Assembly: GCA_028823105.1 (NCBI GenBank)
Contig: JAPKCC010000008.1
Coordinates: forward strand, 1 to 55,093
Direction: 5' to 3'
DNA length: 55,093 nt
From: Phycisphaerales bacterium
GTDB taxonomy: Bacteria; Planctomycetota; Phycisphaerae; Phycisphaerales; SM1A02
Part shown: one piece after another, positions 1-55,093 of the stretch
How the letters are laid out: the number at the start of each line of letters is the position of its first letter
Numbering within the stretch: the stretch's first letter is position 1
Notes under the pieces: model-generated
Databases searched by the model: none
Told to the model about the DNA's origin: nothing
The model's input: only the letters and a program-made list of their open reading frames with translations
Position numbers and translations under genes: made by a program

Positions 1-646
1 GACGGACGCCGGCGGCGCCACAGGCGAGGGCGGCGAGTCCGCCGAGACCCGGGACCGCGTTGGACCCTTGCTGTCCGGCAACCACGGTCTCGTTCACGGT
101 GCCATTGACGAACCAAGAGTTGAGCGTGAGGTCGGCAAAGCCCCCGGGCCTCGTGGTGCGGGTCATTTCGACCCAGCCATAGTTGTAATTACCACCGCCG
201 GCGTCGAAACGAATTCCCATGAAGCCGGTCGTGCCGTCTGGACCCGCCCAGGCGTATCTTGACGACGCGGTGCCATTAGTCGTGGCGAGCAGCGCTGAAT
301 AAATGGAGTTAGTAGCCCAAGGCGAGCCATTGATCGCCGCGGAGGCGGCTATGCGGCTCACCCCTCCAGCGTTGGTACGATACATGCTCATGTTTGCGTT
401 GACCCCGAAGGCATTCGCAAACAGGCGGTTCGCCGAGGCGCCTCCGATTCCGATTGTTGAGAAGCCGGCCTGAATCTGGATCTGAAAATTGCTGTTTAAG
501 CCGGTCGCGGTCAGTGTGGTGCCTCCATTGCCATCGGCAAAGAGCGACAGATTGTTGAGGTCGGCGTAGAAATCGCCAGCGTTGGCCGCGCCGACGGCGG
601 TCGTCGCGGCGCCAGCGGCCAGCGCGTACTTCTGAATTCGGTTCAT
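1..646 (-). CDS. Secreted protein with PEP-CTERM-like tail (3' end cut by window edge)
   Basis: The start ATG at 646 follows an AGGAAGAG ribosome site. About 215 residues are visible and no stop is reached, so the gene runs off the left edge. The N-terminus is a typical Sec signal (MNRIQKYALAAG... ending near ANA before GDFYADLNN). The body is rich in Gly, Ala, Asn, Thr and Ser. The last residues in view are NAVPGLGGLAALACGAAGVR, the VPx-GlyAla-helix-Arg layout of PEP-CTERM-like sorting tails seen in Phycisphaerae. I infer an exported, possibly exosortase-processed surface protein. The enzymatic role, if any, is unknown. In the 198 bp upstream there is an imperfect inverted repeat (TATCGG at 749-754, CCGATA at 775-780) and a repeated GCATAC, which could be an operator. 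Confidence 0.8.
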   Translation of the reverse strand, partial: MNRIQKYALAAGAATTAVGAANAGDFYADLNNLSLFADGNGGTTLTATGLNSNFQIQIQAGFSTIGIGGASANRLFANAFGVNANMSMYRTNAGGVSRIAASAAINGSPWATNSIYSALLATTNGTASSRYAWAGPDGTTGFMGIRFDAGGGNYNYGWVEMTRTTRPGGFADLTLNSWFVNGTVNETVVAGQQGSNAVPGLGGLAALACGAAGVR

Positions 647-843
647 CTGTTCTCTTCCTGGATAAGTGGTTTGGACATTACGAATGACGAACCAAAATCT
701 AATCGATCACACCCGCGATAACTGCCCATTTGTTCAAGTAAACGTTTTATCGGTCGCATACACGCTGCATACATCCGATAACCGATCCTTGACGGTGGGC
801 GATCAGTGTGCACTCGACCGGCGGCGCAGGCCCGCCTCGCCGA

Positions 844-2244
844 TCAAGATCCGATGGTGGTCTGGCGTGGAATGACGATCGCGGATGCGACGAAGCCGGC
901 GGCCGCGAGCCCGAGGGCGAGGAGGTAGCTCGCCGTGACGCCAGGTGCGTAGTCCACCATATTGGCGCCACCCATTCCCTTGATCATGGTGGCAGACACG
1001 ACCACGGCGATGTTCCCGCTCATGATGATGACCGTGAGCATCGAGCCGCTGGCGAGGCCGACATTGCGTTCGGGGATCGTCGCGATACCACCCGCTTGGG
1101 ACATTGACCACCCCCAGGAACAACCGAATCCGACCACGAGCAGACCGATCGCAAGCCATGGGGAGACGTCTGACATCCAGAAGATCACGCATGCGGCAGT
1201 CTGGATCGCGGTGGCGAACAGCAGCATGAGTCGGGTACCGATCCGGCGTTGGAGGAAGGGGCCGAGGAAACCTGCGGCGGCGACCGGCACGCTCAGATAC
1301 AGGAAGTGGAAGCCCGCGGTCATCGGGTCTTCCTTCTGGACTTCCTGCAGGTACAAGGTGGTGGTGAAGATCAGGACGCACCAACAGGCGTTACTCAGGC
1401 TGCCGCCCGTCAAGTAGCCGGCGAACGTTCGATTGCCGAGAAGTCGGAGATCGACGATCGGAGCATCCTGCCGAAGTTCGTGCCATACAAACAAGAGCAG
1501 GGTGAAGACACTGCCGACGATGATGGAGATCGATGTGGGGAGCGCGTGATCCGAGAGGCCCGCCACGCCGATCGAGAGTCCCCCGATTCCGAGGGTCAGC
1601 AAGATGATGCCGATGAAGTCGAGGCGGCCTCTCGCCGCCTCCGGGTTTCGGCTTTCCTTGGACAGGAAGAACATCAGAATAAACGCGACCGCAGAAATCG
1701 GTGGATTGATCAGGAAGACCCATCGCCAATCGATCAACTCGGTGAAGACGCCGCCCACGACCGGGCCGATCGCCATGCCGAGCGTGGCGACACCGGTCAG
1801 TATCGACATGGTCCTCGGCAGTTGTGATTGAGGCATCGCGGCGCCGACCACCGCCGTCGAGAGCGGAAACAGCAGGCCAGCGCCGACCCCTAGGGCGACC
1901 CGCGAGACGATCAGTTCCATGACCGAATTCGCCATACCGACCCAGACCGAGACGGCGCCGAACAGCACGATCCCCAGTAGCAGCAGTCGCTTTCGTCCGA
2001 ATCGGTCGCCGAGCGGGCCGGCGATCGCGAGCACGATCGAGAAGGAGAGGATGTACCCGGTGAGCACCCATTGCAGGCTGTCCGCGGAGACGTTGAAGTC
2101 CGACGCCATTCGAGGAAGCGCGATGGCCGTCGCGGTGTAGTCGATCACCACGAGCATCTGAGCCATGCCCGCGGCCAGGATGAGCGCGAGGCCGGACATC
2201 AGGGAATCAGATGGGAGCGGTTTCTCGGAGGCGGTGTGGGTCAT
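844..2244 (-). CDS. MFS drug exporter, DHA2 (EmrB/QacA) type
   Basis: A 466-residue polytopic inner-membrane protein of the major facilitator superfamily. The motif A loop GPLGDRFGRKRLL follows the second helix. The motif C region GMAIGPVVGGVF and the following DWRWVFLINPPI are typical of the 14-helix DHA2 proton-driven multidrug exporters. Hydrophobic stretches cover almost the whole chain. It lies 67 bp downstream of the ABC ATPase gene on the same strand, so it may be the last gene of that transcript. No good Shine-Dalgarno sequence is visible before the ATG at 2244. The substrate cannot be deduced. Confidence 0.88.
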   Translation of the reverse strand: MTHTASEKPLPSDSLMSGLALILAAGMAQMLVVIDYTATAIALPRMASDFNVSADSLQWVLTGYILSFSIVLAIAGPLGDRFGRKRLLLLGIVLFGAVSVWVGMANSVMELIVSRVALGVGAGLLFPLSTAVVGAAMPQSQLPRTMSILTGVATLGMAIGPVVGGVFTELIDWRWVFLINPPISAVAFILMFFLSKESRNPEAARGRLDFIGIILLTLGIGGLSIGVAGLSDHALPTSISIIVGSVFTLLLFVWHELRQDAPIVDLRLLGNRTFAGYLTGGSLSNACWCVLIFTTTLYLQEVQKEDPMTAGFHFLYLSVPVAAAGFLGPFLQRRIGTRLMLLFATAIQTAACVIFWMSDVSPWLAIGLLVVGFGCSWGWSMSQAGGIATIPERNVGLASGSMLTVIIMSGNIAVVVSATMIKGMGGANMVDYAPGVTASYLLALGLAAAGFVASAIVIPRQTTIGS

Positions 2245-2311
2245 GAACTTGGCTCAGAGTGGATGCGTGGAACGATCAGGAAGACCGCGATAAAGCCCAC
2301 CGCCGCGCTGG

Positions 2312-3253
2312 TCACACCGTCGACTCGACCACTCTTCCGTCTTCAAGTTGCACGACGCGATCCGCGTACTCGGCAACCGTCGGGTCATGGGTGACCATGA
2401 CGATGGTGAGGCCGGCGTCATGGCGCTTCTTGAGCAGGTCGAGGATCTCCCGCCCGGTGGTCGCATCGAGGTTCCCGGTCGGTTCATCGGCCATCAGGAT
2501 GCTGGGTTCGCTGGCCAACGCCCGCGCGATCGCGGTTCGTTGTCGTTCGCCACCCGAGAGCTGGCTCGGTCGATGGCGCAGCCGATGGCCGAGTCCGAAT
2601 TCTTCGAGCGTGTGTCGAGAATTCGCGGCCTGCGGACCGTGCCGAAGCCGGGTGCGCTCCGCGAGGATCTGGCCGAGTTGAAAGATCACCACGCCGATGG
2701 CGGCGCCGAGTACCCCGCAGGTCAGGGCGAGCAAGGCGATCTTGGAGGGCGTGGGGGCGTCGGCGGTGGGGAGTATGTCGACTCCGAACGTCGAGCCGAC
2801 GACAGCGCCGACGCCGCCTCCGATCAACGCGGCCAACAACGGCAGTGTCGCCGAGAACCAGCGATTCGGTACCAGGCAGGGGAGCATGGCGTTCTCGAGC
2901 ACCGAGAGTTCGGGGAGCAGGTGATAGAACTGGAAGACGAAGCCCACGCTCCGATTTCGATAGCCGTTCAATTCGGCGCCGCCGAAGTCGCTGACTCGTC
3001 GGCCTTCGAATCGGATCATGCCACCGTCTGGATCGGGGCGGTCCAGACCGCCGAGCAAGTGGAGCAGGGTGCTTTTGCCGCTTCCGCTGGCTCCGAGAAT
3101 CGCGACCCATTCGCCGGATCGGATTTCGATGGAGGCATCCTTGAGCACCTGTACGGGGACGCGACCCATTCGATACGTCTTGCGCAGGCCACTTGCGACG
3201 AGTACGGGTTCGTCTGTGGCGTGGGCGGAGGTTTTGTCGTTTGAAGCGTTCAT
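2312..3253 (-). CDS. LolD/MacB-type ABC ATPase with an internal two-helix membrane insertion
   Basis: A 313-residue ATP-binding subunit. Walker A GASGSGKST is at 54-62, Q-loop glutamine at 108, signature LSGGE at 232-236, Walker B ILMADE at 252-257 and H-loop histidine at 289. The flanking sequence (LSVLENAMLP before, HRPSQLSGGERQR after) matches LolD-like subunits of FtsX-type exporters. Between the Q-loop helix and the signature, residues about 129-210 are an insertion with two strongly hydrophobic segments (about 133-155 and 171-195) absent from ordinary LolD proteins, which are about 225-235 residues. The ATG at 3253 overlaps the permease stop as ATGA, so the two are translationally coupled and surely partners. 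Function: lipoprotein or lipid extraction, or efflux, at the inner membrane (family inference). Confidence 0.88.
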   Translation of the reverse strand: MNASNDKTSAHATDEPVLVASGLRKTYRMGRVPVQVLKDASIEIRSGEWVAILGASGSGKSTLLHLLGGLDRPDPDGGMIRFEGRRVSDFGGAELNGYRNRSVGFVFQFYHLLPELSVLENAMLPCLVPNRWFSATLPLLAALIGGGVGAVVGSTFGVDILPTADAPTPSKIALLALTCGVLGAAIGVVIFQLGQILAERTRLRHGPQAANSRHTLEEFGLGHRLRHRPSQLSGGERQRTAIARALASEPSILMADEPTGNLDATTGREILDLLKKRHDAGLTIVMVTHDPTVAEYADRVVQLEDGRVVESTV

Positions 3254-4878
3254 TCGTATCGAAGGGCTTTGACGGGATCGGTGTCGGCGGCCTTGGCGGC
3301 GGGGATTGCGGCGCCAAGGACGCTGAAGACGATGGCCCCGGCCATGGTGAGAATCGCACTAGACCAGTCGACCTGATTGGGAATCGAGTTGAAGTAGTAG
3401 ACGGCGGGATCCCACATCAGGAACCCGCGGTGAAGTACCAGCGCGGTGCCGACGCCGGCCAGAATCAGGGCCCCGACAATCGAGAGGAGGGTGCGGAGCA
3501 TCCCGCCACGGAGACCGGCGTGGATCGCGGTCAAGAGCATCACCGCTGCCAGCGCGAACGCCGTGATCCACGTCCAGTCAGGGGCGGGTTCGCCCATGGC
3601 CTCGTGGATGGAATTGATGTTGACCACAACGCTCCACCCGAGCAGGGCGCCGAGGAACGCGCCGACGAGACCGATCACCAGACCGTAGGCAAGGAAGACG
3701 CCGAGTACACCTGGTCGGGAGGCCCCGATCGCCCGAAGGATGCCGATGTCCCGCGTCTTCTCGTGGACGATGGACCAGAAGATCGAGAGCACCAGGCCCG
3801 CGCAGACGAGGTAGACGATCGAGAACAGGATCCGCATCAGCTCGCGTTCCTTCTCGACCGGGCCGATCAGATCGCGGAGTTGTTCCCGCCAAGTGCGGAT
3901 GCCCACGAAGGCTTCGTCCGGCGGACGAATGGTCATGGCGCCTTCGTCGTCGATTTTTGCGGCGAATGCGGAATAGGCAAGGTTGACCGAGTCTCGCAAC
4001 TGTTCGGGCGAGACACCGTCGGCGGCGCGGACCAAGATCATCTGGACTCGCGCGGGATAGGTTCCGATGCGTTCCAGTTCGCCGGTCTCGTCGAGCAATC
4101 GAGTGTCGTAGATCGGCGCCGCTTCAAGGCCGAGCATGCGTTGGCCGGTCTCCAGCCCGATCATCGCTCGGCGGGAGTCGATCTGATAGACGCCGGATTG
4201 GAACTCGTTGGTCACGTCGAATCGTCGGTTGTCCGGCTTTTCGAGGGCGCCGCTCGTGGAGATCGGAATAAGGGTGATCTCGACATCGCGAAACGGCATC
4301 CAGAAGGCCGGAGCCTTCACTTCGTAGGAGCCGTCCATTCTCCGTACTTTCGCGGCGGAGTCGATCTCGACCCCGAGGATCACGCCAGGATCATCGTCGT
4401 CGGATTCAGGATCAAGTCGCGGTAACTTCTCGAAGACCGGAATCTCGAGACCGTTCATCTCGTCGGCGAATTTTCGTACTTCCGGCGGAGCTTCCGTCCA
4501 GACCAGACTGTCCTTGAAGTCGACGACCTGTCCGAAACTCGCTGGTTCAATGCCCCAGACCTGGACGCCTTCGGTTCGGTTCCCGTAGGGGAGTTTCAAG
4601 AGGCCGAAGCTCTCGACCACCGGGGTCGCCGCGAGGGCTTCGGGGCGTGACTCGATCTCCTCGATCAACAGGTCGTAGTGGGGGATTCCCGGATCGGCGT
4701 AGCGGATGATGACGTCACCCATCAACGTTCGGCCGGAGTTCAACAGCATGTCGAGAAATCCCGACATGACGCTCACCACGATGATCACCAGACCGACGCA
4801 GAGCGCCACGGCCGCCACGGCGATGAGGGGGATGATCCGGCTGCGGAGATATCGATTGGCGAGGAGCGGTTGGTACAC
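3250..4878 (-). CDS. FtsX/LolC-E family ABC permease
   Basis: A 542-residue permease. The N-terminus (ANRYLRSRIIPLIAVAAVAL, then VVSVMSGF) is the LolC/LolE-type first helix, followed by a large periplasmic domain of about 300 residues. The C-terminal FtsX domain begins near EKTRDIGILRAIGAS. The protein ends WDPAVYYFNSIP ... PAAKAADTDPVKALRYE, the usual LolE ending. There seem to be extra hydrophobic segments between the second and last FtsX helices (TWITAFALAAVMLL and LRTLLSIVGALILAG), more than the usual four helices. The start is GTG at 4878, 36 bp after the nnrE stop, with no clear ribosome site. It is coupled to the downstream ATPase by an ATGA overlap. Probable role: lipoprotein or lipid transport. 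Confidence 0.88.
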   Translation of the reverse strand: MYQPLLANRYLRSRIIPLIAVAAVALCVGLVIIVVSVMSGFLDMLLNSGRTLMGDVIIRYADPGIPHYDLLIEEIESRPEALAATPVVESFGLLKLPYGNRTEGVQVWGIEPASFGQVVDFKDSLVWTEAPPEVRKFADEMNGLEIPVFEKLPRLDPESDDDDPGVILGVEIDSAAKVRRMDGSYEVKAPAFWMPFRDVEITLIPISTSGALEKPDNRRFDVTNEFQSGVYQIDSRRAMIGLETGQRMLGLEAAPIYDTRLLDETGELERIGTYPARVQMILVRAADGVSPEQLRDSVNLAYSAFAAKIDDEGAMTIRPPDEAFVGIRTWREQLRDLIGPVEKERELMRILFSIVYLVCAGLVLSIFWSIVHEKTRDIGILRAIGASRPGVLGVFLAYGLVIGLVGAFLGALLGWSVVVNINSIHEAMGEPAPDWTWITAFALAAVMLLTAIHAGLRGGMLRTLLSIVGALILAGVGTALVLHRGFLMWDPAVYYFNSIPNQVDWSSAILTMAGAIVFSVLGAAIPAAKAADTDPVKALRYE

Positions 4879-4914
4879 GAGGATCTGGACTCGCGGGATG
4901 CGGGATCGGGGGAA

Positions 4915-5706
4915 TCAGGTCGCGGGTGGCCTGACGTCTTCGACATCATCCTCGATCGGACCGCTTCGTGTGGTGATGCCGAACTCGATCAGCAGATCGG
5001 ACGGAGTGCCAATGTCGATGACCTCGATTCTCCCCGTCCAGGCGGCAGATTCCGGGTTGGACATGCCGAGTTTCGGTGCGACCATGGTCGCGGTGACATT
5101 AGCCCGGATACAGGCCCCCAGCGGGCGTCCGGTATCGGCATCCAGGCCGCTCGGGACATCGACAGAGACGATCGCCGCCGCGGTTCGGTTCATGGCATCC
5201 ACGAGTTCGGCGGCTTCTTGGTCGATCAAGGGTCGATTCAATCCGGTGCCAAAGATCGCATCAACCACCAGCGTGGATCGAGGATCCGGCCAGGGATCCG
5301 GATCAGCAGGCGTACGCGGTGTGAGTTCACCTCGGATCAGAGAGGCGGCGGCGCGGATCGGAAGGCCCATCGACCGGGCGATGCGTTCGTTGGTGGCGGC
5401 ATCGGTCCCGGTCGGGGCGGATCCGGTGGTGACCACGCCGACGTGGATGCCACGGTTGGCGAGCAGGCGAGCGACGGCCCAACCATCACCCCCGTTATTC
5501 CCAGTGCCACAGACGATGGTGACCGCGGCGAGGCCGGCGTCGATGCGGACCTGTTCGACGAGACGGGCGATGCCGATCGCGGCATGCTCCATCAGAAGGA
5601 TCCCCGGCATTCCAAGACGCTTGATTGCGGTCGCATCGAGCCGTCGAGCGGCGGCTCGATCGAGAACGACGTCGAATTCAGAGGGATTTTCCCCGGTTCC
5701 GGTCAT
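4915..5706 (-). CDS. nnrE: NAD(P)H-hydrate epimerase (YjeF N-terminal domain)
   Basis: A 263-residue Rossmann-like protein. It repairs hydrated NADH or NADPH by interconverting R and S epimers. Visible motifs are GTGNNGGDGWAVARLL (the nucleotide loop with catalytic-site Asn and Asp), VVDAIFGTGLNRPL and VSVDVPSGLDADTG. The C-terminal ADP-dependent dehydratase (NnrD) half found in E. coli YjeF is missing, so dehydration must be done by another gene. The open frame extends much further upstream, but the family N-terminus starts at MTGTGENPSEF (ATG at 5706); the upstream part is antisense to the glycosyltransferase. It is divergent from that gene with 78 bp between them, where both promoters must lie. 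Confidence 0.9.
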   Translation of the reverse strand: MTGTGENPSEFDVVLDRAAARRLDATAIKRLGMPGILLMEHAAIGIARLVEQVRIDAGLAAVTIVCGTGNNGGDGWAVARLLANRGIHVGVVTTGSAPTGTDAATNERIARSMGLPIRAAASLIRGELTPRTPADPDPWPDPRSTLVVDAIFGTGLNRPLIDQEAAELVDAMNRTAAAIVSVDVPSGLDADTGRPLGACIRANVTATMVAPKLGMSNPESAAWTGRIEVIDIGTPSDLLIEFGITTRSGPIEDDVEDVRPPAT

Positions 5707-5784
5707 CGGAGGAGTGTACGGGAGGAAGCCTCGAGGCCATCGGCCGGCCCGACGATCCGCGTGGACTCGTACCATGCGTGACCC

Positions 5785-6987
5785 ATGTCCCTCGTGATCA
5801 GCGTCACCACCATCGTCTTCGCGGTACTCGCCGCCGCCACCGCCCTCTACTGGGGGTTCGTCTTCGGTCGCCTGGTGCGTGTCTCTCGCCACACGCCGGA
5901 ACTTCGGGACGGGCTTCGACTGGCGATCGTCGATGAAATGGTGTCCATCATCGTCCCGGCACATAACGAGGCGAGGGTGATCGAGCGCATGGTCACGTCG
6001 ATGCGGGCGCAGCAAGATATGAAGATCGAGTTGATCGTGGTGCTCGATCGCTGCACCGATGACACGTACGATCGGCTCGTCGCGGCGGCCGACGAGGATT
6101 CTCGGGTGCGGGTGGTGGTGAACGAGGCCTGCCCCGAAGGATGGGCGGGCAAGTGCAATGCCGCGGCGGTCGGCGCGGCCGAGGCCACCGGCAAGTGGCT
6201 TCTGTTCACCGATGCGGATGTCCGTTTTGATCCCGGAGTGGTGCGGGCCGCGGTTTCCATTGCGGCCGAGAAGAACGTCGATCTGTTGAGCGCCTACACG
6301 CGGCTCACGTCCGGGCACTGGTGGGAAATGGTCGTCCAGCCGCCGGCGGCGATCACGCTTCTGCGGATGTTTCCGCCGGATCGCGTCAACCATGAAGAAC
6401 GGCCTCGATCCTTCGCCAACGGGCAGTTCATGCTGTTTCGCCGAGACGCCTACGACCGGCTCGGAGGGCACGCCAGCGTGAAGGATGATCTGCTCGAGGA
6501 CCTCGCCTTCGCGAAGGCGGTTCATCGCACCGGCGGGCGGGTGCGTGTGGTCCACTCCGACACCATGATTCAGACCAGCATGTACGAATCTCTCGAAGAT
6601 CTTCTCTCCGGATGGCGACGCATCTTCATCGAGTCCTGCCATCGCGACGTCCGACGGTTGAATCGAAATATGATTCGCGTCGCGGGTTCGGGGCTCGGCC
6701 CCGTCGCCTCGGTGCTCGGTGTGCTCATGGGCGGGATTTCGATGGGACAGGGGCATCAGTGGATCGGGATTGCGGGAATCGTCGGCGGTATCTGCGGTGT
6801 CGCGATCTCGACCGTCACGTTGGGAGTCATCTTCGGAAGAGGCGGCATGCCTCGAATCGGCATTCTCGGATGGCCGATCGGTTGTCTTCTGGTGGCCGGA
6901 ACCTTGCGTCGGGGGGCCGTCGACCTGGCGAAGGGGCGTCCCATTCGATGGGGTGGGCGCGAGTATGTGATCGAACCGGGCCGGTAG
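5785..6987 (+). CDS. Family 2 glycosyltransferase with C-terminal membrane helices (HpnB/CrtQ-like)
   Basis: A 400-residue membrane glycosyltransferase. It has an N-terminal helix (about 1-28), then a GT-A domain opening with SIIVPAHNEARVIERMV. Nucleotide and metal-binding TDADV is near 149-153, LLEDLAFAK carries the likely base, and SGWRRIF resembles the QxxRW acceptor motif. Three or four hydrophobic segments close the protein, as in HpnB and CrtQ-type enzymes that act on lipid acceptors. The donor and acceptor cannot be named. SurE follows in the same direction 49 bp downstream. Confidence 0.85.
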   Translation: MSLVISVTTIVFAVLAAATALYWGFVFGRLVRVSRHTPELRDGLRLAIVDEMVSIIVPAHNEARVIERMVTSMRAQQDMKIELIVVLDRCTDDTYDRLVAAADEDSRVRVVVNEACPEGWAGKCNAAAVGAAEATGKWLLFTDADVRFDPGVVRAAVSIAAEKNVDLLSAYTRLTSGHWWEMVVQPPAAITLLRMFPPDRVNHEERPRSFANGQFMLFRRDAYDRLGGHASVKDDLLEDLAFAKAVHRTGGRVRVVHSDTMIQTSMYESLEDLLSGWRRIFIESCHRDVRRLNRNMIRVAGSGLGPVASVLGVLMGGISMGQGHQWIGIAGIVGGICGVAISTVTLGVIFGRGGMPRIGILGWPIGCLLVAGTLRRGAVDLAKGRPIRWGGREYVIEPGR

Positions 6988-7036
6988 TGGCGATTCTTGA
7001 TTTCTTCTGCGCATTCAACTTCGAACGGAACCTGAC

Positions 7037-7825
7037 GTGAAGATCCTGCTCACCAACGACGACGGCATCGAGGCTCCCGGCATCCGGGCGCTCCATAGAG
7101 CCCTTGAAGGGCTCGGGGATGTCACGACCATCGCGCCGTACACCGTTCAATCGGCGACCAGCCATGGCGTGACCTTCCATGAGCCGCTCATGGTTCACCG
7201 GACGACCATGGATGACGGGTCGGTCGGACATGCCATCGACGGCCGGCCGGCGGATTGCGTCAAAGTCGCGTTGCGATCCCTCTGGGCCGAGCTGCACGGC
7301 GAAGGAACGCGTCCGGACATCACGATCTCCGGAATGAATAGTGGCGCCAACGTCGGCATCAACGTCATCTACTCCGGCACCGTCGCTGCGGCGGTCGAGA
7401 GCGCCTTCCTCGGCGTTCCCGCGATCGCGGTAAGCCTGCACCTGGGTGATCGGGATCGAATCTTCTACGACCGGGCCGCGGAGATCGCACGCAAGGCGAT
7501 CGATCTGATCATCGCGCACCCCCTCGATCCTCATGCGGTTATCAACGTGAACGTGCCGCGAACCGAGGTCGCCGATGCGCCGATGCCGCCGATCAAGGTG
7601 TGCGCGATGAACACCGCCGCCGCGGCAGACGACTACGAAAAGCGGGCCAGCCCGGGCGGACAGATTTACTACTGGGCCGCGGGGAACGGCATGGCCTTCA
7701 TGCACACGCATCCTGAGACCGATGTCGAGTTTCTGAGCGACCACTGCGTGACGGTGACGCCGCTCGAGTTCGACCTCACCGACCATCCGAGGTTGCAGAC
7801 CTGGCGTGAGCGACTCGAGGGCTGA
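7037..7825 (+). CDS. surE: 5'/3'-nucleotidase SurE
   Basis: A 262-residue phosphatase that removes phosphate from nucleoside 5'- and 3'-monophosphates. The metal-site motif MKILLTNDDGIEAPGI is at the very start (Asp8, Asp9). SATSHGVT carries the conserved Ser, and SGMNSGANVG the conserved Asn of the active site; SGTVAAAVES follows. The length is normal for SurE. It is convergent with the TonB-like gene, whose stop lies 31 bp away. No clear terminator is seen between them. Confidence 0.95.
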   Translation: MKILLTNDDGIEAPGIRALHRALEGLGDVTTIAPYTVQSATSHGVTFHEPLMVHRTTMDDGSVGHAIDGRPADCVKVALRSLWAELHGEGTRPDITISGMNSGANVGINVIYSGTVAAAVESAFLGVPAIAVSLHLGDRDRIFYDRAAEIARKAIDLIIAHPLDPHAVINVNVPRTEVADAPMPPIKVCAMNTAAAADDYEKRASPGGQIYYWAAGNGMAFMHTHPETDVEFLSDHCVTVTPLEFDLTDHPRLQTWRERLEG

Positions 7826-7856
7826 GGTCGTTCGAGTCTGGATCAGGCGGGCGGGT

Positions 7857-9032
7857 TCAGTTCAGCAGCAGTTGCAACTCGATCGTCACGGTTTCGTCTC
7901 CGGTCAATTCGGCCAGCCGCTTTCCACTGGCACGCCAGCGGTAGAGCATGTCGGTCAAGCGTTCATCGAGTTCGTCCGCGCCACTCTTGACCACCAGTGA
8001 GGCTCGTATCGGGGTGCCGGTCCGGTCGAATTCGATCTGGGCCACCGGATTGGATCTGGGTCGGTAGCGGAGCCAGGCGACGATCGGAATGTTCGGTCGA
8101 CGCGTCCGGATGTTGAGCCCTTGCGCGGCGAGGGGTTTTCCCTGTTTCCATTCCGACGCGGGAACCTTGATCAGGCTGGTCGCCTCGGAATCTTTGTCTG
8201 CGTCGTTTCCGGGTTCTGCGGCGGGCTCGCCCGGGCCTTCGCCTTCCACATCACCGTCATCGTCGGAGTCCTTTGGTTCGGGCGACGGCTTGGGAGACGG
8301 CTTGGGAGACGGCTGAGGTGCCGGGGTTGGTTCGGGCGTGGGCTTCGGTGCAGGCTCCGGGGTTGGATCGGGCGTGGGTTTCTCCTCCGTCGGCGATTCT
8401 GGTTCGGCGTCCTCGCTGGAGTCCTCGTCCGTCTCCTCCTTGGTCGCAGTCTGCTCGTCCGGGGTGGTTGTCGGATCAGGCGTCGATTCGGTTTCGGAAG
8501 TGCTGGAATCCTCCGTGGTCTCGGAGTCGACGGCGTCTGGTTCTACGGTGGGTTCGGTCTGTTCGTCGAGGAGTATCTCCGACGCAATGAGGATCTCTGG
8601 GGCGTCCGTCTCGGGACTTGGCATGGTGGTGGCGGGCGCCGCAGCGGAGGGTCGGGCGGACATCGGGATTGCAGGTGCGGCCGCTTGCGCGACCGACGCA
8701 GACGCGTTGCTGGGAGGAGGGCTTCCGCCACCCCCCGATCTTGGCGCTGTGCTCATCGCTGCCTGCTCGACTTCTGAAAGTCGGGCGAGGTGTTCGGCAT
8801 ATTCCTCGTAGCCGATCCACGTGAGGGTCTCGGCGTCGCTCTCGTCGATGCCGAGAGGTTCGGCGGGCGTCTCCTCATCTTCCTGCTCGGTGGGGACATC
8901 ATGGGCGATCGCCTGTGATTGTCCGCCGGCAGTCGATGCCCACAGAAAGATTGCGACGGCGACGACATGTAGCAGGATCGACAGTGTCGCCGCGGTCGGA
9001 AGGTTCAGTGAATCTCTCGGGGCTTCGTGCAC
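7857..9032 (-). CDS. TonB-like energy-transducing protein with long Pro/Glu linker
   Basis: A 391-residue protein laid out like TonB. A short cytoplasmic start is followed by a single helix (TAATLSILLHVVAVAIFLW, about 12-32). Then comes a long acidic and proline-rich spacer (Glu/Asp/Thr-rich, then repeated Pro-Thr-Pro and Pro-Ser-Pro-Lys units), and a C-terminal domain (about 310-391) resembling a TonB C-terminus, with VAWLRYRPRSNPVAQIEFDRTG. The start is GTG at 9032, and the frame holds no ATG upstream before its stop. It lies 286 bp downstream of the ExbD-like gene, the natural partner. No TonB box receptor is in the window. The C-terminal domain is divergent, so the exact partner is uncertain. 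Confidence 0.72.
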   Translation of the reverse strand: MHEAPRDSLNLPTAATLSILLHVVAVAIFLWASTAGGQSQAIAHDVPTEQEDEETPAEPLGIDESDAETLTWIGYEEYAEHLARLSEVEQAAMSTAPRSGGGGSPPPSNASASVAQAAAPAIPMSARPSAAAPATTMPSPETDAPEILIASEILLDEQTEPTVEPDAVDSETTEDSSTSETESTPDPTTTPDEQTATKEETDEDSSEDAEPESPTEEKPTPDPTPEPAPKPTPEPTPAPQPSPKPSPKPSPEPKDSDDDGDVEGEGPGEPAAEPGNDADKDSEATSLIKVPASEWKQGKPLAAQGLNIRTRRPNIPIVAWLRYRPRSNPVAQIEFDRTGTPIRASLVVKSGADELDERLTDMLYRWRASGKRLAELTGDETVTIELQLLLN

Positions 9033-9060
9033 GGTGAAATGGTAGTTCAGGTCGGCCGCG

Positions 9061-9088
9061 GGTTCCTCCGGGTTCCTCCGGGTTCCTC
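9061..9088. repeat. 10-bp tandem repeat between exbD-like and tonB-like genes
   Basis: The unit GGTTCCTCCG occurs as nearly three copies in a row. It lies in the 286-bp gap between the two genes, 29 bp from the TonB-like start. Read on the minus strand it gives GGAGGAACCC units, so it presents several Shine-Dalgarno-like GGAGG sites in the leader of the TonB-like gene. The rest of the gap shows no gene. Confidence 0.6.
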
Positions 9089-9318
9089 ATGGAACCGCGG
9101 TGAAACGCCGATTTTCAGAGCCCCATCGCCACTCGATCGTTGATGGAGTCGATTTAGGGCCCAGAATGGCGTCCATGTCGTTGACGAGTCATCAACGGGT
9201 CATCGACTGGCAATCAAGGGATTCGCCCCCACAGTCATGCTCGATCAGAACTTCGGAGTTCCCAGTCGGCACCGGAGGCTCTACTTCGAGGCGATCGAAG
9301 ATCGCTGCTCGGGGTGTC

Positions 9319-9813
9319 TCAATTTTCGGTCCCCGTGTCGACTACGCGTCCCACCATCCGGATCGGGATCTCCGCGATTCGGAGTTGGTTCCAGAGTTCC
9401 AGCAGTACGGGAATACGGTCGGTCGGCCCGACCTCGTCGGCGACGGCGAGATAGAGAACGGTCTCGGGGTCTTCTTCGAGCGTTGCCTGAAGGGTTGGAA
9501 CCACGGCTTCGAGGGCGATCGGCTCTCGATCCAGGAACATTCCGCCGCTTGCATCGAGCGAGAGGGTGCGTGCGGGAGGCGGCGCGGCATCGGTGACCAC
9601 CGCGCCGGCTTCGAGGGGCTTGAGTTCGAGCGGGACGAGTTCGACTCGATCCATCAGGACCATCGCGTAGATGAAAAATGTGAGCAGCAGGAACACCACA
9701 TCGATCAGGGGCGTGAGTTCGACTCGGAAGGGAGGCTCGCTGCGACGGAGCTTCACCCGACGGATGGGAACATCCGAAGGGGCTGCGGCTGGATGGATGA
9801 CTTTTTGTGTCAC
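9319..9813 (-). CDS. ExbD/TolR-family proton-channel subunit
   Basis: A 164-residue protein with a short basic N-terminus, one helix and a periplasmic domain. The diagnostic VELTPLIDVVFLLLTFFIY contains the membrane aspartate needed for proton-driven energy transfer. The periplasmic part ends with the ExbD-like pattern of strands and RIPVLLELWNQL. The start is GTG at 9813, overlapping the STAS gene stop as GTGA, so it is coupled to that gene. No ExbB/TolQ subunit, essential for function in known systems, is nearby; it must be supplied from elsewhere. Confidence 0.88.
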   Translation of the reverse strand: MTQKVIHPAAAPSDVPIRRVKLRRSEPPFRVELTPLIDVVFLLLTFFIYAMVLMDRVELVPLELKPLEAGAVVTDAAPPPARTLSLDASGGMFLDREPIALEAVVPTLQATLEEDPETVLYLAVADEVGPTDRIPVLLELWNQLRIAEIPIRMVGRVVDTGTEN

Positions 9814-10160
9814 GCTTCGAGCTGGAGTGATGCGATGGCGGTGGCGGTGCCGTCATGGAATTCGAAGAGCTTGTCGAGACCGGTCACAAGGATCACGCCC
9901 CAGACCTGGTCGCGGACCGAGCAGACTCGAAGCCTGGCGCCGCCCGCGGCGAGTCGCTTTCGAAGTCGAAGGAGTTGCGCGATGTTGGACGAGTTCAGAT
10001 AGTCAACTTCGGCCAGACTGACGACCATGTCCGGCATTTCGCGGGTTCCCTGCTCGGCGTCCTCGACGATGGTCATCAGCGAGGTCATGTCTTCGCTGAA
10101 GGTTGGTTCCTCGCCGGTTTCGGCAAGGGTGATTTTGTCGGACCATTCATTGAGACTCAT
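9810..10160 (-). CDS. STAS-domain protein (anti-sigma factor antagonist-like)
   Basis: A 116-residue single-domain protein. Motifs VVSLAEVDYLNSSNIAQLLRL and LRVCSVRDQVWGVILVTGLDKLFEF give the STAS fold. The serines in YLNSSNIAQ sit where SpoIIAA-type proteins are phosphorylated. I chose ATG at 10160 because it has GGAG nine bases upstream; a TTG at 10175 would add five residues. It lies 18 bp after the gyrA stop and overlaps the ExbD-like start. No anti-sigma kinase is nearby. It could regulate a sigma factor or scaffold another complex; the sequence does not decide. Confidence 0.85.
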   Translation of the reverse strand: MSLNEWSDKITLAETGEEPTFSEDMTSLMTIVEDAEQGTREMPDMVVSLAEVDYLNSSNIAQLLRLRKRLAAGGARLRVCSVRDQVWGVILVTGLDKLFEFHDGTATAIASLQLEA

Positions 10161-10178
10161 GGGAACATTCTCCAAGGA

Positions 10179-12884
10179 TCAGGATGCAGCTTCGGGATCG
10201 ACCGCGGGTTCGTCTTCTTCGGGTTCGGCCGGGGTCGTCGCACAATCGATGAGCCGGTCATCAGCCTTGAGTTTGACGACTCGCACGCCCTGGGTGTTGC
10301 GGCCGAGCCGCGACACTTCGGCGGCTGACGTCCGGATCATCATGCCCCCTGAGGAGATGAACATGAGGCTGTCTTCGTCGGTCACGCGTCTGACCGTGAC
10401 CACGCTGCCGTTCCGGCCGGAGGTCTTAATGTCAATGCGACCCTTTCCGCCGCGGCTCTGGGGGCGGGCCCCCTCCTCGGCCTGCACCAGGTACTCCTGC
10501 AACGGTGTTCGCTTGCCGTATCCATTGACGGTGACGGTGAGCAGATCTGTATCGTCTTCGGCTCGTACCAGTCCGACGACTTCGTCGCTGCTCGCGAGGT
10601 CGATGCCCTTGACGCCGGCGGCGGCGCGTCCCATCACGCGAGCGTCATTCTCATTGAAACGGATCGCCATGCCGTTGGCGGTGGCGAGCAGGACATGGTC
10701 GTCGCCTCTGGTGAGCTCGACGCCCACCAGTCGATCGCCTTCATTGAGGTTGAGCGCGATGATTCCGCTGCGGTTGACGTTGCGGAAGTCTTTCAGTGAA
10801 GTTCGTTTCACACGGCCTGCCTGCGTCGCGAAGAACAGATAGTCCTCGCTCTTCTCGAAGTCGGCGATGGGGAGGAAGAACCTCGCGGATTCGCCATCCT
10901 TCAGATCGAGCACGTTGGCGATCGAACGACCCTTGCTGGTTCGGCCGGCTTCCGGAATCTGCCAGACTCGGATCTTGAACACGCGGCCGGTATTCGTGAA
11001 GCAGAGTAGGTCGTGATGGGTGCTCGCCGTGAAGACGTGTTCGATGAAGTCGCCTTCTCGTGCGTCGCCGCCTTTGATGCCGACGCCACCGCGGCCCTGC
11101 TGGCGGTAGGTCGCGACGGGAAGTCGCTTGATCCATCCCCCGTGGGTGATGGTGACCGCGACGCGATGCTCCTGGATGAGTTCTTCCATCTCGAAGCCTT
11201 CGGCCTCGCCGTCCTCAATCACCGTCCGTCGAGTGTCTGCGAACTTCTCGCGAATTTCGAGACAATCGGCGCGGATCAGGTCGCGGATGATGCTCTCGCT
11301 CCCGAGAATCGTCTCGTAGCCTTCGATCTCTTCGTGGATCGCACGCAGATCGGCGGCGAGTTTCTCGATCTCGAGGCCGGTCAACTGGATCAATCGAAGG
11401 GCACCGATCGCTTCCGCCTGAACCTTGGTGAGGAGGGCACCGAACCCGCCGTTCACCTCGCGGTTCGCGGCATCGATCAAACGTTGCGGGATGAGTGGTG
11501 CGTACGCATGCTCGGGGGGGATCTGGAAGCGACGTTCCATCAGTCGCTCGATCGCCTCATCCCGCGTCTGGCTTGCTCGAATGAGTCGAATCACCTCGTC
11601 GATGTCGCAGACCGCGAAGATGAGGCCTTCAAGCCTGTGGGCCTGTTGGCGAGCCTGTCGAAGCAGGAACTCGGTCCGGCGTCGGATGACATCGCGGCGA
11701 TGGTCGACCCAATAGTCGATGAGCGATCGAAGGTCGAGCGTCCGTGGCTGACTGTTGACCAACGCGATGTTGATGATCGAGAACGTCGATTGGAGCGGCG
11801 TGTGCTGGTAGAGCTGCCGCTCGACGACGTCGGGGTTGCCACCCTTCTTGAGCACTACCAGGATCCTGGTACGGGCGTCGCGACCGGAGTGATTCCGGAC
11901 GTCGGAGATCTCTGCGATCTTGCCCGACTTCGCAGCGTCGACGATCTTCTCGATCAGGCTGCTCTGGTTCACTTGGTAGGGGATCTCCTCGATGATGAGG
12001 ACGTCCCGACCCTTCTGGATCTCCTGTCGCACGCGTCCGCGGACCATGATCCGGCCGCGGCCGGTGGTGTACGCCTGAGCGATTCCCTGACGGCCCACGA
12101 TGACGCCGCCGGTCGGGAAGTCGGGGCCCGGCACGATCTGGAGCAGTTCGGCGGTGGTCAGATCCGGGTTGTCGATCACCTGGATCACCGCGTCGCAGAT
12201 CTCGCCCGGATTGTGCGGGGGCATCGAACTCGCCATGCCCACCGCAATGCCGCTCGAACCGTTGACCAGCAGGCATGGGAACTTGGCAGGAAGGACGGTC
12301 GGCTCCATGAGCCGTTCGTCGTAGTTGGCCTTGTGATCGACGGTCTCGAACTTGATGTCCTCGAGCATCGCCACCGCGGCCGCGGTCATGCGGGCTTCGG
12401 TGTATCGCATCGCGGCAGGAGGATCGCCTTCGATGGAACCGAAGTTGCCTTGCTTATCGATCAGCAGGCAGCGGGTCTTCCAGTTCTGGCCGAGATTGAC
12501 CAGGGTCGGGTAGATCACCGACTCACCATGCGGGTGGTAGTTACCTGAAGTGTCGCCGGCGATCTTCGCGCACTTGATGTGCTTGCGTCCCGGCGAGAGA
12601 TTCAGATCGTGCATCGCCACGAGGATGCGGCGCTGCGAAGGTTTGAGGCCGTCACGGACATCGGGCAGCGCCCGGTCCATGATGGTGCTCATCGCGTACG
12701 TCAAATAGGAGTCATGAAGTTCGCGTTCGATCTCCAGGTTGACGACACGGCCGACGGCGGCCGCCGTCGGCGCGACGATGCTCGACTCCGAATCCGACGG
12801 AACGCCGTTCGACGGAGTCTCATCCGGGGTGCCATCGTTCTTCGGATCTTCGTTCGAGTCCGGGGTGATCGAGTCTTCACTCAT
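10179..12884 (-). CDS. gyrA: DNA gyrase subunit A
   Basis: A 901-residue type IIA topoisomerase subunit. It cleaves and religates DNA to introduce negative supercoils with GyrB. The catalytic tyrosine lies in [11 protein letters not shown]. The quinolone region reads [12 protein letters not shown]: the Ser equivalent to E. coli Ser83 is kept, but the position of Asp87 is proline. The C-terminal beta-pinwheel carries a GyrA-box-like [13 protein letters not shown], which favours GyrA over ParC. I chose ATG at 12884 (MSEDSITPD); a TTG at 12941 would add 19 residues. There is an acidic extension of about 40 residues before the family start ([19 protein letters not shown]). The STAS, ExbD-like and TonB-like genes follow. 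The 158 bp upstream contain a TAGAAT that may be a -10 box. Confidence 0.96.
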
Positions 12885-13042
12885 GCGGGTCTTCGAGTCC
12901 CTCTGTAAAACCGTCGAATCCGCGCTCTTCCTTCCTTCCAATGAAGGATGGGAGGGCGAATTCCTGAGTCTTAGATTCTACCTGAAACAGGCCCTCGACG
13001 TGGTCGTCGAAGGCCGAGGAAACCTGCATTCGAGGTTCGATT

Positions 13043-13726
13043 TCAGGGAGCCACGTCAGCCAATGGACGGTCCTGATCGACGGGCGCGAGCATCACCACG
13101 TACTCGATGTTTCCTGGCACGCCTCTTCGCTTCGCAGTCTTGCCGCCGACCAGGGGGGAGGCGGTCGAACCAAGGACCTTCACGCCGAGATCCGGCATCG
13201 AATCGAGCACTTCCCGGAGCACGCGAGGGGCATGTTCCTGAGGCAGGAACCCCTTCTCCAGAAGTCCCTGTTCCTCCTTCCGGACCTCGTAGTGGGGCTT
13301 CACGAGGCTCACGATGCGCCGCGCACCGGCCGGGTCAAGCCAACGCAGGGCGGCGGGCACCGCCAGCCTTTGCGGTGTCCATGCCAGGTCCATCACGACG
13401 AGGTCGACGCCATCTGAAGGCGGTTCCGCATGCAGTGCGTTGGTTCGCTCGCGGACTTCGACCCGCGGATCCTGCCGCAACGGCCAGGCGAGGACCCCGC
13501 GACCCGTCTCGACGGCGATCACGCCGGCCGCACCACGTTGAAGGAGGCAGTCGGTGAAACCGCCGACATTCGCGCCGAAATCGGCGCACCGGAATCCGCG
13601 AACGTCGAGTTCGAATTCGTCGAGTCCGTGTTCCATCTTGAGACCCGCGCGGCTCGCGAACTTTCGTACCGCTCGAGGTGGTTCGCCGACGTCGCTTGGA
13701 TCCTCCGGTGGCGACTGGTCAGCCAT
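13043..13726 (-). CDS. FtsJ/TlyA-type RNA methyltransferase domain protein without S4 domain
   Basis: A 227-residue Rossmann methyltransferase. KFASRAGLKMEHGLDEF, the SAM motif ADFGANVGGFTDCLLQRGA, VRERTNAL, VVMDLAW and VKPHYEVRKEE follow TlyA (2'-O-methyltransferase of rRNA cytidines) in order. The N-terminal S4 RNA-binding domain of TlyA is missing; only a short Pro/Asp/Glu-rich leader precedes the domain. The ATG at 13726 lies inside the end of lpxI (8-bp overlap), so the two are co-transcribed. Substrate is inferred from family only. The SAM-binding motifs look intact. Confidence 0.8.
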   Translation of the reverse strand: MADQSPPEDPSDVGEPPRAVRKFASRAGLKMEHGLDEFELDVRGFRCADFGANVGGFTDCLLQRGAAGVIAVETGRGVLAWPLRQDPRVEVRERTNALHAEPPSDGVDLVVMDLAWTPQRLAVPAALRWLDPAGARRIVSLVKPHYEVRKEEQGLLEKGFLPQEHAPRVLREVLDSMPDLGVKVLGSTASPLVGGKTAKRRGVPGNIEYVVMLAPVDQDRPLADVAP

Positions 13727-14609
13727 CGGCCGAGTCCAACTTGCTCGTCGAAGAGAGTGAAGCGGCGGCATCACCGTCGATGCCGACGATCGCGATGCCT
13801 GCGGCATCGGCGGCCGCGAGGACCTTCGGACGGTCGGCGAGGATGACTTGGCCAGCGCCGACTGCGATGCAGGTGCAACCGGCCTCAGCGGCGTTCCGGA
13901 TCGTACGTTCGCCGATGGTCGGAACGTCCGAGCGGGAGTCGTGGTCGGGTGACGAGGTTTTCAAGAGCGACCATCCGCCACGGGGGCAGAGTTTGCCGGA
14001 GCGGGCGATCATCGCATCGGTTCCCTCCAGGGCCTCCACACTGATCACATCCCGTTGGCGAACCGCGATGGCCTGGCCGATGTCGAGTTCGCTCGTTTTC
14101 TTCAGCAGGGACCAGCCGAAGATCACGTCGCCGATTTCGGCGGCCGTGGGTTGACGCGAGGTGTTGACCCCGACGGTGGCGAGATGGTCCTGAAGATAAG
14201 TGGTGGAGTCCACGAGATTGAGTCCGCGTTCAGCCAAATCGTCGGCGAGGATTCGAAGGAGTGTGGCGGAGCGACGATCGAATCGCAACTTCCGGTACCA
14301 GAGGTAGAACACATAGAGGTCGGGAATCTCCTGGAGCATGTCGAACTTGAATCGACGCCGATGCATCACGTTCTTACCGACTCGTCCGATGAGAATTGCG
14401 TCGTCGCACCTCGCTCGTCGAGCCGCCCGGACCCATCCGGTCGGTCGTAGGAAACCAACCGTCCGAAATTCATCGCACGCCGCAGGGAAGTCGGGCTCGA
14501 ACATGCCTCGCAGGCCGAGACCGATCACCCGTCGTCCAGAGGCGCGGACCCCCTCTGCGGTGAGTCGGGGCAGATCCCCCTGGCCGGCAATGATGGCGGT
14601 CGCGGACAT
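13719..14609 (-). CDS. lpxI: UDP-2,3-diacylglucosamine pyrophosphatase LpxI
   Basis: A 296-residue DUF1009 protein. It hydrolyses UDP-2,3-diacylglucosamine to lipid X in lipid A synthesis, replacing LpxH. The N-terminal domain starts TAIIAGQGDLPRL. GRVGKNVMHRRRFKFD and the C-terminal catalytic domain (AIAVRQRDVISVEALEGTDAMI, then LCPRGGWSLLKTS, VPTIGERTIRNAAEAGCTCIAVGAG) are all family marks. The length fits the family. Its presence implies a lipid A pathway and so a true outer membrane. It overlaps the methyltransferase gene downstream. Confidence 0.92.
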   Translation of the reverse strand: MSATAIIAGQGDLPRLTAEGVRASGRRVIGLGLRGMFEPDFPAACDEFRTVGFLRPTGWVRAARRARCDDAILIGRVGKNVMHRRRFKFDMLQEIPDLYVFYLWYRKLRFDRRSATLLRILADDLAERGLNLVDSTTYLQDHLATVGVNTSRQPTAAEIGDVIFGWSLLKKTSELDIGQAIAVRQRDVISVEALEGTDAMIARSGKLCPRGGWSLLKTSSPDHDSRSDVPTIGERTIRNAAEAGCTCIAVGAGQVILADRPKVLAAADAAGIAIVGIDGDAAASLSSTSKLDSADG

Positions 14610-14641
14610 GCGGGAAGGGTATCCGGCGGCGCTGATCCGAT

Positions 14642-15238
14642 TCAGTTCTTCCCGCCTCCGAGCGGTGGAATGAGGTCGGATTGGTCGAGATCGTGGCCCC
14701 GGTTCTCGATCAGAGCGTGCAGGACCGCGATCGGGTCCCGATCAATGGTGAGCAGTTTCTTGATCGCGGGACGGATGAATCGCTGCTCGATGCCGTGTTC
14801 GATCATCGCGAGCAGAGGATCGAAGTAGCCGTGGTCGTTCACGATCCCGATCGGCTTGTCGTGTTCGGCAAGCACCCGTCCCACCAGCGTTTCGAAGAAC
14901 TCCTCGTAGGTTCCGAGGCCGCCGGGAAGGACAAGAAATCCATCACCCCGTTCGACCATGATTTTCTTTCGTTCCCGCATGGTGTCGACGGTGATCAGTT
15001 CCTCACAACCTTCGAACGCGACCTCGAGATCCGCGAGATGGTCGGTGATCACGCCGATGACTCGACCGCCGGCCCCCGCGCAGGCACGGGCCACGTCGCC
15101 CATCAACCCGGTCGATCCGCCGCCGTAGACGAGGGCGAGGTTCCGGTTTGCGAGTTCCCGGCCGACAATCTCGGCGGTACGGGTGAAGTGGGGATCGAGG
15201 GAGGCGGAGCTCGAACAATAGATCGTCACGGATTTCAT
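14642..15238 (-). CDS. LOG-family (TIGR00730) Rossmann-fold protein
   Basis: A 198-residue protein of the LOG or cytokinin riboside 5'-monophosphate phosphoribohydrolase family. It starts with SVTIYCSSSASLDP and has LVYGGGSTGLMGDVA and the signature LPGGLGTYEEFFE. Bacterial members hydrolyse nucleoside monophosphates such as AMP, but the true substrate is often unknown. ATG at 15238 matches the family start; the open frame continues upstream but is antisense to the next gene. It is divergently oriented to the WecA-like gene and ends 32 bp before the lpxI start. Confidence 0.88.
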   Translation of the reverse strand: MKSVTIYCSSSASLDPHFTRTAEIVGRELANRNLALVYGGGSTGLMGDVARACAGAGGRVIGVITDHLADLEVAFEGCEELITVDTMRERKKIMVERGDGFLVLPGGLGTYEEFFETLVGRVLAEHDKPIGIVNDHGYFDPLLAMIEHGIEQRFIRPAIKKLLTIDRDPIAVLHALIENRGHDLDQSDLIPPLGGGKN

Positions 15239-15299
15239 GGTGGGACAGGGTAACGCACCGATGGGCGGGGGACGAGCGATCGTCCACGAGGCGGATACC

Positions 15300-16445
15300 A
15301 TGAATTGGATGCTCGGACCGACCCTGTTCTCACTCCCATTCGGCTTCCTGATCGCGATGCCCCTCACGGCCTTGCTGGTTCGGGTGGGACGTCGCACCGG
15401 AGCGCTCGATTCCGGCGGCACCGCGGGGCATCGGAAGGAACTCCGGCCGATTCCCAACATTGGCGGCATCGCGATCGCGATCGCCACTCTCGGGCCGTTG
15501 CTGCTGGGCCTTCTCACGCTGACCTTCGCGCCTTCGCTACTCGAGTCGATCAACCTCGGCAACGTGTCAATCGGGACGTTTGCGGATCGTCTGAGTTCGG
15601 AAAAGACCGCCTGGTGGACAATTCTCCTCGGTGGAATCGTGATGCACGCGGTCGGGGTCTACGACGACCGTCGGGCCTTGGGACCGCTCGTCAAATTCTT
15701 CGCGCAACTCGTCGTGGCGACGGTGGTGGTGGTGGTCGGAGAACTGCGTCTCTTCACGGCGCTCGATCTGTTCGGTGGTGCGGGCATCGCCTTGTCCGCC
15801 ACGTTGACCGTCGCTTGGATCGTGGTGATCTGCAATGCGATTAACTTTCTCGACAATATGGACGGGCTTGCCGGCGGCGTCGCAGCGATCGCCGCGGCGA
15901 TCTTCATGGCCGCGACCATCATCAACGGGCAGTGGTTCACCGCCGGGGCCTTCGGTTTGCTCTGCGGCGGGTTGATGGGCTTCCTCATCTTCAACGTCGC
16001 CCCGGCCCGTATCTTTCTTGGCGACGGCGGCTCCCTCGTGGTGGGCTGGATGCTGGCGACGCTCACGATCCGCACCACCTTCGTCGATACCGCCGATCCT
16101 GATTTCGCGCTCGGAAACGCCTGGTACGGCGTGCTGATGCCGGTCGTGGTGCTGGCGATTCCGATCTACGATCTGGTCTCGGTCAGTCTGATTCGGATCC
16201 GGCAGGGGCGGAGCCCGTTGGTGGGTGATCAGCAGCACCTGTCCCATCGTCTGGTCGGGCTCGGGTTGTCGAAACGATCGGCGGTTCTGGTGATCTGGGC
16301 CCTCTCGGCGGCCACCGGGATCGGTGGCATCGTGCTGGGCAGCGTCGAACCCTGGCAGGCGGTGATGATTGGTGCTCAGACGGCAGCCATTCTGCTCGTG
16401 CTCGGTCTGCTGGAAGCGGGCGCTCGGCACCGAGGTCGCGAGTGA
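15300..16445 (+). CDS. Polyprenyl-phosphate sugar-1-phosphate transferase (WecA/TagO/MraY family)
   Basis: A 381-residue, roughly eleven-helix membrane enzyme. It transfers a sugar-1-phosphate (probably GlcNAc-1-P) from a UDP-sugar to undecaprenyl phosphate, starting surface polysaccharide synthesis. Family motifs are IPNIGGIAI, DDRRALGPLVKF, the catalytic NAINFLDNMDGLAGG, RIFLGDGGSLVVGW, and a His-containing segment DQQHLSHRLVGLG like the WecA HIHH motif. The start ATG at 15300 has GAGGCGG seven bases upstream; the frame is open from 15237. The next gene begins in a TGATG junction, so the two are coupled. Confidence 0.9.
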   Translation: MNWMLGPTLFSLPFGFLIAMPLTALLVRVGRRTGALDSGGTAGHRKELRPIPNIGGIAIAIATLGPLLLGLLTLTFAPSLLESINLGNVSIGTFADRLSSEKTAWWTILLGGIVMHAVGVYDDRRALGPLVKFFAQLVVATVVVVVGELRLFTALDLFGGAGIALSATLTVAWIVVICNAINFLDNMDGLAGGVAAIAAAIFMAATIINGQWFTAGAFGLLCGGLMGFLIFNVAPARIFLGDGGSLVVGWMLATLTIRTTFVDTADPDFALGNAWYGVLMPVVVLAIPIYDLVSVSLIRIRQGRSPLVGDQQHLSHRLVGLGLSKRSAVLVIWALSAATGIGGIVLGSVEPWQAVMIGAQTAAILLVLGLLEAGARHRGRE

Positions 16446-18700
16446 TGGGCGCGGCGAGGTCTGATCGTTTGATCGAGCTCGACTCGGTCGAGGACTCGAC
16501 GGCCTCAGAGGCCACCGATCTGAAGCTCGCTTTCCTCCTGACGGCCATCGTCCTGCTCCGCCTGCTGCTTCCGATTACGCCGGATCGAATCTTTGACGTC
16601 GACCCGGGGCAGGTCGCGGGGCCGATGTCGGCGATGGGACCGGCGGCCGCCACCCTGCTTGATGCGCTGCTGATCGGACTGTCTGCGATCACCTTCTGGT
16701 CGGTTGGACGACGGCGGGGGATCGACCTCAAACTCATCGTCGTTCTCTCCCTGCCGCTTCCGGTGCTTGCCTGGCATTCCAACGGAGATTTTCTGCAGAC
16801 CTGGCGGGCCCTCGACTGGTTCGCGGCCGCGACGACCGGTGTGGCGCTCGGTCATCTGGTCGCAGTTCGTCGGGTTCGAGTCGTGGTGCTCGCGATGCTG
16901 CTGGGCGGCATCGTGGTGATGGCAGGTCGGGGTGTGCATCAGGTGGCGATCGAGCATGCCGAGACGGTCTCGTTCTTCGACGCCAATCAGGCCGACATTC
17001 TGGCGGCGCGGGGTTGGCTTGAGGATTCGCCCGCCGCGTTGGCGTTCGAGCGCCGGCTTCGGCAGCCGGAAGCGACCGGTTGGATTGGATTCTCAAACAT
17101 CTTCAGCGGATTCGCGGCCGCTGGATGCATCGGACTTTTGAGCATTGTGGTCGTCTCTCGGCGGAGAGGGCATGAGGCAGGAGGCCCGGTCCTGCTGGGA
17201 CTGGCGGCGCTCACCATGGCCGTGCTGGTCGGGGTGAATGGTTCGAAGGGCGCGATCGCGGCAGGGGCCCTCGGACTGATCGTGATGTGGCTTCTCTTTG
17301 GTTCTTTTGGCTCGAAGTTCCGCGTTCGACCCGGGGTGATCATTTTGGCCGCGAGCGTGGCCGCATTCTTTGCCGTCCTTCTGCGAGGCGGGCTGCCGGA
17401 GTCGTTTCTCGGTGATCGAAGCCTTCTCTTTCGGTGGCACTACTTCCAAGGGGCGTGGGGGATGCTCACGTCCTCACCGCTGGTCGGCGTGGGGCCGGAT
17501 GGATTCCAGGATGCGTATCTCCAACTGAAACCACCCCGCAGCCCCGAGGATGTGGCAAGTGCGCATTCGATGGGCGTTGACTGGCTTGCGTCGATGGGCG
17601 TGGTGGGCATCGCGTGGATCATCGTGGCATGTCGACTGGTTCTTCAACCCACGGATTCCACCACGGAGGATGAGGCCCCAGTGACGACCGGCTTCGTCTG
17701 GACGGCGAGTTGGCGGATCGCGGTCGTGGCGGGCGGTCTGGGATTGTTCGCCATCCAGTGGTTCGTAGAAGCGCCGCTCGAAGTCGATGGGGTGCTTCTC
17801 CGCCTGGTCGCTATCACGATGGGGATGTTCGTCGGTGTGGTGGTCATCGGTCTGCTTGCCGACGTTCCCGGGTCGATGGTCCGGGCCGTTGCGGTGGCCG
17901 CGGCGGTGGTGATCGCGGCGCAGGCGCAGATCGAGATGCTCTTCTGGCAGAGTGGGTCAGCGGCGTTCTGCTGGGCCTTCCTCGCGGTCGCCGGCGGCGC
18001 TGGATGGATCCCGGGAACCGCGAGATCGAACGCACGATCCTCGATTCGGGTTCCGATCGTGGTGACGTGCTTCGCCTTGTTGGCGATCGTGTCGTTATTC
18101 GCAGCCCTCCGCATCGGAATCGCCGACGCCCAGGCACGCCGATCCGTCGCGGACCTGCATCGCGGGTTCGATGACGACCGACCTTTGCCGTCGGCGTCGG
18201 ACCGCCGAGTCGCCGCGTTCGGACTTTCTGCGGGCATCGTCGAGGACGGCGACTGGAACGACGATCGTCGAATCCGCGGCGCGATCCAACAGTTCATGGC
18301 CGCCGGTGAACCAGCAGACGTCGCGGAAGCGCTGAGAATCGCCGACGCTTGGTCCACGGCACGACCGGGTCCGCTGTCCAGTGCGGTACGTGCCTCGATA
18401 CTTCAGGTCGTGGCGAGTGGTTCTGCCGACGCGGAGTCGGACGAAAGAGCGCTGGTGGCCATTGATGCCGCGATCGAGTTCGATCCTTGGGATCCTGCAT
18501 GGCGAATCGCCCGCGCGGAGCGGCTCGCCGATCTGCAACGGTGCGACGAGGCGATGCTGGCCGTCGCCGCTGCTCGAATGCTCGACGAGCAGCGTGCACT
18601 CGACCCGATCGTTCGACTGGGTACGGAGGAGCGACGACGCCTTGACGCGATTGGCGTCAGATGCCGAGCTCGCGGGGCGGACGACGCGCCCGTCGATTGA
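16445..18700 (+). CDS. O-antigen ligase/polymerase-like membrane protein (Wzy_C type)
   Basis: A 751-residue polytopic protein. The central region (NGSKGAIAAG, then RSLLFRWHYFQGAWGMLTSS, PLVGVGPDGFQDAY and, after a loop, SAHSMGVDWLASMGVVG) follows the Wzy_C/WaaL pattern of O-antigen ligases and polymerases, with the catalytic-type His replaced in position by SAHS. The last 200 residues form a soluble, probably periplasmic, alpha-helical region with repeats like TPR. ATG at 16445 overlaps the previous stop by one base (TGATG); GTG at 16442 is an alternative. Paired with the WecA-like gene it should act on a lipid-linked glycan made by that enzyme. Ligase versus polymerase cannot be told from sequence. 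Confidence 0.75.
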   Translation: MGAARSDRLIELDSVEDSTASEATDLKLAFLLTAIVLLRLLLPITPDRIFDVDPGQVAGPMSAMGPAAATLLDALLIGLSAITFWSVGRRRGIDLKLIVVLSLPLPVLAWHSNGDFLQTWRALDWFAAATTGVALGHLVAVRRVRVVVLAMLLGGIVVMAGRGVHQVAIEHAETVSFFDANQADILAARGWLEDSPAALAFERRLRQPEATGWIGFSNIFSGFAAAGCIGLLSIVVVSRRRGHEAGGPVLLGLAALTMAVLVGVNGSKGAIAAGALGLIVMWLLFGSFGSKFRVRPGVIILAASVAAFFAVLLRGGLPESFLGDRSLLFRWHYFQGAWGMLTSSPLVGVGPDGFQDAYLQLKPPRSPEDVASAHSMGVDWLASMGVVGIAWIIVACRLVLQPTDSTTEDEAPVTTGFVWTASWRIAVVAGGLGLFAIQWFVEAPLEVDGVLLRLVAITMGMFVGVVVIGLLADVPGSMVRAVAVAAAVVIAAQAQIEMLFWQSGSAAFCWAFLAVAGGAGWIPGTARSNARSSIRVPIVVTCFALLAIVSLFAALRIGIADAQARRSVADLHRGFDDDRPLPSASDRRVAAFGLSAGIVEDGDWNDDRRIRGAIQQFMAAGEPADVAEALRIADAWSTARPGPLSSAVRASILQVVASGSADAESDERALVAIDAAIEFDPWDPAWRIARAERLADLQRCDEAMLAVAAARMLDEQRALDPIVRLGTEERRRLDAIGVRCRARGADDAPVD

Positions 18701-18741
18701 CGAGATGGGTGCTTCGGGAGGCTTGCTCGCCGGGGCGCGAT

Positions 18742-19065
18742 TCACTCGTCGACCGGAAGCAGGATCTCGCCAACCGTGCGGCTGAACGTGACGCCTCGAC
18801 TCGGGGGGAATCGCTCGGCCCCCTCGTCGCGGAGACCGGGCGCGTGATGCTCAAGGTATCGCTCGAAGGCTGCCCGATCCGGGAATCGATATCGAACCGT
18901 GATGGTCTTCTCGTCTTCCTCGGGCTCGGTCCAGTGGACGACTTCTGCTCGGTCGCCGCCGCCGGCCAGCACCGCCTGCATGTGACCGTATCGGAGCCAG
19001 TACACGAATTCGTCGGCAATGTCGTTGTCTTCGAATCGTGCGGTGACCGTGTAGGCGATGGGCAT
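18742..19065 (-). CDS. DUF4286 family protein
   Basis: A 107-residue small soluble protein. It starts IAYTVTARFEDNDIADEFVYWL and continues GHMQAVLAGGGDRAEVVHWTE and YRFPDRAAFERYLEHHAPGLR, which is the DUF4286 ferredoxin-like layout (dimeric alpha-beta barrel type). Its function is unknown. It faces the end of the O-antigen-ligase-like gene (41 bp apart) and follows dsbD in the minus direction only in map order: dsbD ends 106 bp from its start. A GC hairpin (19136-19141 with 19152-19157) in that gap may weakly end dsbD transcription. Confidence 0.75.
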   Translation of the reverse strand: MPIAYTVTARFEDNDIADEFVYWLRYGHMQAVLAGGGDRAEVVHWTEPEEDEKTITVRYRFPDRAAFERYLEHHAPGLRDEGAERFPPSRGVTFSRTVGEILLPVDE

Positions 19066-19171
19066 GGCGGAATCATCGGGTATCCGCCGGTCGGTTCGCT
19101 CGCCATCGAACGGTCATCAACAGAGAAGGAGTTCGGGGCCGTCAGGCTCGCCGGCCCTCTCCCGGCTCAGG

Positions 19172-21151
19172 TCATCGCCCTTGCTCGGCCTCCGCGATGG
19201 CATCGAGGATCTGGGCCGGCGTATAGGCGTCGCTCTTGAATACCTCGCGGCCGCCGCGGCCGTAGACCACCAGCAGGGGAATCGTCCGTCGCGCCGCTTC
19301 GAGGAGTTTCGCCTGGCCATCGGGATTGTCGCCCGTGAGATCGATCTTCATCGGGATGACGTCAGCACGCTTGAGCTGGGCGACCACGTCGTCGTCGGCC
19401 AGCACCGTCGCTTCGAGCGTCTTGCAGTTCAGGCACCACTCGGCGGTGAAGTCGAGCACGATCACCTTGTCGTCGGCAACCGCGGCGGCGAAACGATCGG
19501 GCGTGTAGTAGACCCAGTCGATCGGTCCCTTCGCCGTCATGGTCAAACCGATCAGTACCGAAAGCGTGGTGATGAACCCACCGATGACGGTGAAGACGAT
19601 TCGTGGAATGGCCTTCTTCGTAACCCGAAACGTCTGGTACAGAAGCCACAGGCCAGCGGCGGTTCCGGCGGCGGCGACGAACCACCAGTAGACGTGCGAC
19701 GGCGGTTCATTGGGTTTGATCGTGAGACCGGCGAGCCCGCTGCCGATGAAGTAAATTCCCGCCGCGAGCAGCAGGAGTCCCATCACCTGCTTGACGACTT
19801 CGCTGGCGGGACCGGTCCTCGGCATCTTCTGGACCATCTTGGGGAAGGCGCTCAGGATCAAGTACGGCACCGCCATGCCGGTGCCAATCGAGGCGAAGAC
19901 AATGAGCACGATTCCCGGTGACTGGGTGGTTGCCCACGCTGCCGCAGCGCCCATCAGTGGAGCGGTGCACGGCGTCGAGAGGACCGCGGTCATGATGCCG
20001 AAGAGGAACGAGCCGCCCAACGTGTCGTGCCGGGTCTGGACGGCGTAGAAGCGGCTGGGAAGATTGATGGTGAAGAACCCGGCCATCCCGATCGCCATCA
20101 CCGCGATGACCACGCCGACGCTGATCGTGAAGATTGGGTACTGGAAGAGCTGGCTGATCGACTGAAAACTCTTCACTCCGGCGATCAGCCCACCAAGCAG
20201 CATCCAGAAGAAGACCACGCCCAGCGACATTGACAAGCCGAGTGCGAAGCATCGACGTCGGTTGTCCGCGACGGCGCTGAGCCCCATGATCTTCAAAGGG
20301 ATGACGGGCAACACGCAGGGGGTGAGGTTCAGAAGCAGCCCACCGAGCGCCGCGACCAGCAGTAGGAGGAGAAAACCGCCGCCGCCGGCGACGTCGACGT
20401 TGAAGGCGAATCCGAAGACATCGAATTCGATGACCTCCGCCGCTTTCTCGCCACTACGAATCTTCGCGAAGACCGTCGGGTCGAATGTGTCGAAGATCGC
20501 ATCGTCCTCGTTGCTGATTCCGCTTCCGCCGGCCGAGACAATCTCCAGCGAGCCGGTCAACACCATGTCGACCGGTGCCATGCAGAGCCGGTCATCGCAA
20601 GACTGGAATGTGAGATCGAGCGAGACGTCATAGGTGCCGATGGCCGCGGCGGGATCGACGGTCAGCGGGACCAGGATGGCGATGTGGCCTTCGAAGACGC
20701 CGTATTCCCTCGGCCCATCTCCCAGGTCCGCGGTCGCGCCGTGGATTTCGGGCCAGGTCGCGAAACCCGTATGAAGGACGAAAGGCGAGACGGCCGCGGC
20801 CGGGACCGCGATCTCGGTTCGGATCGCACCGTCGAACTCCGCGAAGCCTCCGCCGACCGGGCCTGGGCCCGGCCAGAGGTGCCATCCATCCTCGATTTCG
20901 AGGACCACGGCCAGGATCACGTCACTTCCCGGCATCACCGAAGTCTTGGAAAGCAGGATCCTGGGGGTGACTCGATCTCTGGAGTCGTTGAAGTCGGATT
21001 CCCCGCCGTCATCGAACCCGAAATCGAATTGGGCTTCCGCCCGCTGGCTGAGTGCCAGCATGGGGAGGATCAGGAGGAGGGAGAAGGCCGTCCGGATGGT
21101 GCGATGGACGGTGCGATGGATGGTGATCGAGGTTCTCATATCGTCGCTCAT
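19172..21151 (-). CDS. dsbD: Thiol:disulfide interchange protein DsbD
   Basis: A 659-residue protein carrying electrons from cytoplasmic thioredoxin to the periplasm. It has a signal peptide (to about residue 40) and an N-terminal periplasmic domain with Cys pair FQSCDDRLC. The eight-helix core has LTPCVLPVIPLKIMGL and LSTPCTAPLMGAA, each with a redox cysteine. The C-terminal thioredoxin-like domain has EWCLNCKTLEATVL. All six conserved cysteines are present, though the first pair is spaced by four residues rather than five. An extra two-helix segment (VYWWFVAAAGTAAGLWLLY and following) lies before the thioredoxin domain, as in many DsbD proteins. ATG at 21151 is used; ATG at 21139 is possible. 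Confidence 0.93.
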   Translation of the reverse strand: MSDDMRTSITIHRTVHRTIRTAFSLLLILPMLALSQRAEAQFDFGFDDGGESDFNDSRDRVTPRILLSKTSVMPGSDVILAVVLEIEDGWHLWPGPGPVGGGFAEFDGAIRTEIAVPAAAVSPFVLHTGFATWPEIHGATADLGDGPREYGVFEGHIAILVPLTVDPAAAIGTYDVSLDLTFQSCDDRLCMAPVDMVLTGSLEIVSAGGSGISNEDDAIFDTFDPTVFAKIRSGEKAAEVIEFDVFGFAFNVDVAGGGGFLLLLLVAALGGLLLNLTPCVLPVIPLKIMGLSAVADNRRRCFALGLSMSLGVVFFWMLLGGLIAGVKSFQSISQLFQYPIFTISVGVVIAVMAIGMAGFFTINLPSRFYAVQTRHDTLGGSFLFGIMTAVLSTPCTAPLMGAAAAWATTQSPGIVLIVFASIGTGMAVPYLILSAFPKMVQKMPRTGPASEVVKQVMGLLLLAAGIYFIGSGLAGLTIKPNEPPSHVYWWFVAAAGTAAGLWLLYQTFRVTKKAIPRIVFTVIGGFITTLSVLIGLTMTAKGPIDWVYYTPDRFAAAVADDKVIVLDFTAEWCLNCKTLEATVLADDDVVAQLKRADVIPMKIDLTGDNPDGQAKLLEAARRTIPLLVVYGRGGREVFKSDAYTPAQILDAIAEAEQGR

Positions 21152-21419
21152 GGTAGTTCCGAGACCGCTCGGGGGAGGGGAGACCGGGCGGAAGGCGTCG
21201 TGAAATCAGCCGGGGTGGTCGATCTCCCGATAATCGACGTGGAGGCCACCCGATGCCGCGAAACGCCACGCGAACCGGACTGCTCGGGAATTCTCGTGGG
21301 GTCCCTCTTCAAGCCTGATCGGACGGCCTGCCGATGATTCAGGAGTCGCGGTGCGGTTGATCGGGATCGGCAGGATGCCGAATCTCGATTTTCAGCCCGT
21401 CGCCGGAGAAGCCCACGCC

Positions 21420-22475
21420 ATGTCCGATGCTGAGATGCTTGAGCAGAATGAAGTCGACGCGTTGCTTGATGCCGTTGAATCCGGCACGCTAAAGGATGAT
21501 CAGCCGCCCGCGCGGATCTTCTCTCGGTTCCGTCGAGATCACGAGAAGGTCGAAATCCGGGCCTACGACTTCAAGAGGCCGGAACGGATCGGCAAGGCCC
21601 AGATGCGGACCCTTCGGACGCTTCATGAGGCCTTTGCTCGAGGATTCGGGGCCCAGATGTCTGGGTTTCTCCGATCAATCGTGGAAGTTCGGGTCGCCAG
21701 CGCGGAGCAGATGACCTATGCCGAATTCATCAGCAGCCTCCCGAATCCAACCTGTTTCACGCTGCTGGACTGCCCGCCGCTTGGTGGACAGATGTGCTTG
21801 GAGATCAGCCCGCTCGTGGTGTATCCACTGGTGGAGCGACTTCTTGGTGGGACCAACCAGAACCTCTTGATCCCTCAGCGGCCGTTGACGGGTATCGAGA
21901 CCCGGCTCATGCGGTGCGTCCTCGATCGCGGAATGAACGCGCTGACCGAGGCCTGGTCCGGCGTCCGGGAGATCGACTTCGGCGTGGCCGCCATGGAATC
22001 CAACCCGCAACTCGTAGAGATCGTCCCGCCCAACGAAGTGGTCGTGATGATCGGCTTCGAAATCCGGCTGGGAAATCGGGTCGGCGACGGGGTCGGAACC
22101 ATGAGTCTCTGCATTCCCTACAACGTCATCGAGTCCGTGATGGACGACCTGAGTACCGAGAATTGGTTCGTGGCGGGGAAAGGCCGGGCTCGTGAAGCCG
22201 AGGAGGCCATCGTTTCGAAACTTCACGATTCGACCGTGCAGATCGAAGCGACGCTGGCCGAGACCTCGATCACGCTCTCGGATCTCGGCCGCCTCGAAGT
22301 CGGCGATCTTCTCACCACGGATCGACGTGCGGATGAGCCCATTCAGGTCAGTGTGGCCGGGCGGCCCAAGTTCGAAGCGACCCTCGGCCAGCACCGCGGA
22401 ATGCGAGCCCTGCGGATCGTAGATTCCGCGAAAGTCGGGAATTCCCAGATTCCGACCCCTAATACGACGTCATAA
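21420..22475 (+). CDS. fliM: Flagellar motor switch protein FliM
   Basis: A 351-residue C-ring protein. The N-terminal peptide LEQNEVDALLDAVESG is the phospho-CheY-binding segment. The middle domain contains HEAFARGFGAQMSGFLRS and VDLASAEQMTYAEFISSLP-like features (here VRVASAEQMTYAEFI), as well as MCLEISPLVVYPLVERLLGG. The C-terminal SpoA domain spans about 270-340. ATG at 21420 has GGAGAAG upstream; the frame extends to GTG 21351 but that part lacks family sequence. FliM binds FliG and FliN, and sets rotation direction. No other flagellar gene is in the window, so the motor set is scattered or elsewhere. The 268 bp gap to divergent dsbD has an inverted repeat GTCGAT/ATCGAC (21218-21238). 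Confidence 0.93.
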   Translation: MSDAEMLEQNEVDALLDAVESGTLKDDQPPARIFSRFRRDHEKVEIRAYDFKRPERIGKAQMRTLRTLHEAFARGFGAQMSGFLRSIVEVRVASAEQMTYAEFISSLPNPTCFTLLDCPPLGGQMCLEISPLVVYPLVERLLGGTNQNLLIPQRPLTGIETRLMRCVLDRGMNALTEAWSGVREIDFGVAAMESNPQLVEIVPPNEVVVMIGFEIRLGNRVGDGVGTMSLCIPYNVIESVMDDLSTENWFVAGKGRAREAEEAIVSKLHDSTVQIEATLAETSITLSDLGRLEVGDLLTTDRRADEPIQVSVAGRPKFEATLGQHRGMRALRIVDSAKVGNSQIPTPNTTS

Positions 22476-23055
22476 CCCGGGGATTGTTCTGAATCAGGGA
22501 CCATGAGCAGCGGGGCGAGGGTATCCTGCCGGATCGGCCTCGCGTTATCGAGGTCGTGATCCCGTCCGTCGTCCGACGCCGGGTAAGGATGATTCCCCGA
22601 TGCTCGAAAACGCTACTGAATTGAGCGCATCGGACCGACACCGCCTCGGGATTCGAGGGTGAGCCAGTCTTTCGGCCATCCCGTTTTTCGATTCGCGACA
22701 GTCGGCACACGATCGAACCGGATTCACCGGTCCATCGTGGAGGTTCCGAATTCAGGTGCTTCGGCATCCCTGATCGGTTCCGGGTCATCCTTTTCTTCGC
22801 TGGAGATCGTCCCCATGAGGTGACGGTCTTCTTACAGGACGGCATCCGATCGCTCGCGATCGGCTCGACGGGCCACGCTCTCTTCATTGGGATGCGTGGC
22901 TCGCTTCGTGTGACCGGATCGCGGCCGAAGTACGTGGAGTCGGTGATTCAGCCACGGGGGCTGAAGACGATCCATCCCGTGAGATATTCCATTTCGACAA
23001 CTCATTTCGACAACTCAAGGAGCGGCGGGCGAAGCCCGTCCGAAGCACCAGAATC
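22476..23055. other. 580-bp gene-free leader between fliM and nusA
   Basis: No convincing gene on either strand: the short open frames here have no recognisable family sequence. RimP, often the gene before nusA, is not here. The last 65 bases hold a tandem 13-bp repeat, an AAGGAG at 23017-23022 and a small hairpin (CGGGC GAA GCCCG, 23026-23038) just before the nusA ATG. I infer a long regulated leader or promoter region for the nusA operon. Confidence 0.5.
22991..23016. repeat. Tandem 13-bp repeat in nusA leader
   Basis: ATTTCGACAACTC occurs twice back to back, ending one base before AAGGAGCGG and 40 bp before the nusA start. It is a perfect duplication in a non-coding leader, so it may be a protein or RNA-binding site, or a slip-strand duplication. 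Confidence 0.6.
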
Positions 23056-24519
23056 ATGAATGCAGAAACCCTCCGAATCCTCGACTCCATCGCCCACGAT
23101 CGAAGCATCGATCGAGAACTCCTCATTGAGGATCTCGAGCAGGCCATGGTGAGCGCTGCTCGCAAGCACTTCAACTCCCTGGATACCGAAGAGTTCGGAT
23201 GCCAGATGGATCGGCTCAGTGGCGTGATCAGGCTCTGGCGAAACGTCGAAGGCGAAGGAATCGAAGAGATCCCGCTCTCCGAGATGGGCCGAATTCCCGC
23301 ACAGACCGCGAAGCAGGTGATGATCCAGCGGTTCCGAGAGGACGAACGGAACAGTCTGCTCGACGAATTCGCAAAGCGACAGGGCGAAGTGGTCACGGGT
23401 GCTGCGCAACGATACGAGGGCGGCGCTCTCGTCGTTCAGGTCGATCGAGCCGAAGGGTTCATGCCCCGGAGTGAGCAAATTCCGGGAGAGCAGTTCCACC
23501 CTGGAGATCGCGTCCGCTGTCTGATCCTTGACGTTCGAGATGCGGGCAATCAGGTAAAGATCGTGCTGAGTCGATCACACCCGGACTTCATCCGCCGGCT
23601 CTTCGAGCAGGAGGTCCCGGAAGTCAGCGAGCGAGTGATCGAGATCAAGGCGATGGCTCGGGAAGCCGGCTTCCGCACCAAACTCGCGGTCAGCTCCATC
23701 GACTCGAAGGTCGACGCGGTCGGAGCCTGCGTGGGGGTTCGCGGCAGTCGAATCAGAAACATCGTCGACGAACTCAACGGCGAGAAGATCGACATCGTTC
23801 GCTGGAACGAATCCAGTCAGGTGCTCATCGCCAATGCGTTGAAGCCTGCGGAAGTCGAAGAGGTCAGCCTCTGCTTCGAATTGGGACGGGCCACGATCAT
23901 CGTTCGTGAGGACCAGTTGTCCCTCGCCATCGGTCGACGAGGCCAGAACGTCCGCCTCGCAGCGAGATTGACAGGTTGGGACATCGACATCCTGACGCCT
24001 GAGGAATTCGCGAAGGGCCTCGAGAACCTCGAAGCCACCGTGCGAGGCATCGAGGGAATCACGGATGTGATGCTCGATCGGATGGGCGCCTTGGGCATGA
24101 TCAGCGTCTTTGACATCGAAGAAGTCGGAGAGGGCGTCCTCGTGGAAGAGCTCGAGCTCACCGACGAATTGGCGGCGACCATCGTGGAACGGGCCGGGGT
24201 TCGGGCCCACGAGATCTCCGAGGAACAAGCAAAGGCCAAGGAAGAGGCGGCGGCCAAGGCTGACGAAGAGCAATCTGCTGACGCCATCCTTTCGGCGCCG
24301 GATGCAGATGCGGAGTCGTCCGCGGCCTCGATTCTCGGCGGAGGTCCCGCCGAGCCGGCGGCGCTGCCTTCGACGGAGTTGGAAGAGTCTTCGGGCGAAC
24401 CGACCGATGCGACCGATGCGACCGATGCGACCGATGCGGCCGCTGAAGCGTCCGCGGATGCGTTGCTCGGTGGCCCCCCGTCGTCAGAGGATGCCGGGAC
24501 GGCGAGCCAAGAGAGTTGA
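23056..24519 (+). CDS. nusA: Transcription termination/antitermination factor NusA
   Basis: A 487-residue RNA polymerase-binding factor that controls pausing, termination and antitermination. The N-terminal domain opens LRILDSIAHDRSIDRELLIEDLEQAM. S1 begins near residue 111 (GEVVTGAAQRYEGGALVV). KH1 and KH2 follow (SKVDAVGACVGVRGSRIRNIV and LSLAIGRRGQNVRLAARLTGWDIDI). A helix-hairpin-helix-like region (GIEGITDVMLDRMGALGM ...) and an acidic Ala/Glu/Asp tail close the protein. The tail holds four TDA repeats. No ribosome site lies directly before the ATG; AAGGAG is 34 bp upstream, beyond a hairpin. It is the first gene of nusA-infB-rbfA and their neighbours. Confidence 0.96.
   Translation: MNAETLRILDSIAHDRSIDRELLIEDLEQAMVSAARKHFNSLDTEEFGCQMDRLSGVIRLWRNVEGEGIEEIPLSEMGRIPAQTAKQVMIQRFREDERNSLLDEFAKRQGEVVTGAAQRYEGGALVVQVDRAEGFMPRSEQIPGEQFHPGDRVRCLILDVRDAGNQVKIVLSRSHPDFIRRLFEQEVPEVSERVIEIKAMAREAGFRTKLAVSSIDSKVDAVGACVGVRGSRIRNIVDELNGEKIDIVRWNESSQVLIANALKPAEVEEVSLCFELGRATIIVREDQLSLAIGRRGQNVRLAARLTGWDIDILTPEEFAKGLENLEATVRGIEGITDVMLDRMGALGMISVFDIEEVGEGVLVEELELTDELAATIVERAGVRAHEISEEQAKAKEEAAAKADEEQSADAILSAPDADAESSAASILGGGPAEPAALPSTELEESSGEPTDATDATDATDAAAEASADALLGGPPSSEDAGTASQES
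24402..24437. repeat. 9-bp tandem repeat inside nusA tail
   Basis: Four perfect copies of GACCGATGC, in frame, encode Thr-Asp-Ala four times in the acidic C-terminal tail of NusA. Copy number could vary between strains without breaking the frame. Confidence 0.8.
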
Positions 24520-24600
24520 GTGTTGGTGGCCGAGAAAGCTCGGTTCGAAAGAGTCGTGTGATGACACCGCGCTGAAGCACGGGGTCGAGTTGGTGAAAAA

Positions 24601-24631
24601 TGTTCGAATGATGGTCTTGTTCGAATGATGG
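24601..24631. repeat. 14-bp direct repeat upstream of infB
   Basis: TGTTCGAATGATGG is found at 24601-24614 and again at 24618-24631, a 17-bp period. Each copy contains the palindrome TTCGAA. It lies in the 162-bp gap between nusA and infB, 51 bp before the infB start, and could be a regulator site or a local duplication. Confidence 0.6.
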
Positions 24632-24681
24632 ATTGATCGACGGTCCGCGAATGCGGTAGAACCATTCGCGAGGAGAACCAC

Positions 24682-27561
24682 GTGGCCAAGAAGAAGACGA
24701 TAGCCCTACGAGTGCACACGCTTGCCAAGGAACTTGGAGTGTCCAGCAAGGACATCATTGCCAAGTGCGTGGCCGAGGACATCCCTGATATCACCAACCA
24801 CATGTCGGCGATCTCGGTCGGTCTCTCGCATACGGTGCGGGAGTGGTTCGGCAACGCTGAGGGGGAGTCATCGACCGCGGTGGAAACCGCGGCCAAGGTC
24901 GACGTCGTGAAGGCGAGAGCCAAAGTGAGGAAGTCGACCAAGAAGACCACGGTCGAAGACCAGAGCGATTCGACGACCGCCGTCGCCGAGGTCGAGGTCG
25001 CCGATCTTCCGGCCACGAAAACGCCCACGATCACACCCACGTCGCCTGCGGGCATCGACGTTGACTCACCGGCACCAGTCGTCAAGTCTGATCTGCCCCG
25101 GAGCACACCGGGTACTCCCGTCGAACCGGCGCTACCGTCGATCGCCGTCATCGCCGCAGCCGCCGCCGCGACCGCAGCCGCCTCAGCTGCCGCCGCCGAA
25201 GCCGCCGCCGAAGCCGCCGAAGCCGCCGCAACTGCCGCAACTGCCGAAACTGCCGAAACCACCGCAGTTGACGGCGGCGCCAGATCGACGAAGCCGATGA
25301 TGAACGTTCCGAATCGACCGGAGAACGTCATGCCGGTAGGACCGAAGCTCGGTCAGCCGACCAAGGTGGCCTTGGCTGGCCCCAAGGTCATCCGGGTTGA
25401 GAAACCTGATGACCTTCCCGCACCTCGGCCTCGAGGTCAGCAGGGTGGTGGGATGATGTCGACTGGCGGACCCCGCCGTGGCGGCGGTGCCGGTGAGATG
25501 GAACAGCAGTCGGATGCGCGTCGCGGTGGCGGCGGAGCCGGCGGCCCTGGTGCGAAGGGCCGGAGCCCTCGGCGCAGTGGCGGCGGTGATGGACGAACTG
25601 GTCGAGCCGGCACCGGTCTCGGCGAGAAGCAACCTTTCCAGCCGTGGCGGGCTCAGGATCTGACGGAACGTGACCAGGCCCTGAAACACTCCCAGGGGTT
25701 CTTCCGACAACATCGACAGGACCGGATGCGAGGTCGAGGCGGTGGTGGAGGACGACGCGGTGCGCCGATCGCGGAGAAAACCACGGGTCCCGTGAAGATC
25801 TCGGAGCCCATCACGATCAAGGAACTTTCCGCCGTCACCGGCGTGAAGGGTGCGGAGATCGTCAAGAAGCTCTTCCTTGAGGGCATTCCGGCCACCATCA
25901 ACTCTGCGATCGACACCGAACGAGCGATCGAGATCATGATGGAGTACGAGATCGAGTTGCAGGTGGAAGAGGCGAAGACTGCCGCCGAGGTGATCGAAGA
26001 ACGCTTCAAGGCTCGTGAACGTGAAGACGAGCGGCCGCGAAGTCCGATCGTGACGATCCTCGGCCACGTCGACCACGGAAAGACGTCACTCCTTGACCGG
26101 ATCCGGAAGGCCAACGTCGCTGCTGGTGAAGCCGGCGGGATCACGCAGGCCACCAGCGCCTTTCAGGTGCCGGTGACGGCCGGGGACAAGGAACGCGTGG
26201 TCACCTTTATCGATACGCCAGGTCACGAGGCGTTCACCAACATGCGTGCCCGAGGCGCCAAGGTGACCGACGTCGTGGTGCTGGTCGTGGCGGCCGATGA
26301 CGGGATCATGCCGCAGACCGCGGAGTCGATCAGTCACGCAAAGGCGGCCGGCGTGCCTCTGGTGGTCGCGTTGAACAAGATTGACAAGGCTGAGGCCACG
26401 GATGAGAACATCCAGCGGATCTTCGGCCAACTCGCCGAACACGAATTGAATCCGACCGAATGGGGCGGTTCGACCGAAGTCGTCAAGACCAGTGCGATCG
26501 AAGGTACGGGCATCCAGGATCTGCTGGACGTTCTCGATTATCAGGCCGACTTGCTCGACCTCAAGGGTGACTTCACGGGAAATGCCGAAGGAACGGTTCT
26601 CGAAGCTCAGATCGAGGAAGGGCGAGGGCCGGTGGCCCGCATGCTTGTGCAGGAAGGCATGCTCAAGAAGGGCGACTTCATCGTCACTGGTCGCGGCTTC
26701 GGACGAGTGCGGGACATCGTCGATGATCACGGCACGCGAGTCGAGTTCGCGGGACCGTCCACGCCCATCGCGATCAGCGGAATCGACCAGTTGCCCGACG
26801 CGGGTGATCGTTTCTTCGTCGCCAGCTCGCTCAAGGAAGCCGAGTCGGCCGCCGAAGAGCGGCGTGGTCTTGAACGAGAACGAGAACTTGCGGCCCCGAA
26901 GATCACCCTCGACAACATCTTCGACCATCTCGAAGAGGGGAAGAAGAAGAATCTTCCGCTGGTGATCAAGGGCGATGTCCAGGGGTCCGTCGAAACGCTA
27001 CGTGCGGTCCTCGGGAAGATCGGATCGGACGAGGTCAAGGTATCGGTCAAGCATGCCGCCGTTGGTGGCATCAACGAAAGCGACGTCACGCTCGCCGAAG
27101 CAACCGGTGCGATCGTGCTCGGATTCAATGTGACCACCACGGCGAAGGCTCGACAACTCGCCGAGTCCAGGGGTGTCGACATTCGCCTCTACGACGTCAT
27201 CTACGACATCACCGACGACGTCGTGAAGGCGGCGTCAGGGCTGCTCGATCCGGAGCTGAAGCTCGAGGTCCTCGGGCATGCCGAGGTCAAGGAAGTCTTC
27301 AGAGTCTCCAAGATCGGTTCGGTGGCTGGTTGCTACGTCACCGACGGCGTGGTGGCGCGAAGCGCCCAGATTCGTGTCACTCGCGACGGCATCGTCGTCG
27401 AGAAGGACCGACGGCTCGATCAATTGAAGCGATTCAAGGACGATGCCAAGGAGGTCAAGAGCGGCATGGAATGTGGCATGAAGATCGATGGCTACGATGA
27501 CATCAAGGCCGGCGATGTTCTGGAGTGTTACAAGACGATCTCCGTGGCTCGGAGCCTTTGA
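24682..27561 (+). CDS. infB: Translation initiation factor IF-2
   Basis: A 959-residue GTPase that places initiator tRNA on the ribosome. The start is GTG with GAGGAGAACC upstream. The N-terminal IF2_N domain has [22 protein letters not shown] long low-complexity linker follows, first Ala-rich (about 155-195) then Gly/Arg-rich (about 255-365). The G domain has G1 GHVDHGKT at 461, G3 DTPGHE at 511, G4 NKID at 565 and TSAIEG. The C-terminal domains include [18 protein letters not shown] and end [12 protein letters not shown]. It sits between nusA and rbfA; rbfA starts 9 bp after the stop. Confidence 0.97.
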
Positions 27562-27570
27562 GGCCAGAAT

Positions 27571-28098
27571 ATGGGCAGGCGTCGATTTCAAGAGACTGAC
27601 CAGCAAGACCGAGTGCGACCCAAACAGGTCGCCTCGCTACTGTCCCGTGTTATTCAGGAACGAATCTCCCGGGGATTCGCGGATCCTCGAATTCGCGGAC
27701 TCGTCTCGGTAACGCAGGTCGACCTGTCACAGAATCTTCAGATCGTCACGTTCAGCATCTCCGTGCTTCCGGACAAGTACGGGGTTCGAGTCATCGCGGG
27801 TCTCAAGAGCGCGACGGGTTTGTTCCGGAAGACGATTCGGGACGAGACCGCTTTGCGGCGGGTACCGGACATCCGTTTCAAGTTGGATGACTCGATCAAG
27901 AGTGATGCCGCGTTGGATGCAGCGATTCGTGGAGGGGTCAACCCACTCGAATCGGATCCGAACCACACGGATGCGTCGGACGGGTCGGATCCAGATGATC
28001 CGACCAAGCGGGACGGTCCCGCGAGTGTCGACTCCCCCAGTAACGATTCCGACGACGACTCTGGTCGTCCGCCGGAAGACCACGAGGTATCTTCGTGA
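27571..28098 (+). CDS. rbfA: Ribosome-binding factor A
   Basis: A 175-residue protein that matures the 30S subunit and is needed for 16S 5'-end processing and cold adaptation. It begins with RPKQVASLLSRVIQERISRGFADPRIRG and VSVTQVDLSQNLQIVTFSISVL, the KH-type RbfA fold, and has the family segment PDIRFKLDDSIK. The C-terminal 50 residues are an acidic Asp/Ser/Pro tail beyond the usual domain. The next gene starts in a GTGA overlap at 28095, so the two are translationally coupled. Confidence 0.93.
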   Translation: MGRRRFQETDQQDRVRPKQVASLLSRVIQERISRGFADPRIRGLVSVTQVDLSQNLQIVTFSISVLPDKYGVRVIAGLKSATGLFRKTIRDETALRRVPDIRFKLDDSIKSDAALDAAIRGGVNPLESDPNHTDASDGSDPDDPTKRDGPASVDSPSNDSDDDSGRPPEDHEVSS

Positions 28099-29213
28099 AG
28101 ACCAAATGGGCGAAGCCCGCCAAACTCTCAGCACTCCTGAAGAAGCATCATCCCTCGGCAGAGAAGGGTGATCTTCCAAGCGCGTCCGCCTCGGAGGATC
28201 CGGTCACGGTCCTTCTTCACTCCTGGCTTCTCTGGGAAGCCAGCAGTGAGCAGGCAGAGACGGCCATGGCGAAGTTGATGGAGTCGCGGGTCGATGTCAA
28301 TGAGATTCGCGTCTCACTGCCCCACGAACTCGCACCTACGGTGGGGAAGCGGTATCCGCGTCTTGAAGAGCGACTCCTGGGGATTAAGAAGTCGCTCCAC
28401 TCGATCTATCTCCGACGTCATGAGATTTCGCTGAACTACGTTCGGGAAAAGGGGAAGCGTGATGCGAAGGCCGAGATCGAGAGTCTCGACGGCATCAATC
28501 CCTTCGTCTCGGCTCGGGTGCTTCGGCTTTCCTTCGGCGTACATGCCATGCCTGCGGACGAGCAGTTGTCCTTGTTGTTGCACGAACTCGGGGTGATCAA
28601 TGAACCGGTCGAGCATGAGGTCCTCGCGACTTGGCTCGCGTCCGAAGTAAAAGTCGACGACGGTCATCGTGCGATCGCGGCATTGCAGGCGGCGGTCGAT
28701 GCCGCCTGGCTCGATGGAACAATGATCAAGTTGGCTCGAAAGCGACGTCCGCCGAAGCCATTCAAGCCGGAGGTTGTGGTGGTGGAGACGGAGGAAGAAC
28801 CTTCCAAGGAAGCCGTCGAACCCGTGAAGAAACCCGCGGTGGAGAAGGCCGCGACGAAGGCTCCCGCCAAGAAGCCTGCCGTCACGAAGGCTCCCGCCAA
28901 GAAGCCTGCCGTCGCGAAGGCTCCCGCCAAGAAGCCTGCCGTCGCGAAGGCTCCCACCAAGAAGCCAGTCGCCAAGAAGGCTTCCGCAAAGAAGACGGTC
29001 GCCAAAAAGGCTTCCGCAAAGAAGACGGTCGCCAAAAAGGCTCCGACGAAGAAAGCGGTCGCCAAGAAGGTTCCCACGAAGAAGGCGGCCACCAAGAAAT
29101 CGGTCGCTAAGAAATCAACGACTGGGAAGTCCCCCGCGAAGAAGGTTGCGAAGAAGACCGCGAAACGAAAAACGTCACGACCGGTCTCGGTGGCACGGAA
29201 GAGAGTTGACTGA
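28095..29213 (+). CDS. Degenerate HhH-GPD-like protein with histone-H1-like Lys/Ala/Pro tail
   Basis: A 372-residue protein in two parts. Residues about 35-210 look like an endonuclease III/HhH-GPD fold: IESLDGINPFVSARVLRLSFGV (129-149) matches the LPGVGPKTA-type hairpin, and PADEQLSLLLHELGVI (153-168) matches the segment with the conserved Asp. The catalytic Lys of DNA glycosylases (GVGRKTA) is missing, so glycosylase or lyase activity is doubtful. From about 243 the chain is Lys/Ala/Pro-rich with ten-residue repeats (KAPAKKPAVA type), like histone H1 tails and bacterial AlgP/Hc proteins. The GTG start at 28095 overlaps the rbfA stop (GTGA). The position in the nusA-infB-rbfA cluster suggests nucleic-acid or ribosome binding; the function is unknown. 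Confidence 0.8.
   Translation: MKTKWAKPAKLSALLKKHHPSAEKGDLPSASASEDPVTVLLHSWLLWEASSEQAETAMAKLMESRVDVNEIRVSLPHELAPTVGKRYPRLEERLLGIKKSLHSIYLRRHEISLNYVREKGKRDAKAEIESLDGINPFVSARVLRLSFGVHAMPADEQLSLLLHELGVINEPVEHEVLATWLASEVKVDDGHRAIAALQAAVDAAWLDGTMIKLARKRRPPKPFKPEVVVVETEEEPSKEAVEPVKKPAVEKAATKAPAKKPAVTKAPAKKPAVAKAPAKKPAVAKAPTKKPVAKKASAKKTVAKKASAKKTVAKKAPTKKAVAKKVPTKKAATKKSVAKKSTTGKSPAKKVAKKTAKRKTSRPVSVARKRVD
28861..29100. repeat. Eight 30-bp tandem repeats coding the basic tail
   Basis: Units of exactly 30 bp start at 28861 and run in register to 29100. The first three are nearly identical (CTCCCGCCAAGAAGCCTGCC plus GTC and a variable CGAAGG end), and units five and six are identical to each other. 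Each gives ten residues (APAKKPAVTK, APAKKPAVAK, then ASAKKTVAKK forms). They resemble histone H1-like repeats and can expand or contract in frame. Confidence 0.9.
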
Positions 29214-32200
29214 TGTCACGGGCTCAGGCCGGTGACCGAATCTCGTTGAGCCGTCCTTGGCGGATCGACTACCTTGCAACCGCTGGTCTCGGGCTGGCGA
29301 TGGTCTTTTTCTCAGGCTGCGTCTCCGTCGTATCAGAGACCTCGGATGTCAGCCTCGCCGCGCCGCAAGACGGTGAGTCGTGGAATGACCAAGAACAACT
29401 GCAGAGACGCGCGGATGCCGAACTCCTCGCGACTCCCGAGGTTCGTCGCGAAGTGGTACTTCCACCCGGTCTGGCCTCGGCGGAGATCGTCGACATCCAT
29501 GTGATTCGTCCGCTCGATTTGATCGTCGCCGATCATCTCGACGAGCGTCATGCGAGCGTGACTCAAGCTGAGGAATCTGGCGGTCCTCAGAATGTCGGCG
29601 CGGTGCGAAACTATGTTCGAGGCCGATCGTTGCTGGTCTCAGGACGTCCGATCGAGGCGATTCCGTTTCTAGAGTCTGCGATCAGTTCCGGCGGTGGGAC
29701 GACGGGAATGCGGACGCTGGCCCAAGCGTTAGATGCTGCCGGTCGCGACTCCGATGCGCTGGCGATCAGGCGTCGACTCGCGGTGCTGGGAGCGGCCTCG
29801 GACGATGACCTTCGGCGACTGGTCAGGGAACTCATTCGTCGTCGTCGTTGGCAGGAGGCAATCGCGGTCTCGGCGGCACGGGTACGAAGATCGTTAGACG
29901 CTGAGGATGCTCAGTTGTCCGGGGAAGCGGCGGTTCGACTCGCCGAGTCCTTTGATGCAACGGGTGATTCTGCGTCGGCGGCGGAGATTCGGGCTTCGCT
30001 TCTCTCCGCGGCGTCGACCGACGAGGGGATGCTGGATGGACTCTCAGATGTGAGACTCGCGGAGTTTCACCTGCTGGCGGGAGATGACGCGGCAAAAACT
30101 GGCGATGCCGTCGCCGCGGACGCGCGGTGGAGGGTCGCGATGAAACTCGAGGTGATCGATCCCGCCGTGTTGCGGCCACGTCTTCTCTGGTCTTCCGCGA
30201 CGCTTGGTCGGGATGCGACCGTGCAGTGGCTTCTGCTCGAAGCCGCGACGGCTCCATCGGGTGGGGATCTGGAACTGGCGATCATCCTCCGTGAGGAGGG
30301 CCTTCCGATGCTCGACCTGTGCGAGCTTCTGGTGGCGAGACTTCGGCAGGACCCGCAGGACGTCGGGGCGGCCCGTCTGCTGGTGATGCTCGATCCGGTC
30401 CGCATGACGAGCGTTCTGAACGATGAAGGCACTCATCGGACATCACCGGAGACGCGACTCTCTTTGGTCGACGCGTCGGTGGCCGGAGGTCCTTTGACGG
30501 CCATTCTGGTGGCGGCCGGAGTTCTTGACTCGGCGGACCTTCTGGATCCGGTGATCGATCGTCTTGTCGAGGGGCCGTGGACCGATCGTGAGTTGTTGGA
30601 GACATTGGTCGGCGAGGAGATCATGAGATCCGATGTCGATACGACGCTCGTTCGAGTCGAGATCTTCAGACGTCATGATCGTTCGGATCTCGCTCGCTCT
30701 GTGCTGGACCAAGCGACGTTGGAAGAGGACAACGACCTTCGTCGGATACTGGCCATCAGACTCGCGGCTGACGAAATGGATCCCACCTCGGTGCTCGCCG
30801 TCGCGAATCATCCGTTTGATGAGTGGGTCGAAGCCGAGCGCATCGTCGGACTGCTCACCGCCGGAGAGCCCGAAATCGCGGCCGAGTTCGCCGAGCGTGC
30901 GGTCCGTCGATCGCCGATGTCGGCCGAGCTGCAGGCGGCGGTCGGTAGCTCACTGTCCCTGGTACGGGGTCGTGAACTCGACGCAGTGGAAGCCACGGCG
31001 AGGGCCATTCGTCTCGGCGATGGTCGGTGGTCGACCCGGATCGGGCTCGCGAAATTGATGCAACGAGTTCGGACCGAACTGCCTGAGGATTCGGAAGTAA
31101 ATCTCTCACGGATCGTGATCGGGGAGGATCCGGCGTTTCGGCGGCTCATCGAAGCCGATCAGGCGATGACGAACGGAGATGCCGCCACGGCGGAGCGACT
31201 TCTCGACGGAATGCTGGAGAATTCCGGGGCCAAAGATGAAGTGCTCGTGCGGATGCTGCGCATCTGGCAGTCACTCGGACAGCGTGCCAAAGGACGGCGG
31301 CGGATCGATTCACTGCTGGCTCGCCATCCGGGGGACCCGGCCCTCTTGGACGCTCGCTTCGCCCTCAGGCGAGCGACGGGAGATCGTCGCGAGCTCATCA
31401 GCGAACTCCGTGCGGTGACGGGGGAGTCGATGTCCGGACTTTCGAGTCGACGGTTGGAGTCGCTTCTAGCGGAAATGGACGTCGATCGTTTGGAATTGAT
31501 CGACTTGATCCGAGTTCGACTCGCCCGCCGCCCGAACACGCCGGCTCGGGCGATCGATGAATTGGAACTTGCACTTCTGCTTGGCGACTTCGAAGTGATC
31601 GATCAAGGCGTTCGTGGCTGTGAGGTCATCGAGGTCGCCACGTTGACGCCTCGTCTTCGTCGCCGGCTTGCGTCGGTAGCCGCAGCCGTTCCGAATCGAA
31701 GGGGTGCCGTGGTCGTTGAGCGAGTCGCCGCGTGGAGCGCGGAGAACGCCGAACCGGTGAGTGTCGACGTCGCGGCGGCGATCGTGATGACCTTGGTCTC
31801 GACCGGGGAGGCGGGATGGACCGAAGGTCTCACCCCTGCCCCGGCGTACTCCTGGTTGGATTCGGATTGGCGTTCGGTGGGTCTCTCGATATCGGAGATG
31901 AATGCGGAAGCGGGCGCAGCGTTGTTGACGTTCGCGCTTGACTCGCCCGATGCCCGGTCGCCCGCGAATGCAGGTCTGCTTCGGTCGGCGATTGCGACCG
32001 GCATCACCGCAGGCTGGTCGGCCCGCCGAATTTACGATCTGCTGGAACGGCAGGCGGCGGACGGCGTGTCTCCGACCGAGGCCTTTGGCATGGACCGGGG
32101 TGATCGCCTCGCCCTCGCGGGGGCGTCTGGTGATGCGTCGCTCTTGGGTCGTCGAATGCTTGCGATAGAACTTCTGGAAATTGCGGTCGCCGATCAGGAG

Positions 32201-32761
32201 GCTGACGCTTCGACCATGAACAACCTCGGCTTTGCGCTGCTCGAAGGCGACGACAATTCGGTGCAACGGGCGACCGATCTACTCGAGTCGGCCCATCGAC
32301 AGGAACCGGCCAGCCCGAGCGTCCTTGATTCTCTCGGTTGGCTTCGCTATCTCGAGGGCCGCCACGATCCGGAGGACGTCGACGGAGCCTTGCTCCTGAT
32401 CTCGGAGTCGATCGATCGCCGGTTGGCCGCTGGTCTTTCGGTGTCCAGCGAGGTGCTTCTGCATTTTGCGGATGCGGCGTGGCGAGCCGGTCGAAAATCC
32501 GATGCAGTCAACGCCTGGAGCGGAATCACGGGACAGGCGCTGACCATGGGTGATCTGACCGGACGCTTCGCCGCCTACGCCGACTACCAGACGGAGATCT
32601 GGGGCCGGGTGTTCATTCTTCCTGAGGTGATGCACGAGCGCATTGATGGACGATGGATTCAGGAAGCGGAACTCAGGTTGCGTGCCATTGCGGAGGATCG
32701 ACTGCCGCCTGTCACGCCGACCTTCTCGGAGCGAGAGAACGTGCAGAACTCCACCGAATAA
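29213..32761 (+). CDS. Large TPR lipoprotein
   Basis: A 1182-residue protein, not recognised as a named family. The start ATG at 29213 overlaps the previous stop by one base (TGATG). A signal with lipobox FSGC (Cys near residue 36) implies lipid anchoring. The rest is almost wholly alpha-helical with tetratricopeptide-like repeats; the clearest are near the start of the mature protein (AVRNYVRGRSLLVSGRPIEAIPFLESAI) and the end (TMNNLGFALLEGDDN, LDSLGWLRYLEGRHD). Such proteins usually scaffold complexes, for example envelope assembly. It closes the nusA-infB-rbfA-HhH transcript. An odd place for a lipoprotein, so the link may be co-expression only. Confidence 0.8.
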   Translation: MSRAQAGDRISLSRPWRIDYLATAGLGLAMVFFSGCVSVVSETSDVSLAAPQDGESWNDQEQLQRRADAELLATPEVRREVVLPPGLASAEIVDIHVIRPLDLIVADHLDERHASVTQAEESGGPQNVGAVRNYVRGRSLLVSGRPIEAIPFLESAISSGGGTTGMRTLAQALDAAGRDSDALAIRRRLAVLGAASDDDLRRLVRELIRRRRWQEAIAVSAARVRRSLDAEDAQLSGEAAVRLAESFDATGDSASAAEIRASLLSAASTDEGMLDGLSDVRLAEFHLLAGDDAAKTGDAVAADARWRVAMKLEVIDPAVLRPRLLWSSATLGRDATVQWLLLEAATAPSGGDLELAIILREEGLPMLDLCELLVARLRQDPQDVGAARLLVMLDPVRMTSVLNDEGTHRTSPETRLSLVDASVAGGPLTAILVAAGVLDSADLLDPVIDRLVEGPWTDRELLETLVGEEIMRSDVDTTLVRVEIFRRHDRSDLARSVLDQATLEEDNDLRRILAIRLAADEMDPTSVLAVANHPFDEWVEAERIVGLLTAGEPEIAAEFAERAVRRSPMSAELQAAVGSSLSLVRGRELDAVEATARAIRLGDGRWSTRIGLAKLMQRVRTELPEDSEVNLSRIVIGEDPAFRRLIEADQAMTNGDAATAERLLDGMLENSGAKDEVLVRMLRIWQSLGQRAKGRRRIDSLLARHPGDPALLDARFALRRATGDRRELISELRAVTGESMSGLSSRRLESLLAEMDVDRLELIDLIRVRLARRPNTPARAIDELELALLLGDFEVIDQGVRGCEVIEVATLTPRLRRRLASVAAAVPNRRGAVVVERVAAWSAENAEPVSVDVAAAIVMTLVSTGEAGWTEGLTPAPAYSWLDSDWRSVGLSISEMNAEAGAALLTFALDSPDARSPANAGLLRSAIATGITAGWSARRIYDLLERQAADGVSPTEAFGMDRGDRLALAGASGDASLLGRRMLAIELLEIAVADQEADASTMNNLGFALLEGDDNSVQRATDLLESAHRQEPASPSVLDSLGWLRYLEGRHDPEDVDGALLLISESIDRRLAAGLSVSSEVLLHFADAAWRAGRKSDAVNAWSGITGQALTMGDLTGRFAAYADYQTEIWGRVFILPEVMHERIDGRWIQEAELRLRAIAEDRLPPVTPTFSERENVQNSTE

Positions 32762-32769
32762 AGCACAAT

Positions 32770-32794
32770 GGTCACGGATCCCGGCGTCGTGACC
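32770..32794 (+). promoter_or_regulatory. Hairpin between TPR lipoprotein and yebC
   Basis: GGTCACG (32770-32776) pairs with CGTGACC (32788-32794), loop of 11 bases. There is no T-run after it, so it is not a classical terminator. It lies in the short gap before yebC and could be an operator or an RNA processing signal. Confidence 0.35.
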
Positions 32795-32834
32795 GGTGAT
32801 CAACGACTCGACAGAGAACTACGAGGGCATCAAG

Positions 32835-33572
32835 ATGGCCGGTCACAGCAAATGGGCCAATATCAAGCACCGGAAGGCCCGGGTCGATTCGAAGCGAAGT
32901 AAGCAGTGGAGCATCTGTAGCCGCGCCCTGACCGTGGCCGCCAGAGCTGGCGGGGGTGACCCCAAGTTCAACACCACGCTTCGCTACGCGATCGACGATG
33001 CCAAGTCGGCGAACATGCCGAAGGACACGATCGAGAAGGCGATCAAGAAGGGGACCGGTGAGAGCGAAGGGGAGACCTACGAGCCTGCCAGATACGAGGG
33101 ATATGGTCCCGGCGGAATCGCGATCATCGCGGACTGTCTGCAGTGCAACTCCAACAAGACCGCGCCAGAGATCCGCACCATCTTCGCGAAGGGCGGGGGA
33201 AATCTCGGCACCCCCAACTCCGTTGCATTCGGATTCACGCACGAGGGCGTCATTCTCATCGACGCGACCAAGGTGGACGAGGATTCGGTGATCGAAGTCT
33301 CCCTCGAAGCCGGGGCCAAAGATGTCGAGACCGAGGACGGGCTTACCTCTATCACCACCGAACCGTCGGACTTTCTCGAAGTCAAGGATGCGCTGGTGAC
33401 GGCCGGGTTCGAACTGGAACACGCGGAACTCACCTTCAGGCCCGAGACCACCGTCGCACTGACGGTCGAGAAAGCGCGGAGCTTCCTCCGGATGATCGAC
33501 GGGCTCGAGGATCAGGAGGACGTCCAGAAGATCTATCACAACGCTGAGATCCCGGACGAGGCCTACGAGTGA
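32835..33572 (+). CDS. YebC/PmpR-family protein
   Basis: A 245-residue protein. MAGHSKWANIKHRK at the start and MPKDTIEKAIKKGTGE, YGPGGIAIIADCLQCNSNKTAPEIRTIFAKGGGNLG are the family signature. Members were described as transcriptional regulators and more recently linked to ribosomes and translation of hard sequences; the role here is not shown. I chose ATG at 32835 because MAGHSKW is the conserved start; it has GAGGG upstream, and a GTG at 32796 opens the frame earlier. The acylphosphatase gene overlaps its stop as GTGA. Confidence 0.93.
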   Translation: MAGHSKWANIKHRKARVDSKRSKQWSICSRALTVAARAGGGDPKFNTTLRYAIDDAKSANMPKDTIEKAIKKGTGESEGETYEPARYEGYGPGGIAIIADCLQCNSNKTAPEIRTIFAKGGGNLGTPNSVAFGFTHEGVILIDATKVDEDSVIEVSLEAGAKDVETEDGLTSITTEPSDFLEVKDALVTAGFELEHAELTFRPETTVALTVEKARSFLRMIDGLEDQEDVQKIYHNAEIPDEAYE

Positions 33573-33910
33573 ACCAGCGTCCGGGCGGCGTCGGTGACGG
33601 CCTGCGACGGGAGTGGGTGGAGTTCTCGGGACGAGTTCAGGGCGTCGGATTCCGAGCATTCGTGGTGGGAGTCGCGTCGACCCGGCCGGTGGCCGGGTGG
33701 ATTCGAAACGAGCCTCGAGGAACGGTCTTGATGCTGCTGGAGGCCGCTGCGAGCGACTTCGATGCCTTTGTCGAGGCAATCGCCTTGGAGCGAGGCGCTG
33801 AGATCAGCAGAATCGATCGGAGAGAGGTCGAGCCGACGGATGTCGAAAAAGGCCCTTCCGAGCCCCTCACGGGGTTCTGCATCAAGTTCGACCGCCTTCC
33901 GGGCCGATGA
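33569..33910 (+). CDS. acyP: Acylphosphatase
   Basis: A 113-residue enzyme that hydrolyses acyl phosphates. The active-site motif VEFSGRVQGVGFRAFVVGVA carries the conserved Arg, and VAGWIRNEPRGTV carries the conserved Asn. The length is slightly over the usual 90-100, with a Gly/Arg-rich start. The start is GTG at 33569, overlapping the yebC stop as GTGA, so it is translationally coupled to it. Confidence 0.9.
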   Translation: MNQRPGGVGDGLRREWVEFSGRVQGVGFRAFVVGVASTRPVAGWIRNEPRGTVLMLLEAAASDFDAFVEAIALERGAEISRIDRREVEPTDVEKGPSEPLTGFCIKFDRLPGR

Positions 33911-33959
33911 GGGACGTGCGGGGTCAGATTCCAGACTCCCCCGAAGGACTTCGTTCGCA

Positions 33960-34499
33960 ATGCATCCACTTCGAATCATGCTCTTCCTCTCCGCCAGCCT
34001 CCTCTTTGCCGGCTGTAGCAGTCGGACGGCGACGTTTCCAGGGTTCAGCGACCCCGAAGTATGGAACGCCATGGTCACGGTCGCGAAGAATCCTGAGTAC
34101 AAAGATTGGTTCGTATTCGAGAACGAGGTCTGGACGAACCGTCCGACTGGTGAGATCGAAGTTCATCGATTCCTCCGCCGTGACCTCGTCCGAGTCGGTC
34201 AGGATCCGGAACGGCAGGAGGAACGGTGGAAGTTTCAGATCACTTTCGAGCACACGGATCCACCGACCATCATGTTCACCGCACGGCAGGTCAAGGTGCC
34301 GGCGCATCTCTGGCGCGAGGCCGACCGTTACTTCGCGGACATGCGGAACATTCTTGGAATCGGGCCTGAGGCCGAAGCCGGAGAGATCGAAGTCATCGAT
34401 CTGGAAGTTACCGAAGTCCAAGAGGTTCCTGCGGACGAAGGTGCCGCCGATGAGCTTCTGGAAGTCGACGTCGAATTCATCGACCTGGACGGACGCTGA
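33960..34499 (+). CDS. Small lipoprotein of unknown function
   Basis: A 179-residue protein. The start MHPLRIMLFLSASLLFAGCSS gives a lipobox LFAGC (Cys near 19). The mature part is soluble, rich in Glu and aromatic residues: FSDPEVWNAMVTVAKNPEY, WFVFENEVWTN, HLWREADRYFADMRNILGIG. I do not recognise the family. The frame is open from 33762 but the start with a signal peptide at 33960 is the only sensible one; AAGGA lies about 11 bases upstream. The last codons overlap the next gene's proposed CTG start. Confidence 0.7.
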   Translation: MHPLRIMLFLSASLLFAGCSSRTATFPGFSDPEVWNAMVTVAKNPEYKDWFVFENEVWTNRPTGEIEVHRFLRRDLVRVGQDPERQEERWKFQITFEHTDPPTIMFTARQVKVPAHLWREADRYFADMRNILGIGPEAEAGEIEVIDLEVTEVQEVPADEGAADELLEVDVEFIDLDGR

Positions 34500-35356
34500 G
34501 CCACTCCGGGGATACGGTCATCACCAATTCAACCCGCCCGGATGAGCCGGATGATCTGGTCGAGCCGGACGATCTCGACCCGTCCTCCCAAATAGTCGCA
34601 TCACTGGATGCGTCCGAGCGACGTGAGCTTCGCCCGGTCGGGGTCCTCGCAGTCTGCTGGGTCGTACTCCCCGCGGCGGGTGGATTCCTGCTTCTGGCAA
34701 ATCTAGGCGCCGCGTCAGAGATGCTTGATGCCATCGCCGCGTCATCTGGGACCGTCGTCTCACTGCTGCTCTTCGCGGGATTCTTCGCGATCACCGCGGG
34801 GCTCGGACTGCTTCCAACCTATGCCCAAGCCATTCTCGCGGGATGGGCGTTCGGAACGATGCTCGGAACCGTGGGTGCCATCCTCGGGATCCTGCTCGGT
34901 GCCGCGATCGGTTTTGGGTTGGCGAGGTTGATCTCGGGACCGGCGATCGAGGGAATCATCAGGAAGCGGCCGGTGGTCGCCGCCGTCCGGAACGCGGTGA
35001 TCGGGAGTGGGTTCTTTCGTGCCACCTACATCGTCGGGCTGCTTCGTCTGAGCCCGAATAGTCCGTTCGCGTTGTCGAATCTGGCGCTCGGCGGCGCCCG
35101 TACTCCCGCGGCAGCCTACTTGCTCGGAACCATGCTCGGAATGCTTCCACGAACCGCGATCGCGGCTGGCATCGCTGCTGCTGCGGCGGCCGATGGAAGT
35201 CGTGGATTAATCGAGGTGGTCAAGGCGAAGGGATGGCCGATGACCATCACAGGTGTCGCCGTGCTGGTGATCGCGATTCTGATCATCGGGTCCATTGGCA
35301 AGCGGGCGCTAAAGCGGGCACTCGATGATCAAGCTGGCGCTGCGGCGTCGAGTTGA
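34496..35356 (+). CDS. VTT-domain (TVP38/TMEM64, DedA-like) membrane protein, probable CTG start
   Basis: The ATG-started part (34721-35356, 211 residues) is a VTT-family protein with an internal GILLGAAIGFGLARLISG, FFRATYIVGLLRLSPNSPFALSNLALGG and further helices. The same frame stays open, with coding-like GC-rich third positions, for 75 codons before that ATG. It encodes an acidic leader (DEPDDLVEPDDLD) and one more hydrophobic helix (GVLAVCWVVLPAAGGFLLLANL), which the family needs. No ATG, GTG or TTG is in frame there. CTG at 34496 overlaps the lipoprotein stop as CTGA, just like GTGA overlaps at 28095 and 33569, so I favour it (286 residues). ATT 34475 or ATC 34526 are alternatives. The 3' end overlaps the kinase gene by 28 bp. 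Confidence 0.7.
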   Translation: MSHSGDTVITNSTRPDEPDDLVEPDDLDPSSQIVASLDASERRELRPVGVLAVCWVVLPAAGGFLLLANLGAASEMLDAIAASSGTVVSLLLFAGFFAITAGLGLLPTYAQAILAGWAFGTMLGTVGAILGILLGAAIGFGLARLISGPAIEGIIRKRPVVAAVRNAVIGSGFFRATYIVGLLRLSPNSPFALSNLALGGARTPAAAYLLGTMLGMLPRTAIAAGIAAAAAADGSRGLIEVVKAKGWPMTITGVAVLVIAILIIGSIGKRALKRALDDQAGAAASS

Positions 35357-38175
35357 CGTCGGAGTCGGCCCTGCAGCGAACCGTCGGAACCCTGTTCCCG
35401 TGACAACTCGAGCAGTCGTTCCGCTTCCAGAAGGTCCTGTCGAGAGGCATCGTCGCTTCTCGAACCCAGGCTCGCGCGGTAGGCCAGGCAGAGCCCGACT
35501 TCTGCGGTCAGTTCCGAATCGTGGGTCTCGATCTCAAGGAGCGCGCGGCCGATCACGATCGTCTGGTCGAGACGTTGAAGGATTCGGGCGTCATCGCTCG
35601 GTTCGCCACCCGCCTGAATCATCTCAGCACGAACCGCGATGGCGACCTCGGTCAGATAGCGATCCGCCCGAATCGCGAGTCGTCGGGCGTCGGCGTCGGG
35701 AAGGGTTTGAAGCCGCGGCTCGATGATCGAATCGCGGAATCGGGCGATTTCCGCCGCGAACGACGATGGGTCACCGCCGTCGAGTTTTATGAGCCGGGAT
35801 GCGATGGACATGGCCTTCATCAGATCGGTCACGGCGCCTCGGCGGTCCATGGGATCGAGCCATGCCACTTCGAAGGTCAGATCGAGATGCTGCTTCAGAT
35901 GACGGCGGGCGGTTGCAGGGGCTTCCTCGATCAGAAGTTCCTGCAGATACAGATGTGCCTTGGCGAGATCACGCCGGGTCCGGCCGGATTCGATTCGTGC
36001 GGACTCGTCGGCGAGGCGTTCCCGACGAGCCAGAGATTTTTCCATCAAGGTTCGAGCGGCGGACCGATCACCAAGTGTTCGTTGCGCATCGGCCATCCGC
36101 ATCTCGAGAATCGCGAGGTCACGATCCCCGGCATCGCCACGGCGGGCGTGGAAATCGTGCGATTTCTGATACTCGACCAGGGCGCCTTCGATGTCGTCGG
36201 AGAGGAAAAGCAGATCCGCACGGTCGGTGCCCAGCATGGCCAGTTGACGTGCGAAATTCTGTCCGGACATGGTCTCGGCCGTCTTGAACAGCGAGATCGC
36301 GGTGTCGAGATGTGCCGAGCGGTCCTCTCGGGAACTGGCATCCGCTTCCTCCATCGACAGCTGGGCCTCCACCAGGAGCAATTCGACAGACTCCGGATGA
36401 TTTCGGCGGACGTCACCGAGTTCCTTGGCGATGCTCGCACGGATCTGGGCTGCGGCCCGTCGATCGCCAAGGGAGGGATTTCGGCGCTGCCACTGGATCC
36501 GAGCCTGTTGCAGTCGGAGGCCGAGCCGTCGGGCGAGGATGACCACGTCGTCGGGAACCGCTCGGTTCGCGGCGTCCAGTCGCTCGAGCATGAGTTTGCC
36601 GAGGGAACTCGCGGTGTCGAGTTGATTCGCCTCTTGTAGGGATTGGATGAGGCTCTCGGTTCCCAGCGCCGCGGATTCGATCTCCAGATCGGCCAGCGCG
36701 GCACGAACGAGTTCCGCCGATTCGGCCCGACTCGATTCCGCGGCGGCGCGGGCGGATGCGAGATCCGCTTGATTCTGGGCCGCCCGAGCAGTCAGGACCG
36801 CGACGGTGGCGAGTGATGCGAATGCGATGGCCAGCACGCAGGCGGCGGCGACCGCGAATCCGGCGCGGTGCCGGGCGACGAATCGCGTCGTGATGTAGGC
36901 AATCGACTCGGGTCTCGCTTCGACCGGAAGTCCATCCAGATGTCTTTGCAGATCAGCGACGAATTCACGCGGTGAGGAGTATCGGCGCGACGGTTCTCGT
37001 CGAAGCGCCTTGAGGATGATCACATCCAGATCGCCGTCGAGGCGTCGCCGAATCCGGTCGATCCTGCTGTTCCGAACGGACGCGATTCTGCGGGCGGTGT
37101 CCGGATCGACGGTGGCGGTCGAGATCGCCTCGCTCGGCCGGATCGGCTCGGTCTCGAGTTTTGCGTTCCGGATGCTGACGTATCCGCGGTCGACGTCGGC
37201 GAAAGGCAGCCGTCCGGTGAGAAGTTCGTAGAGCACCACGCCCAGCGAGTAGACGTCCGCGCGGGTTCCGATCGCATCGCCCGTGAACTGCTCGGGGGCC
37301 GCATAGTCCGGCGTGAGCACGCCCTCACCCGCCTGGGTCATTCCGCTGCCTAGGCCGCCGATGTCGGGGTTGACGATCTTCGCGATGCCGAAGTCCAGGA
37401 GTTTCGGATCGCCGTTTGGAGTCACGAGGATGTTGTCGGGTTTGATGTCCCGATGCACCACGAGGTTCTCGTGAGCGTGTTGCACGGCGAGTGCGATTCG
37501 CATGCAGAGTTTGACTCGATCGTCGATCGAGAGACGCTCCCGATCGCAGTAGGTACTGACCGAGACGCCTTCGACGAATTCCATCGCCAGCCACGGTCGA
37601 TCGTCCTCGAGCGTCCCGCCGTCGATGAGTCTTGCGATGTCCGGATGATCAAGGGAGGCGAGCACCTGCCGCTCGAGTTCGAAACGTTTGACCACCGTCT
37701 CGTCGGCGGCCGATCTCGAGAGGATCTTGATGGCCACCCGTTGCCGGAAACCGCCTTCGGCACGAAAGCCTTCCCAGACCTCACCGAATCCACCACGGCC
37801 GATTGGCACCGCGGCTTCGATTCGAAATACGCCGACTCGATCCGGTCGCTGGAATCGCCGCGCGGTCCGACGTCCATCCGTGGCTGATCCACCACGGCTC
37901 GGAAGCGGTGGGACGCCGGAAACCGGCGTGATCGCCGCGGTCTGCATTCCAGTGGGATCGTCGGCGAGGTCGATGGTCGCGTCCATTGGCGCAGAACGAT
38001 CATCGAGCAGGGCCTTCAATTCCTGATGGAGTGCGTCGTCTGCGCCGGCCTCGATCCGGATGAACGTGGCTCGTTCGCTCTCGGGCCGGTCCAACGCAGC
38101 GATCAGGAGTTCATGGACGCGTTGAGCATGCGTACCTTCATCCGGCGAGTGATCCTCATGCCTGTTCTCTGCCAT
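35329..38175 (-). CDS. Transmembrane Ser/Thr protein kinase with TPR-like extracytoplasmic part
   Basis: A 948-residue Hanks-type kinase. After an N-terminal helical segment (AQRVHELLIAALDRPESERATF) typical of planctomycete kinases, the kinase domain has IGRGGFGEV (126-134), Lys150 in VAIKIL, HRDIKPDNI (241 on), DFG (261) and APEQF. A single helix is near 440-465 (RHRAGFAVAAACVLAIAFASLATV). The C-terminal 470 residues are helical, possibly TPR-type sensor repeats. All catalytic residues are present, so it should be active. ATG at 38175 has GGAG upstream; the frame opens to 38256 in the leader. It overlaps the VTT gene tail-to-tail. Ligand unknown. Confidence 0.92.
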   Translation of the reverse strand: MAENRHEDHSPDEGTHAQRVHELLIAALDRPESERATFIRIEAGADDALHQELKALLDDRSAPMDATIDLADDPTGMQTAAITPVSGVPPLPSRGGSATDGRRTARRFQRPDRVGVFRIEAAVPIGRGGFGEVWEGFRAEGGFRQRVAIKILSRSAADETVVKRFELERQVLASLDHPDIARLIDGGTLEDDRPWLAMEFVEGVSVSTYCDRERLSIDDRVKLCMRIALAVQHAHENLVVHRDIKPDNILVTPNGDPKLLDFGIAKIVNPDIGGLGSGMTQAGEGVLTPDYAAPEQFTGDAIGTRADVYSLGVVLYELLTGRLPFADVDRGYVSIRNAKLETEPIRPSEAISTATVDPDTARRIASVRNSRIDRIRRRLDGDLDVIILKALRREPSRRYSSPREFVADLQRHLDGLPVEARPESIAYITTRFVARHRAGFAVAAACVLAIAFASLATVAVLTARAAQNQADLASARAAAESSRAESAELVRAALADLEIESAALGTESLIQSLQEANQLDTASSLGKLMLERLDAANRAVPDDVVILARRLGLRLQQARIQWQRRNPSLGDRRAAAQIRASIAKELGDVRRNHPESVELLLVEAQLSMEEADASSREDRSAHLDTAISLFKTAETMSGQNFARQLAMLGTDRADLLFLSDDIEGALVEYQKSHDFHARRGDAGDRDLAILEMRMADAQRTLGDRSAARTLMEKSLARRERLADESARIESGRTRRDLAKAHLYLQELLIEEAPATARRHLKQHLDLTFEVAWLDPMDRRGAVTDLMKAMSIASRLIKLDGGDPSSFAAEIARFRDSIIEPRLQTLPDADARRLAIRADRYLTEVAIAVRAEMIQAGGEPSDDARILQRLDQTIVIGRALLEIETHDSELTAEVGLCLAYRASLGSRSDDASRQDLLEAERLLELSREQGSDGSLQGRLRRQLDAAAPA

Positions 38176-38339
38176 GGGCGATCTCCGTGGAAGGTGACTC
38201 GCGATTGAGGATACCCGGATCACAACAATGTCATTCACGTGGAGCGGAAAAGACACTGGCGGGCGAGATACCGCCGCACTCGATCAGGGATCGATGCAAG
38301 ATCGGGCGAACGCCGAGTTAGGCGATGGAAACACAGCCG

Positions 38340-40424
38340 TCAGAAGGTACAAGGGCCCCAGAGTGCGAAGAGGATGCCGAAGTCCTGAGCATCGACGATC
38401 CCGTCGCCCGAAAGGTCTTGTGGACAGTTATCGCAGGGCCCCCAGGCACTCATCATGCTCCCGATGTCATATCCGTTCACGATACCGTCACCGTTGAAGT
38501 CGGCTTGGTTGCAGTCCGGAATCGGGAGAGTCTCAAGGCCAAGAAGGTTGATCGATGGGCCGGCCCTTTTGCTGGGCTTGAATGCGACACTCAGGGTCGG
38601 CTGCCCGGTCTGCATGGTGCCGCCCTGCCCGATTGCGATCGCGGGCGACTGAGAGGTCAGCGGGACGACGTTCACGAGCTCGAGGACGAAGCGCCCGAAG
38701 TTGGCGGAATCGGGCGTCACTCGGAGGATCATGAGTTCCGGGGAAGGTCCATCGGTTGCAATGATGATTTCCGGGCCAGGCTCGGCGTCGAGGCTCCCAG
38801 CGGCGATCGCGGACAGAGGCCGGTTGAGTTGGATGCTCGAGGTCGAGAATTGATTCGTCTGCTGGGTGATGTCCAGAGTTCCAGCCGAGGTCACGGTCAG
38901 CATTTCGGCTCGGCCATCAGCATCGAGATCTGCGGACGCGACGTCGATCGGAATGCCCGAGAGAAATGTGGTTCCGATGACTTCCAGCAGGCCGGTCGAG
39001 GAATCCGGCTGAACGATGCTGAGAATGCCGACCCGTACCTCTCCTTGAAGCGCGGCGGCCGATCCGCCGACGCCCAACGGCGCATCGGGGTCTTTCTTGT
39101 TTTCATCCTCGATGGGAGAGGATGGGCCCGGCTCGTCTCCGACTTCGACTTCCGCGGTCTTTGCAAAACTACCGTCGTCGTTGGATCGATAGCCGGTGGC
39201 CTTTCCCGACGCCTTTGAGACCACGACGAGATCCGTTCCATCCGATCCGAAGTTGGCGGCGCCGCTGCCGAGATTCGCGGGACACAATGACGCTGGATTT
39301 CCATCGACGGCGAGCGGGTCGGCCTCAAAGAGATCACTGGGATCATTCGAGGGGTTGAGAAAGATGGAAACGGTCGCATCTCCGAAGTTCGAGATGGCGA
39401 GGTCGATGTTGCCGTCACCGTCGAAATCGCCGCTGGCGATGTCGCTGGGTTGATTTCCGAGGGGGTAGTCGAAAGGGCCGAGCAAGTCGCCACTGGCGGT
39501 GGGGCTGTAGATCTGCATCTTCCCAGCGTCGGTCGCCGTGATGATCTCATCCAATCCGTCACGGTTGAGATCTGCGGTCTCGATCGCGGTGGGGGATGCG
39601 GCGAGCGATCGCTGGTTCGCGAGTGATGGACTGTTAAACGTCTCCGCGGCCTCGATCATCGCCGTGGCCAGTTCGATGTCCCCGTCACCGTCGAGATCAC
39701 GGAAGTCGACAACGATTCTTCGACCGGGGAGGGGGCGGGTCAGAATGCTTGAGAAGGGATTCGGTCCGAGTCCGCCCTCCGAGTAGAGAAGATTGATCTC
39801 CTCCCCGAGCGGCGGAAGCAGTGAGGATTCACCGGGTCCGATGATCAAGCCGCCTTGGAGCAATGCCGAATTCTCCACGAACAGACGGACGGACGATGGG
39901 CCCTTCGGGACGAAGGCATCCAACTCGATCGACAGCGCGGCGGCGGGTCTCAGATGCAGGGTGACCGATGATGCGTAGGTCTGCTCCGCCAGAGCGAGCA
40001 TACTGGCGAACCCCGACTTGCCGACATCCACATGGTTGAACGAGGCGGCGGAAGCTGGAAGATCGATGCGGAGGCGGCCTGGACGGTTGGGCAAGTTCGA
40101 GGGCTGGCCCCCGATCTCAGTGAGGGACCCAACTTTGAAGAGGGAATTGGGTTCCGTGGCGACCAGCGTGACGTCGTTCCTGCCCACCAGAAGATCTTGG
40201 ACATTCAGGGTGTTGGCAATGATCCGCAGCGGCGGGCTGGCAAGGTCGAAAAGTGCTGTATCGAAGATCGACGGCACGGACTGTGTCGACCAGTTGGCCG
40301 GATTTTCGAATTGCCCACCGGCGGGATTGACCCACTCGAAGGTCTGCGTCTGAGCGATCGCAGGTCCGGCGAGCAGGCTGGTGGAAACGACGCCATACAA
40401 CAAGAGGTATTTCTTCGGTCTCAT
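38340..40424 (-). CDS. Secreted FG-GAP/VCBS-repeat protein with dockerin-like ending
   Basis: A 694-residue exported protein. The signal peptide MRPKKYLLLYGVVSTSLLAG ends near AIAQ. The N-terminal part has a beta-rich autotransporter-like or carbohydrate-type region (FEWVNPAGGQFENPANWST). The middle has FG-GAP calcium repeats (DLNRDGLDEIITAT, DFDGDGNIDLAISN, DLDADGRAEMLTVT). It ends with two dockerin/EF-hand loops, DFNGDGIVNGYDIGSMMSAWG and DLSGDGIVDAQDFGILFALWG, separated by CDNC. These planctomycete dockerins occur without cellulosomes. GGGAG lies nine bases before the ATG, and a possible promoter lies at 40478-40506. Confidence 0.85.
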   Translation of the reverse strand: MRPKKYLLLYGVVSTSLLAGPAIAQTQTFEWVNPAGGQFENPANWSTQSVPSIFDTALFDLASPPLRIIANTLNVQDLLVGRNDVTLVATEPNSLFKVGSLTEIGGQPSNLPNRPGRLRIDLPASAASFNHVDVGKSGFASMLALAEQTYASSVTLHLRPAAALSIELDAFVPKGPSSVRLFVENSALLQGGLIIGPGESSLLPPLGEEINLLYSEGGLGPNPFSSILTRPLPGRRIVVDFRDLDGDGDIELATAMIEAAETFNSPSLANQRSLAASPTAIETADLNRDGLDEIITATDAGKMQIYSPTASGDLLGPFDYPLGNQPSDIASGDFDGDGNIDLAISNFGDATVSIFLNPSNDPSDLFEADPLAVDGNPASLCPANLGSGAANFGSDGTDLVVVSKASGKATGYRSNDDGSFAKTAEVEVGDEPGPSSPIEDENKKDPDAPLGVGGSAAALQGEVRVGILSIVQPDSSTGLLEVIGTTFLSGIPIDVASADLDADGRAEMLTVTSAGTLDITQQTNQFSTSSIQLNRPLSAIAAGSLDAEPGPEIIIATDGPSPELMILRVTPDSANFGRFVLELVNVVPLTSQSPAIAIGQGGTMQTGQPTLSVAFKPSKRAGPSINLLGLETLPIPDCNQADFNGDGIVNGYDIGSMMSAWGPCDNCPQDLSGDGIVDAQDFGILFALWGPCTF

Positions 40425-40477
40425 CTTGGAATCTCCCAGGTGGAGCGGGGCCGATGGGTAGGTCGGGATTCAACTTC

Positions 40478-40506
40478 ATTTTGACCGATACCGATTCTGA
40501 ACTCAA
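40478..40506 (-). promoter_or_regulatory. Possible sigma70 promoter for the dockerin gene
   Basis: On the minus strand TTGAGT (40501-40506) and CAAAAT (40478-40483) are 17 bp apart, a fair match to -35/-10 boxes (TTGACA/TATAAT). The predicted transcript start is about 45-50 bases before the ATG at 40424. Confidence 0.4.
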
Positions 40507-40724
40507 TCAAAGATCGCTCAGATAGGAAATTCCCTTTCTGGCGGAGTGGTGGTGGGAGGCGGTGCGGGGTCGCTATGAGTGAATCATGCATGCATCCGGG
40601 TAGTCGGAGCAGCCACCTTCGTGACGCGAGAATCGATATTTCTTGCGTTTTCGGCGTTTTAGGGTTCATGCCCTTCATGGTTTTTATGGTCTTCATAACC
40701 ATTGCCATGAAACGAAAAGAAACG

Positions 40725-40753
40725 AAAAAAATACCCCCGGCCGGAGCCGGGGG
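40725..40753 (-). terminator. Strong minus-strand intrinsic terminator
   Basis: CCCCCGGC (734-741 of 40xxx) pairs perfectly with GCCGGGGG (746-753), loop CGGA. On the minus strand the stem is followed by TATTTTTTTCG. It can only terminate RNA made from the minus strand between here and the DUF1573 gene, where no protein gene is seen. It is 300 bp before the dockerin gene start. Confidence 0.8.
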
Positions 40754-40905
40754 CGGAGGGAGGGAAAAGGGCTGGTTGAAGCCGAATCGGACCGGAAGGG
40801 AATCCAGTACGAGCCGGAGGAGTCAGAGCCTCAGAGAACCTGAGGGAACTGAATTTAGTGGGTTCCAGAGTTCCTGACTCAAAGATCAGGACGACCGGAC
40901 ACCAT
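40725..40905 (-). ncRNA. Candidate structured small RNA or attenuator leader
   Basis: Reading the minus strand: an eight-codon frame (MVSGRPDL) has AAGGAG right before its ATG at 40905; its stop overlaps the first base of an outer stem, GAGTCAG (40880-40874) with CTGACTC (40826-40820). Inside are smaller pairings (GAACC at 40865-40861 with GGTTC at 40840-40836). The terminator at 40725-40753 closes it. No family is recognised, the promoter is not identified, and no conservation test was run. Confidence 0.3.
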
Positions 40906-41092
40906 CTCTCCTTGACGATGCCTCGTGCATCGGTGATTCAAATATCGCACGTCAGAAGTCAAAAGCAAGCGAAAGGTGGACGGAATACGGCTTTTTCCGG
41001 TCTTGCCGTCATGATTCGTACCAAGGCGTCCGATTCCTTACCGGTCTCTCGCCCGTCCGGGCTGACGACGCGGGCCGGATGATGCAGCGGGG

Positions 41093-41101
41093 TGCTACAA
41101 T
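41093..41101 (+). promoter_or_regulatory. Extended -10 promoter for the DUF1573 gene
   Basis: TGCTACAAT is an extended -10 (TGn plus TACAAT, close to TATAAT). It lies 35 bp before the chosen ATG at 41136, giving a short leader. No strong -35 is seen, which suits extended -10 promoters. Confidence 0.45.
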
Positions 41102-41135
41102 TTCCGGTTCGGTTTTCCCTCATATGGAGCACGCC

Positions 41136-42395
41136 ATGTTCGGACAGATTCACCATCATTCCACCGCCCGGGGTACACGATTCGTCCGTCTAGGGGCTTC
41201 TCTGGTCATCGCCACCGGGCTTTCGGCGGTGTTGGGATGTGATCCGCCCGCGACGCCGGGGCCGGAAACACCACCCGTGGCTCAGGAGTCGGCTCAGCGG
41301 AACAAGCCGGTTCGCGACTCTGGGATTCAGGTCCCAGTGGCTCGAACGATCGCGGATCTACCGCTCGGATCGGCCGTCACCCTGGTGGACGCACCGCCGG
41401 TGGAGGTGGTCCCTGCTCTTCTGGACTTCGGTTTCATCGCACCGAATGAGGACGCCAGCGGGTCAGTCAAGATCTTCAATAAGGGGACGGAACCTTTGAT
41501 GATTCTTGCCGCCGAACCCTCCTGCAAGTGCACCACGCTCAATGATCTCTCCGGCACGATCATTCCTCCCGGAGGAAGCGTCGACCTGGAGGCGAAACTC
41601 GATGGAGCACCCAACACCGGCCCGAAGACCGCATCGATCAAGGTTCTCTTCGATGGATACTCCGTGGTTCAAGTCGTCGATCTGAAAGCAGAGATCGCCC
41701 TTCCGATTCGAGCCATTCCGCCTCACATCAACGCGGTGCGAAACCAAAATCGGCAGGGACGAATCGTGGTCGAGTCGATCGACGGTGAGCCGTTCTCGGT
41801 GTGTTCGATGCATGGTCTCCCGCCGACCTTTCTCGGGTTCGATCCTGCTACCGACACTCCCAGAAGCCAGTACATCCTCACGTACGATCTGGACACAATT
41901 CCCACGCCCTATCCGAGATATCTGGTGATCGAGACCGATCGGCCAGACACGCCCATGGTCGACATCTATCTCCGTCACGAGACGACGCTGCCGAAGCCGA
42001 ATCGAAATCTGCGTATGGCCGGCGGATTCCGGTTTCCCTTGGGTCTCATCAAGCAAGGTGGGTATGCCGACTTCGAGGTCTCCTTCGATACGGTGGCCCA
42101 GCCGATCGCCACGGTGATCAGCGAGACCTCCGACTGTCGAGCGGAAATGCTTGGCACGCGTACCGAGGAGACGGCGAAGGGGCTGCTCACGATCGTGATG
42201 ATTCGCGTGACACCGGCATCGGACTACGAGGGCGTCCTCTACGCACCGCTTTCCGCCATGACCTCCGGCGGTGAGATGGCCGCGTTCCATGTCTTTGGCA
42301 TCGTCTCGCCGGACGGCGAGCCGTGCGTCGGGCCGACGATCGAACCCGTGTCGCCGCCGACCGCCGGTAAAGCGACCGTGAAACCAGCCGGTTGA
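41136..42395 (+). CDS. DUF1573 lipoprotein
   Basis: A 419-residue protein. The start ATG at 41136 has GGAG six bases upstream (ATG at 41124 and 41079 are alternatives). The signal ends in a lipobox LSAVLGC (Cys near 35). The first domain is DUF1573: LLDFGFIAPNEDASGSVKIFNKGTEPL and the metal-like ILAAEPSCKCTTL motif, followed by the PGGSVDLEAKLD strand. More beta-rich domains follow (YPRYLVIETDRPDTPMVDIYLRH). In Planctomycetes such proteins are numerous and thought to bind or scaffold at the surface; the exact role is unknown. A clean terminator follows at 42436. Confidence 0.85.
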   Translation: MFGQIHHHSTARGTRFVRLGASLVIATGLSAVLGCDPPATPGPETPPVAQESAQRNKPVRDSGIQVPVARTIADLPLGSAVTLVDAPPVEVVPALLDFGFIAPNEDASGSVKIFNKGTEPLMILAAEPSCKCTTLNDLSGTIIPPGGSVDLEAKLDGAPNTGPKTASIKVLFDGYSVVQVVDLKAEIALPIRAIPPHINAVRNQNRQGRIVVESIDGEPFSVCSMHGLPPTFLGFDPATDTPRSQYILTYDLDTIPTPYPRYLVIETDRPDTPMVDIYLRHETTLPKPNRNLRMAGGFRFPLGLIKQGGYADFEVSFDTVAQPIATVISETSDCRAEMLGTRTEETAKGLLTIVMIRVTPASDYEGVLYAPLSAMTSGGEMAAFHVFGIVSPDGEPCVGPTIEPVSPPTAGKATVKPAG

Positions 42396-42435
42396 TCTAT
42401 TGATCTGACCGCGACTCGCTCGCAGGAATTCCAGG

Positions 42436-42468
42436 ACCGTTCGCAGGTGAGTGCGAACGGTTCTTTTC
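42436..42468 (+). terminator. Terminator after the DUF1573 gene
   Basis: ACCGTTCGCA (42436-42445) pairs with TGCGAACGGT (42452-42461), loop GGTGAG, followed by TCTTTTCG. It stops plus-strand transcription 41 bp past the stop codon, before the convergent exporter gene. Confidence 0.85.
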
Positions 42469-42510
42469 GTGTGGAATCCTCATGCTCATCTTCGAAACGA
42501 AGGTCTGCAA

Positions 42511-43353
42511 TCAGAGGCCGAGTGGATCGAGCATTTGGAAGCCGGCGACAATGAGCAAGGTAATGAAACAGCCTCGGATCACAGCGAGCGGAAGTCGATG
42601 AAGCATTCTGGCCCCGATCCAACTTCCGAGAATCGCGGTTGGCACGATGGCTATGGCGATGCCGATCGACTCGGTCGGTGAGAGCGAGGTGCCGTCCGGA
42701 CCTGAGAGTTGGCTCAAAGAGAGGTTCTTGTAGATGGCTCCGATGACCGCCATCGGGACCGTGACCGCGGCGGCGAGCGCGATCGAATTCCGAAGCGGAA
42801 GTCTTGCCGCGAATCGAAGCCCGGGTACCGCGATGGTTCCACCCCCGATGCCGAGCAAGCCGCCCATGAATCCCATCACGCCGCCGATGCCGGCAAGCAC
42901 CGGAAGCGAGGTCCTTGGCTCGGCGCGATCTTCAACGATCCTCGTCGCGGTCGTGCGGGATTTTTCTCGCCGCAGCTTTCCGTTCGACCACATCCGGAGC
43001 GACTCACTGACCGCGAGAATCAGAAGGAGCCCTCCGAAGAGTCGCTCGAGCATGGTTGCATCGAGTCGATTGCTGACGCCGACCCCCAACAGCACGAAGA
43101 GGACGGCTGCGGGCACAAGCTTCCGGACGAGTCGAAAATCGATGGCCCCGGCGCGATGGTGGGTGATCGTCGCGGTCCCCGAGACGAAGACGTTCAGGAT
43201 CATCGCCGCAGCCTGATAGACCTGCTGGTCCGGCGCGATGATGAGGGAGGCCGCAGGAATGAAGACTGTCGATCCGCCGATTCCCAAGAGCCCACCGACC
43301 AACCCGGCGATCAGTCCGATTCCCGCAAATGACGCCATGTCGAAGAGAGCCAT
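42511..43353 (-). CDS. TauE/SafE-family sulfite/organosulfonate exporter-like permease
   Basis: A 280-residue membrane protein of about eight helices. It has the duplicated family motif: GIGLIAGLVGGLLGIGGSTVF near the start and GVMGFMGGLLGIGGGTIAVPGL near the middle. The loop between halves is short and basic (KLRREKSRTT). Family members export sulfite, sulfonates or related anions; the substrate is unknown. The ATG at 43353 starts the natural N-terminus (MALFDMASFAG). It is convergent to the DUF1573 gene and divergent to the 3D-domain gene. Confidence 0.85.
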   Translation of the reverse strand: MALFDMASFAGIGLIAGLVGGLLGIGGSTVFIPAASLIIAPDQQVYQAAAMILNVFVSGTATITHHRAGAIDFRLVRKLVPAAVLFVLLGVGVSNRLDATMLERLFGGLLLILAVSESLRMWSNGKLRREKSRTTATRIVEDRAEPRTSLPVLAGIGGVMGFMGGLLGIGGGTIAVPGLRFAARLPLRNSIALAAAVTVPMAVIGAIYKNLSLSQLSGPDGTSLSPTESIGIAIAIVPTAILGSWIGARMLHRLPLAVIRGCFITLLIVAGFQMLDPLGL

Positions 43354-43554
43354 TGCTGGAGTGTACGCCGACCTCCGCATCGGGTTGTGACGATTGCAAG
43401 GAAGGGGATGGTCCTGAAACCGGAAGCGAGCGGAGATCGAGGAGGATTCGGTTGCTCTCGGGCAGGCATCGGACAGTCTGAAGGTTCGTAAGGCTCGGAT
43501 TGGTCCGGGCGTGAGCCAACCTGCTGCTGACGGCGACGTCGAGAGATTTCCAAC

Positions 43555-44067
43555 ATGCGAAGACCCGGGTCAATCACGACGTTCGTAGGGGCGGTTCTCT
43601 TGGTCGCTACCTCCCTGCTTCGGGGCAGTGGTATCAAATCCATTGATGCGGCGAGCATCGTCTCGCTCGCAGATACCACCCTCACGCCTCGATTCCACGA
43701 TGGCCGGCCGATCATTCCGGTCAAGTCCCTCCGGATGCGGGTGACTGCGTATAGCCCCGATTATCGATCTTGCGGCGATCAGGCCGACGGCATCACCGCC
43801 AGTGGCTATTCGGTGCAGACCAACGGTGGTCGACTGGTGGCGGCAGATCGACGAATGTTCAAATTCGGCGAGCTGATCTCCATTCCAGGCTATGCCTCCG
43901 AACATGTGGTCCCAGTGCTGGATCGCGGTGGCGCCATCAAGGGAAATCGAATCGACGTGCTTTACCCAACCCACGAGAGAGCCATGCAATGGGGCGTCAA
44001 GCACCTCATCGTGACGGTCTGGGCGTACGCCGACGACCGACCGATCGGGTTCAAGCGGCCTCGATGA
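43555..44067 (+). CDS. Secreted 3D-domain (double-psi beta-barrel) protein
   Basis: A 170-residue protein. A signal-like helix (about 7-24) is followed by the 3D domain: LRMRVTAYSPDYRSCGDQADG, then GRLVAADRRMFKFGELISIPGY and VLDRGGAIKGNRIDVLYPTHERAMQWG. The aspartates and glycines of the catalytic DPBB fold of MltA/YabE-type enzymes are kept. It probably cleaves or binds peptidoglycan glycan in the periplasm. It lacks the LysM or G5 domains found in some relatives. The comM gene follows 78 bp downstream. Confidence 0.82.
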   Translation: MRRPGSITTFVGAVLLVATSLLRGSGIKSIDAASIVSLADTTLTPRFHDGRPIIPVKSLRMRVTAYSPDYRSCGDQADGITASGYSVQTNGGRLVAADRRMFKFGELISIPGYASEHVVPVLDRGGAIKGNRIDVLYPTHERAMQWGVKHLIVTVWAYADDRPIGFKRPR

Positions 44068-44145
44068 ATCTCCCTTCGGTGCGGTGAGACGGCATCGCGG
44101 CGTTTCCGCCCGACTCAAGGAACGGTCCGAGTCCTTGTCTACGGT

Positions 44146-45663
44146 GTGATCGTGATCAGTCGTGTCTCGAGTTTCATCCTTCAAGGCGGCCGCGCCGAGC
44201 TCTGTCGCATCGAAGTCGATCTTTCCGGCCAAGGACTTCCGACGATGGGAATCGTGGGGCTGCCCGACGCTGCGGTGCGGGAGTCCGCCGAGCGGGTTCG
44301 GACTGCGGTTCGAAACGCGGGATTCGCCTGGCCCCGATCCCGACTGACCGTCAACCTTGCTCCCGCGCACCTTCGAAAGGAAGGTCCGGCGTACGACCTG
44401 CCGATCGCGGCGGGCGTGCTCGCGTGTTCAGGAAGACTCCGGTCGGAGGCGGATGGTGGACGGAGATTGGAGTCGTGGCCAATGGCTGGCGAACTCGCCC
44501 TCGATGGTTCCGTCCGACCGATTAAGGGCATCGTGGCGCTCGCCGAACTAGCGGCTCGAACCGGTGCGGAAGGACTGGTCGTCGCCGCAGAGTCGGTTGA
44601 GGAAGTGCGTCTGGTCTCGGATTTACCGGTCGTGGGCATCGAGCATCTCCGGGACCTTGCGGCCTTCCTCGACGGCGAGGAACCGACCGTCGTGATCCCA
44701 ACCAAATCACGGTGCACGCCGATCGCGGCAACGTCGATCGCCGTGGATCTCGCGGCGATACGAGGTCAGTCCAACGCCAAGCGGGCGATGGAGATTGCGG
44801 CGGTGGGTCGTCACAACGTGCTCTTGATCGGCCCGCCCGGGTGCGGGAAGACGATGTTGGCGCGGGCCTTGGTCGATCTGCTGCCACCACTCGAGAGAGC
44901 CGAGGCGATCGAGCATCAGACCATTCGTGCCGCCGCGGGGTTGCCCTTCGAAGTGGAGGAGTTCCATCGTCCGCCGTTCCGGTCACCACATCACACCTGC
45001 AGTCCGGCGGCGTTGGTCGGAGGCGGCTCGACGCCTCGTCCTGGCGAGGTGAGTCTCGCCCATCATGGCGTCCTGATGCTGGACGAACTCCCGGAATTCT
45101 CCAAGGCATCGATCGATGCGCTTCGAGAACCACTCGAAGACGGTGTGGTGACCGTTTCCCGAGTGGCGGGCACCACCCGTTTTCCCGCCCGTTCGATCGT
45201 CGTCGGCGCCATGAACGCCACGAGGGAAGGCGGAGGAATGTCGGCGGGTGCCGGGGCGGCGGAGCGCCGGTATCTCGGCCGCATCGGCGGTCCGATCCTC
45301 GATCGCTTCGATCTCCATGTACCAATGTCTCCGTTGCCGATCCGCAAGTTTCTCGACCCGCCCGACGGCGTGACGACCACGGCAGTCCGCGAGCGAGTCC
45401 GTCTCGCCAGGGGATTCGGCGGAACGCGCGGGTTGGGTGCGAACACTCGTCTGGTGGGAGAGGCGTTGAAGGAGGCTTGCGCCATGTCGAATACCGTCCT
45501 CGAGGATCTCGTCTCGACCGTCGAGGAGCTGGGCCTGAGTGCTCGAGCATTCGATCGGATTCGACGACTCGCCCGATCGATTGCGGACCTCGATGAAGCC
45601 GCGGTCGTGGAGTCTCACCATCTGGTCGAAGCAGTTTCGTATCGAGTTCTGGATCGAGTCTGA
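44146..45663 (+). CDS. comM: YifB/ComM Mg-chelatase-like AAA+ ATPase
   Basis: A 505-residue protein. The N-terminal LonC-like domain opens SRVSSFILQGGRAELCRIEVDLSGQGLPTMGIVGLPDAAV. The AAA+ domain has Walker A LLIGPPGCGKTMLARAL (about 226-242), FRSPHHTCSPAALVGG, and Walker B HHGVLMLDELPEF, and the C-terminal Mg_chelatase domain follows. ComM is a hexameric helicase that promotes branch migration in natural transformation. The start is GTG at 44146 (GTG 44152 is possible). No competence genes are next to it. Confidence 0.92.
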   Translation: MIVISRVSSFILQGGRAELCRIEVDLSGQGLPTMGIVGLPDAAVRESAERVRTAVRNAGFAWPRSRLTVNLAPAHLRKEGPAYDLPIAAGVLACSGRLRSEADGGRRLESWPMAGELALDGSVRPIKGIVALAELAARTGAEGLVVAAESVEEVRLVSDLPVVGIEHLRDLAAFLDGEEPTVVIPTKSRCTPIAATSIAVDLAAIRGQSNAKRAMEIAAVGRHNVLLIGPPGCGKTMLARALVDLLPPLERAEAIEHQTIRAAAGLPFEVEEFHRPPFRSPHHTCSPAALVGGGSTPRPGEVSLAHHGVLMLDELPEFSKASIDALREPLEDGVVTVSRVAGTTRFPARSIVVGAMNATREGGGMSAGAGAAERRYLGRIGGPILDRFDLHVPMSPLPIRKFLDPPDGVTTTAVRERVRLARGFGGTRGLGANTRLVGEALKEACAMSNTVLEDLVSTVEELGLSARAFDRIRRLARSIADLDEAAVVESHHLVEAVSYRVLDRV

Positions 45664-45711
45664 TTTCTTCGAACTGAAGATCGTTCTCGATCGGGACCTC
45701 TGACACCTTCA

Positions 45712-47310
45712 ATGCGCTGCGCGTATGCTTCTCGTCGCATGATGGCCCGCCGATCAACTCAGCCTCCGGATCTTGAATCGTCCGGATCCGGGCTCCGTGA
45801 AGTATGGGCGCAGGCTTGGCCGACGGTTGCGACCATGACGAGCTACACGGTCATGGGTTTTATCGATGCAGTGATGGTCGCTCGGATCGGACCCTTGGAG
45901 GTCGCGGCTCAGGGAAACGGCGGCATCTGGTCCTTCAGCCCCATCGCGTTTGTCTTCGGCGTGCTCACGGTGGTCAATACGTTCGTCGCTCAGAACGTCG
46001 GCGCCGGGCATCGAGATCGCACGGCAAAGTATGCCTGGGCGGGAATCTGGCTCTCGATCATTGCGTGGCTCTTTCTGCTCCTTCCGTGGGCATTGCTGCT
46101 TCCAGAGGTTTTCAGAGCCGCGGGACACGGGCCCGAGTTGGTCGAACTCGAATCCGGCTACGCCCAGATTCTCCTTCTTGGAGGCGTGCTTCTGGTCACC
46201 GGCAAAGCGATGAGCCACTGGTTCTTCGGATATCAGCGGCCGAGAGTGATCACGATCTCCGCGATCCTCGCGAACGTCGTCAACATCGTCGCGAACGCGA
46301 TCCTCATCTTCGGAGAAGCCGGAATCCCCGAACTGGGCATTCCGGGAATCCCGGGAACCCCGGCGCTGGGATTGGCCGGTGCGGCGATCGGAACGGTCAT
46401 CGGAACCGCGGTCGAGTTGCTGGTTCCATTGATGGTATTTCTGGGACCGGGACTCGCCCGTGAGGCGGACACTCGTGCCAACTGGCGTCCGGATTTCCGC
46501 GCCATGCGGGACCTCCTTCGGCTCGGTTGGCCGGCGGCGCTACAGTTCGGCAACGAGATGATCTGCTGGGGCATCTTTGTCACGATCCTCATCGGGCGTT
46601 TCGGTACCGAACATCTCACCGCCGCGTGGGCGGTCATTCGCTACATGCACCTGAGTTTCATGCCGGCGGTCGGATTCTCGGTGGCCACTACGTCGTTGGT
46701 CGGCAAGTGGATCGGGGCGGGCCGTCCGGATCTGGCGGTGAATCGGGCGCGAATCGCGTTGGGACTGGCGGTGGGGTACATGTCCGTCTGCGCCATCGGT
46801 TTTCTCGTTTTCCGAGGTTCGTTGGTGGGCGTCTTCGTGGATGGTGATGTGACGGAGGAATCCAAGGCGGCGATCCTCTCGATCGGCGGCACGATGCTGA
46901 TCTGGGCCGCCGTCTTCCAGACCATGGATGCGGTGGGAATCGTCTACTCCGGCGCCCTTCGTGGCGCGGGAGACACGGTTTGGCCGGGCGTGGTCACCGC
47001 GATCCTTGGATGGGCGCTCCTGGTCGGGCTTGGAGCGGCGATGGTCGAGTTCTTTCCGGGACTTTCCTCGATGGGGCCTTGGATCGGCGCCACCGCCTAC
47101 ATCCTGGTGTACGGGGTGGTGATGGGGGTGCGATTCGAGCGAGGGCGATGGCGTCAGATTCGGTTGGTGACCGACGAACGGCCTGAAATAGCCATTCACC
47201 TCCCTTTGGGACCCGCCGCACCCGCCATGGACGCCGCCTCTTCCTATCGAGATATGGCCGACGACACGATTGGAAAGCCGCCCGGGGGCGGCGACGCCGG
47301 GAATCCGTGA
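45712..47310 (+). CDS. MATE-family multidrug exporter
   Basis: A 532-residue polytopic protein of the multidrug and toxin extrusion family, with the typical WPTVATMTSYTVMGFIDAVMVARIG first helix, and the repeated pattern in the second half (LGWPAALQFGNEMICWGIF, FMPAVGFSVATTSLVGKWIGAG, FQTMDAVGIVYSGALRGAGDT). Na+ or H+ drives the export of cationic drugs. The start could be ATG at 45712, 45739 or 45742; none has a good ribosome site, and the first is used here. The C-terminal cytoplasmic tail is unusually long (about 55 residues). It ends 38 bp before a terminator hairpin. Confidence 0.88.
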   Translation: MRCAYASRRMMARRSTQPPDLESSGSGLREVWAQAWPTVATMTSYTVMGFIDAVMVARIGPLEVAAQGNGGIWSFSPIAFVFGVLTVVNTFVAQNVGAGHRDRTAKYAWAGIWLSIIAWLFLLLPWALLLPEVFRAAGHGPELVELESGYAQILLLGGVLLVTGKAMSHWFFGYQRPRVITISAILANVVNIVANAILIFGEAGIPELGIPGIPGTPALGLAGAAIGTVIGTAVELLVPLMVFLGPGLAREADTRANWRPDFRAMRDLLRLGWPAALQFGNEMICWGIFVTILIGRFGTEHLTAAWAVIRYMHLSFMPAVGFSVATTSLVGKWIGAGRPDLAVNRARIALGLAVGYMSVCAIGFLVFRGSLVGVFVDGDVTEESKAAILSIGGTMLIWAAVFQTMDAVGIVYSGALRGAGDTVWPGVVTAILGWALLVGLGAAMVEFFPGLSSMGPWIGATAYILVYGVVMGVRFERGRWRQIRLVTDERPEIAIHLPLGPAAPAMDAASSYRDMADDTIGKPPGGGDAGNP

Positions 47311-47312
47311 GG

Positions 47313-47341
47313 TTGAGCGGAATCGGCGGGGCGAGTAGAAT
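47313..47341 (+). promoter_or_regulatory. Sigma70-like promoter for the TPR/dual-alphaCTD gene
   Basis: TTGAGC (47313-47318) and TAGAAT (47336-47341) are exactly 17 bp apart, a good match to TTGACA/TATAAT. It starts 3 bp after the MATE stop. The transcript would start near 47348, which is the first base of the next hairpin. Confidence 0.6.
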
Positions 47342-47347
47342 ATGGGA

Positions 47348-47370
47348 CTCGCGGGTCGCGAGCCTTTTTT
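47348..47370 (+). terminator. Terminator-like hairpin at the start of the alphaCTD gene leader
   Basis: CTCGCG (47348-47353) pairs with CGCGAG (47357-47362), loop GGT, then CC and six T. It has the form of an intrinsic terminator for the MATE transcript. It also lies at the +1 of the promoter at 47313-47341, so it could act as a 5' stabilising stem or an attenuator for the next gene. The ATG is 19 bp past its T-run, with AGGAGA between. Confidence 0.7.
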
Positions 47371-47388
47371 CCCAGGAGAATCCAGATC

Positions 47389-48309
47389 ATGCCCGAAGGA
47401 CTCGACACCGTCATCGGAGGCAGCGCGATTGATGAAGCGCGGGCCGACGCGGTCTTCAATCAGGGACTCAACTACGAGGGTCAGGGTGACCGACTCAGCG
47501 CGGTCGCCGCCTATCGCGAAGCGGTCTCCCATGGCAGCAAGTCACAGCACGTGCATCGGCTCGCCTACCTTCTCGACCTTATGGGCGAGGAGAATGAAGC
47601 GGTGCAGTTGTACGAGACGGCTCGCGAGTCCGGAGCGCCGCGATTGCAGAGCTTGATCAACCTCGCGGTCCTCTATGAGGATCGGGGCGAGTTCAGCAAG
47701 GCGGAGTACATCCTGAAGCAGGTGATCGAGAGCGAGCCCAACGAGCCGCGTGCGCAGTTGTTCCTGAAGGATGTCCAGGCATCCAGAGGAATGTACTACG
47801 ACGACGATGCGGATCGCTCTTCGACCCGCCACGACGCGATCCTCGACATTCCCGTCACTGACTTCGAACTCTCGGTCCGGGCCCGGAACTGTCTCAAGAA
47901 GATGCAGATCCGAACGCTCCGCGATCTGGTTCGGGTTCCCGAGTCGGAACTGAACAGTTACAAGAACGTCGGCGATACCACGGTCCTCGAGATCAAGCAG
48001 ATGCTTGCGAGCAAGGGACTTCGGCTCGGACAGGACACCGCTGGTGGTCCGCGTCTTCGACCCGAGGACATCGAGGAACTTCACAGCCGCGGGATCACCG
48101 ACCAGATCCTCAACAAGCCGATTTCGGTGCTCGACCTCTCGGTCAGAGCTCGAAAGGCACTTCAGATGCTTGGCGTCCTCTCGCTTGGCGAACTGGCGGC
48201 GAGAACTGAGGCGGAATTGCTCGGGGTCAAGAACTTCGGCCAGACCAGTCTGGACGAGATCAAGGAACGGCTCGTCGACCACGAACTGTCGTTGAAGACG
48301 CTCGATTGA
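47389..48309 (+). CDS. TPR protein with two RNA polymerase alpha C-terminal domains
   Basis: A 306-residue soluble protein. Residues 20-130 are TPR repeats (LNYEGQGDRLSAVAAYREA, AYLLDLMGEENEAVQLYE, LAVLYEDRGEFSKAEYILKQ). Residues 152-214 and 241-304 are two alphaCTD (HhH) domains. The first keeps the DNA-contacting Arg164 (E. coli Arg265) and Asn167-Cys168, but has Asp-Thr-Thr where E. coli has Lys-Lys-Ser after Gly296. The second keeps Arg but has Lys-Ala instead of Asn-Cys. AGGAGA precedes the ATG. There is no N-terminal alpha assembly domain, so it is not the polymerase subunit. I infer a DNA-binding or polymerase-associated adaptor. A terminator follows. Confidence 0.88.
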   Translation: MPEGLDTVIGGSAIDEARADAVFNQGLNYEGQGDRLSAVAAYREAVSHGSKSQHVHRLAYLLDLMGEENEAVQLYETARESGAPRLQSLINLAVLYEDRGEFSKAEYILKQVIESEPNEPRAQLFLKDVQASRGMYYDDDADRSSTRHDAILDIPVTDFELSVRARNCLKKMQIRTLRDLVRVPESELNSYKNVGDTTVLEIKQMLASKGLRLGQDTAGGPRLRPEDIEELHSRGITDQILNKPISVLDLSVRARKALQMLGVLSLGELAARTEAELLGVKNFGQTSLDEIKERLVDHELSLKTLD

Positions 48310-48355
48310 GACCATTCGCGTCCCGTCAGGGGCGCCACCGATCGGAATCCATCCA

Positions 48356-48384
48356 CCGCCCGCCCCGAGAGGGCGGGCGGTTTT
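48356..48384 (+). terminator. Terminator after the dual-alphaCTD gene
   Basis: CCGCCCGCCC (48356-48365) pairs with GGGCGGGCGG (48371-48380), loop CGAGA, followed by TTTT. It is a perfect 10-bp GC stem 47 bp past the stop. Confidence 0.85.
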
Positions 48385-48474
48385 CGCTTGATACCGTTTC
48401 GAGGCATACACTGAGATCGTCGGACTCATGACGGAGGGCTCCTTCGTGGTGAGACGACCAGATCGAGGGCTCCA

Positions 48475-49917
48475 TTGACGCAGGCTTCATTCAAGAACGA
48501 CGAACTTCCGATTCGAGCGGGGCACATCAGCCGTCGCTCGGCGTTGTGTGCGCTGGCGGTGCCAGCGATGATTCCTTTGGCCTGTTCCCGAAGCGACGTC
48601 GCCACGCAGGAAGTGGCCACGGCGACGCCCGTAGTGGGCTCGCCGATGAAGGAACTCCCAAGGGACCTTCGGCCGTTCCCGCCGGTCACCGAGCCGTTGG
48701 TTCGCATCAAGGTGGCGGATGTGGGTCAACCGGAACTCGAATTCGGAAAGGCGGGAGCGCGGCTCTGGATCACCGCGCCCGGAACCGATGTCCCGGGAAG
48801 GGCATGCCGGGGGCCGGTCCGCCTGCGTCGAACGAGCACGGGGTGGTCGGCCCGATGGACTTCGGGGGGTCGTGGCGGCACCGCGACGTTCAAGACGCCC
48901 GGATCGATCGCGTTGGCCACGATGGATCGGAAGAATCCGGGAATCGAATTCGAAGGCCGTCGGCTGCTGGGGACTATTCACGTCGAGCCGATCCGCGATA
49001 CCGAGGGTCGAACTGAGTACGACGTGGTCTGCCACCTCCCCATGGAGTCGTACCTGCCAGGCGTGGTGGGCAAGGAGTTGTATCCGTCTTGGCGTCCGGC
49101 GACGTTCGAAGCCCAGGCGATCGCCGCGCGATCGTTCGCGGTCTGCGAACGAGCGTTCTGGATTCGCCGTCGACACTACGACCTCGTCGCGGGCCAGGCG
49201 AGCCAGGCTTGGACCGGGGGTGAGGCTTCCACTCGAGCGACTTCTGCGGTTCGAGCGACCACGGGGCAGCTGCTCGTGTGGCGTGGTCAGGTCGTTCCCG
49301 CGTATTACAGCGCCGCCTGCGGTGGCCTCCCGGCGAATGCTGAAGATGCGATTTCGAAGAACCCGGTGAATGGCATCCCGCCGCTTCGCGCGACGGCAGC
49401 CAGCGGTCGACCCGCGTGTGGATGCGTCGAGTCAAGCCCTCACGGCGACTGGACGGTCGAGATTTCACGCAACGCCTTCGAGGCCGAGGTTGCCGAGTTC
49501 GGACGGCGGAAGAGCGATCGGAGGCTTTCGCAACTTCGACGCCCGCTGCGGCTTGAGGTACATGATCGGAATCAGGCCGGGCGCCCGGTTGATTTCGAAC
49601 TCGTCGGTGCCGGCGGTGCTGCGCCGGTGCTGATGTCCGCGGAGTCGATCCGGAGAATCGTTGCAACGGCAAGTACTGGTGATTCTTGGAGCAGCCGCCC
49701 TCGGTCGGCTTGTTTCGAAGTCGATACCACCCGAGACTCGATGAAGATCAGGGGACGAGGATTCGGCCACGGTGTTGGGTTATGCCAATATGGCGCAGAG
49801 GAAATGGCGAGCAGGGGTGCCTCGAGTCTTCAGATTCTGGAACGGTACTACCCGGGTGCGGAGGTCCAACAGGCTTGGTCGAGGCGTGAGCCCGCGGCGT
49901 CCGGTGGCCGCGTCTGA
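48475..49917 (+). CDS. SpoIID/LytB-family lipoprotein with Tat-like signal
   Basis: A 480-residue protein. The start is TTG at 48475 with GAGGG five bases upstream; no ATG or GTG is in frame near. The signal holds twin arginines (HISRRSALCALAVPAMI) and a lipobox PLAC, so a Tat-exported lipoprotein is likely. The SpoIID domain has LPMESYLPGVVGKELYPSW, AQAIAARSFAV, PAYYSAACGG and near the end GRGFGHGVGLCQYGAEEMA. SpoIID proteins are peptidoglycan glycosidases or their partners in spore formers, but relatives are common in non-sporing bacteria with unknown roles in wall remodelling. A strong terminator follows 79 bp downstream. Confidence 0.87.
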   Translation: MTQASFKNDELPIRAGHISRRSALCALAVPAMIPLACSRSDVATQEVATATPVVGSPMKELPRDLRPFPPVTEPLVRIKVADVGQPELEFGKAGARLWITAPGTDVPGRACRGPVRLRRTSTGWSARWTSGGRGGTATFKTPGSIALATMDRKNPGIEFEGRRLLGTIHVEPIRDTEGRTEYDVVCHLPMESYLPGVVGKELYPSWRPATFEAQAIAARSFAVCERAFWIRRRHYDLVAGQASQAWTGGEASTRATSAVRATTGQLLVWRGQVVPAYYSAACGGLPANAEDAISKNPVNGIPPLRATAASGRPACGCVESSPHGDWTVEISRNAFEAEVAEFGRRKSDRRLSQLRRPLRLEVHDRNQAGRPVDFELVGAGGAAPVLMSAESIRRIVATASTGDSWSSRPRSACFEVDTTRDSMKIRGRGFGHGVGLCQYGAEEMASRGASSLQILERYYPGAEVQQAWSRREPAASGGRV

Positions 49918-49995
49918 CCAGACGTTGAGCGCCGAAGGCCATGGCACGGATCCTGCGGATCCTGAGAAGACCCAAATTCAAAATCCATATAAAGA

Positions 49996-50038
49996 GACCG
50001 GCCGTTCACTTTGCAGCGAACGGCCGGTCTTGATTTCC
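49996..50038 (+). terminator. Terminator after the SpoIID gene
   Basis: GACCGGCCGTTC (49996-50007) pairs with GAACGGCCGGTC (50018-50029), 10-base loop, then TTGATTTCC. In the minus direction it is followed by TCTTTATATGG, so it may act both ways. Confidence 0.75.
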
Positions 50039-50493
50039 TCAGCCTCTTATTGAATCAAGAGATGAAGCGCTTTCGTGCCTCTGCCCCTCAAGTGGCGTGT
50101 ATCAGGAGTTCCCTTTTCCCAAGACTCGCTTTTTTCTGTTGCGGGTGCAAGTGCCCTTTTCCCATTGCAACAGAACCCAAGGTCCCTTGTTCCAAACCAT
50201 GTCAATGTTCCCGCATCGACGAGGCCGAAGTCGGAAAGGGATTCTCGCGTGAGCGGATTTCCCTTTCCTGTTCCCATGTCCAAAGCGAAGGAGAAACGCT
50301 TCGAACTGCGTGGAGTATGCCACCGAAATCACGCGATGTCACCTCATTCAACCTTTTTGTGATAAAAATCTCCGCTTCATTTGCATTTCGCCAGAATGAA
50401 GCGCCTCCAATCGCATAAGTGCTTACAAAATAAAGACTTGTGACTTCCGGCAGTCCCGATGGCGAGACGGCGAGGCTTGATTGGCGAAGGGGA
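50039..50493. other. AT-richer gene-free stretch
   Basis: About 455 bp, less GC-rich than the genes, with no convincing coding frame. Two copies of CCCTTTTCCC and a related third (TTCCCTTTCCTG) occur, as does an inverted repeat CTGTTGC (50136-50142) with GCAACAG (50167-50173). I see no family match on either strand. It lies between two terminators. Confidence 0.45.
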
Positions 50494-50532
50494 ATCAAGA
50501 AAACCGCCCATCTCCGAGGTGGAGATGGGCGG
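50494..50532 (-). terminator. Terminator of the coiled-coil gene
   Basis: CCGCCCATCTCC (50504-50515) pairs perfectly with GGAGATGGGCGG (50521-50532), loop GAGGT. Read on the minus strand it is followed by TTTTCTTGATT. It ends minus-strand transcription 28 bp after the gene at 50560. Confidence 0.9.
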
Positions 50533-50559
50533 TCGGGTGTCTCAGAAAGAGGGGCTGCC

Positions 50560-51483
50560 TCAGGGATCTGCCCGGGAGAGCGTCTCGGTGGCCTCGAAGG
50601 ACTCGTTGGGGGAGTCGCTCGCTGGTTCGAGGTCGAACTCGTCCCAGGAGAAGTCCTCCCACGCGTCATCAGTGATCGACTCCTCGGCCCGCTTCTCGTA
50701 GTCGGAACGGGTTCCATGACTCGCCAGCGATTGCAACTGGGCTTCCTGAATGGTTCGGAGTTCGGCCAGTTTCGCTTCGAGCTGGTCGAGGCTTCCGACT
50801 TTCGCGAACTTGTCGTAATCGGAGAGCACCTGCTGCTGCTGCTTCGTCATCTCGATCAGTCGTTCGTTGCGACCGATCGCATCGATCTGGCGATCCAGTT
50901 GCCAGAGTTTGGCTTCGTATCGTGTGTGTTCGTCCTCGAGGGTGTCGAGAATCTCGACCAGGCGACCCTTCTGGGTATTCAGGAAGGTGAGCTGGGTGTC
51001 ATCTCCGGCGTGACGATCCTGATACGTGGAGCGAATCGTGGCGATCCGGCGAGCTTCGTTCCGGGCACCTTCAAAGTCCACGGCCCGTCCATCGACTCGA
51101 ATGGAGACGGTTCGTCCCGACCGTGCGTCGACTTCGGCGTCACCCATCGCGACTCGGAGGTCGGAGAGGTCACTGTTGGTCATGGCGACCACTCTCCGTG
51201 CAACATCGCGGTCCTTCTCAAGCAGTTGTACCTGTCGATCGATCTCGAAGATCTCAGTCCGAACTTCAGCGATTCGCTCGGGGTACTTTTCGGCCAGTTG
51301 GGCGAGCTGCCGCCGAAGAGCCACGGGGTCCTCGACAAAGTCATCTGCCAAGGCTTGGGCCTGATTCCGAATCTGATCGAAGCCTGCCGCGATGCGGTCC
51401 GGTCCAACCAGGAAAGCGAGGGTACCGAGGCCTGCAGCCCCGATCAGCCCCCAACGCAAGACGCAACGACTCATGCTGAACAT
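50560..51483 (-). CDS. Coiled-coil membrane-anchored protein of unknown function
   Basis: A 307-residue protein. A single helix near 9-27 (LRWGLIGAAGLGTLAFLVG) anchors a long helical region rich in Arg, Glu and Gln (ALRRQLAQLAEKYPERIAEVRTEI, LVEILDTLEDEHTRYEAKLWQ, LDQLEAKLAELRTIQEAQLQ) that should form coiled coil. An acidic, Asp/Glu/Ser-rich tail closes it. ATG at 51483 has AGGA eight bases upstream; the frame is open to 51636. It is not a PspA, although the shape is similar. It is divergent to the sigma factor gene with 284 bp between, and ends at a strong terminator. Confidence 0.7.
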   Translation of the reverse strand: MFSMSRCVLRWGLIGAAGLGTLAFLVGPDRIAAGFDQIRNQAQALADDFVEDPVALRRQLAQLAEKYPERIAEVRTEIFEIDRQVQLLEKDRDVARRVVAMTNSDLSDLRVAMGDAEVDARSGRTVSIRVDGRAVDFEGARNEARRIATIRSTYQDRHAGDDTQLTFLNTQKGRLVEILDTLEDEHTRYEAKLWQLDRQIDAIGRNERLIEMTKQQQQVLSDYDKFAKVGSLDQLEAKLAELRTIQEAQLQSLASHGTRSDYEKRAEESITDDAWEDFSWDEFDLEPASDSPNESFEATETLSRADP

Positions 51484-51613
51484 GGGGAGAATCCTTCGGC
51501 ACGCATCGAGGTTTCTTCCGGTTGCCCGCGTCGGCGGGGCGATTCGAATTCCGGTCGATTTCGATGCTCCACCCCCTTGATGGGAGACCAGGAGTGCGGA
51601 TTTCACACTCGGG

Positions 51614-51642
51614 TTCGAAATCCGCTCCAACCTCACTAGGAT
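51614..51642 (+). promoter_or_regulatory. Possible promoter for the sigma-factor gene
   Basis: TTCGAA (51614-51619) and TAGGAT (51637-51642) are 17 bp apart. The match is partial, but the position is reasonable, about 125 bp before the ATG. TTCGAA is also a palindrome. Confidence 0.3.
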
Positions 51643-51767
51643 GAACTGGGAGCTTCGGCCTATAGGGGGGACGTGTCGAAGATGGGGGTCATCGGCGTTC
51701 GAGATGTCGGGAGCTTCCGTCTTCGAAACCTGCGACCACCTTTTCCTAACAAGGACACGTGCTACTC

Positions 51768-52502
51768 ATGAACCCCATGACGACTTCCTTCGTGGCCCGC
51801 CTCCGAAATCGGGACGATGCCGCGTGGTTCGAACTCTGGACGGTGTTTGGGCCGGTGATCCGGGCCCAGCTCACTCGTTGGGGGCGTGGAGCCGTCGGCA
51901 TGGCCACGGTGGAGGATCTGACCCAGGACACGCTCACCGCGCTCTCTGGATCGATCGAACGATTCGACCCTGATCGCGGGGCCCGATTCAGCACCTGGCT
52001 TCTCGCCATCGCCAAGCACGTCCTCGGCGATGAACTCGATCGTCGCAATGCGCTCAAGCGTGGCGGTGGGAAGCGAGCGACCAGCCTCGACGAGAGTTTC
52101 ATGGGTCGGTCGAACGATCCTCAGCCGGATGCCGAATACGAACGACTTGTCTTCCAAGCCAAGGTCTATGCCGCGATCGACGCGGCTCGGCAGGAAAGCG
52201 AATTTCTGCACTTCGAGGTTTATCGAATGCGGGTGTTCGATTCCATTCCCGGAAAGACCGTCGCGGAGCGACTGGGAATCAGCGAGCCGACCGTCTCCCG
52301 CCATCTTCAGAGAGTCCGAACGCTTCTTCGCGAAAGACTGATGGAGATGATCGCAACCTATAGCTTCACGGAAGAAGAGCGAAGCGAAGCCACCACCGCC
52401 GGACTCGGACTCAATGACACCCTATTCGACGAAGCGCTCTGCGAAATCTATCTGCGACATGCGGGAATCGTCGACGACGAGTCGCAATTTCCGCCTGGAT
52501 GA
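51768..52502 (+). CDS. RNA polymerase sigma factor, ECF-like, sigma70 family
   Basis: A 244-residue sigma factor. Region 2 is in WFELWTVFGPVIRAQL, MATVEDLTQDTLTAL and RFSTWLLAIAKHVLGDELDRR; region 4 is KTVAERLGISEPTVSRHLQRVRTLLRERL. The C-terminal 50 residues beyond region 4 (FTEEERSEATTAGLGLND...) are unlike standard ECF proteins but common in planctomycete sigma factors that work with kinases. No anti-sigma factor is next to it; the following gene is a kinase. ATG at 51768 is used (AAGGA 12 bases upstream), though GTG at 51759 is nearer that site. Confidence 0.9.
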   Translation: MNPMTTSFVARLRNRDDAAWFELWTVFGPVIRAQLTRWGRGAVGMATVEDLTQDTLTALSGSIERFDPDRGARFSTWLLAIAKHVLGDELDRRNALKRGGGKRATSLDESFMGRSNDPQPDAEYERLVFQAKVYAAIDAARQESEFLHFEVYRMRVFDSIPGKTVAERLGISEPTVSRHLQRVRTLLRERLMEMIATYSFTEEERSEATTAGLGLNDTLFDEALCEIYLRHAGIVDDESQFPPG

Positions 52503-52556
52503 TCACGCCTATTGCGCTATGAAGATCGCCGGCATGACCGGTGGATGGAGCCCATC

Positions 52557-55019
52557 ATGACTTTTTCGATTCTTGCATTCTTCGCGATCACCGCCGTCGC
52601 CATCGTCATGTTGATCGCGGTGATCATGATCTTGTTTCAGGCCGGGCGCGGAGCCGGATTTCTCATCGGGCATGTCTTCGACTTCATCTTCGGCATGATT
52701 CGCGACGTCGCGAGGATTCTCGGGGCCATCATCGCGAGCATCGTGCTGGCGCCGCTGGCAATCTTGAACCTCCTGATCGGACGATGGTCGGCGGCCAATC
52801 ACTTTGCAGACGGGGTCAGACGCGAGGTCCTGCTCATTGGCAAGGGGCTGTACCGAGTCGTGGTGCGGCGGCCGCTGAAACTACTTTTCCTCGACGGAAT
52901 GCTCGAAGGCGTGGAAGTTCGCGCGGTCGAGGATCTGAAGGCGGCTCCCGGCCGCGATCAGCCGGCTCGAGGACTCCAATTTCCCGGATTCGAAATCACC
53001 GGATCGCTTCCGTCGGGGGGGTCAGGGGCCAAGCTCTATATCGCGCGACCCGACGAAAAGACCAGACGCCGGCTTCCCGGACAGCCGGATGCGGTGGTGA
53101 TCAAGAGCTTCGCACTCGCGGAGGGAAGCTCCCTTCCGCAGATCGTTCGCGAGAGTCGATCCCTCGAATCCGCGAAGCGTCTCGGGCTGGTTCTCGCGCA
53201 CGAACTCAACGACACGCAGTTCTGGTACGCGATGCCTTATCACCCTGGCGATCACCTCGGTGCCGTCGTTCGTGAGGCGCACGCGGTCAGCGCCGAAGAC
53301 GGCTTGAAGGGACGGGCGCTCGCTGAGGTGTTGGGATACGAGATCGACCTGGTCTCCACGCTTGATCGATACCACGCGGATGGGCTCTGGCACAAGGACG
53401 TCAAGCCCGACAACATCATCGTCCATGGGGGATCCGCGCATCTGGTCGACTTTGGGCTGGTCACTTCGTTACGTTCCGCGATGACCCTCACCACGCACGG
53501 TACGGAGTACTTTCGGGACCCCGAGATGGTCCGGATGGCGATGCGTGGGGTGAAGGTGCACGAAGTCAATGGCGCTAAGTTCGATATCTACGGTGCAGGC
53601 GCCGTTCTCTACTTCATCATGGAGAACACCTTTCCCGGCCATGGGGGCCTCAGTCGATTCGAACGGCCTGCGCCTGAATCACTGCGTTGGATCGTGCGCC
53701 GCGCCATGGCGGATTATGGACAACGGTATGACTCGGCCCGGGAGATGCTCGATGATCTTCGCGCCGTCGCATCCGCCGCCGATCCTTGGTCGGTCACGCC
53801 GGCCCAGCTGCCTTCGATGTCCGGTGCACGGGTGGAATTGGCGGACGCCGACGGTCCGATCGACCCGGCCGCCGCGAATCCCGCGCCTCCGCCGGTATTT
53901 CGTCGCACCGCGGCCGCGCCTCCACCGCCGGTCGCCGGGCGACCAAACATTCGGGTGACCAACTGGATGACTGGGGCCTACGCCACCGCCGCTGAGGGTG
54001 CACGGCCGCGTGCTCGCGAACAAGTCGCCACGGCACGACGAAGGGCGACCGCTCGACGAGCAAATGTTCCGGGGTCGCCGCATCTCCGGGTCTCCGGGAC
54101 GCTGGCGCTTCTGGTTGCGAGCGGAGTGGCATTCTTCTTGGCCTTTGCATTGGCATTTATCTTCTTGGTCTCTACGAATGAAGGTCCGTCGGCGATGCAA
54201 GCCGCGATTGATGGCGCCATGGAAGACATGATCGAGCGGGGTGCGATCGAGAGCCGCTACGACGTGGAGCTTCAAGGTGGGATGAACACCGTGGGCGATT
54301 GGACGGCTCCTTCGCCGGTGAGAACCGGTTCCTTCATCGTTCTAGATGATCGAACCTCACTCGCAGAGGGTGAAGCGAGTTTGGATTCAATCATCCGATC
54401 GCTCAAGACCTCGGGATGGTCGTCCGAGGACGATCTCGACCTGGTCGCCGAATCGGCGGTCGCCATCGCACGTTGTCAGGGTGGACTGCAACTGGCTCAA
54501 AGTTCGTCCCTCACGATTGACTTCGACTGCGAGGATCTCGACCAGTTTCGTCTGGAACACGATGTGGAGGGGATTCTCTGGGTCACCACGATGCGAGACG
54601 AAGGCGCATCAACCGTCATCGAAGGCACGACGCTAGAGCGTGGAGAGGTCATTCGAGCGGTCTTCTTGTCGAACGAAACCATGGAGATTCTGATCGATGG
54701 CCGGCCTTACGTCGAGGTTCAAGGTCTCTGGCCGGATGGCACTCGGGAAACCGTTCAGGTTCCGTTTCAGACTTCGTCCGCCGATGAAGATTCGGATCTC
54801 CGAGTCGAGTCAGATTCCAGCTTGAAGGAGGTCTTGGACAACGCGTTGAATGAGGTCCGAACCGAGGTGCAGTCCGAGGTGCAGGACGCCATGCAGGAGA
54901 TCGGTTCGGAGCTCGATCAATCCAGGACGACGCTTCAGAAGGGATACGATCAATTGCAGAAGATTCCCGATGGGGTCCAGTTTCGCTCGGGACCGATGAC
55001 CATTCGAATCGCCGCCTGA
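52557..55019 (+). CDS. Membrane-embedded Ser/Thr kinase-like protein
   Basis: An 820-residue protein. Hydrophobic segments fill the first 85 residues (TFSILAFFAITAVAIVMLIAV and following). The kinase domain has a Gly-rich loop GSLPSGGSGAKLY (149-161), Lys183 in VVIKSF, HKDVKPDNII (279 on; Lys replaces the Arg of HRD) and DFG (298-300). A Pro/Ala-rich basic linker leads to another helix (LALLVASGVAFFLAFALAFIFL, about 516-540) and a C-terminal domain of unknown type, ending in a helical stretch. The catalytic residues are present. It starts 54 bp after the sigma-factor gene, in the same direction. ATG at 52557 has GGAG seven bases upstream; the frame opens at TTG 52512. Confidence 0.85.
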   Translation: MTFSILAFFAITAVAIVMLIAVIMILFQAGRGAGFLIGHVFDFIFGMIRDVARILGAIIASIVLAPLAILNLLIGRWSAANHFADGVRREVLLIGKGLYRVVVRRPLKLLFLDGMLEGVEVRAVEDLKAAPGRDQPARGLQFPGFEITGSLPSGGSGAKLYIARPDEKTRRRLPGQPDAVVIKSFALAEGSSLPQIVRESRSLESAKRLGLVLAHELNDTQFWYAMPYHPGDHLGAVVREAHAVSAEDGLKGRALAEVLGYEIDLVSTLDRYHADGLWHKDVKPDNIIVHGGSAHLVDFGLVTSLRSAMTLTTHGTEYFRDPEMVRMAMRGVKVHEVNGAKFDIYGAGAVLYFIMENTFPGHGGLSRFERPAPESLRWIVRRAMADYGQRYDSAREMLDDLRAVASAADPWSVTPAQLPSMSGARVELADADGPIDPAAANPAPPPVFRRTAAAPPPPVAGRPNIRVTNWMTGAYATAAEGARPRAREQVATARRRATARRANVPGSPHLRVSGTLALLVASGVAFFLAFALAFIFLVSTNEGPSAMQAAIDGAMEDMIERGAIESRYDVELQGGMNTVGDWTAPSPVRTGSFIVLDDRTSLAEGEASLDSIIRSLKTSGWSSEDDLDLVAESAVAIARCQGGLQLAQSSSLTIDFDCEDLDQFRLEHDVEGILWVTTMRDEGASTVIEGTTLERGEVIRAVFLSNETMEILIDGRPYVEVQGLWPDGTRETVQVPFQTSSADEDSDLRVESDSSLKEVLDNALNEVRTEVQSEVQDAMQEIGSELDQSRTTLQKGYDQLQKIPDGVQFRSGPMTIRIAA

Positions 55020-55044
55020 TGCCCTCGGCCTGCCTCGCCTCCAT

Positions 55045-55093
55045 GTCCTCGTGGTCCTCGTGGTCCTCGTGGTCCTCGTGGTCCTCGTGGTCC
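55045..55093. repeat. 9-bp tandem repeat at the right edge
   Basis: GTCCTCGTG repeats five times, plus four bases, to the window end and may continue beyond. In the plus frame opening at an ATG that overlaps the kinase stop (TGATG, 55019) it would code Ser-Ser-Trp; on the minus strand it could code Gly-Pro-Arg or similar. It could be a start of a repeat-rich gene or a simple-sequence array. Confidence 0.8.

Follow-up and report, generated by a model that had tools for sequence, protein, structure and literature searches.

The gene directly following rbfA in the stretch of DNA analysed here (the window, 55,093 nucleotides) encodes a protein with a predicted endonuclease III (EndoIII)-like domain and a long basic tail which, as judged by sequence comparison, forms a new branch within a known superfamily, unusual for its tail and its surroundings, and lies outside the Nth and DR2438 equivalogs by their cut-offs. 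The reading that we favour, tentatively and at slightly less than an even chance, is that a former glycosylase fold has been reused as a non-catalytic, nucleic acid-binding accessory of ribosome maturation or early translation. The place of the gene in its operon, the constraint on its domain, the decay of the glycosylase site, an invariant motif and a recurrent basic tail together point to a non-catalytic accessory of the RbfA/IF2/NusA group. If this is correct, planctomycetes would have a lineage-specific factor within a highly conserved bacterial gene cluster; the family also provides an example, open to experiment, of a repair enzyme's fold whose active site is lost piecemeal while a second surface stays invariant.

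The open reading frame (28095-29213, plus strand) has a GTG start and encodes 372 residues. It lies in the order nusA, infB, rbfA, EndoIII-like gene, TPR gene, yebC, all on the plus strand. The upstream gene of the cluster is nusA (23056-24519; Pfam KH_5, NusA_N and S1), followed by a frame that, from its translation, we take to be infB, encoding IF2 (24682-27561; its end 91-96% identical within the genus), and by rbfA (27571-28098; Pfam RBFA, 5.4e-20), the product of which has an acidic C-terminal extension. The EndoIII-like gene starts inside the rbfA stop, in a 4-bp overlap (GTGA, 28095-28098), and shares 1 bp at its own stop (TGATG, 29213) with the start of a gene for a large TPR protein of 1182 residues (29213-32761; Pfam TPR_19), the N terminus of which is, by eye, lipobox-like. 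The frame and both overlaps described in a first-pass annotation of this DNA can be read directly in the sequence, and its naming of the RbfA and TPR neighbours is borne out by the Pfam matches, as is that of NusA. Downstream is what, again from its translation, is presumably yebC (32796-33572), in the last four bases of which (33569-33572) there begins a further frame (33569-33910), which we take to encode an acylphosphatase-like protein; the chain of coupled genes may continue past yebC.

Residues 1-216 (28095-28742) are predicted to form a divergent, two-domain, all-helical EndoIII fold, as assigned by AF2 modelling, Foldseek and VIA-align; the AF2 model, made from an alignment with 15 relatives, has a pLDDT of 86.8 (residues 1-222) and a pTM of 0.85. 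The best match in the PDB is DrEndoIII-3 of Deinococcus radiodurans (4uob; Z 17.4 over 204 residues, rmsd 3.4), with further matches to ROS1 (Z 15.8), MutY (15.1), MagIII (15.0) and EndoIII (1orp; 14.9). A 34-row family profile matches DrEndoIII-1 (DR2438) of the same organism best (8a5f; E 9.3e-12, positions 6-171), and then DrEndoIII-3, the glycosylase domain of plant ROS1 (E 1.2e-5, positions 56-165), OGG and EndoIII, so that DrEndoIII-1 and DrEndoIII-3 are the nearest solved relatives by profile and by fold, respectively. One divergent member from outside the class, L159, which keeps the Fe-S cysteine motif, matches DrEndoIII-1 entries by itself (best E 3.5e-9) and the nth model at 2.8e-9. 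By contrast, the HhH-GPD model of Pfam is absent among the 22 families listed at E <=1 for 34 members, and the best Pfam E for the domain and 34 relatives is 0.012, the listed matches having the look of chance; apart from HC2 on the tail, the window protein reaches no Pfam or NCBIfam model with a displayed cut-off. In an AF2 run on the full-length protein, mean confidence was 54 and nothing was structured beyond residue 216; the poorer domain in that run is probably due to a shallower alignment. Profile, predicted fold, tree and the members that carry the Fe-S motif agree on homology to the HhH-GPD/EndoIII superfamily, as the first-pass annotation had proposed, and the comparison of structures that it suggested returned an EndoIII-type fold. 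Its placing of a helix-hairpin-helix at residues 129-168 holds as homology, this segment aligning with the hairpin of DrEndoIII-1, although the hairpin itself is without the second glycine (Asn135).

A search with just the domain gives a match in 40 of 41 genomes (the own genome and its nearest relatives), the one miss being a genome 68% complete, and the profile, at E 0.001 or better, does so in 196 of the 198 genomes sampled from the class. Across the phylum the figure at E 0.001 is 177/195, where weak matches may be Nth, with a best E below 1e-10 in 140/195 (a hand count). A degenerate-pattern scan of GTDB r220 contigs, using narrow patterns, returned 15 relatives, all with planctomycete titles. 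No match to the window domain was found in the plasmids searched; an Fe-S-motif-bearing member matched 44 plasmid records, of which the 15 listed are endonuclease III, DNA lyase, HesB or unannotated. A relative 35% identical to the window domain (L091) lies on a contig titled as a Candidatus Kuenenia stuttgartiensis MAG and may be misbinned.

In a quick tree of 85 rows, with several long branches, a branch with SH-aLRT 99 separates 59 family rows from the planctomycete Nth, MutY and DR2438-like rows. The class and the order form groups within the family (SH-aLRT 95 and 96), as expected for vertical descent. By this evidence the family appears to be an orthologous, vertically inherited planctomycete one, with the Nth, MutY and DR2438-like paralogues falling outside its clade. 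That the gene is an ordinary nth or mutY is ruled out by the tree, by the motifs and by the presence of both genes elsewhere in the genome: the own-genome Nth and MutY-like protein share the fold family and are products of separate genes, and the two matches to TIGR01083 (cut-off 211.7 bits) are other genes, C15 (above the cut-off) and C123. Membership of the DR2438 equivalog (NF053634, cut-off 400 bits) can also be rejected, the window protein scoring only 11.8 bits (E 0.13); none of 98 phylum genomes has a match above that cut-off. A DR2438-like paralogue, L165, keeps GVGPKTA and VDTH. Among the matches listed in a literature search, with subscription papers mostly outside its scope, no title or abstract start describes this protein.

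Residues of the glycosylase site were counted over 124 unique family rows, i.e. 63 from the order (including L084, L085, L089, L090, L092 and L093, for which the order is assumed from similarity or title), 15 from the rest of the class and 46 from outside it, among them the doubtfully binned L091; L165 (the same gene as L187), L185 and L186 were left out. The position of the catalytic lysine is taken by Phe137 in the window protein, confirming the reported lack of the glycosylase Lys, and by Phe or Tyr in 77 of 78 class rows (62/63 in the order), the remaining class row having Cys and none Lys; outside the class residues are mixed, with Lys in 1/43. Phe137 lies in a degenerate hairpin (residues 129-141, 28479-28517) reading LDGINPF, in which the Gly-h-Gly of the HhH is lost; the second Gly of that pattern is present in 0/63 rows of the order, 1/15 of the rest of the class and 2/43 outside. 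The window protein is without any Cys, and the Fe-S cysteine motif (C-x6-C-x2-C-x4-6-C) is found in 10 of the 124 rows, none of them in the class (L145, L152, L154, L159, L161, L163, L169, L067, L068 and L072). The hairpins of these ten are without the GVGxKTA form, and they would be apparent intermediates of decay. With some members having the Fe-S motif without the Lys, and others with or without the Asp, the parts of the active site seem to have been lost separately, and glycosylase activity may have been lost with them.

The exception is Asp155 (28557-28559), at the HhH-GPD catalytic Asp position and aligned to VDTH of DrEndoIII-1, which is present in 62 of the 63 order rows, the window protein included, and ranks fifth of 204 columns by conservation in the order. 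Such retention, as in an active site, weakens the accessory reading. An aromatic residue is also found at the Lys position of MutY, four MutY fragments of these genomes reading LPGVGRYTA, so that Phe or Tyr there is compatible with a monofunctional enzyme and activity of the window protein may persist. The most serious alternative, which we nonetheless regard as unlikely, is that in the Phycisphaerales the protein is an active monofunctional DNA (or RNA or nucleotide) glycosylase, with Asp155 activating attack, Phe/Tyr in the place of Lys (as in MutY) and a basic tail that makes it processive on DNA; the activity would have been lost in other planctomycetes. Repair would then be coupled to translation genes. 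In its favour, too, 32 of 34 members match the DR2438 model weakly, with E no higher than 1 and 9.6e-11 at best, although the window protein itself reaches only the E of 0.13 given above. The loss of the second Gly of the hairpin, the absence of the Fe-S cysteines and the nth and mutY already present in the genome all count against it. The domain is, moreover, slightly acidic (net charge -2 for residues 1-205 of the window protein; mean -3.2 over 72 family rows), compared with +9.0 for Nth (n=5), though MutY fragments are at -3.0 (n=4); binding of the DNA backbone by the domain, which had been assumed, is made doubtful by this charge, which is unlike that of Nth though like that of MutY.

Beyond the order, Asp155 is much less regular, present in 4 of the 15 other class rows and in 22 of 43 rows from outside the class, and its replacement within the class, mostly by S/T/N with the operon place unchanged, also counts against an active glycosylase; the Asp is missing in L171-L173, L177 and L056, which lie directly behind rbfA. 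Among the 33 rows without Asp, 26 have S, T, N or G, the highest such share of 174 columns, the rows being related and not independent. Residue 155 directly precedes helix 156-164 in the AF2 model, and a helix-capping role would, we infer, explain both the conservation and the replacements better than catalysis does. A precedent for an EndoIII fold that binds DNA without detectable EndoIII activity comes from DrEndoIII-3, at least in the available text of the reports (PMC9268735, PMC10523315), where both DrEndoIII-1 and DrEndoIII-3 keep the Lys, the Asp and the [4Fe-4S] cluster. Of these three features the window protein retains the Asp alone, and it differs from both enzymes further in its basic tail and its location in the infB-rbfA cluster.

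What is conserved throughout the family lies elsewhere in the domain. The most conserved columns over the 124 rows are Arg72 (124), Asn69 (123), Leu101, Asp67 (119) and Val73, all but one of which belong to the motif DxN[ED]xR[VI], reading DVNEIRV in the window protein (residues 67-73, 28293-28313) and sitting on a short helix in the AF2 model. A relative with intact glycosylase motifs, L185, reads DWDAVR, sharing the D and R of the motif, and conservation may thus be partly structural. Plant ROS1, an active 5-methylcytosine glycosylase/lyase, carries, we believe, a DWE-x-VR stretch like DxNExR. The motif may be an elaboration of an older structural feature, with Asn69 apparently the clearest mark of the family.

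The tail (residues 217-372, 28743-29210) is rich in Lys, Ala and Pro, is without predicted secondary structure and, counted over residues 206-372, has a net charge of about +45. It is built in part from degenerate tandem repeats of 30 bp (15 bp) at 28847-29098, for which TRF gives 5.7 copies of the 30-bp unit (90%) at 28854-29024 and weaker periods as far as 29098. The first-pass annotation derived about 130 Lys/Ala/Pro-rich residues from eight such repeats; the number of units, about 8.4 over 252 bp, agrees well, but they cover only 84 residues of the 156-residue tail, the basic stretch being longer, with the last 40 or so residues Lys-rich yet not tandem. Tails of different lengths occur within the genus (119-172 residues past residue 200 in six complete proteins, the window protein included), as expected for repeat slippage.

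The histone H1-like character ascribed to the tail is upheld by a match to HC2 (PF07382) at residues 245-369, at 43.6 bits with a gathering score of 40 bits, a low-complexity match that is confined to the tail and outscores the genome's one other HC2-like match; the window protein falls below the cut-offs of the NCBIfam Hc2 and Burk-type H1 models. Lys-rich tails are not a genome-wide habit: in a 337-kb sample (20 contig starts and the window) of the 3.35-Mb genome, only this one of 272 ORFs has at least 15 Lys in 60 residues, a run beyond what chance would give. In a genome of the same genus (G005), six HC2-like matches were seen, five of them on contigs other than that of this gene (C48, C64, C73, C102 and C125). 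Basic tails recur through the family. After an overlap filter, 36 family ORFs at 60 loci were left, of which 18 have at least 10 Lys in 40 residues near the C terminus; the same is true of 1 of the 542 other ORFs there. A similar test on complete family ORFs gave 30/74 in the class group and 27/46 outside the class, L091 being placed here in the class group and the class row L061/L171 outside it. Further members have short basic ends, and eight (L033-L040) have at most 7 residues beyond the domain. The pairing of domain and tail had been thought undescribed; no characterised close relative turned up, though with basic tails recurring in the family this gene is not alone in having it. Many eukaryotic DNA glycosylases are known to have unstructured tails (PMC9266487, in the text available).

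A Lys-rich repeat tail is shared with the H1-like proteins AlgP and Hc2, and it could be imagined that the tail does the work, as in those proteins, in a nucleoid- or polyphosphate-associated role to which the EndoIII domain only adds affinity, the place beside rbfA then reflecting growth-rate control of expression. The strength and charge of the HC2-like tail accord with this, as does its variable length, in that the repeat number of chlamydial Hc2 also varies (PMC2848022, in the text available). The likeness is compositional, however, the abstract on AlgP mentions no EndoIII-like domain, and the tail is almost missing in L033-L040. The domain is also the more constrained part, with dN/dS of 0.08-0.12 in five within-genus pairs versus 0.22-0.31 for the tail, and we hold such a role to be improbable.

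Within the genus, the domain is under strong constraint, the corresponding dN/dS values being 0.12-0.24 for rbfA, 0.03-0.07 for the end of infB and, at the start of the TPR gene, 0.25-0.43. The link to core translation genes, proposed from the window alone, proved to be conserved in the class: in a survey of 60 loci with longer flanks (28 from the class and 32 from outside, the latter reduced to 31 by setting L165 aside), all 28 class loci have RbfA immediately upstream on the same strand, preceded by InfB, and 21 of them have YebC downstream, again on that strand. Outside the class the link is looser, which weakens the accessory reading: RbfA is adjacent at 7/31 loci and about 2.4 kb upstream at 2/31, and YebC follows within 3 kb, on the same strand, at 16/31, including 4 of those 7 and both of those 2. 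Neither was found at 12/31, an upper bound given the short flanks at L149, L160 and L169. Loci L139-L144 and L148 (families f30, f63 and f70, outside the class) also adjoin infB/rbfA. An ATGA or GTGA overlap with a preceding frame at least 80 codons long is present in 57 of 78 class-group rows and in 1 of 46 others, L091 and L061/L171 being assigned as in the test of complete ORFs. Such tight, overlapping placement would suit autoregulation, with the protein acting back on expression by binding the mRNA or DNA of nusA-infB-rbfA, but this is very improbable, given the 12 loci outside the class at which neither RbfA nor YebC turned up near the gene.

Under the preferred reading, in which the protein assists ribosome maturation or early translation without catalysis, an ancestor related to the [4Fe-4S] EndoIII-type glycosylases would have been inherited vertically in planctomycetes, retaining its scaffold while the glycosylase machinery was lost (the Lys, the Gly-h-Gly and, among class members, the motif for the cluster), presumably with its activity. 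The DxN[ED]xR[VI] helix would be a new working surface, in contact with RNA or with one of the proteins NusA, IF2 and RbfA (or YebC), the disordered basic tail would keep the protein on rRNA, mRNA or DNA through charge, and overlapping start and stop codons would allow production jointly with RbfA. RNA as the target, and a role in ribosome maturation, are suggested by gene neighbourhood, itself weak evidence of function. In work on other bacteria, as far as the text available goes, YebC contacts 23S rRNA and aids the translation of proline-rich stretches (PMC12234827), and in the planctomycete Rhodopirellula baltica rbfA is up-regulated in cold shock (PMC2754498). In a fuller form, which we consider possible rather than probable, the protein was exapted into the ribosome-maturation and translation machinery of much of the phylum, an Fe-S ancestor having joined infB-rbfA-yebC, lost the Lys, the cluster and often the Asp, evolved the DxN[ED]xR[VI] patch and repeatedly grown Lys tails that grip rRNA. 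The nearly tailless L033-L040 weaken the accessory reading, as does a comparison of charges with RbfA. The C-terminal extension of RbfA (residues 118-175, 27922-28098) has a net charge of -12 in the window and is negative at 37 of 37 loci; electrostatic pairing of the basic tail with it was considered and set aside as no more than an idea, the two charges not covarying (rho 0.01, p 0.96, n=37). The end of NusA (residues 380-487, 24193-24516) is likewise acidic, with a net charge of -22, and contains repeats (DATDATDATDA).
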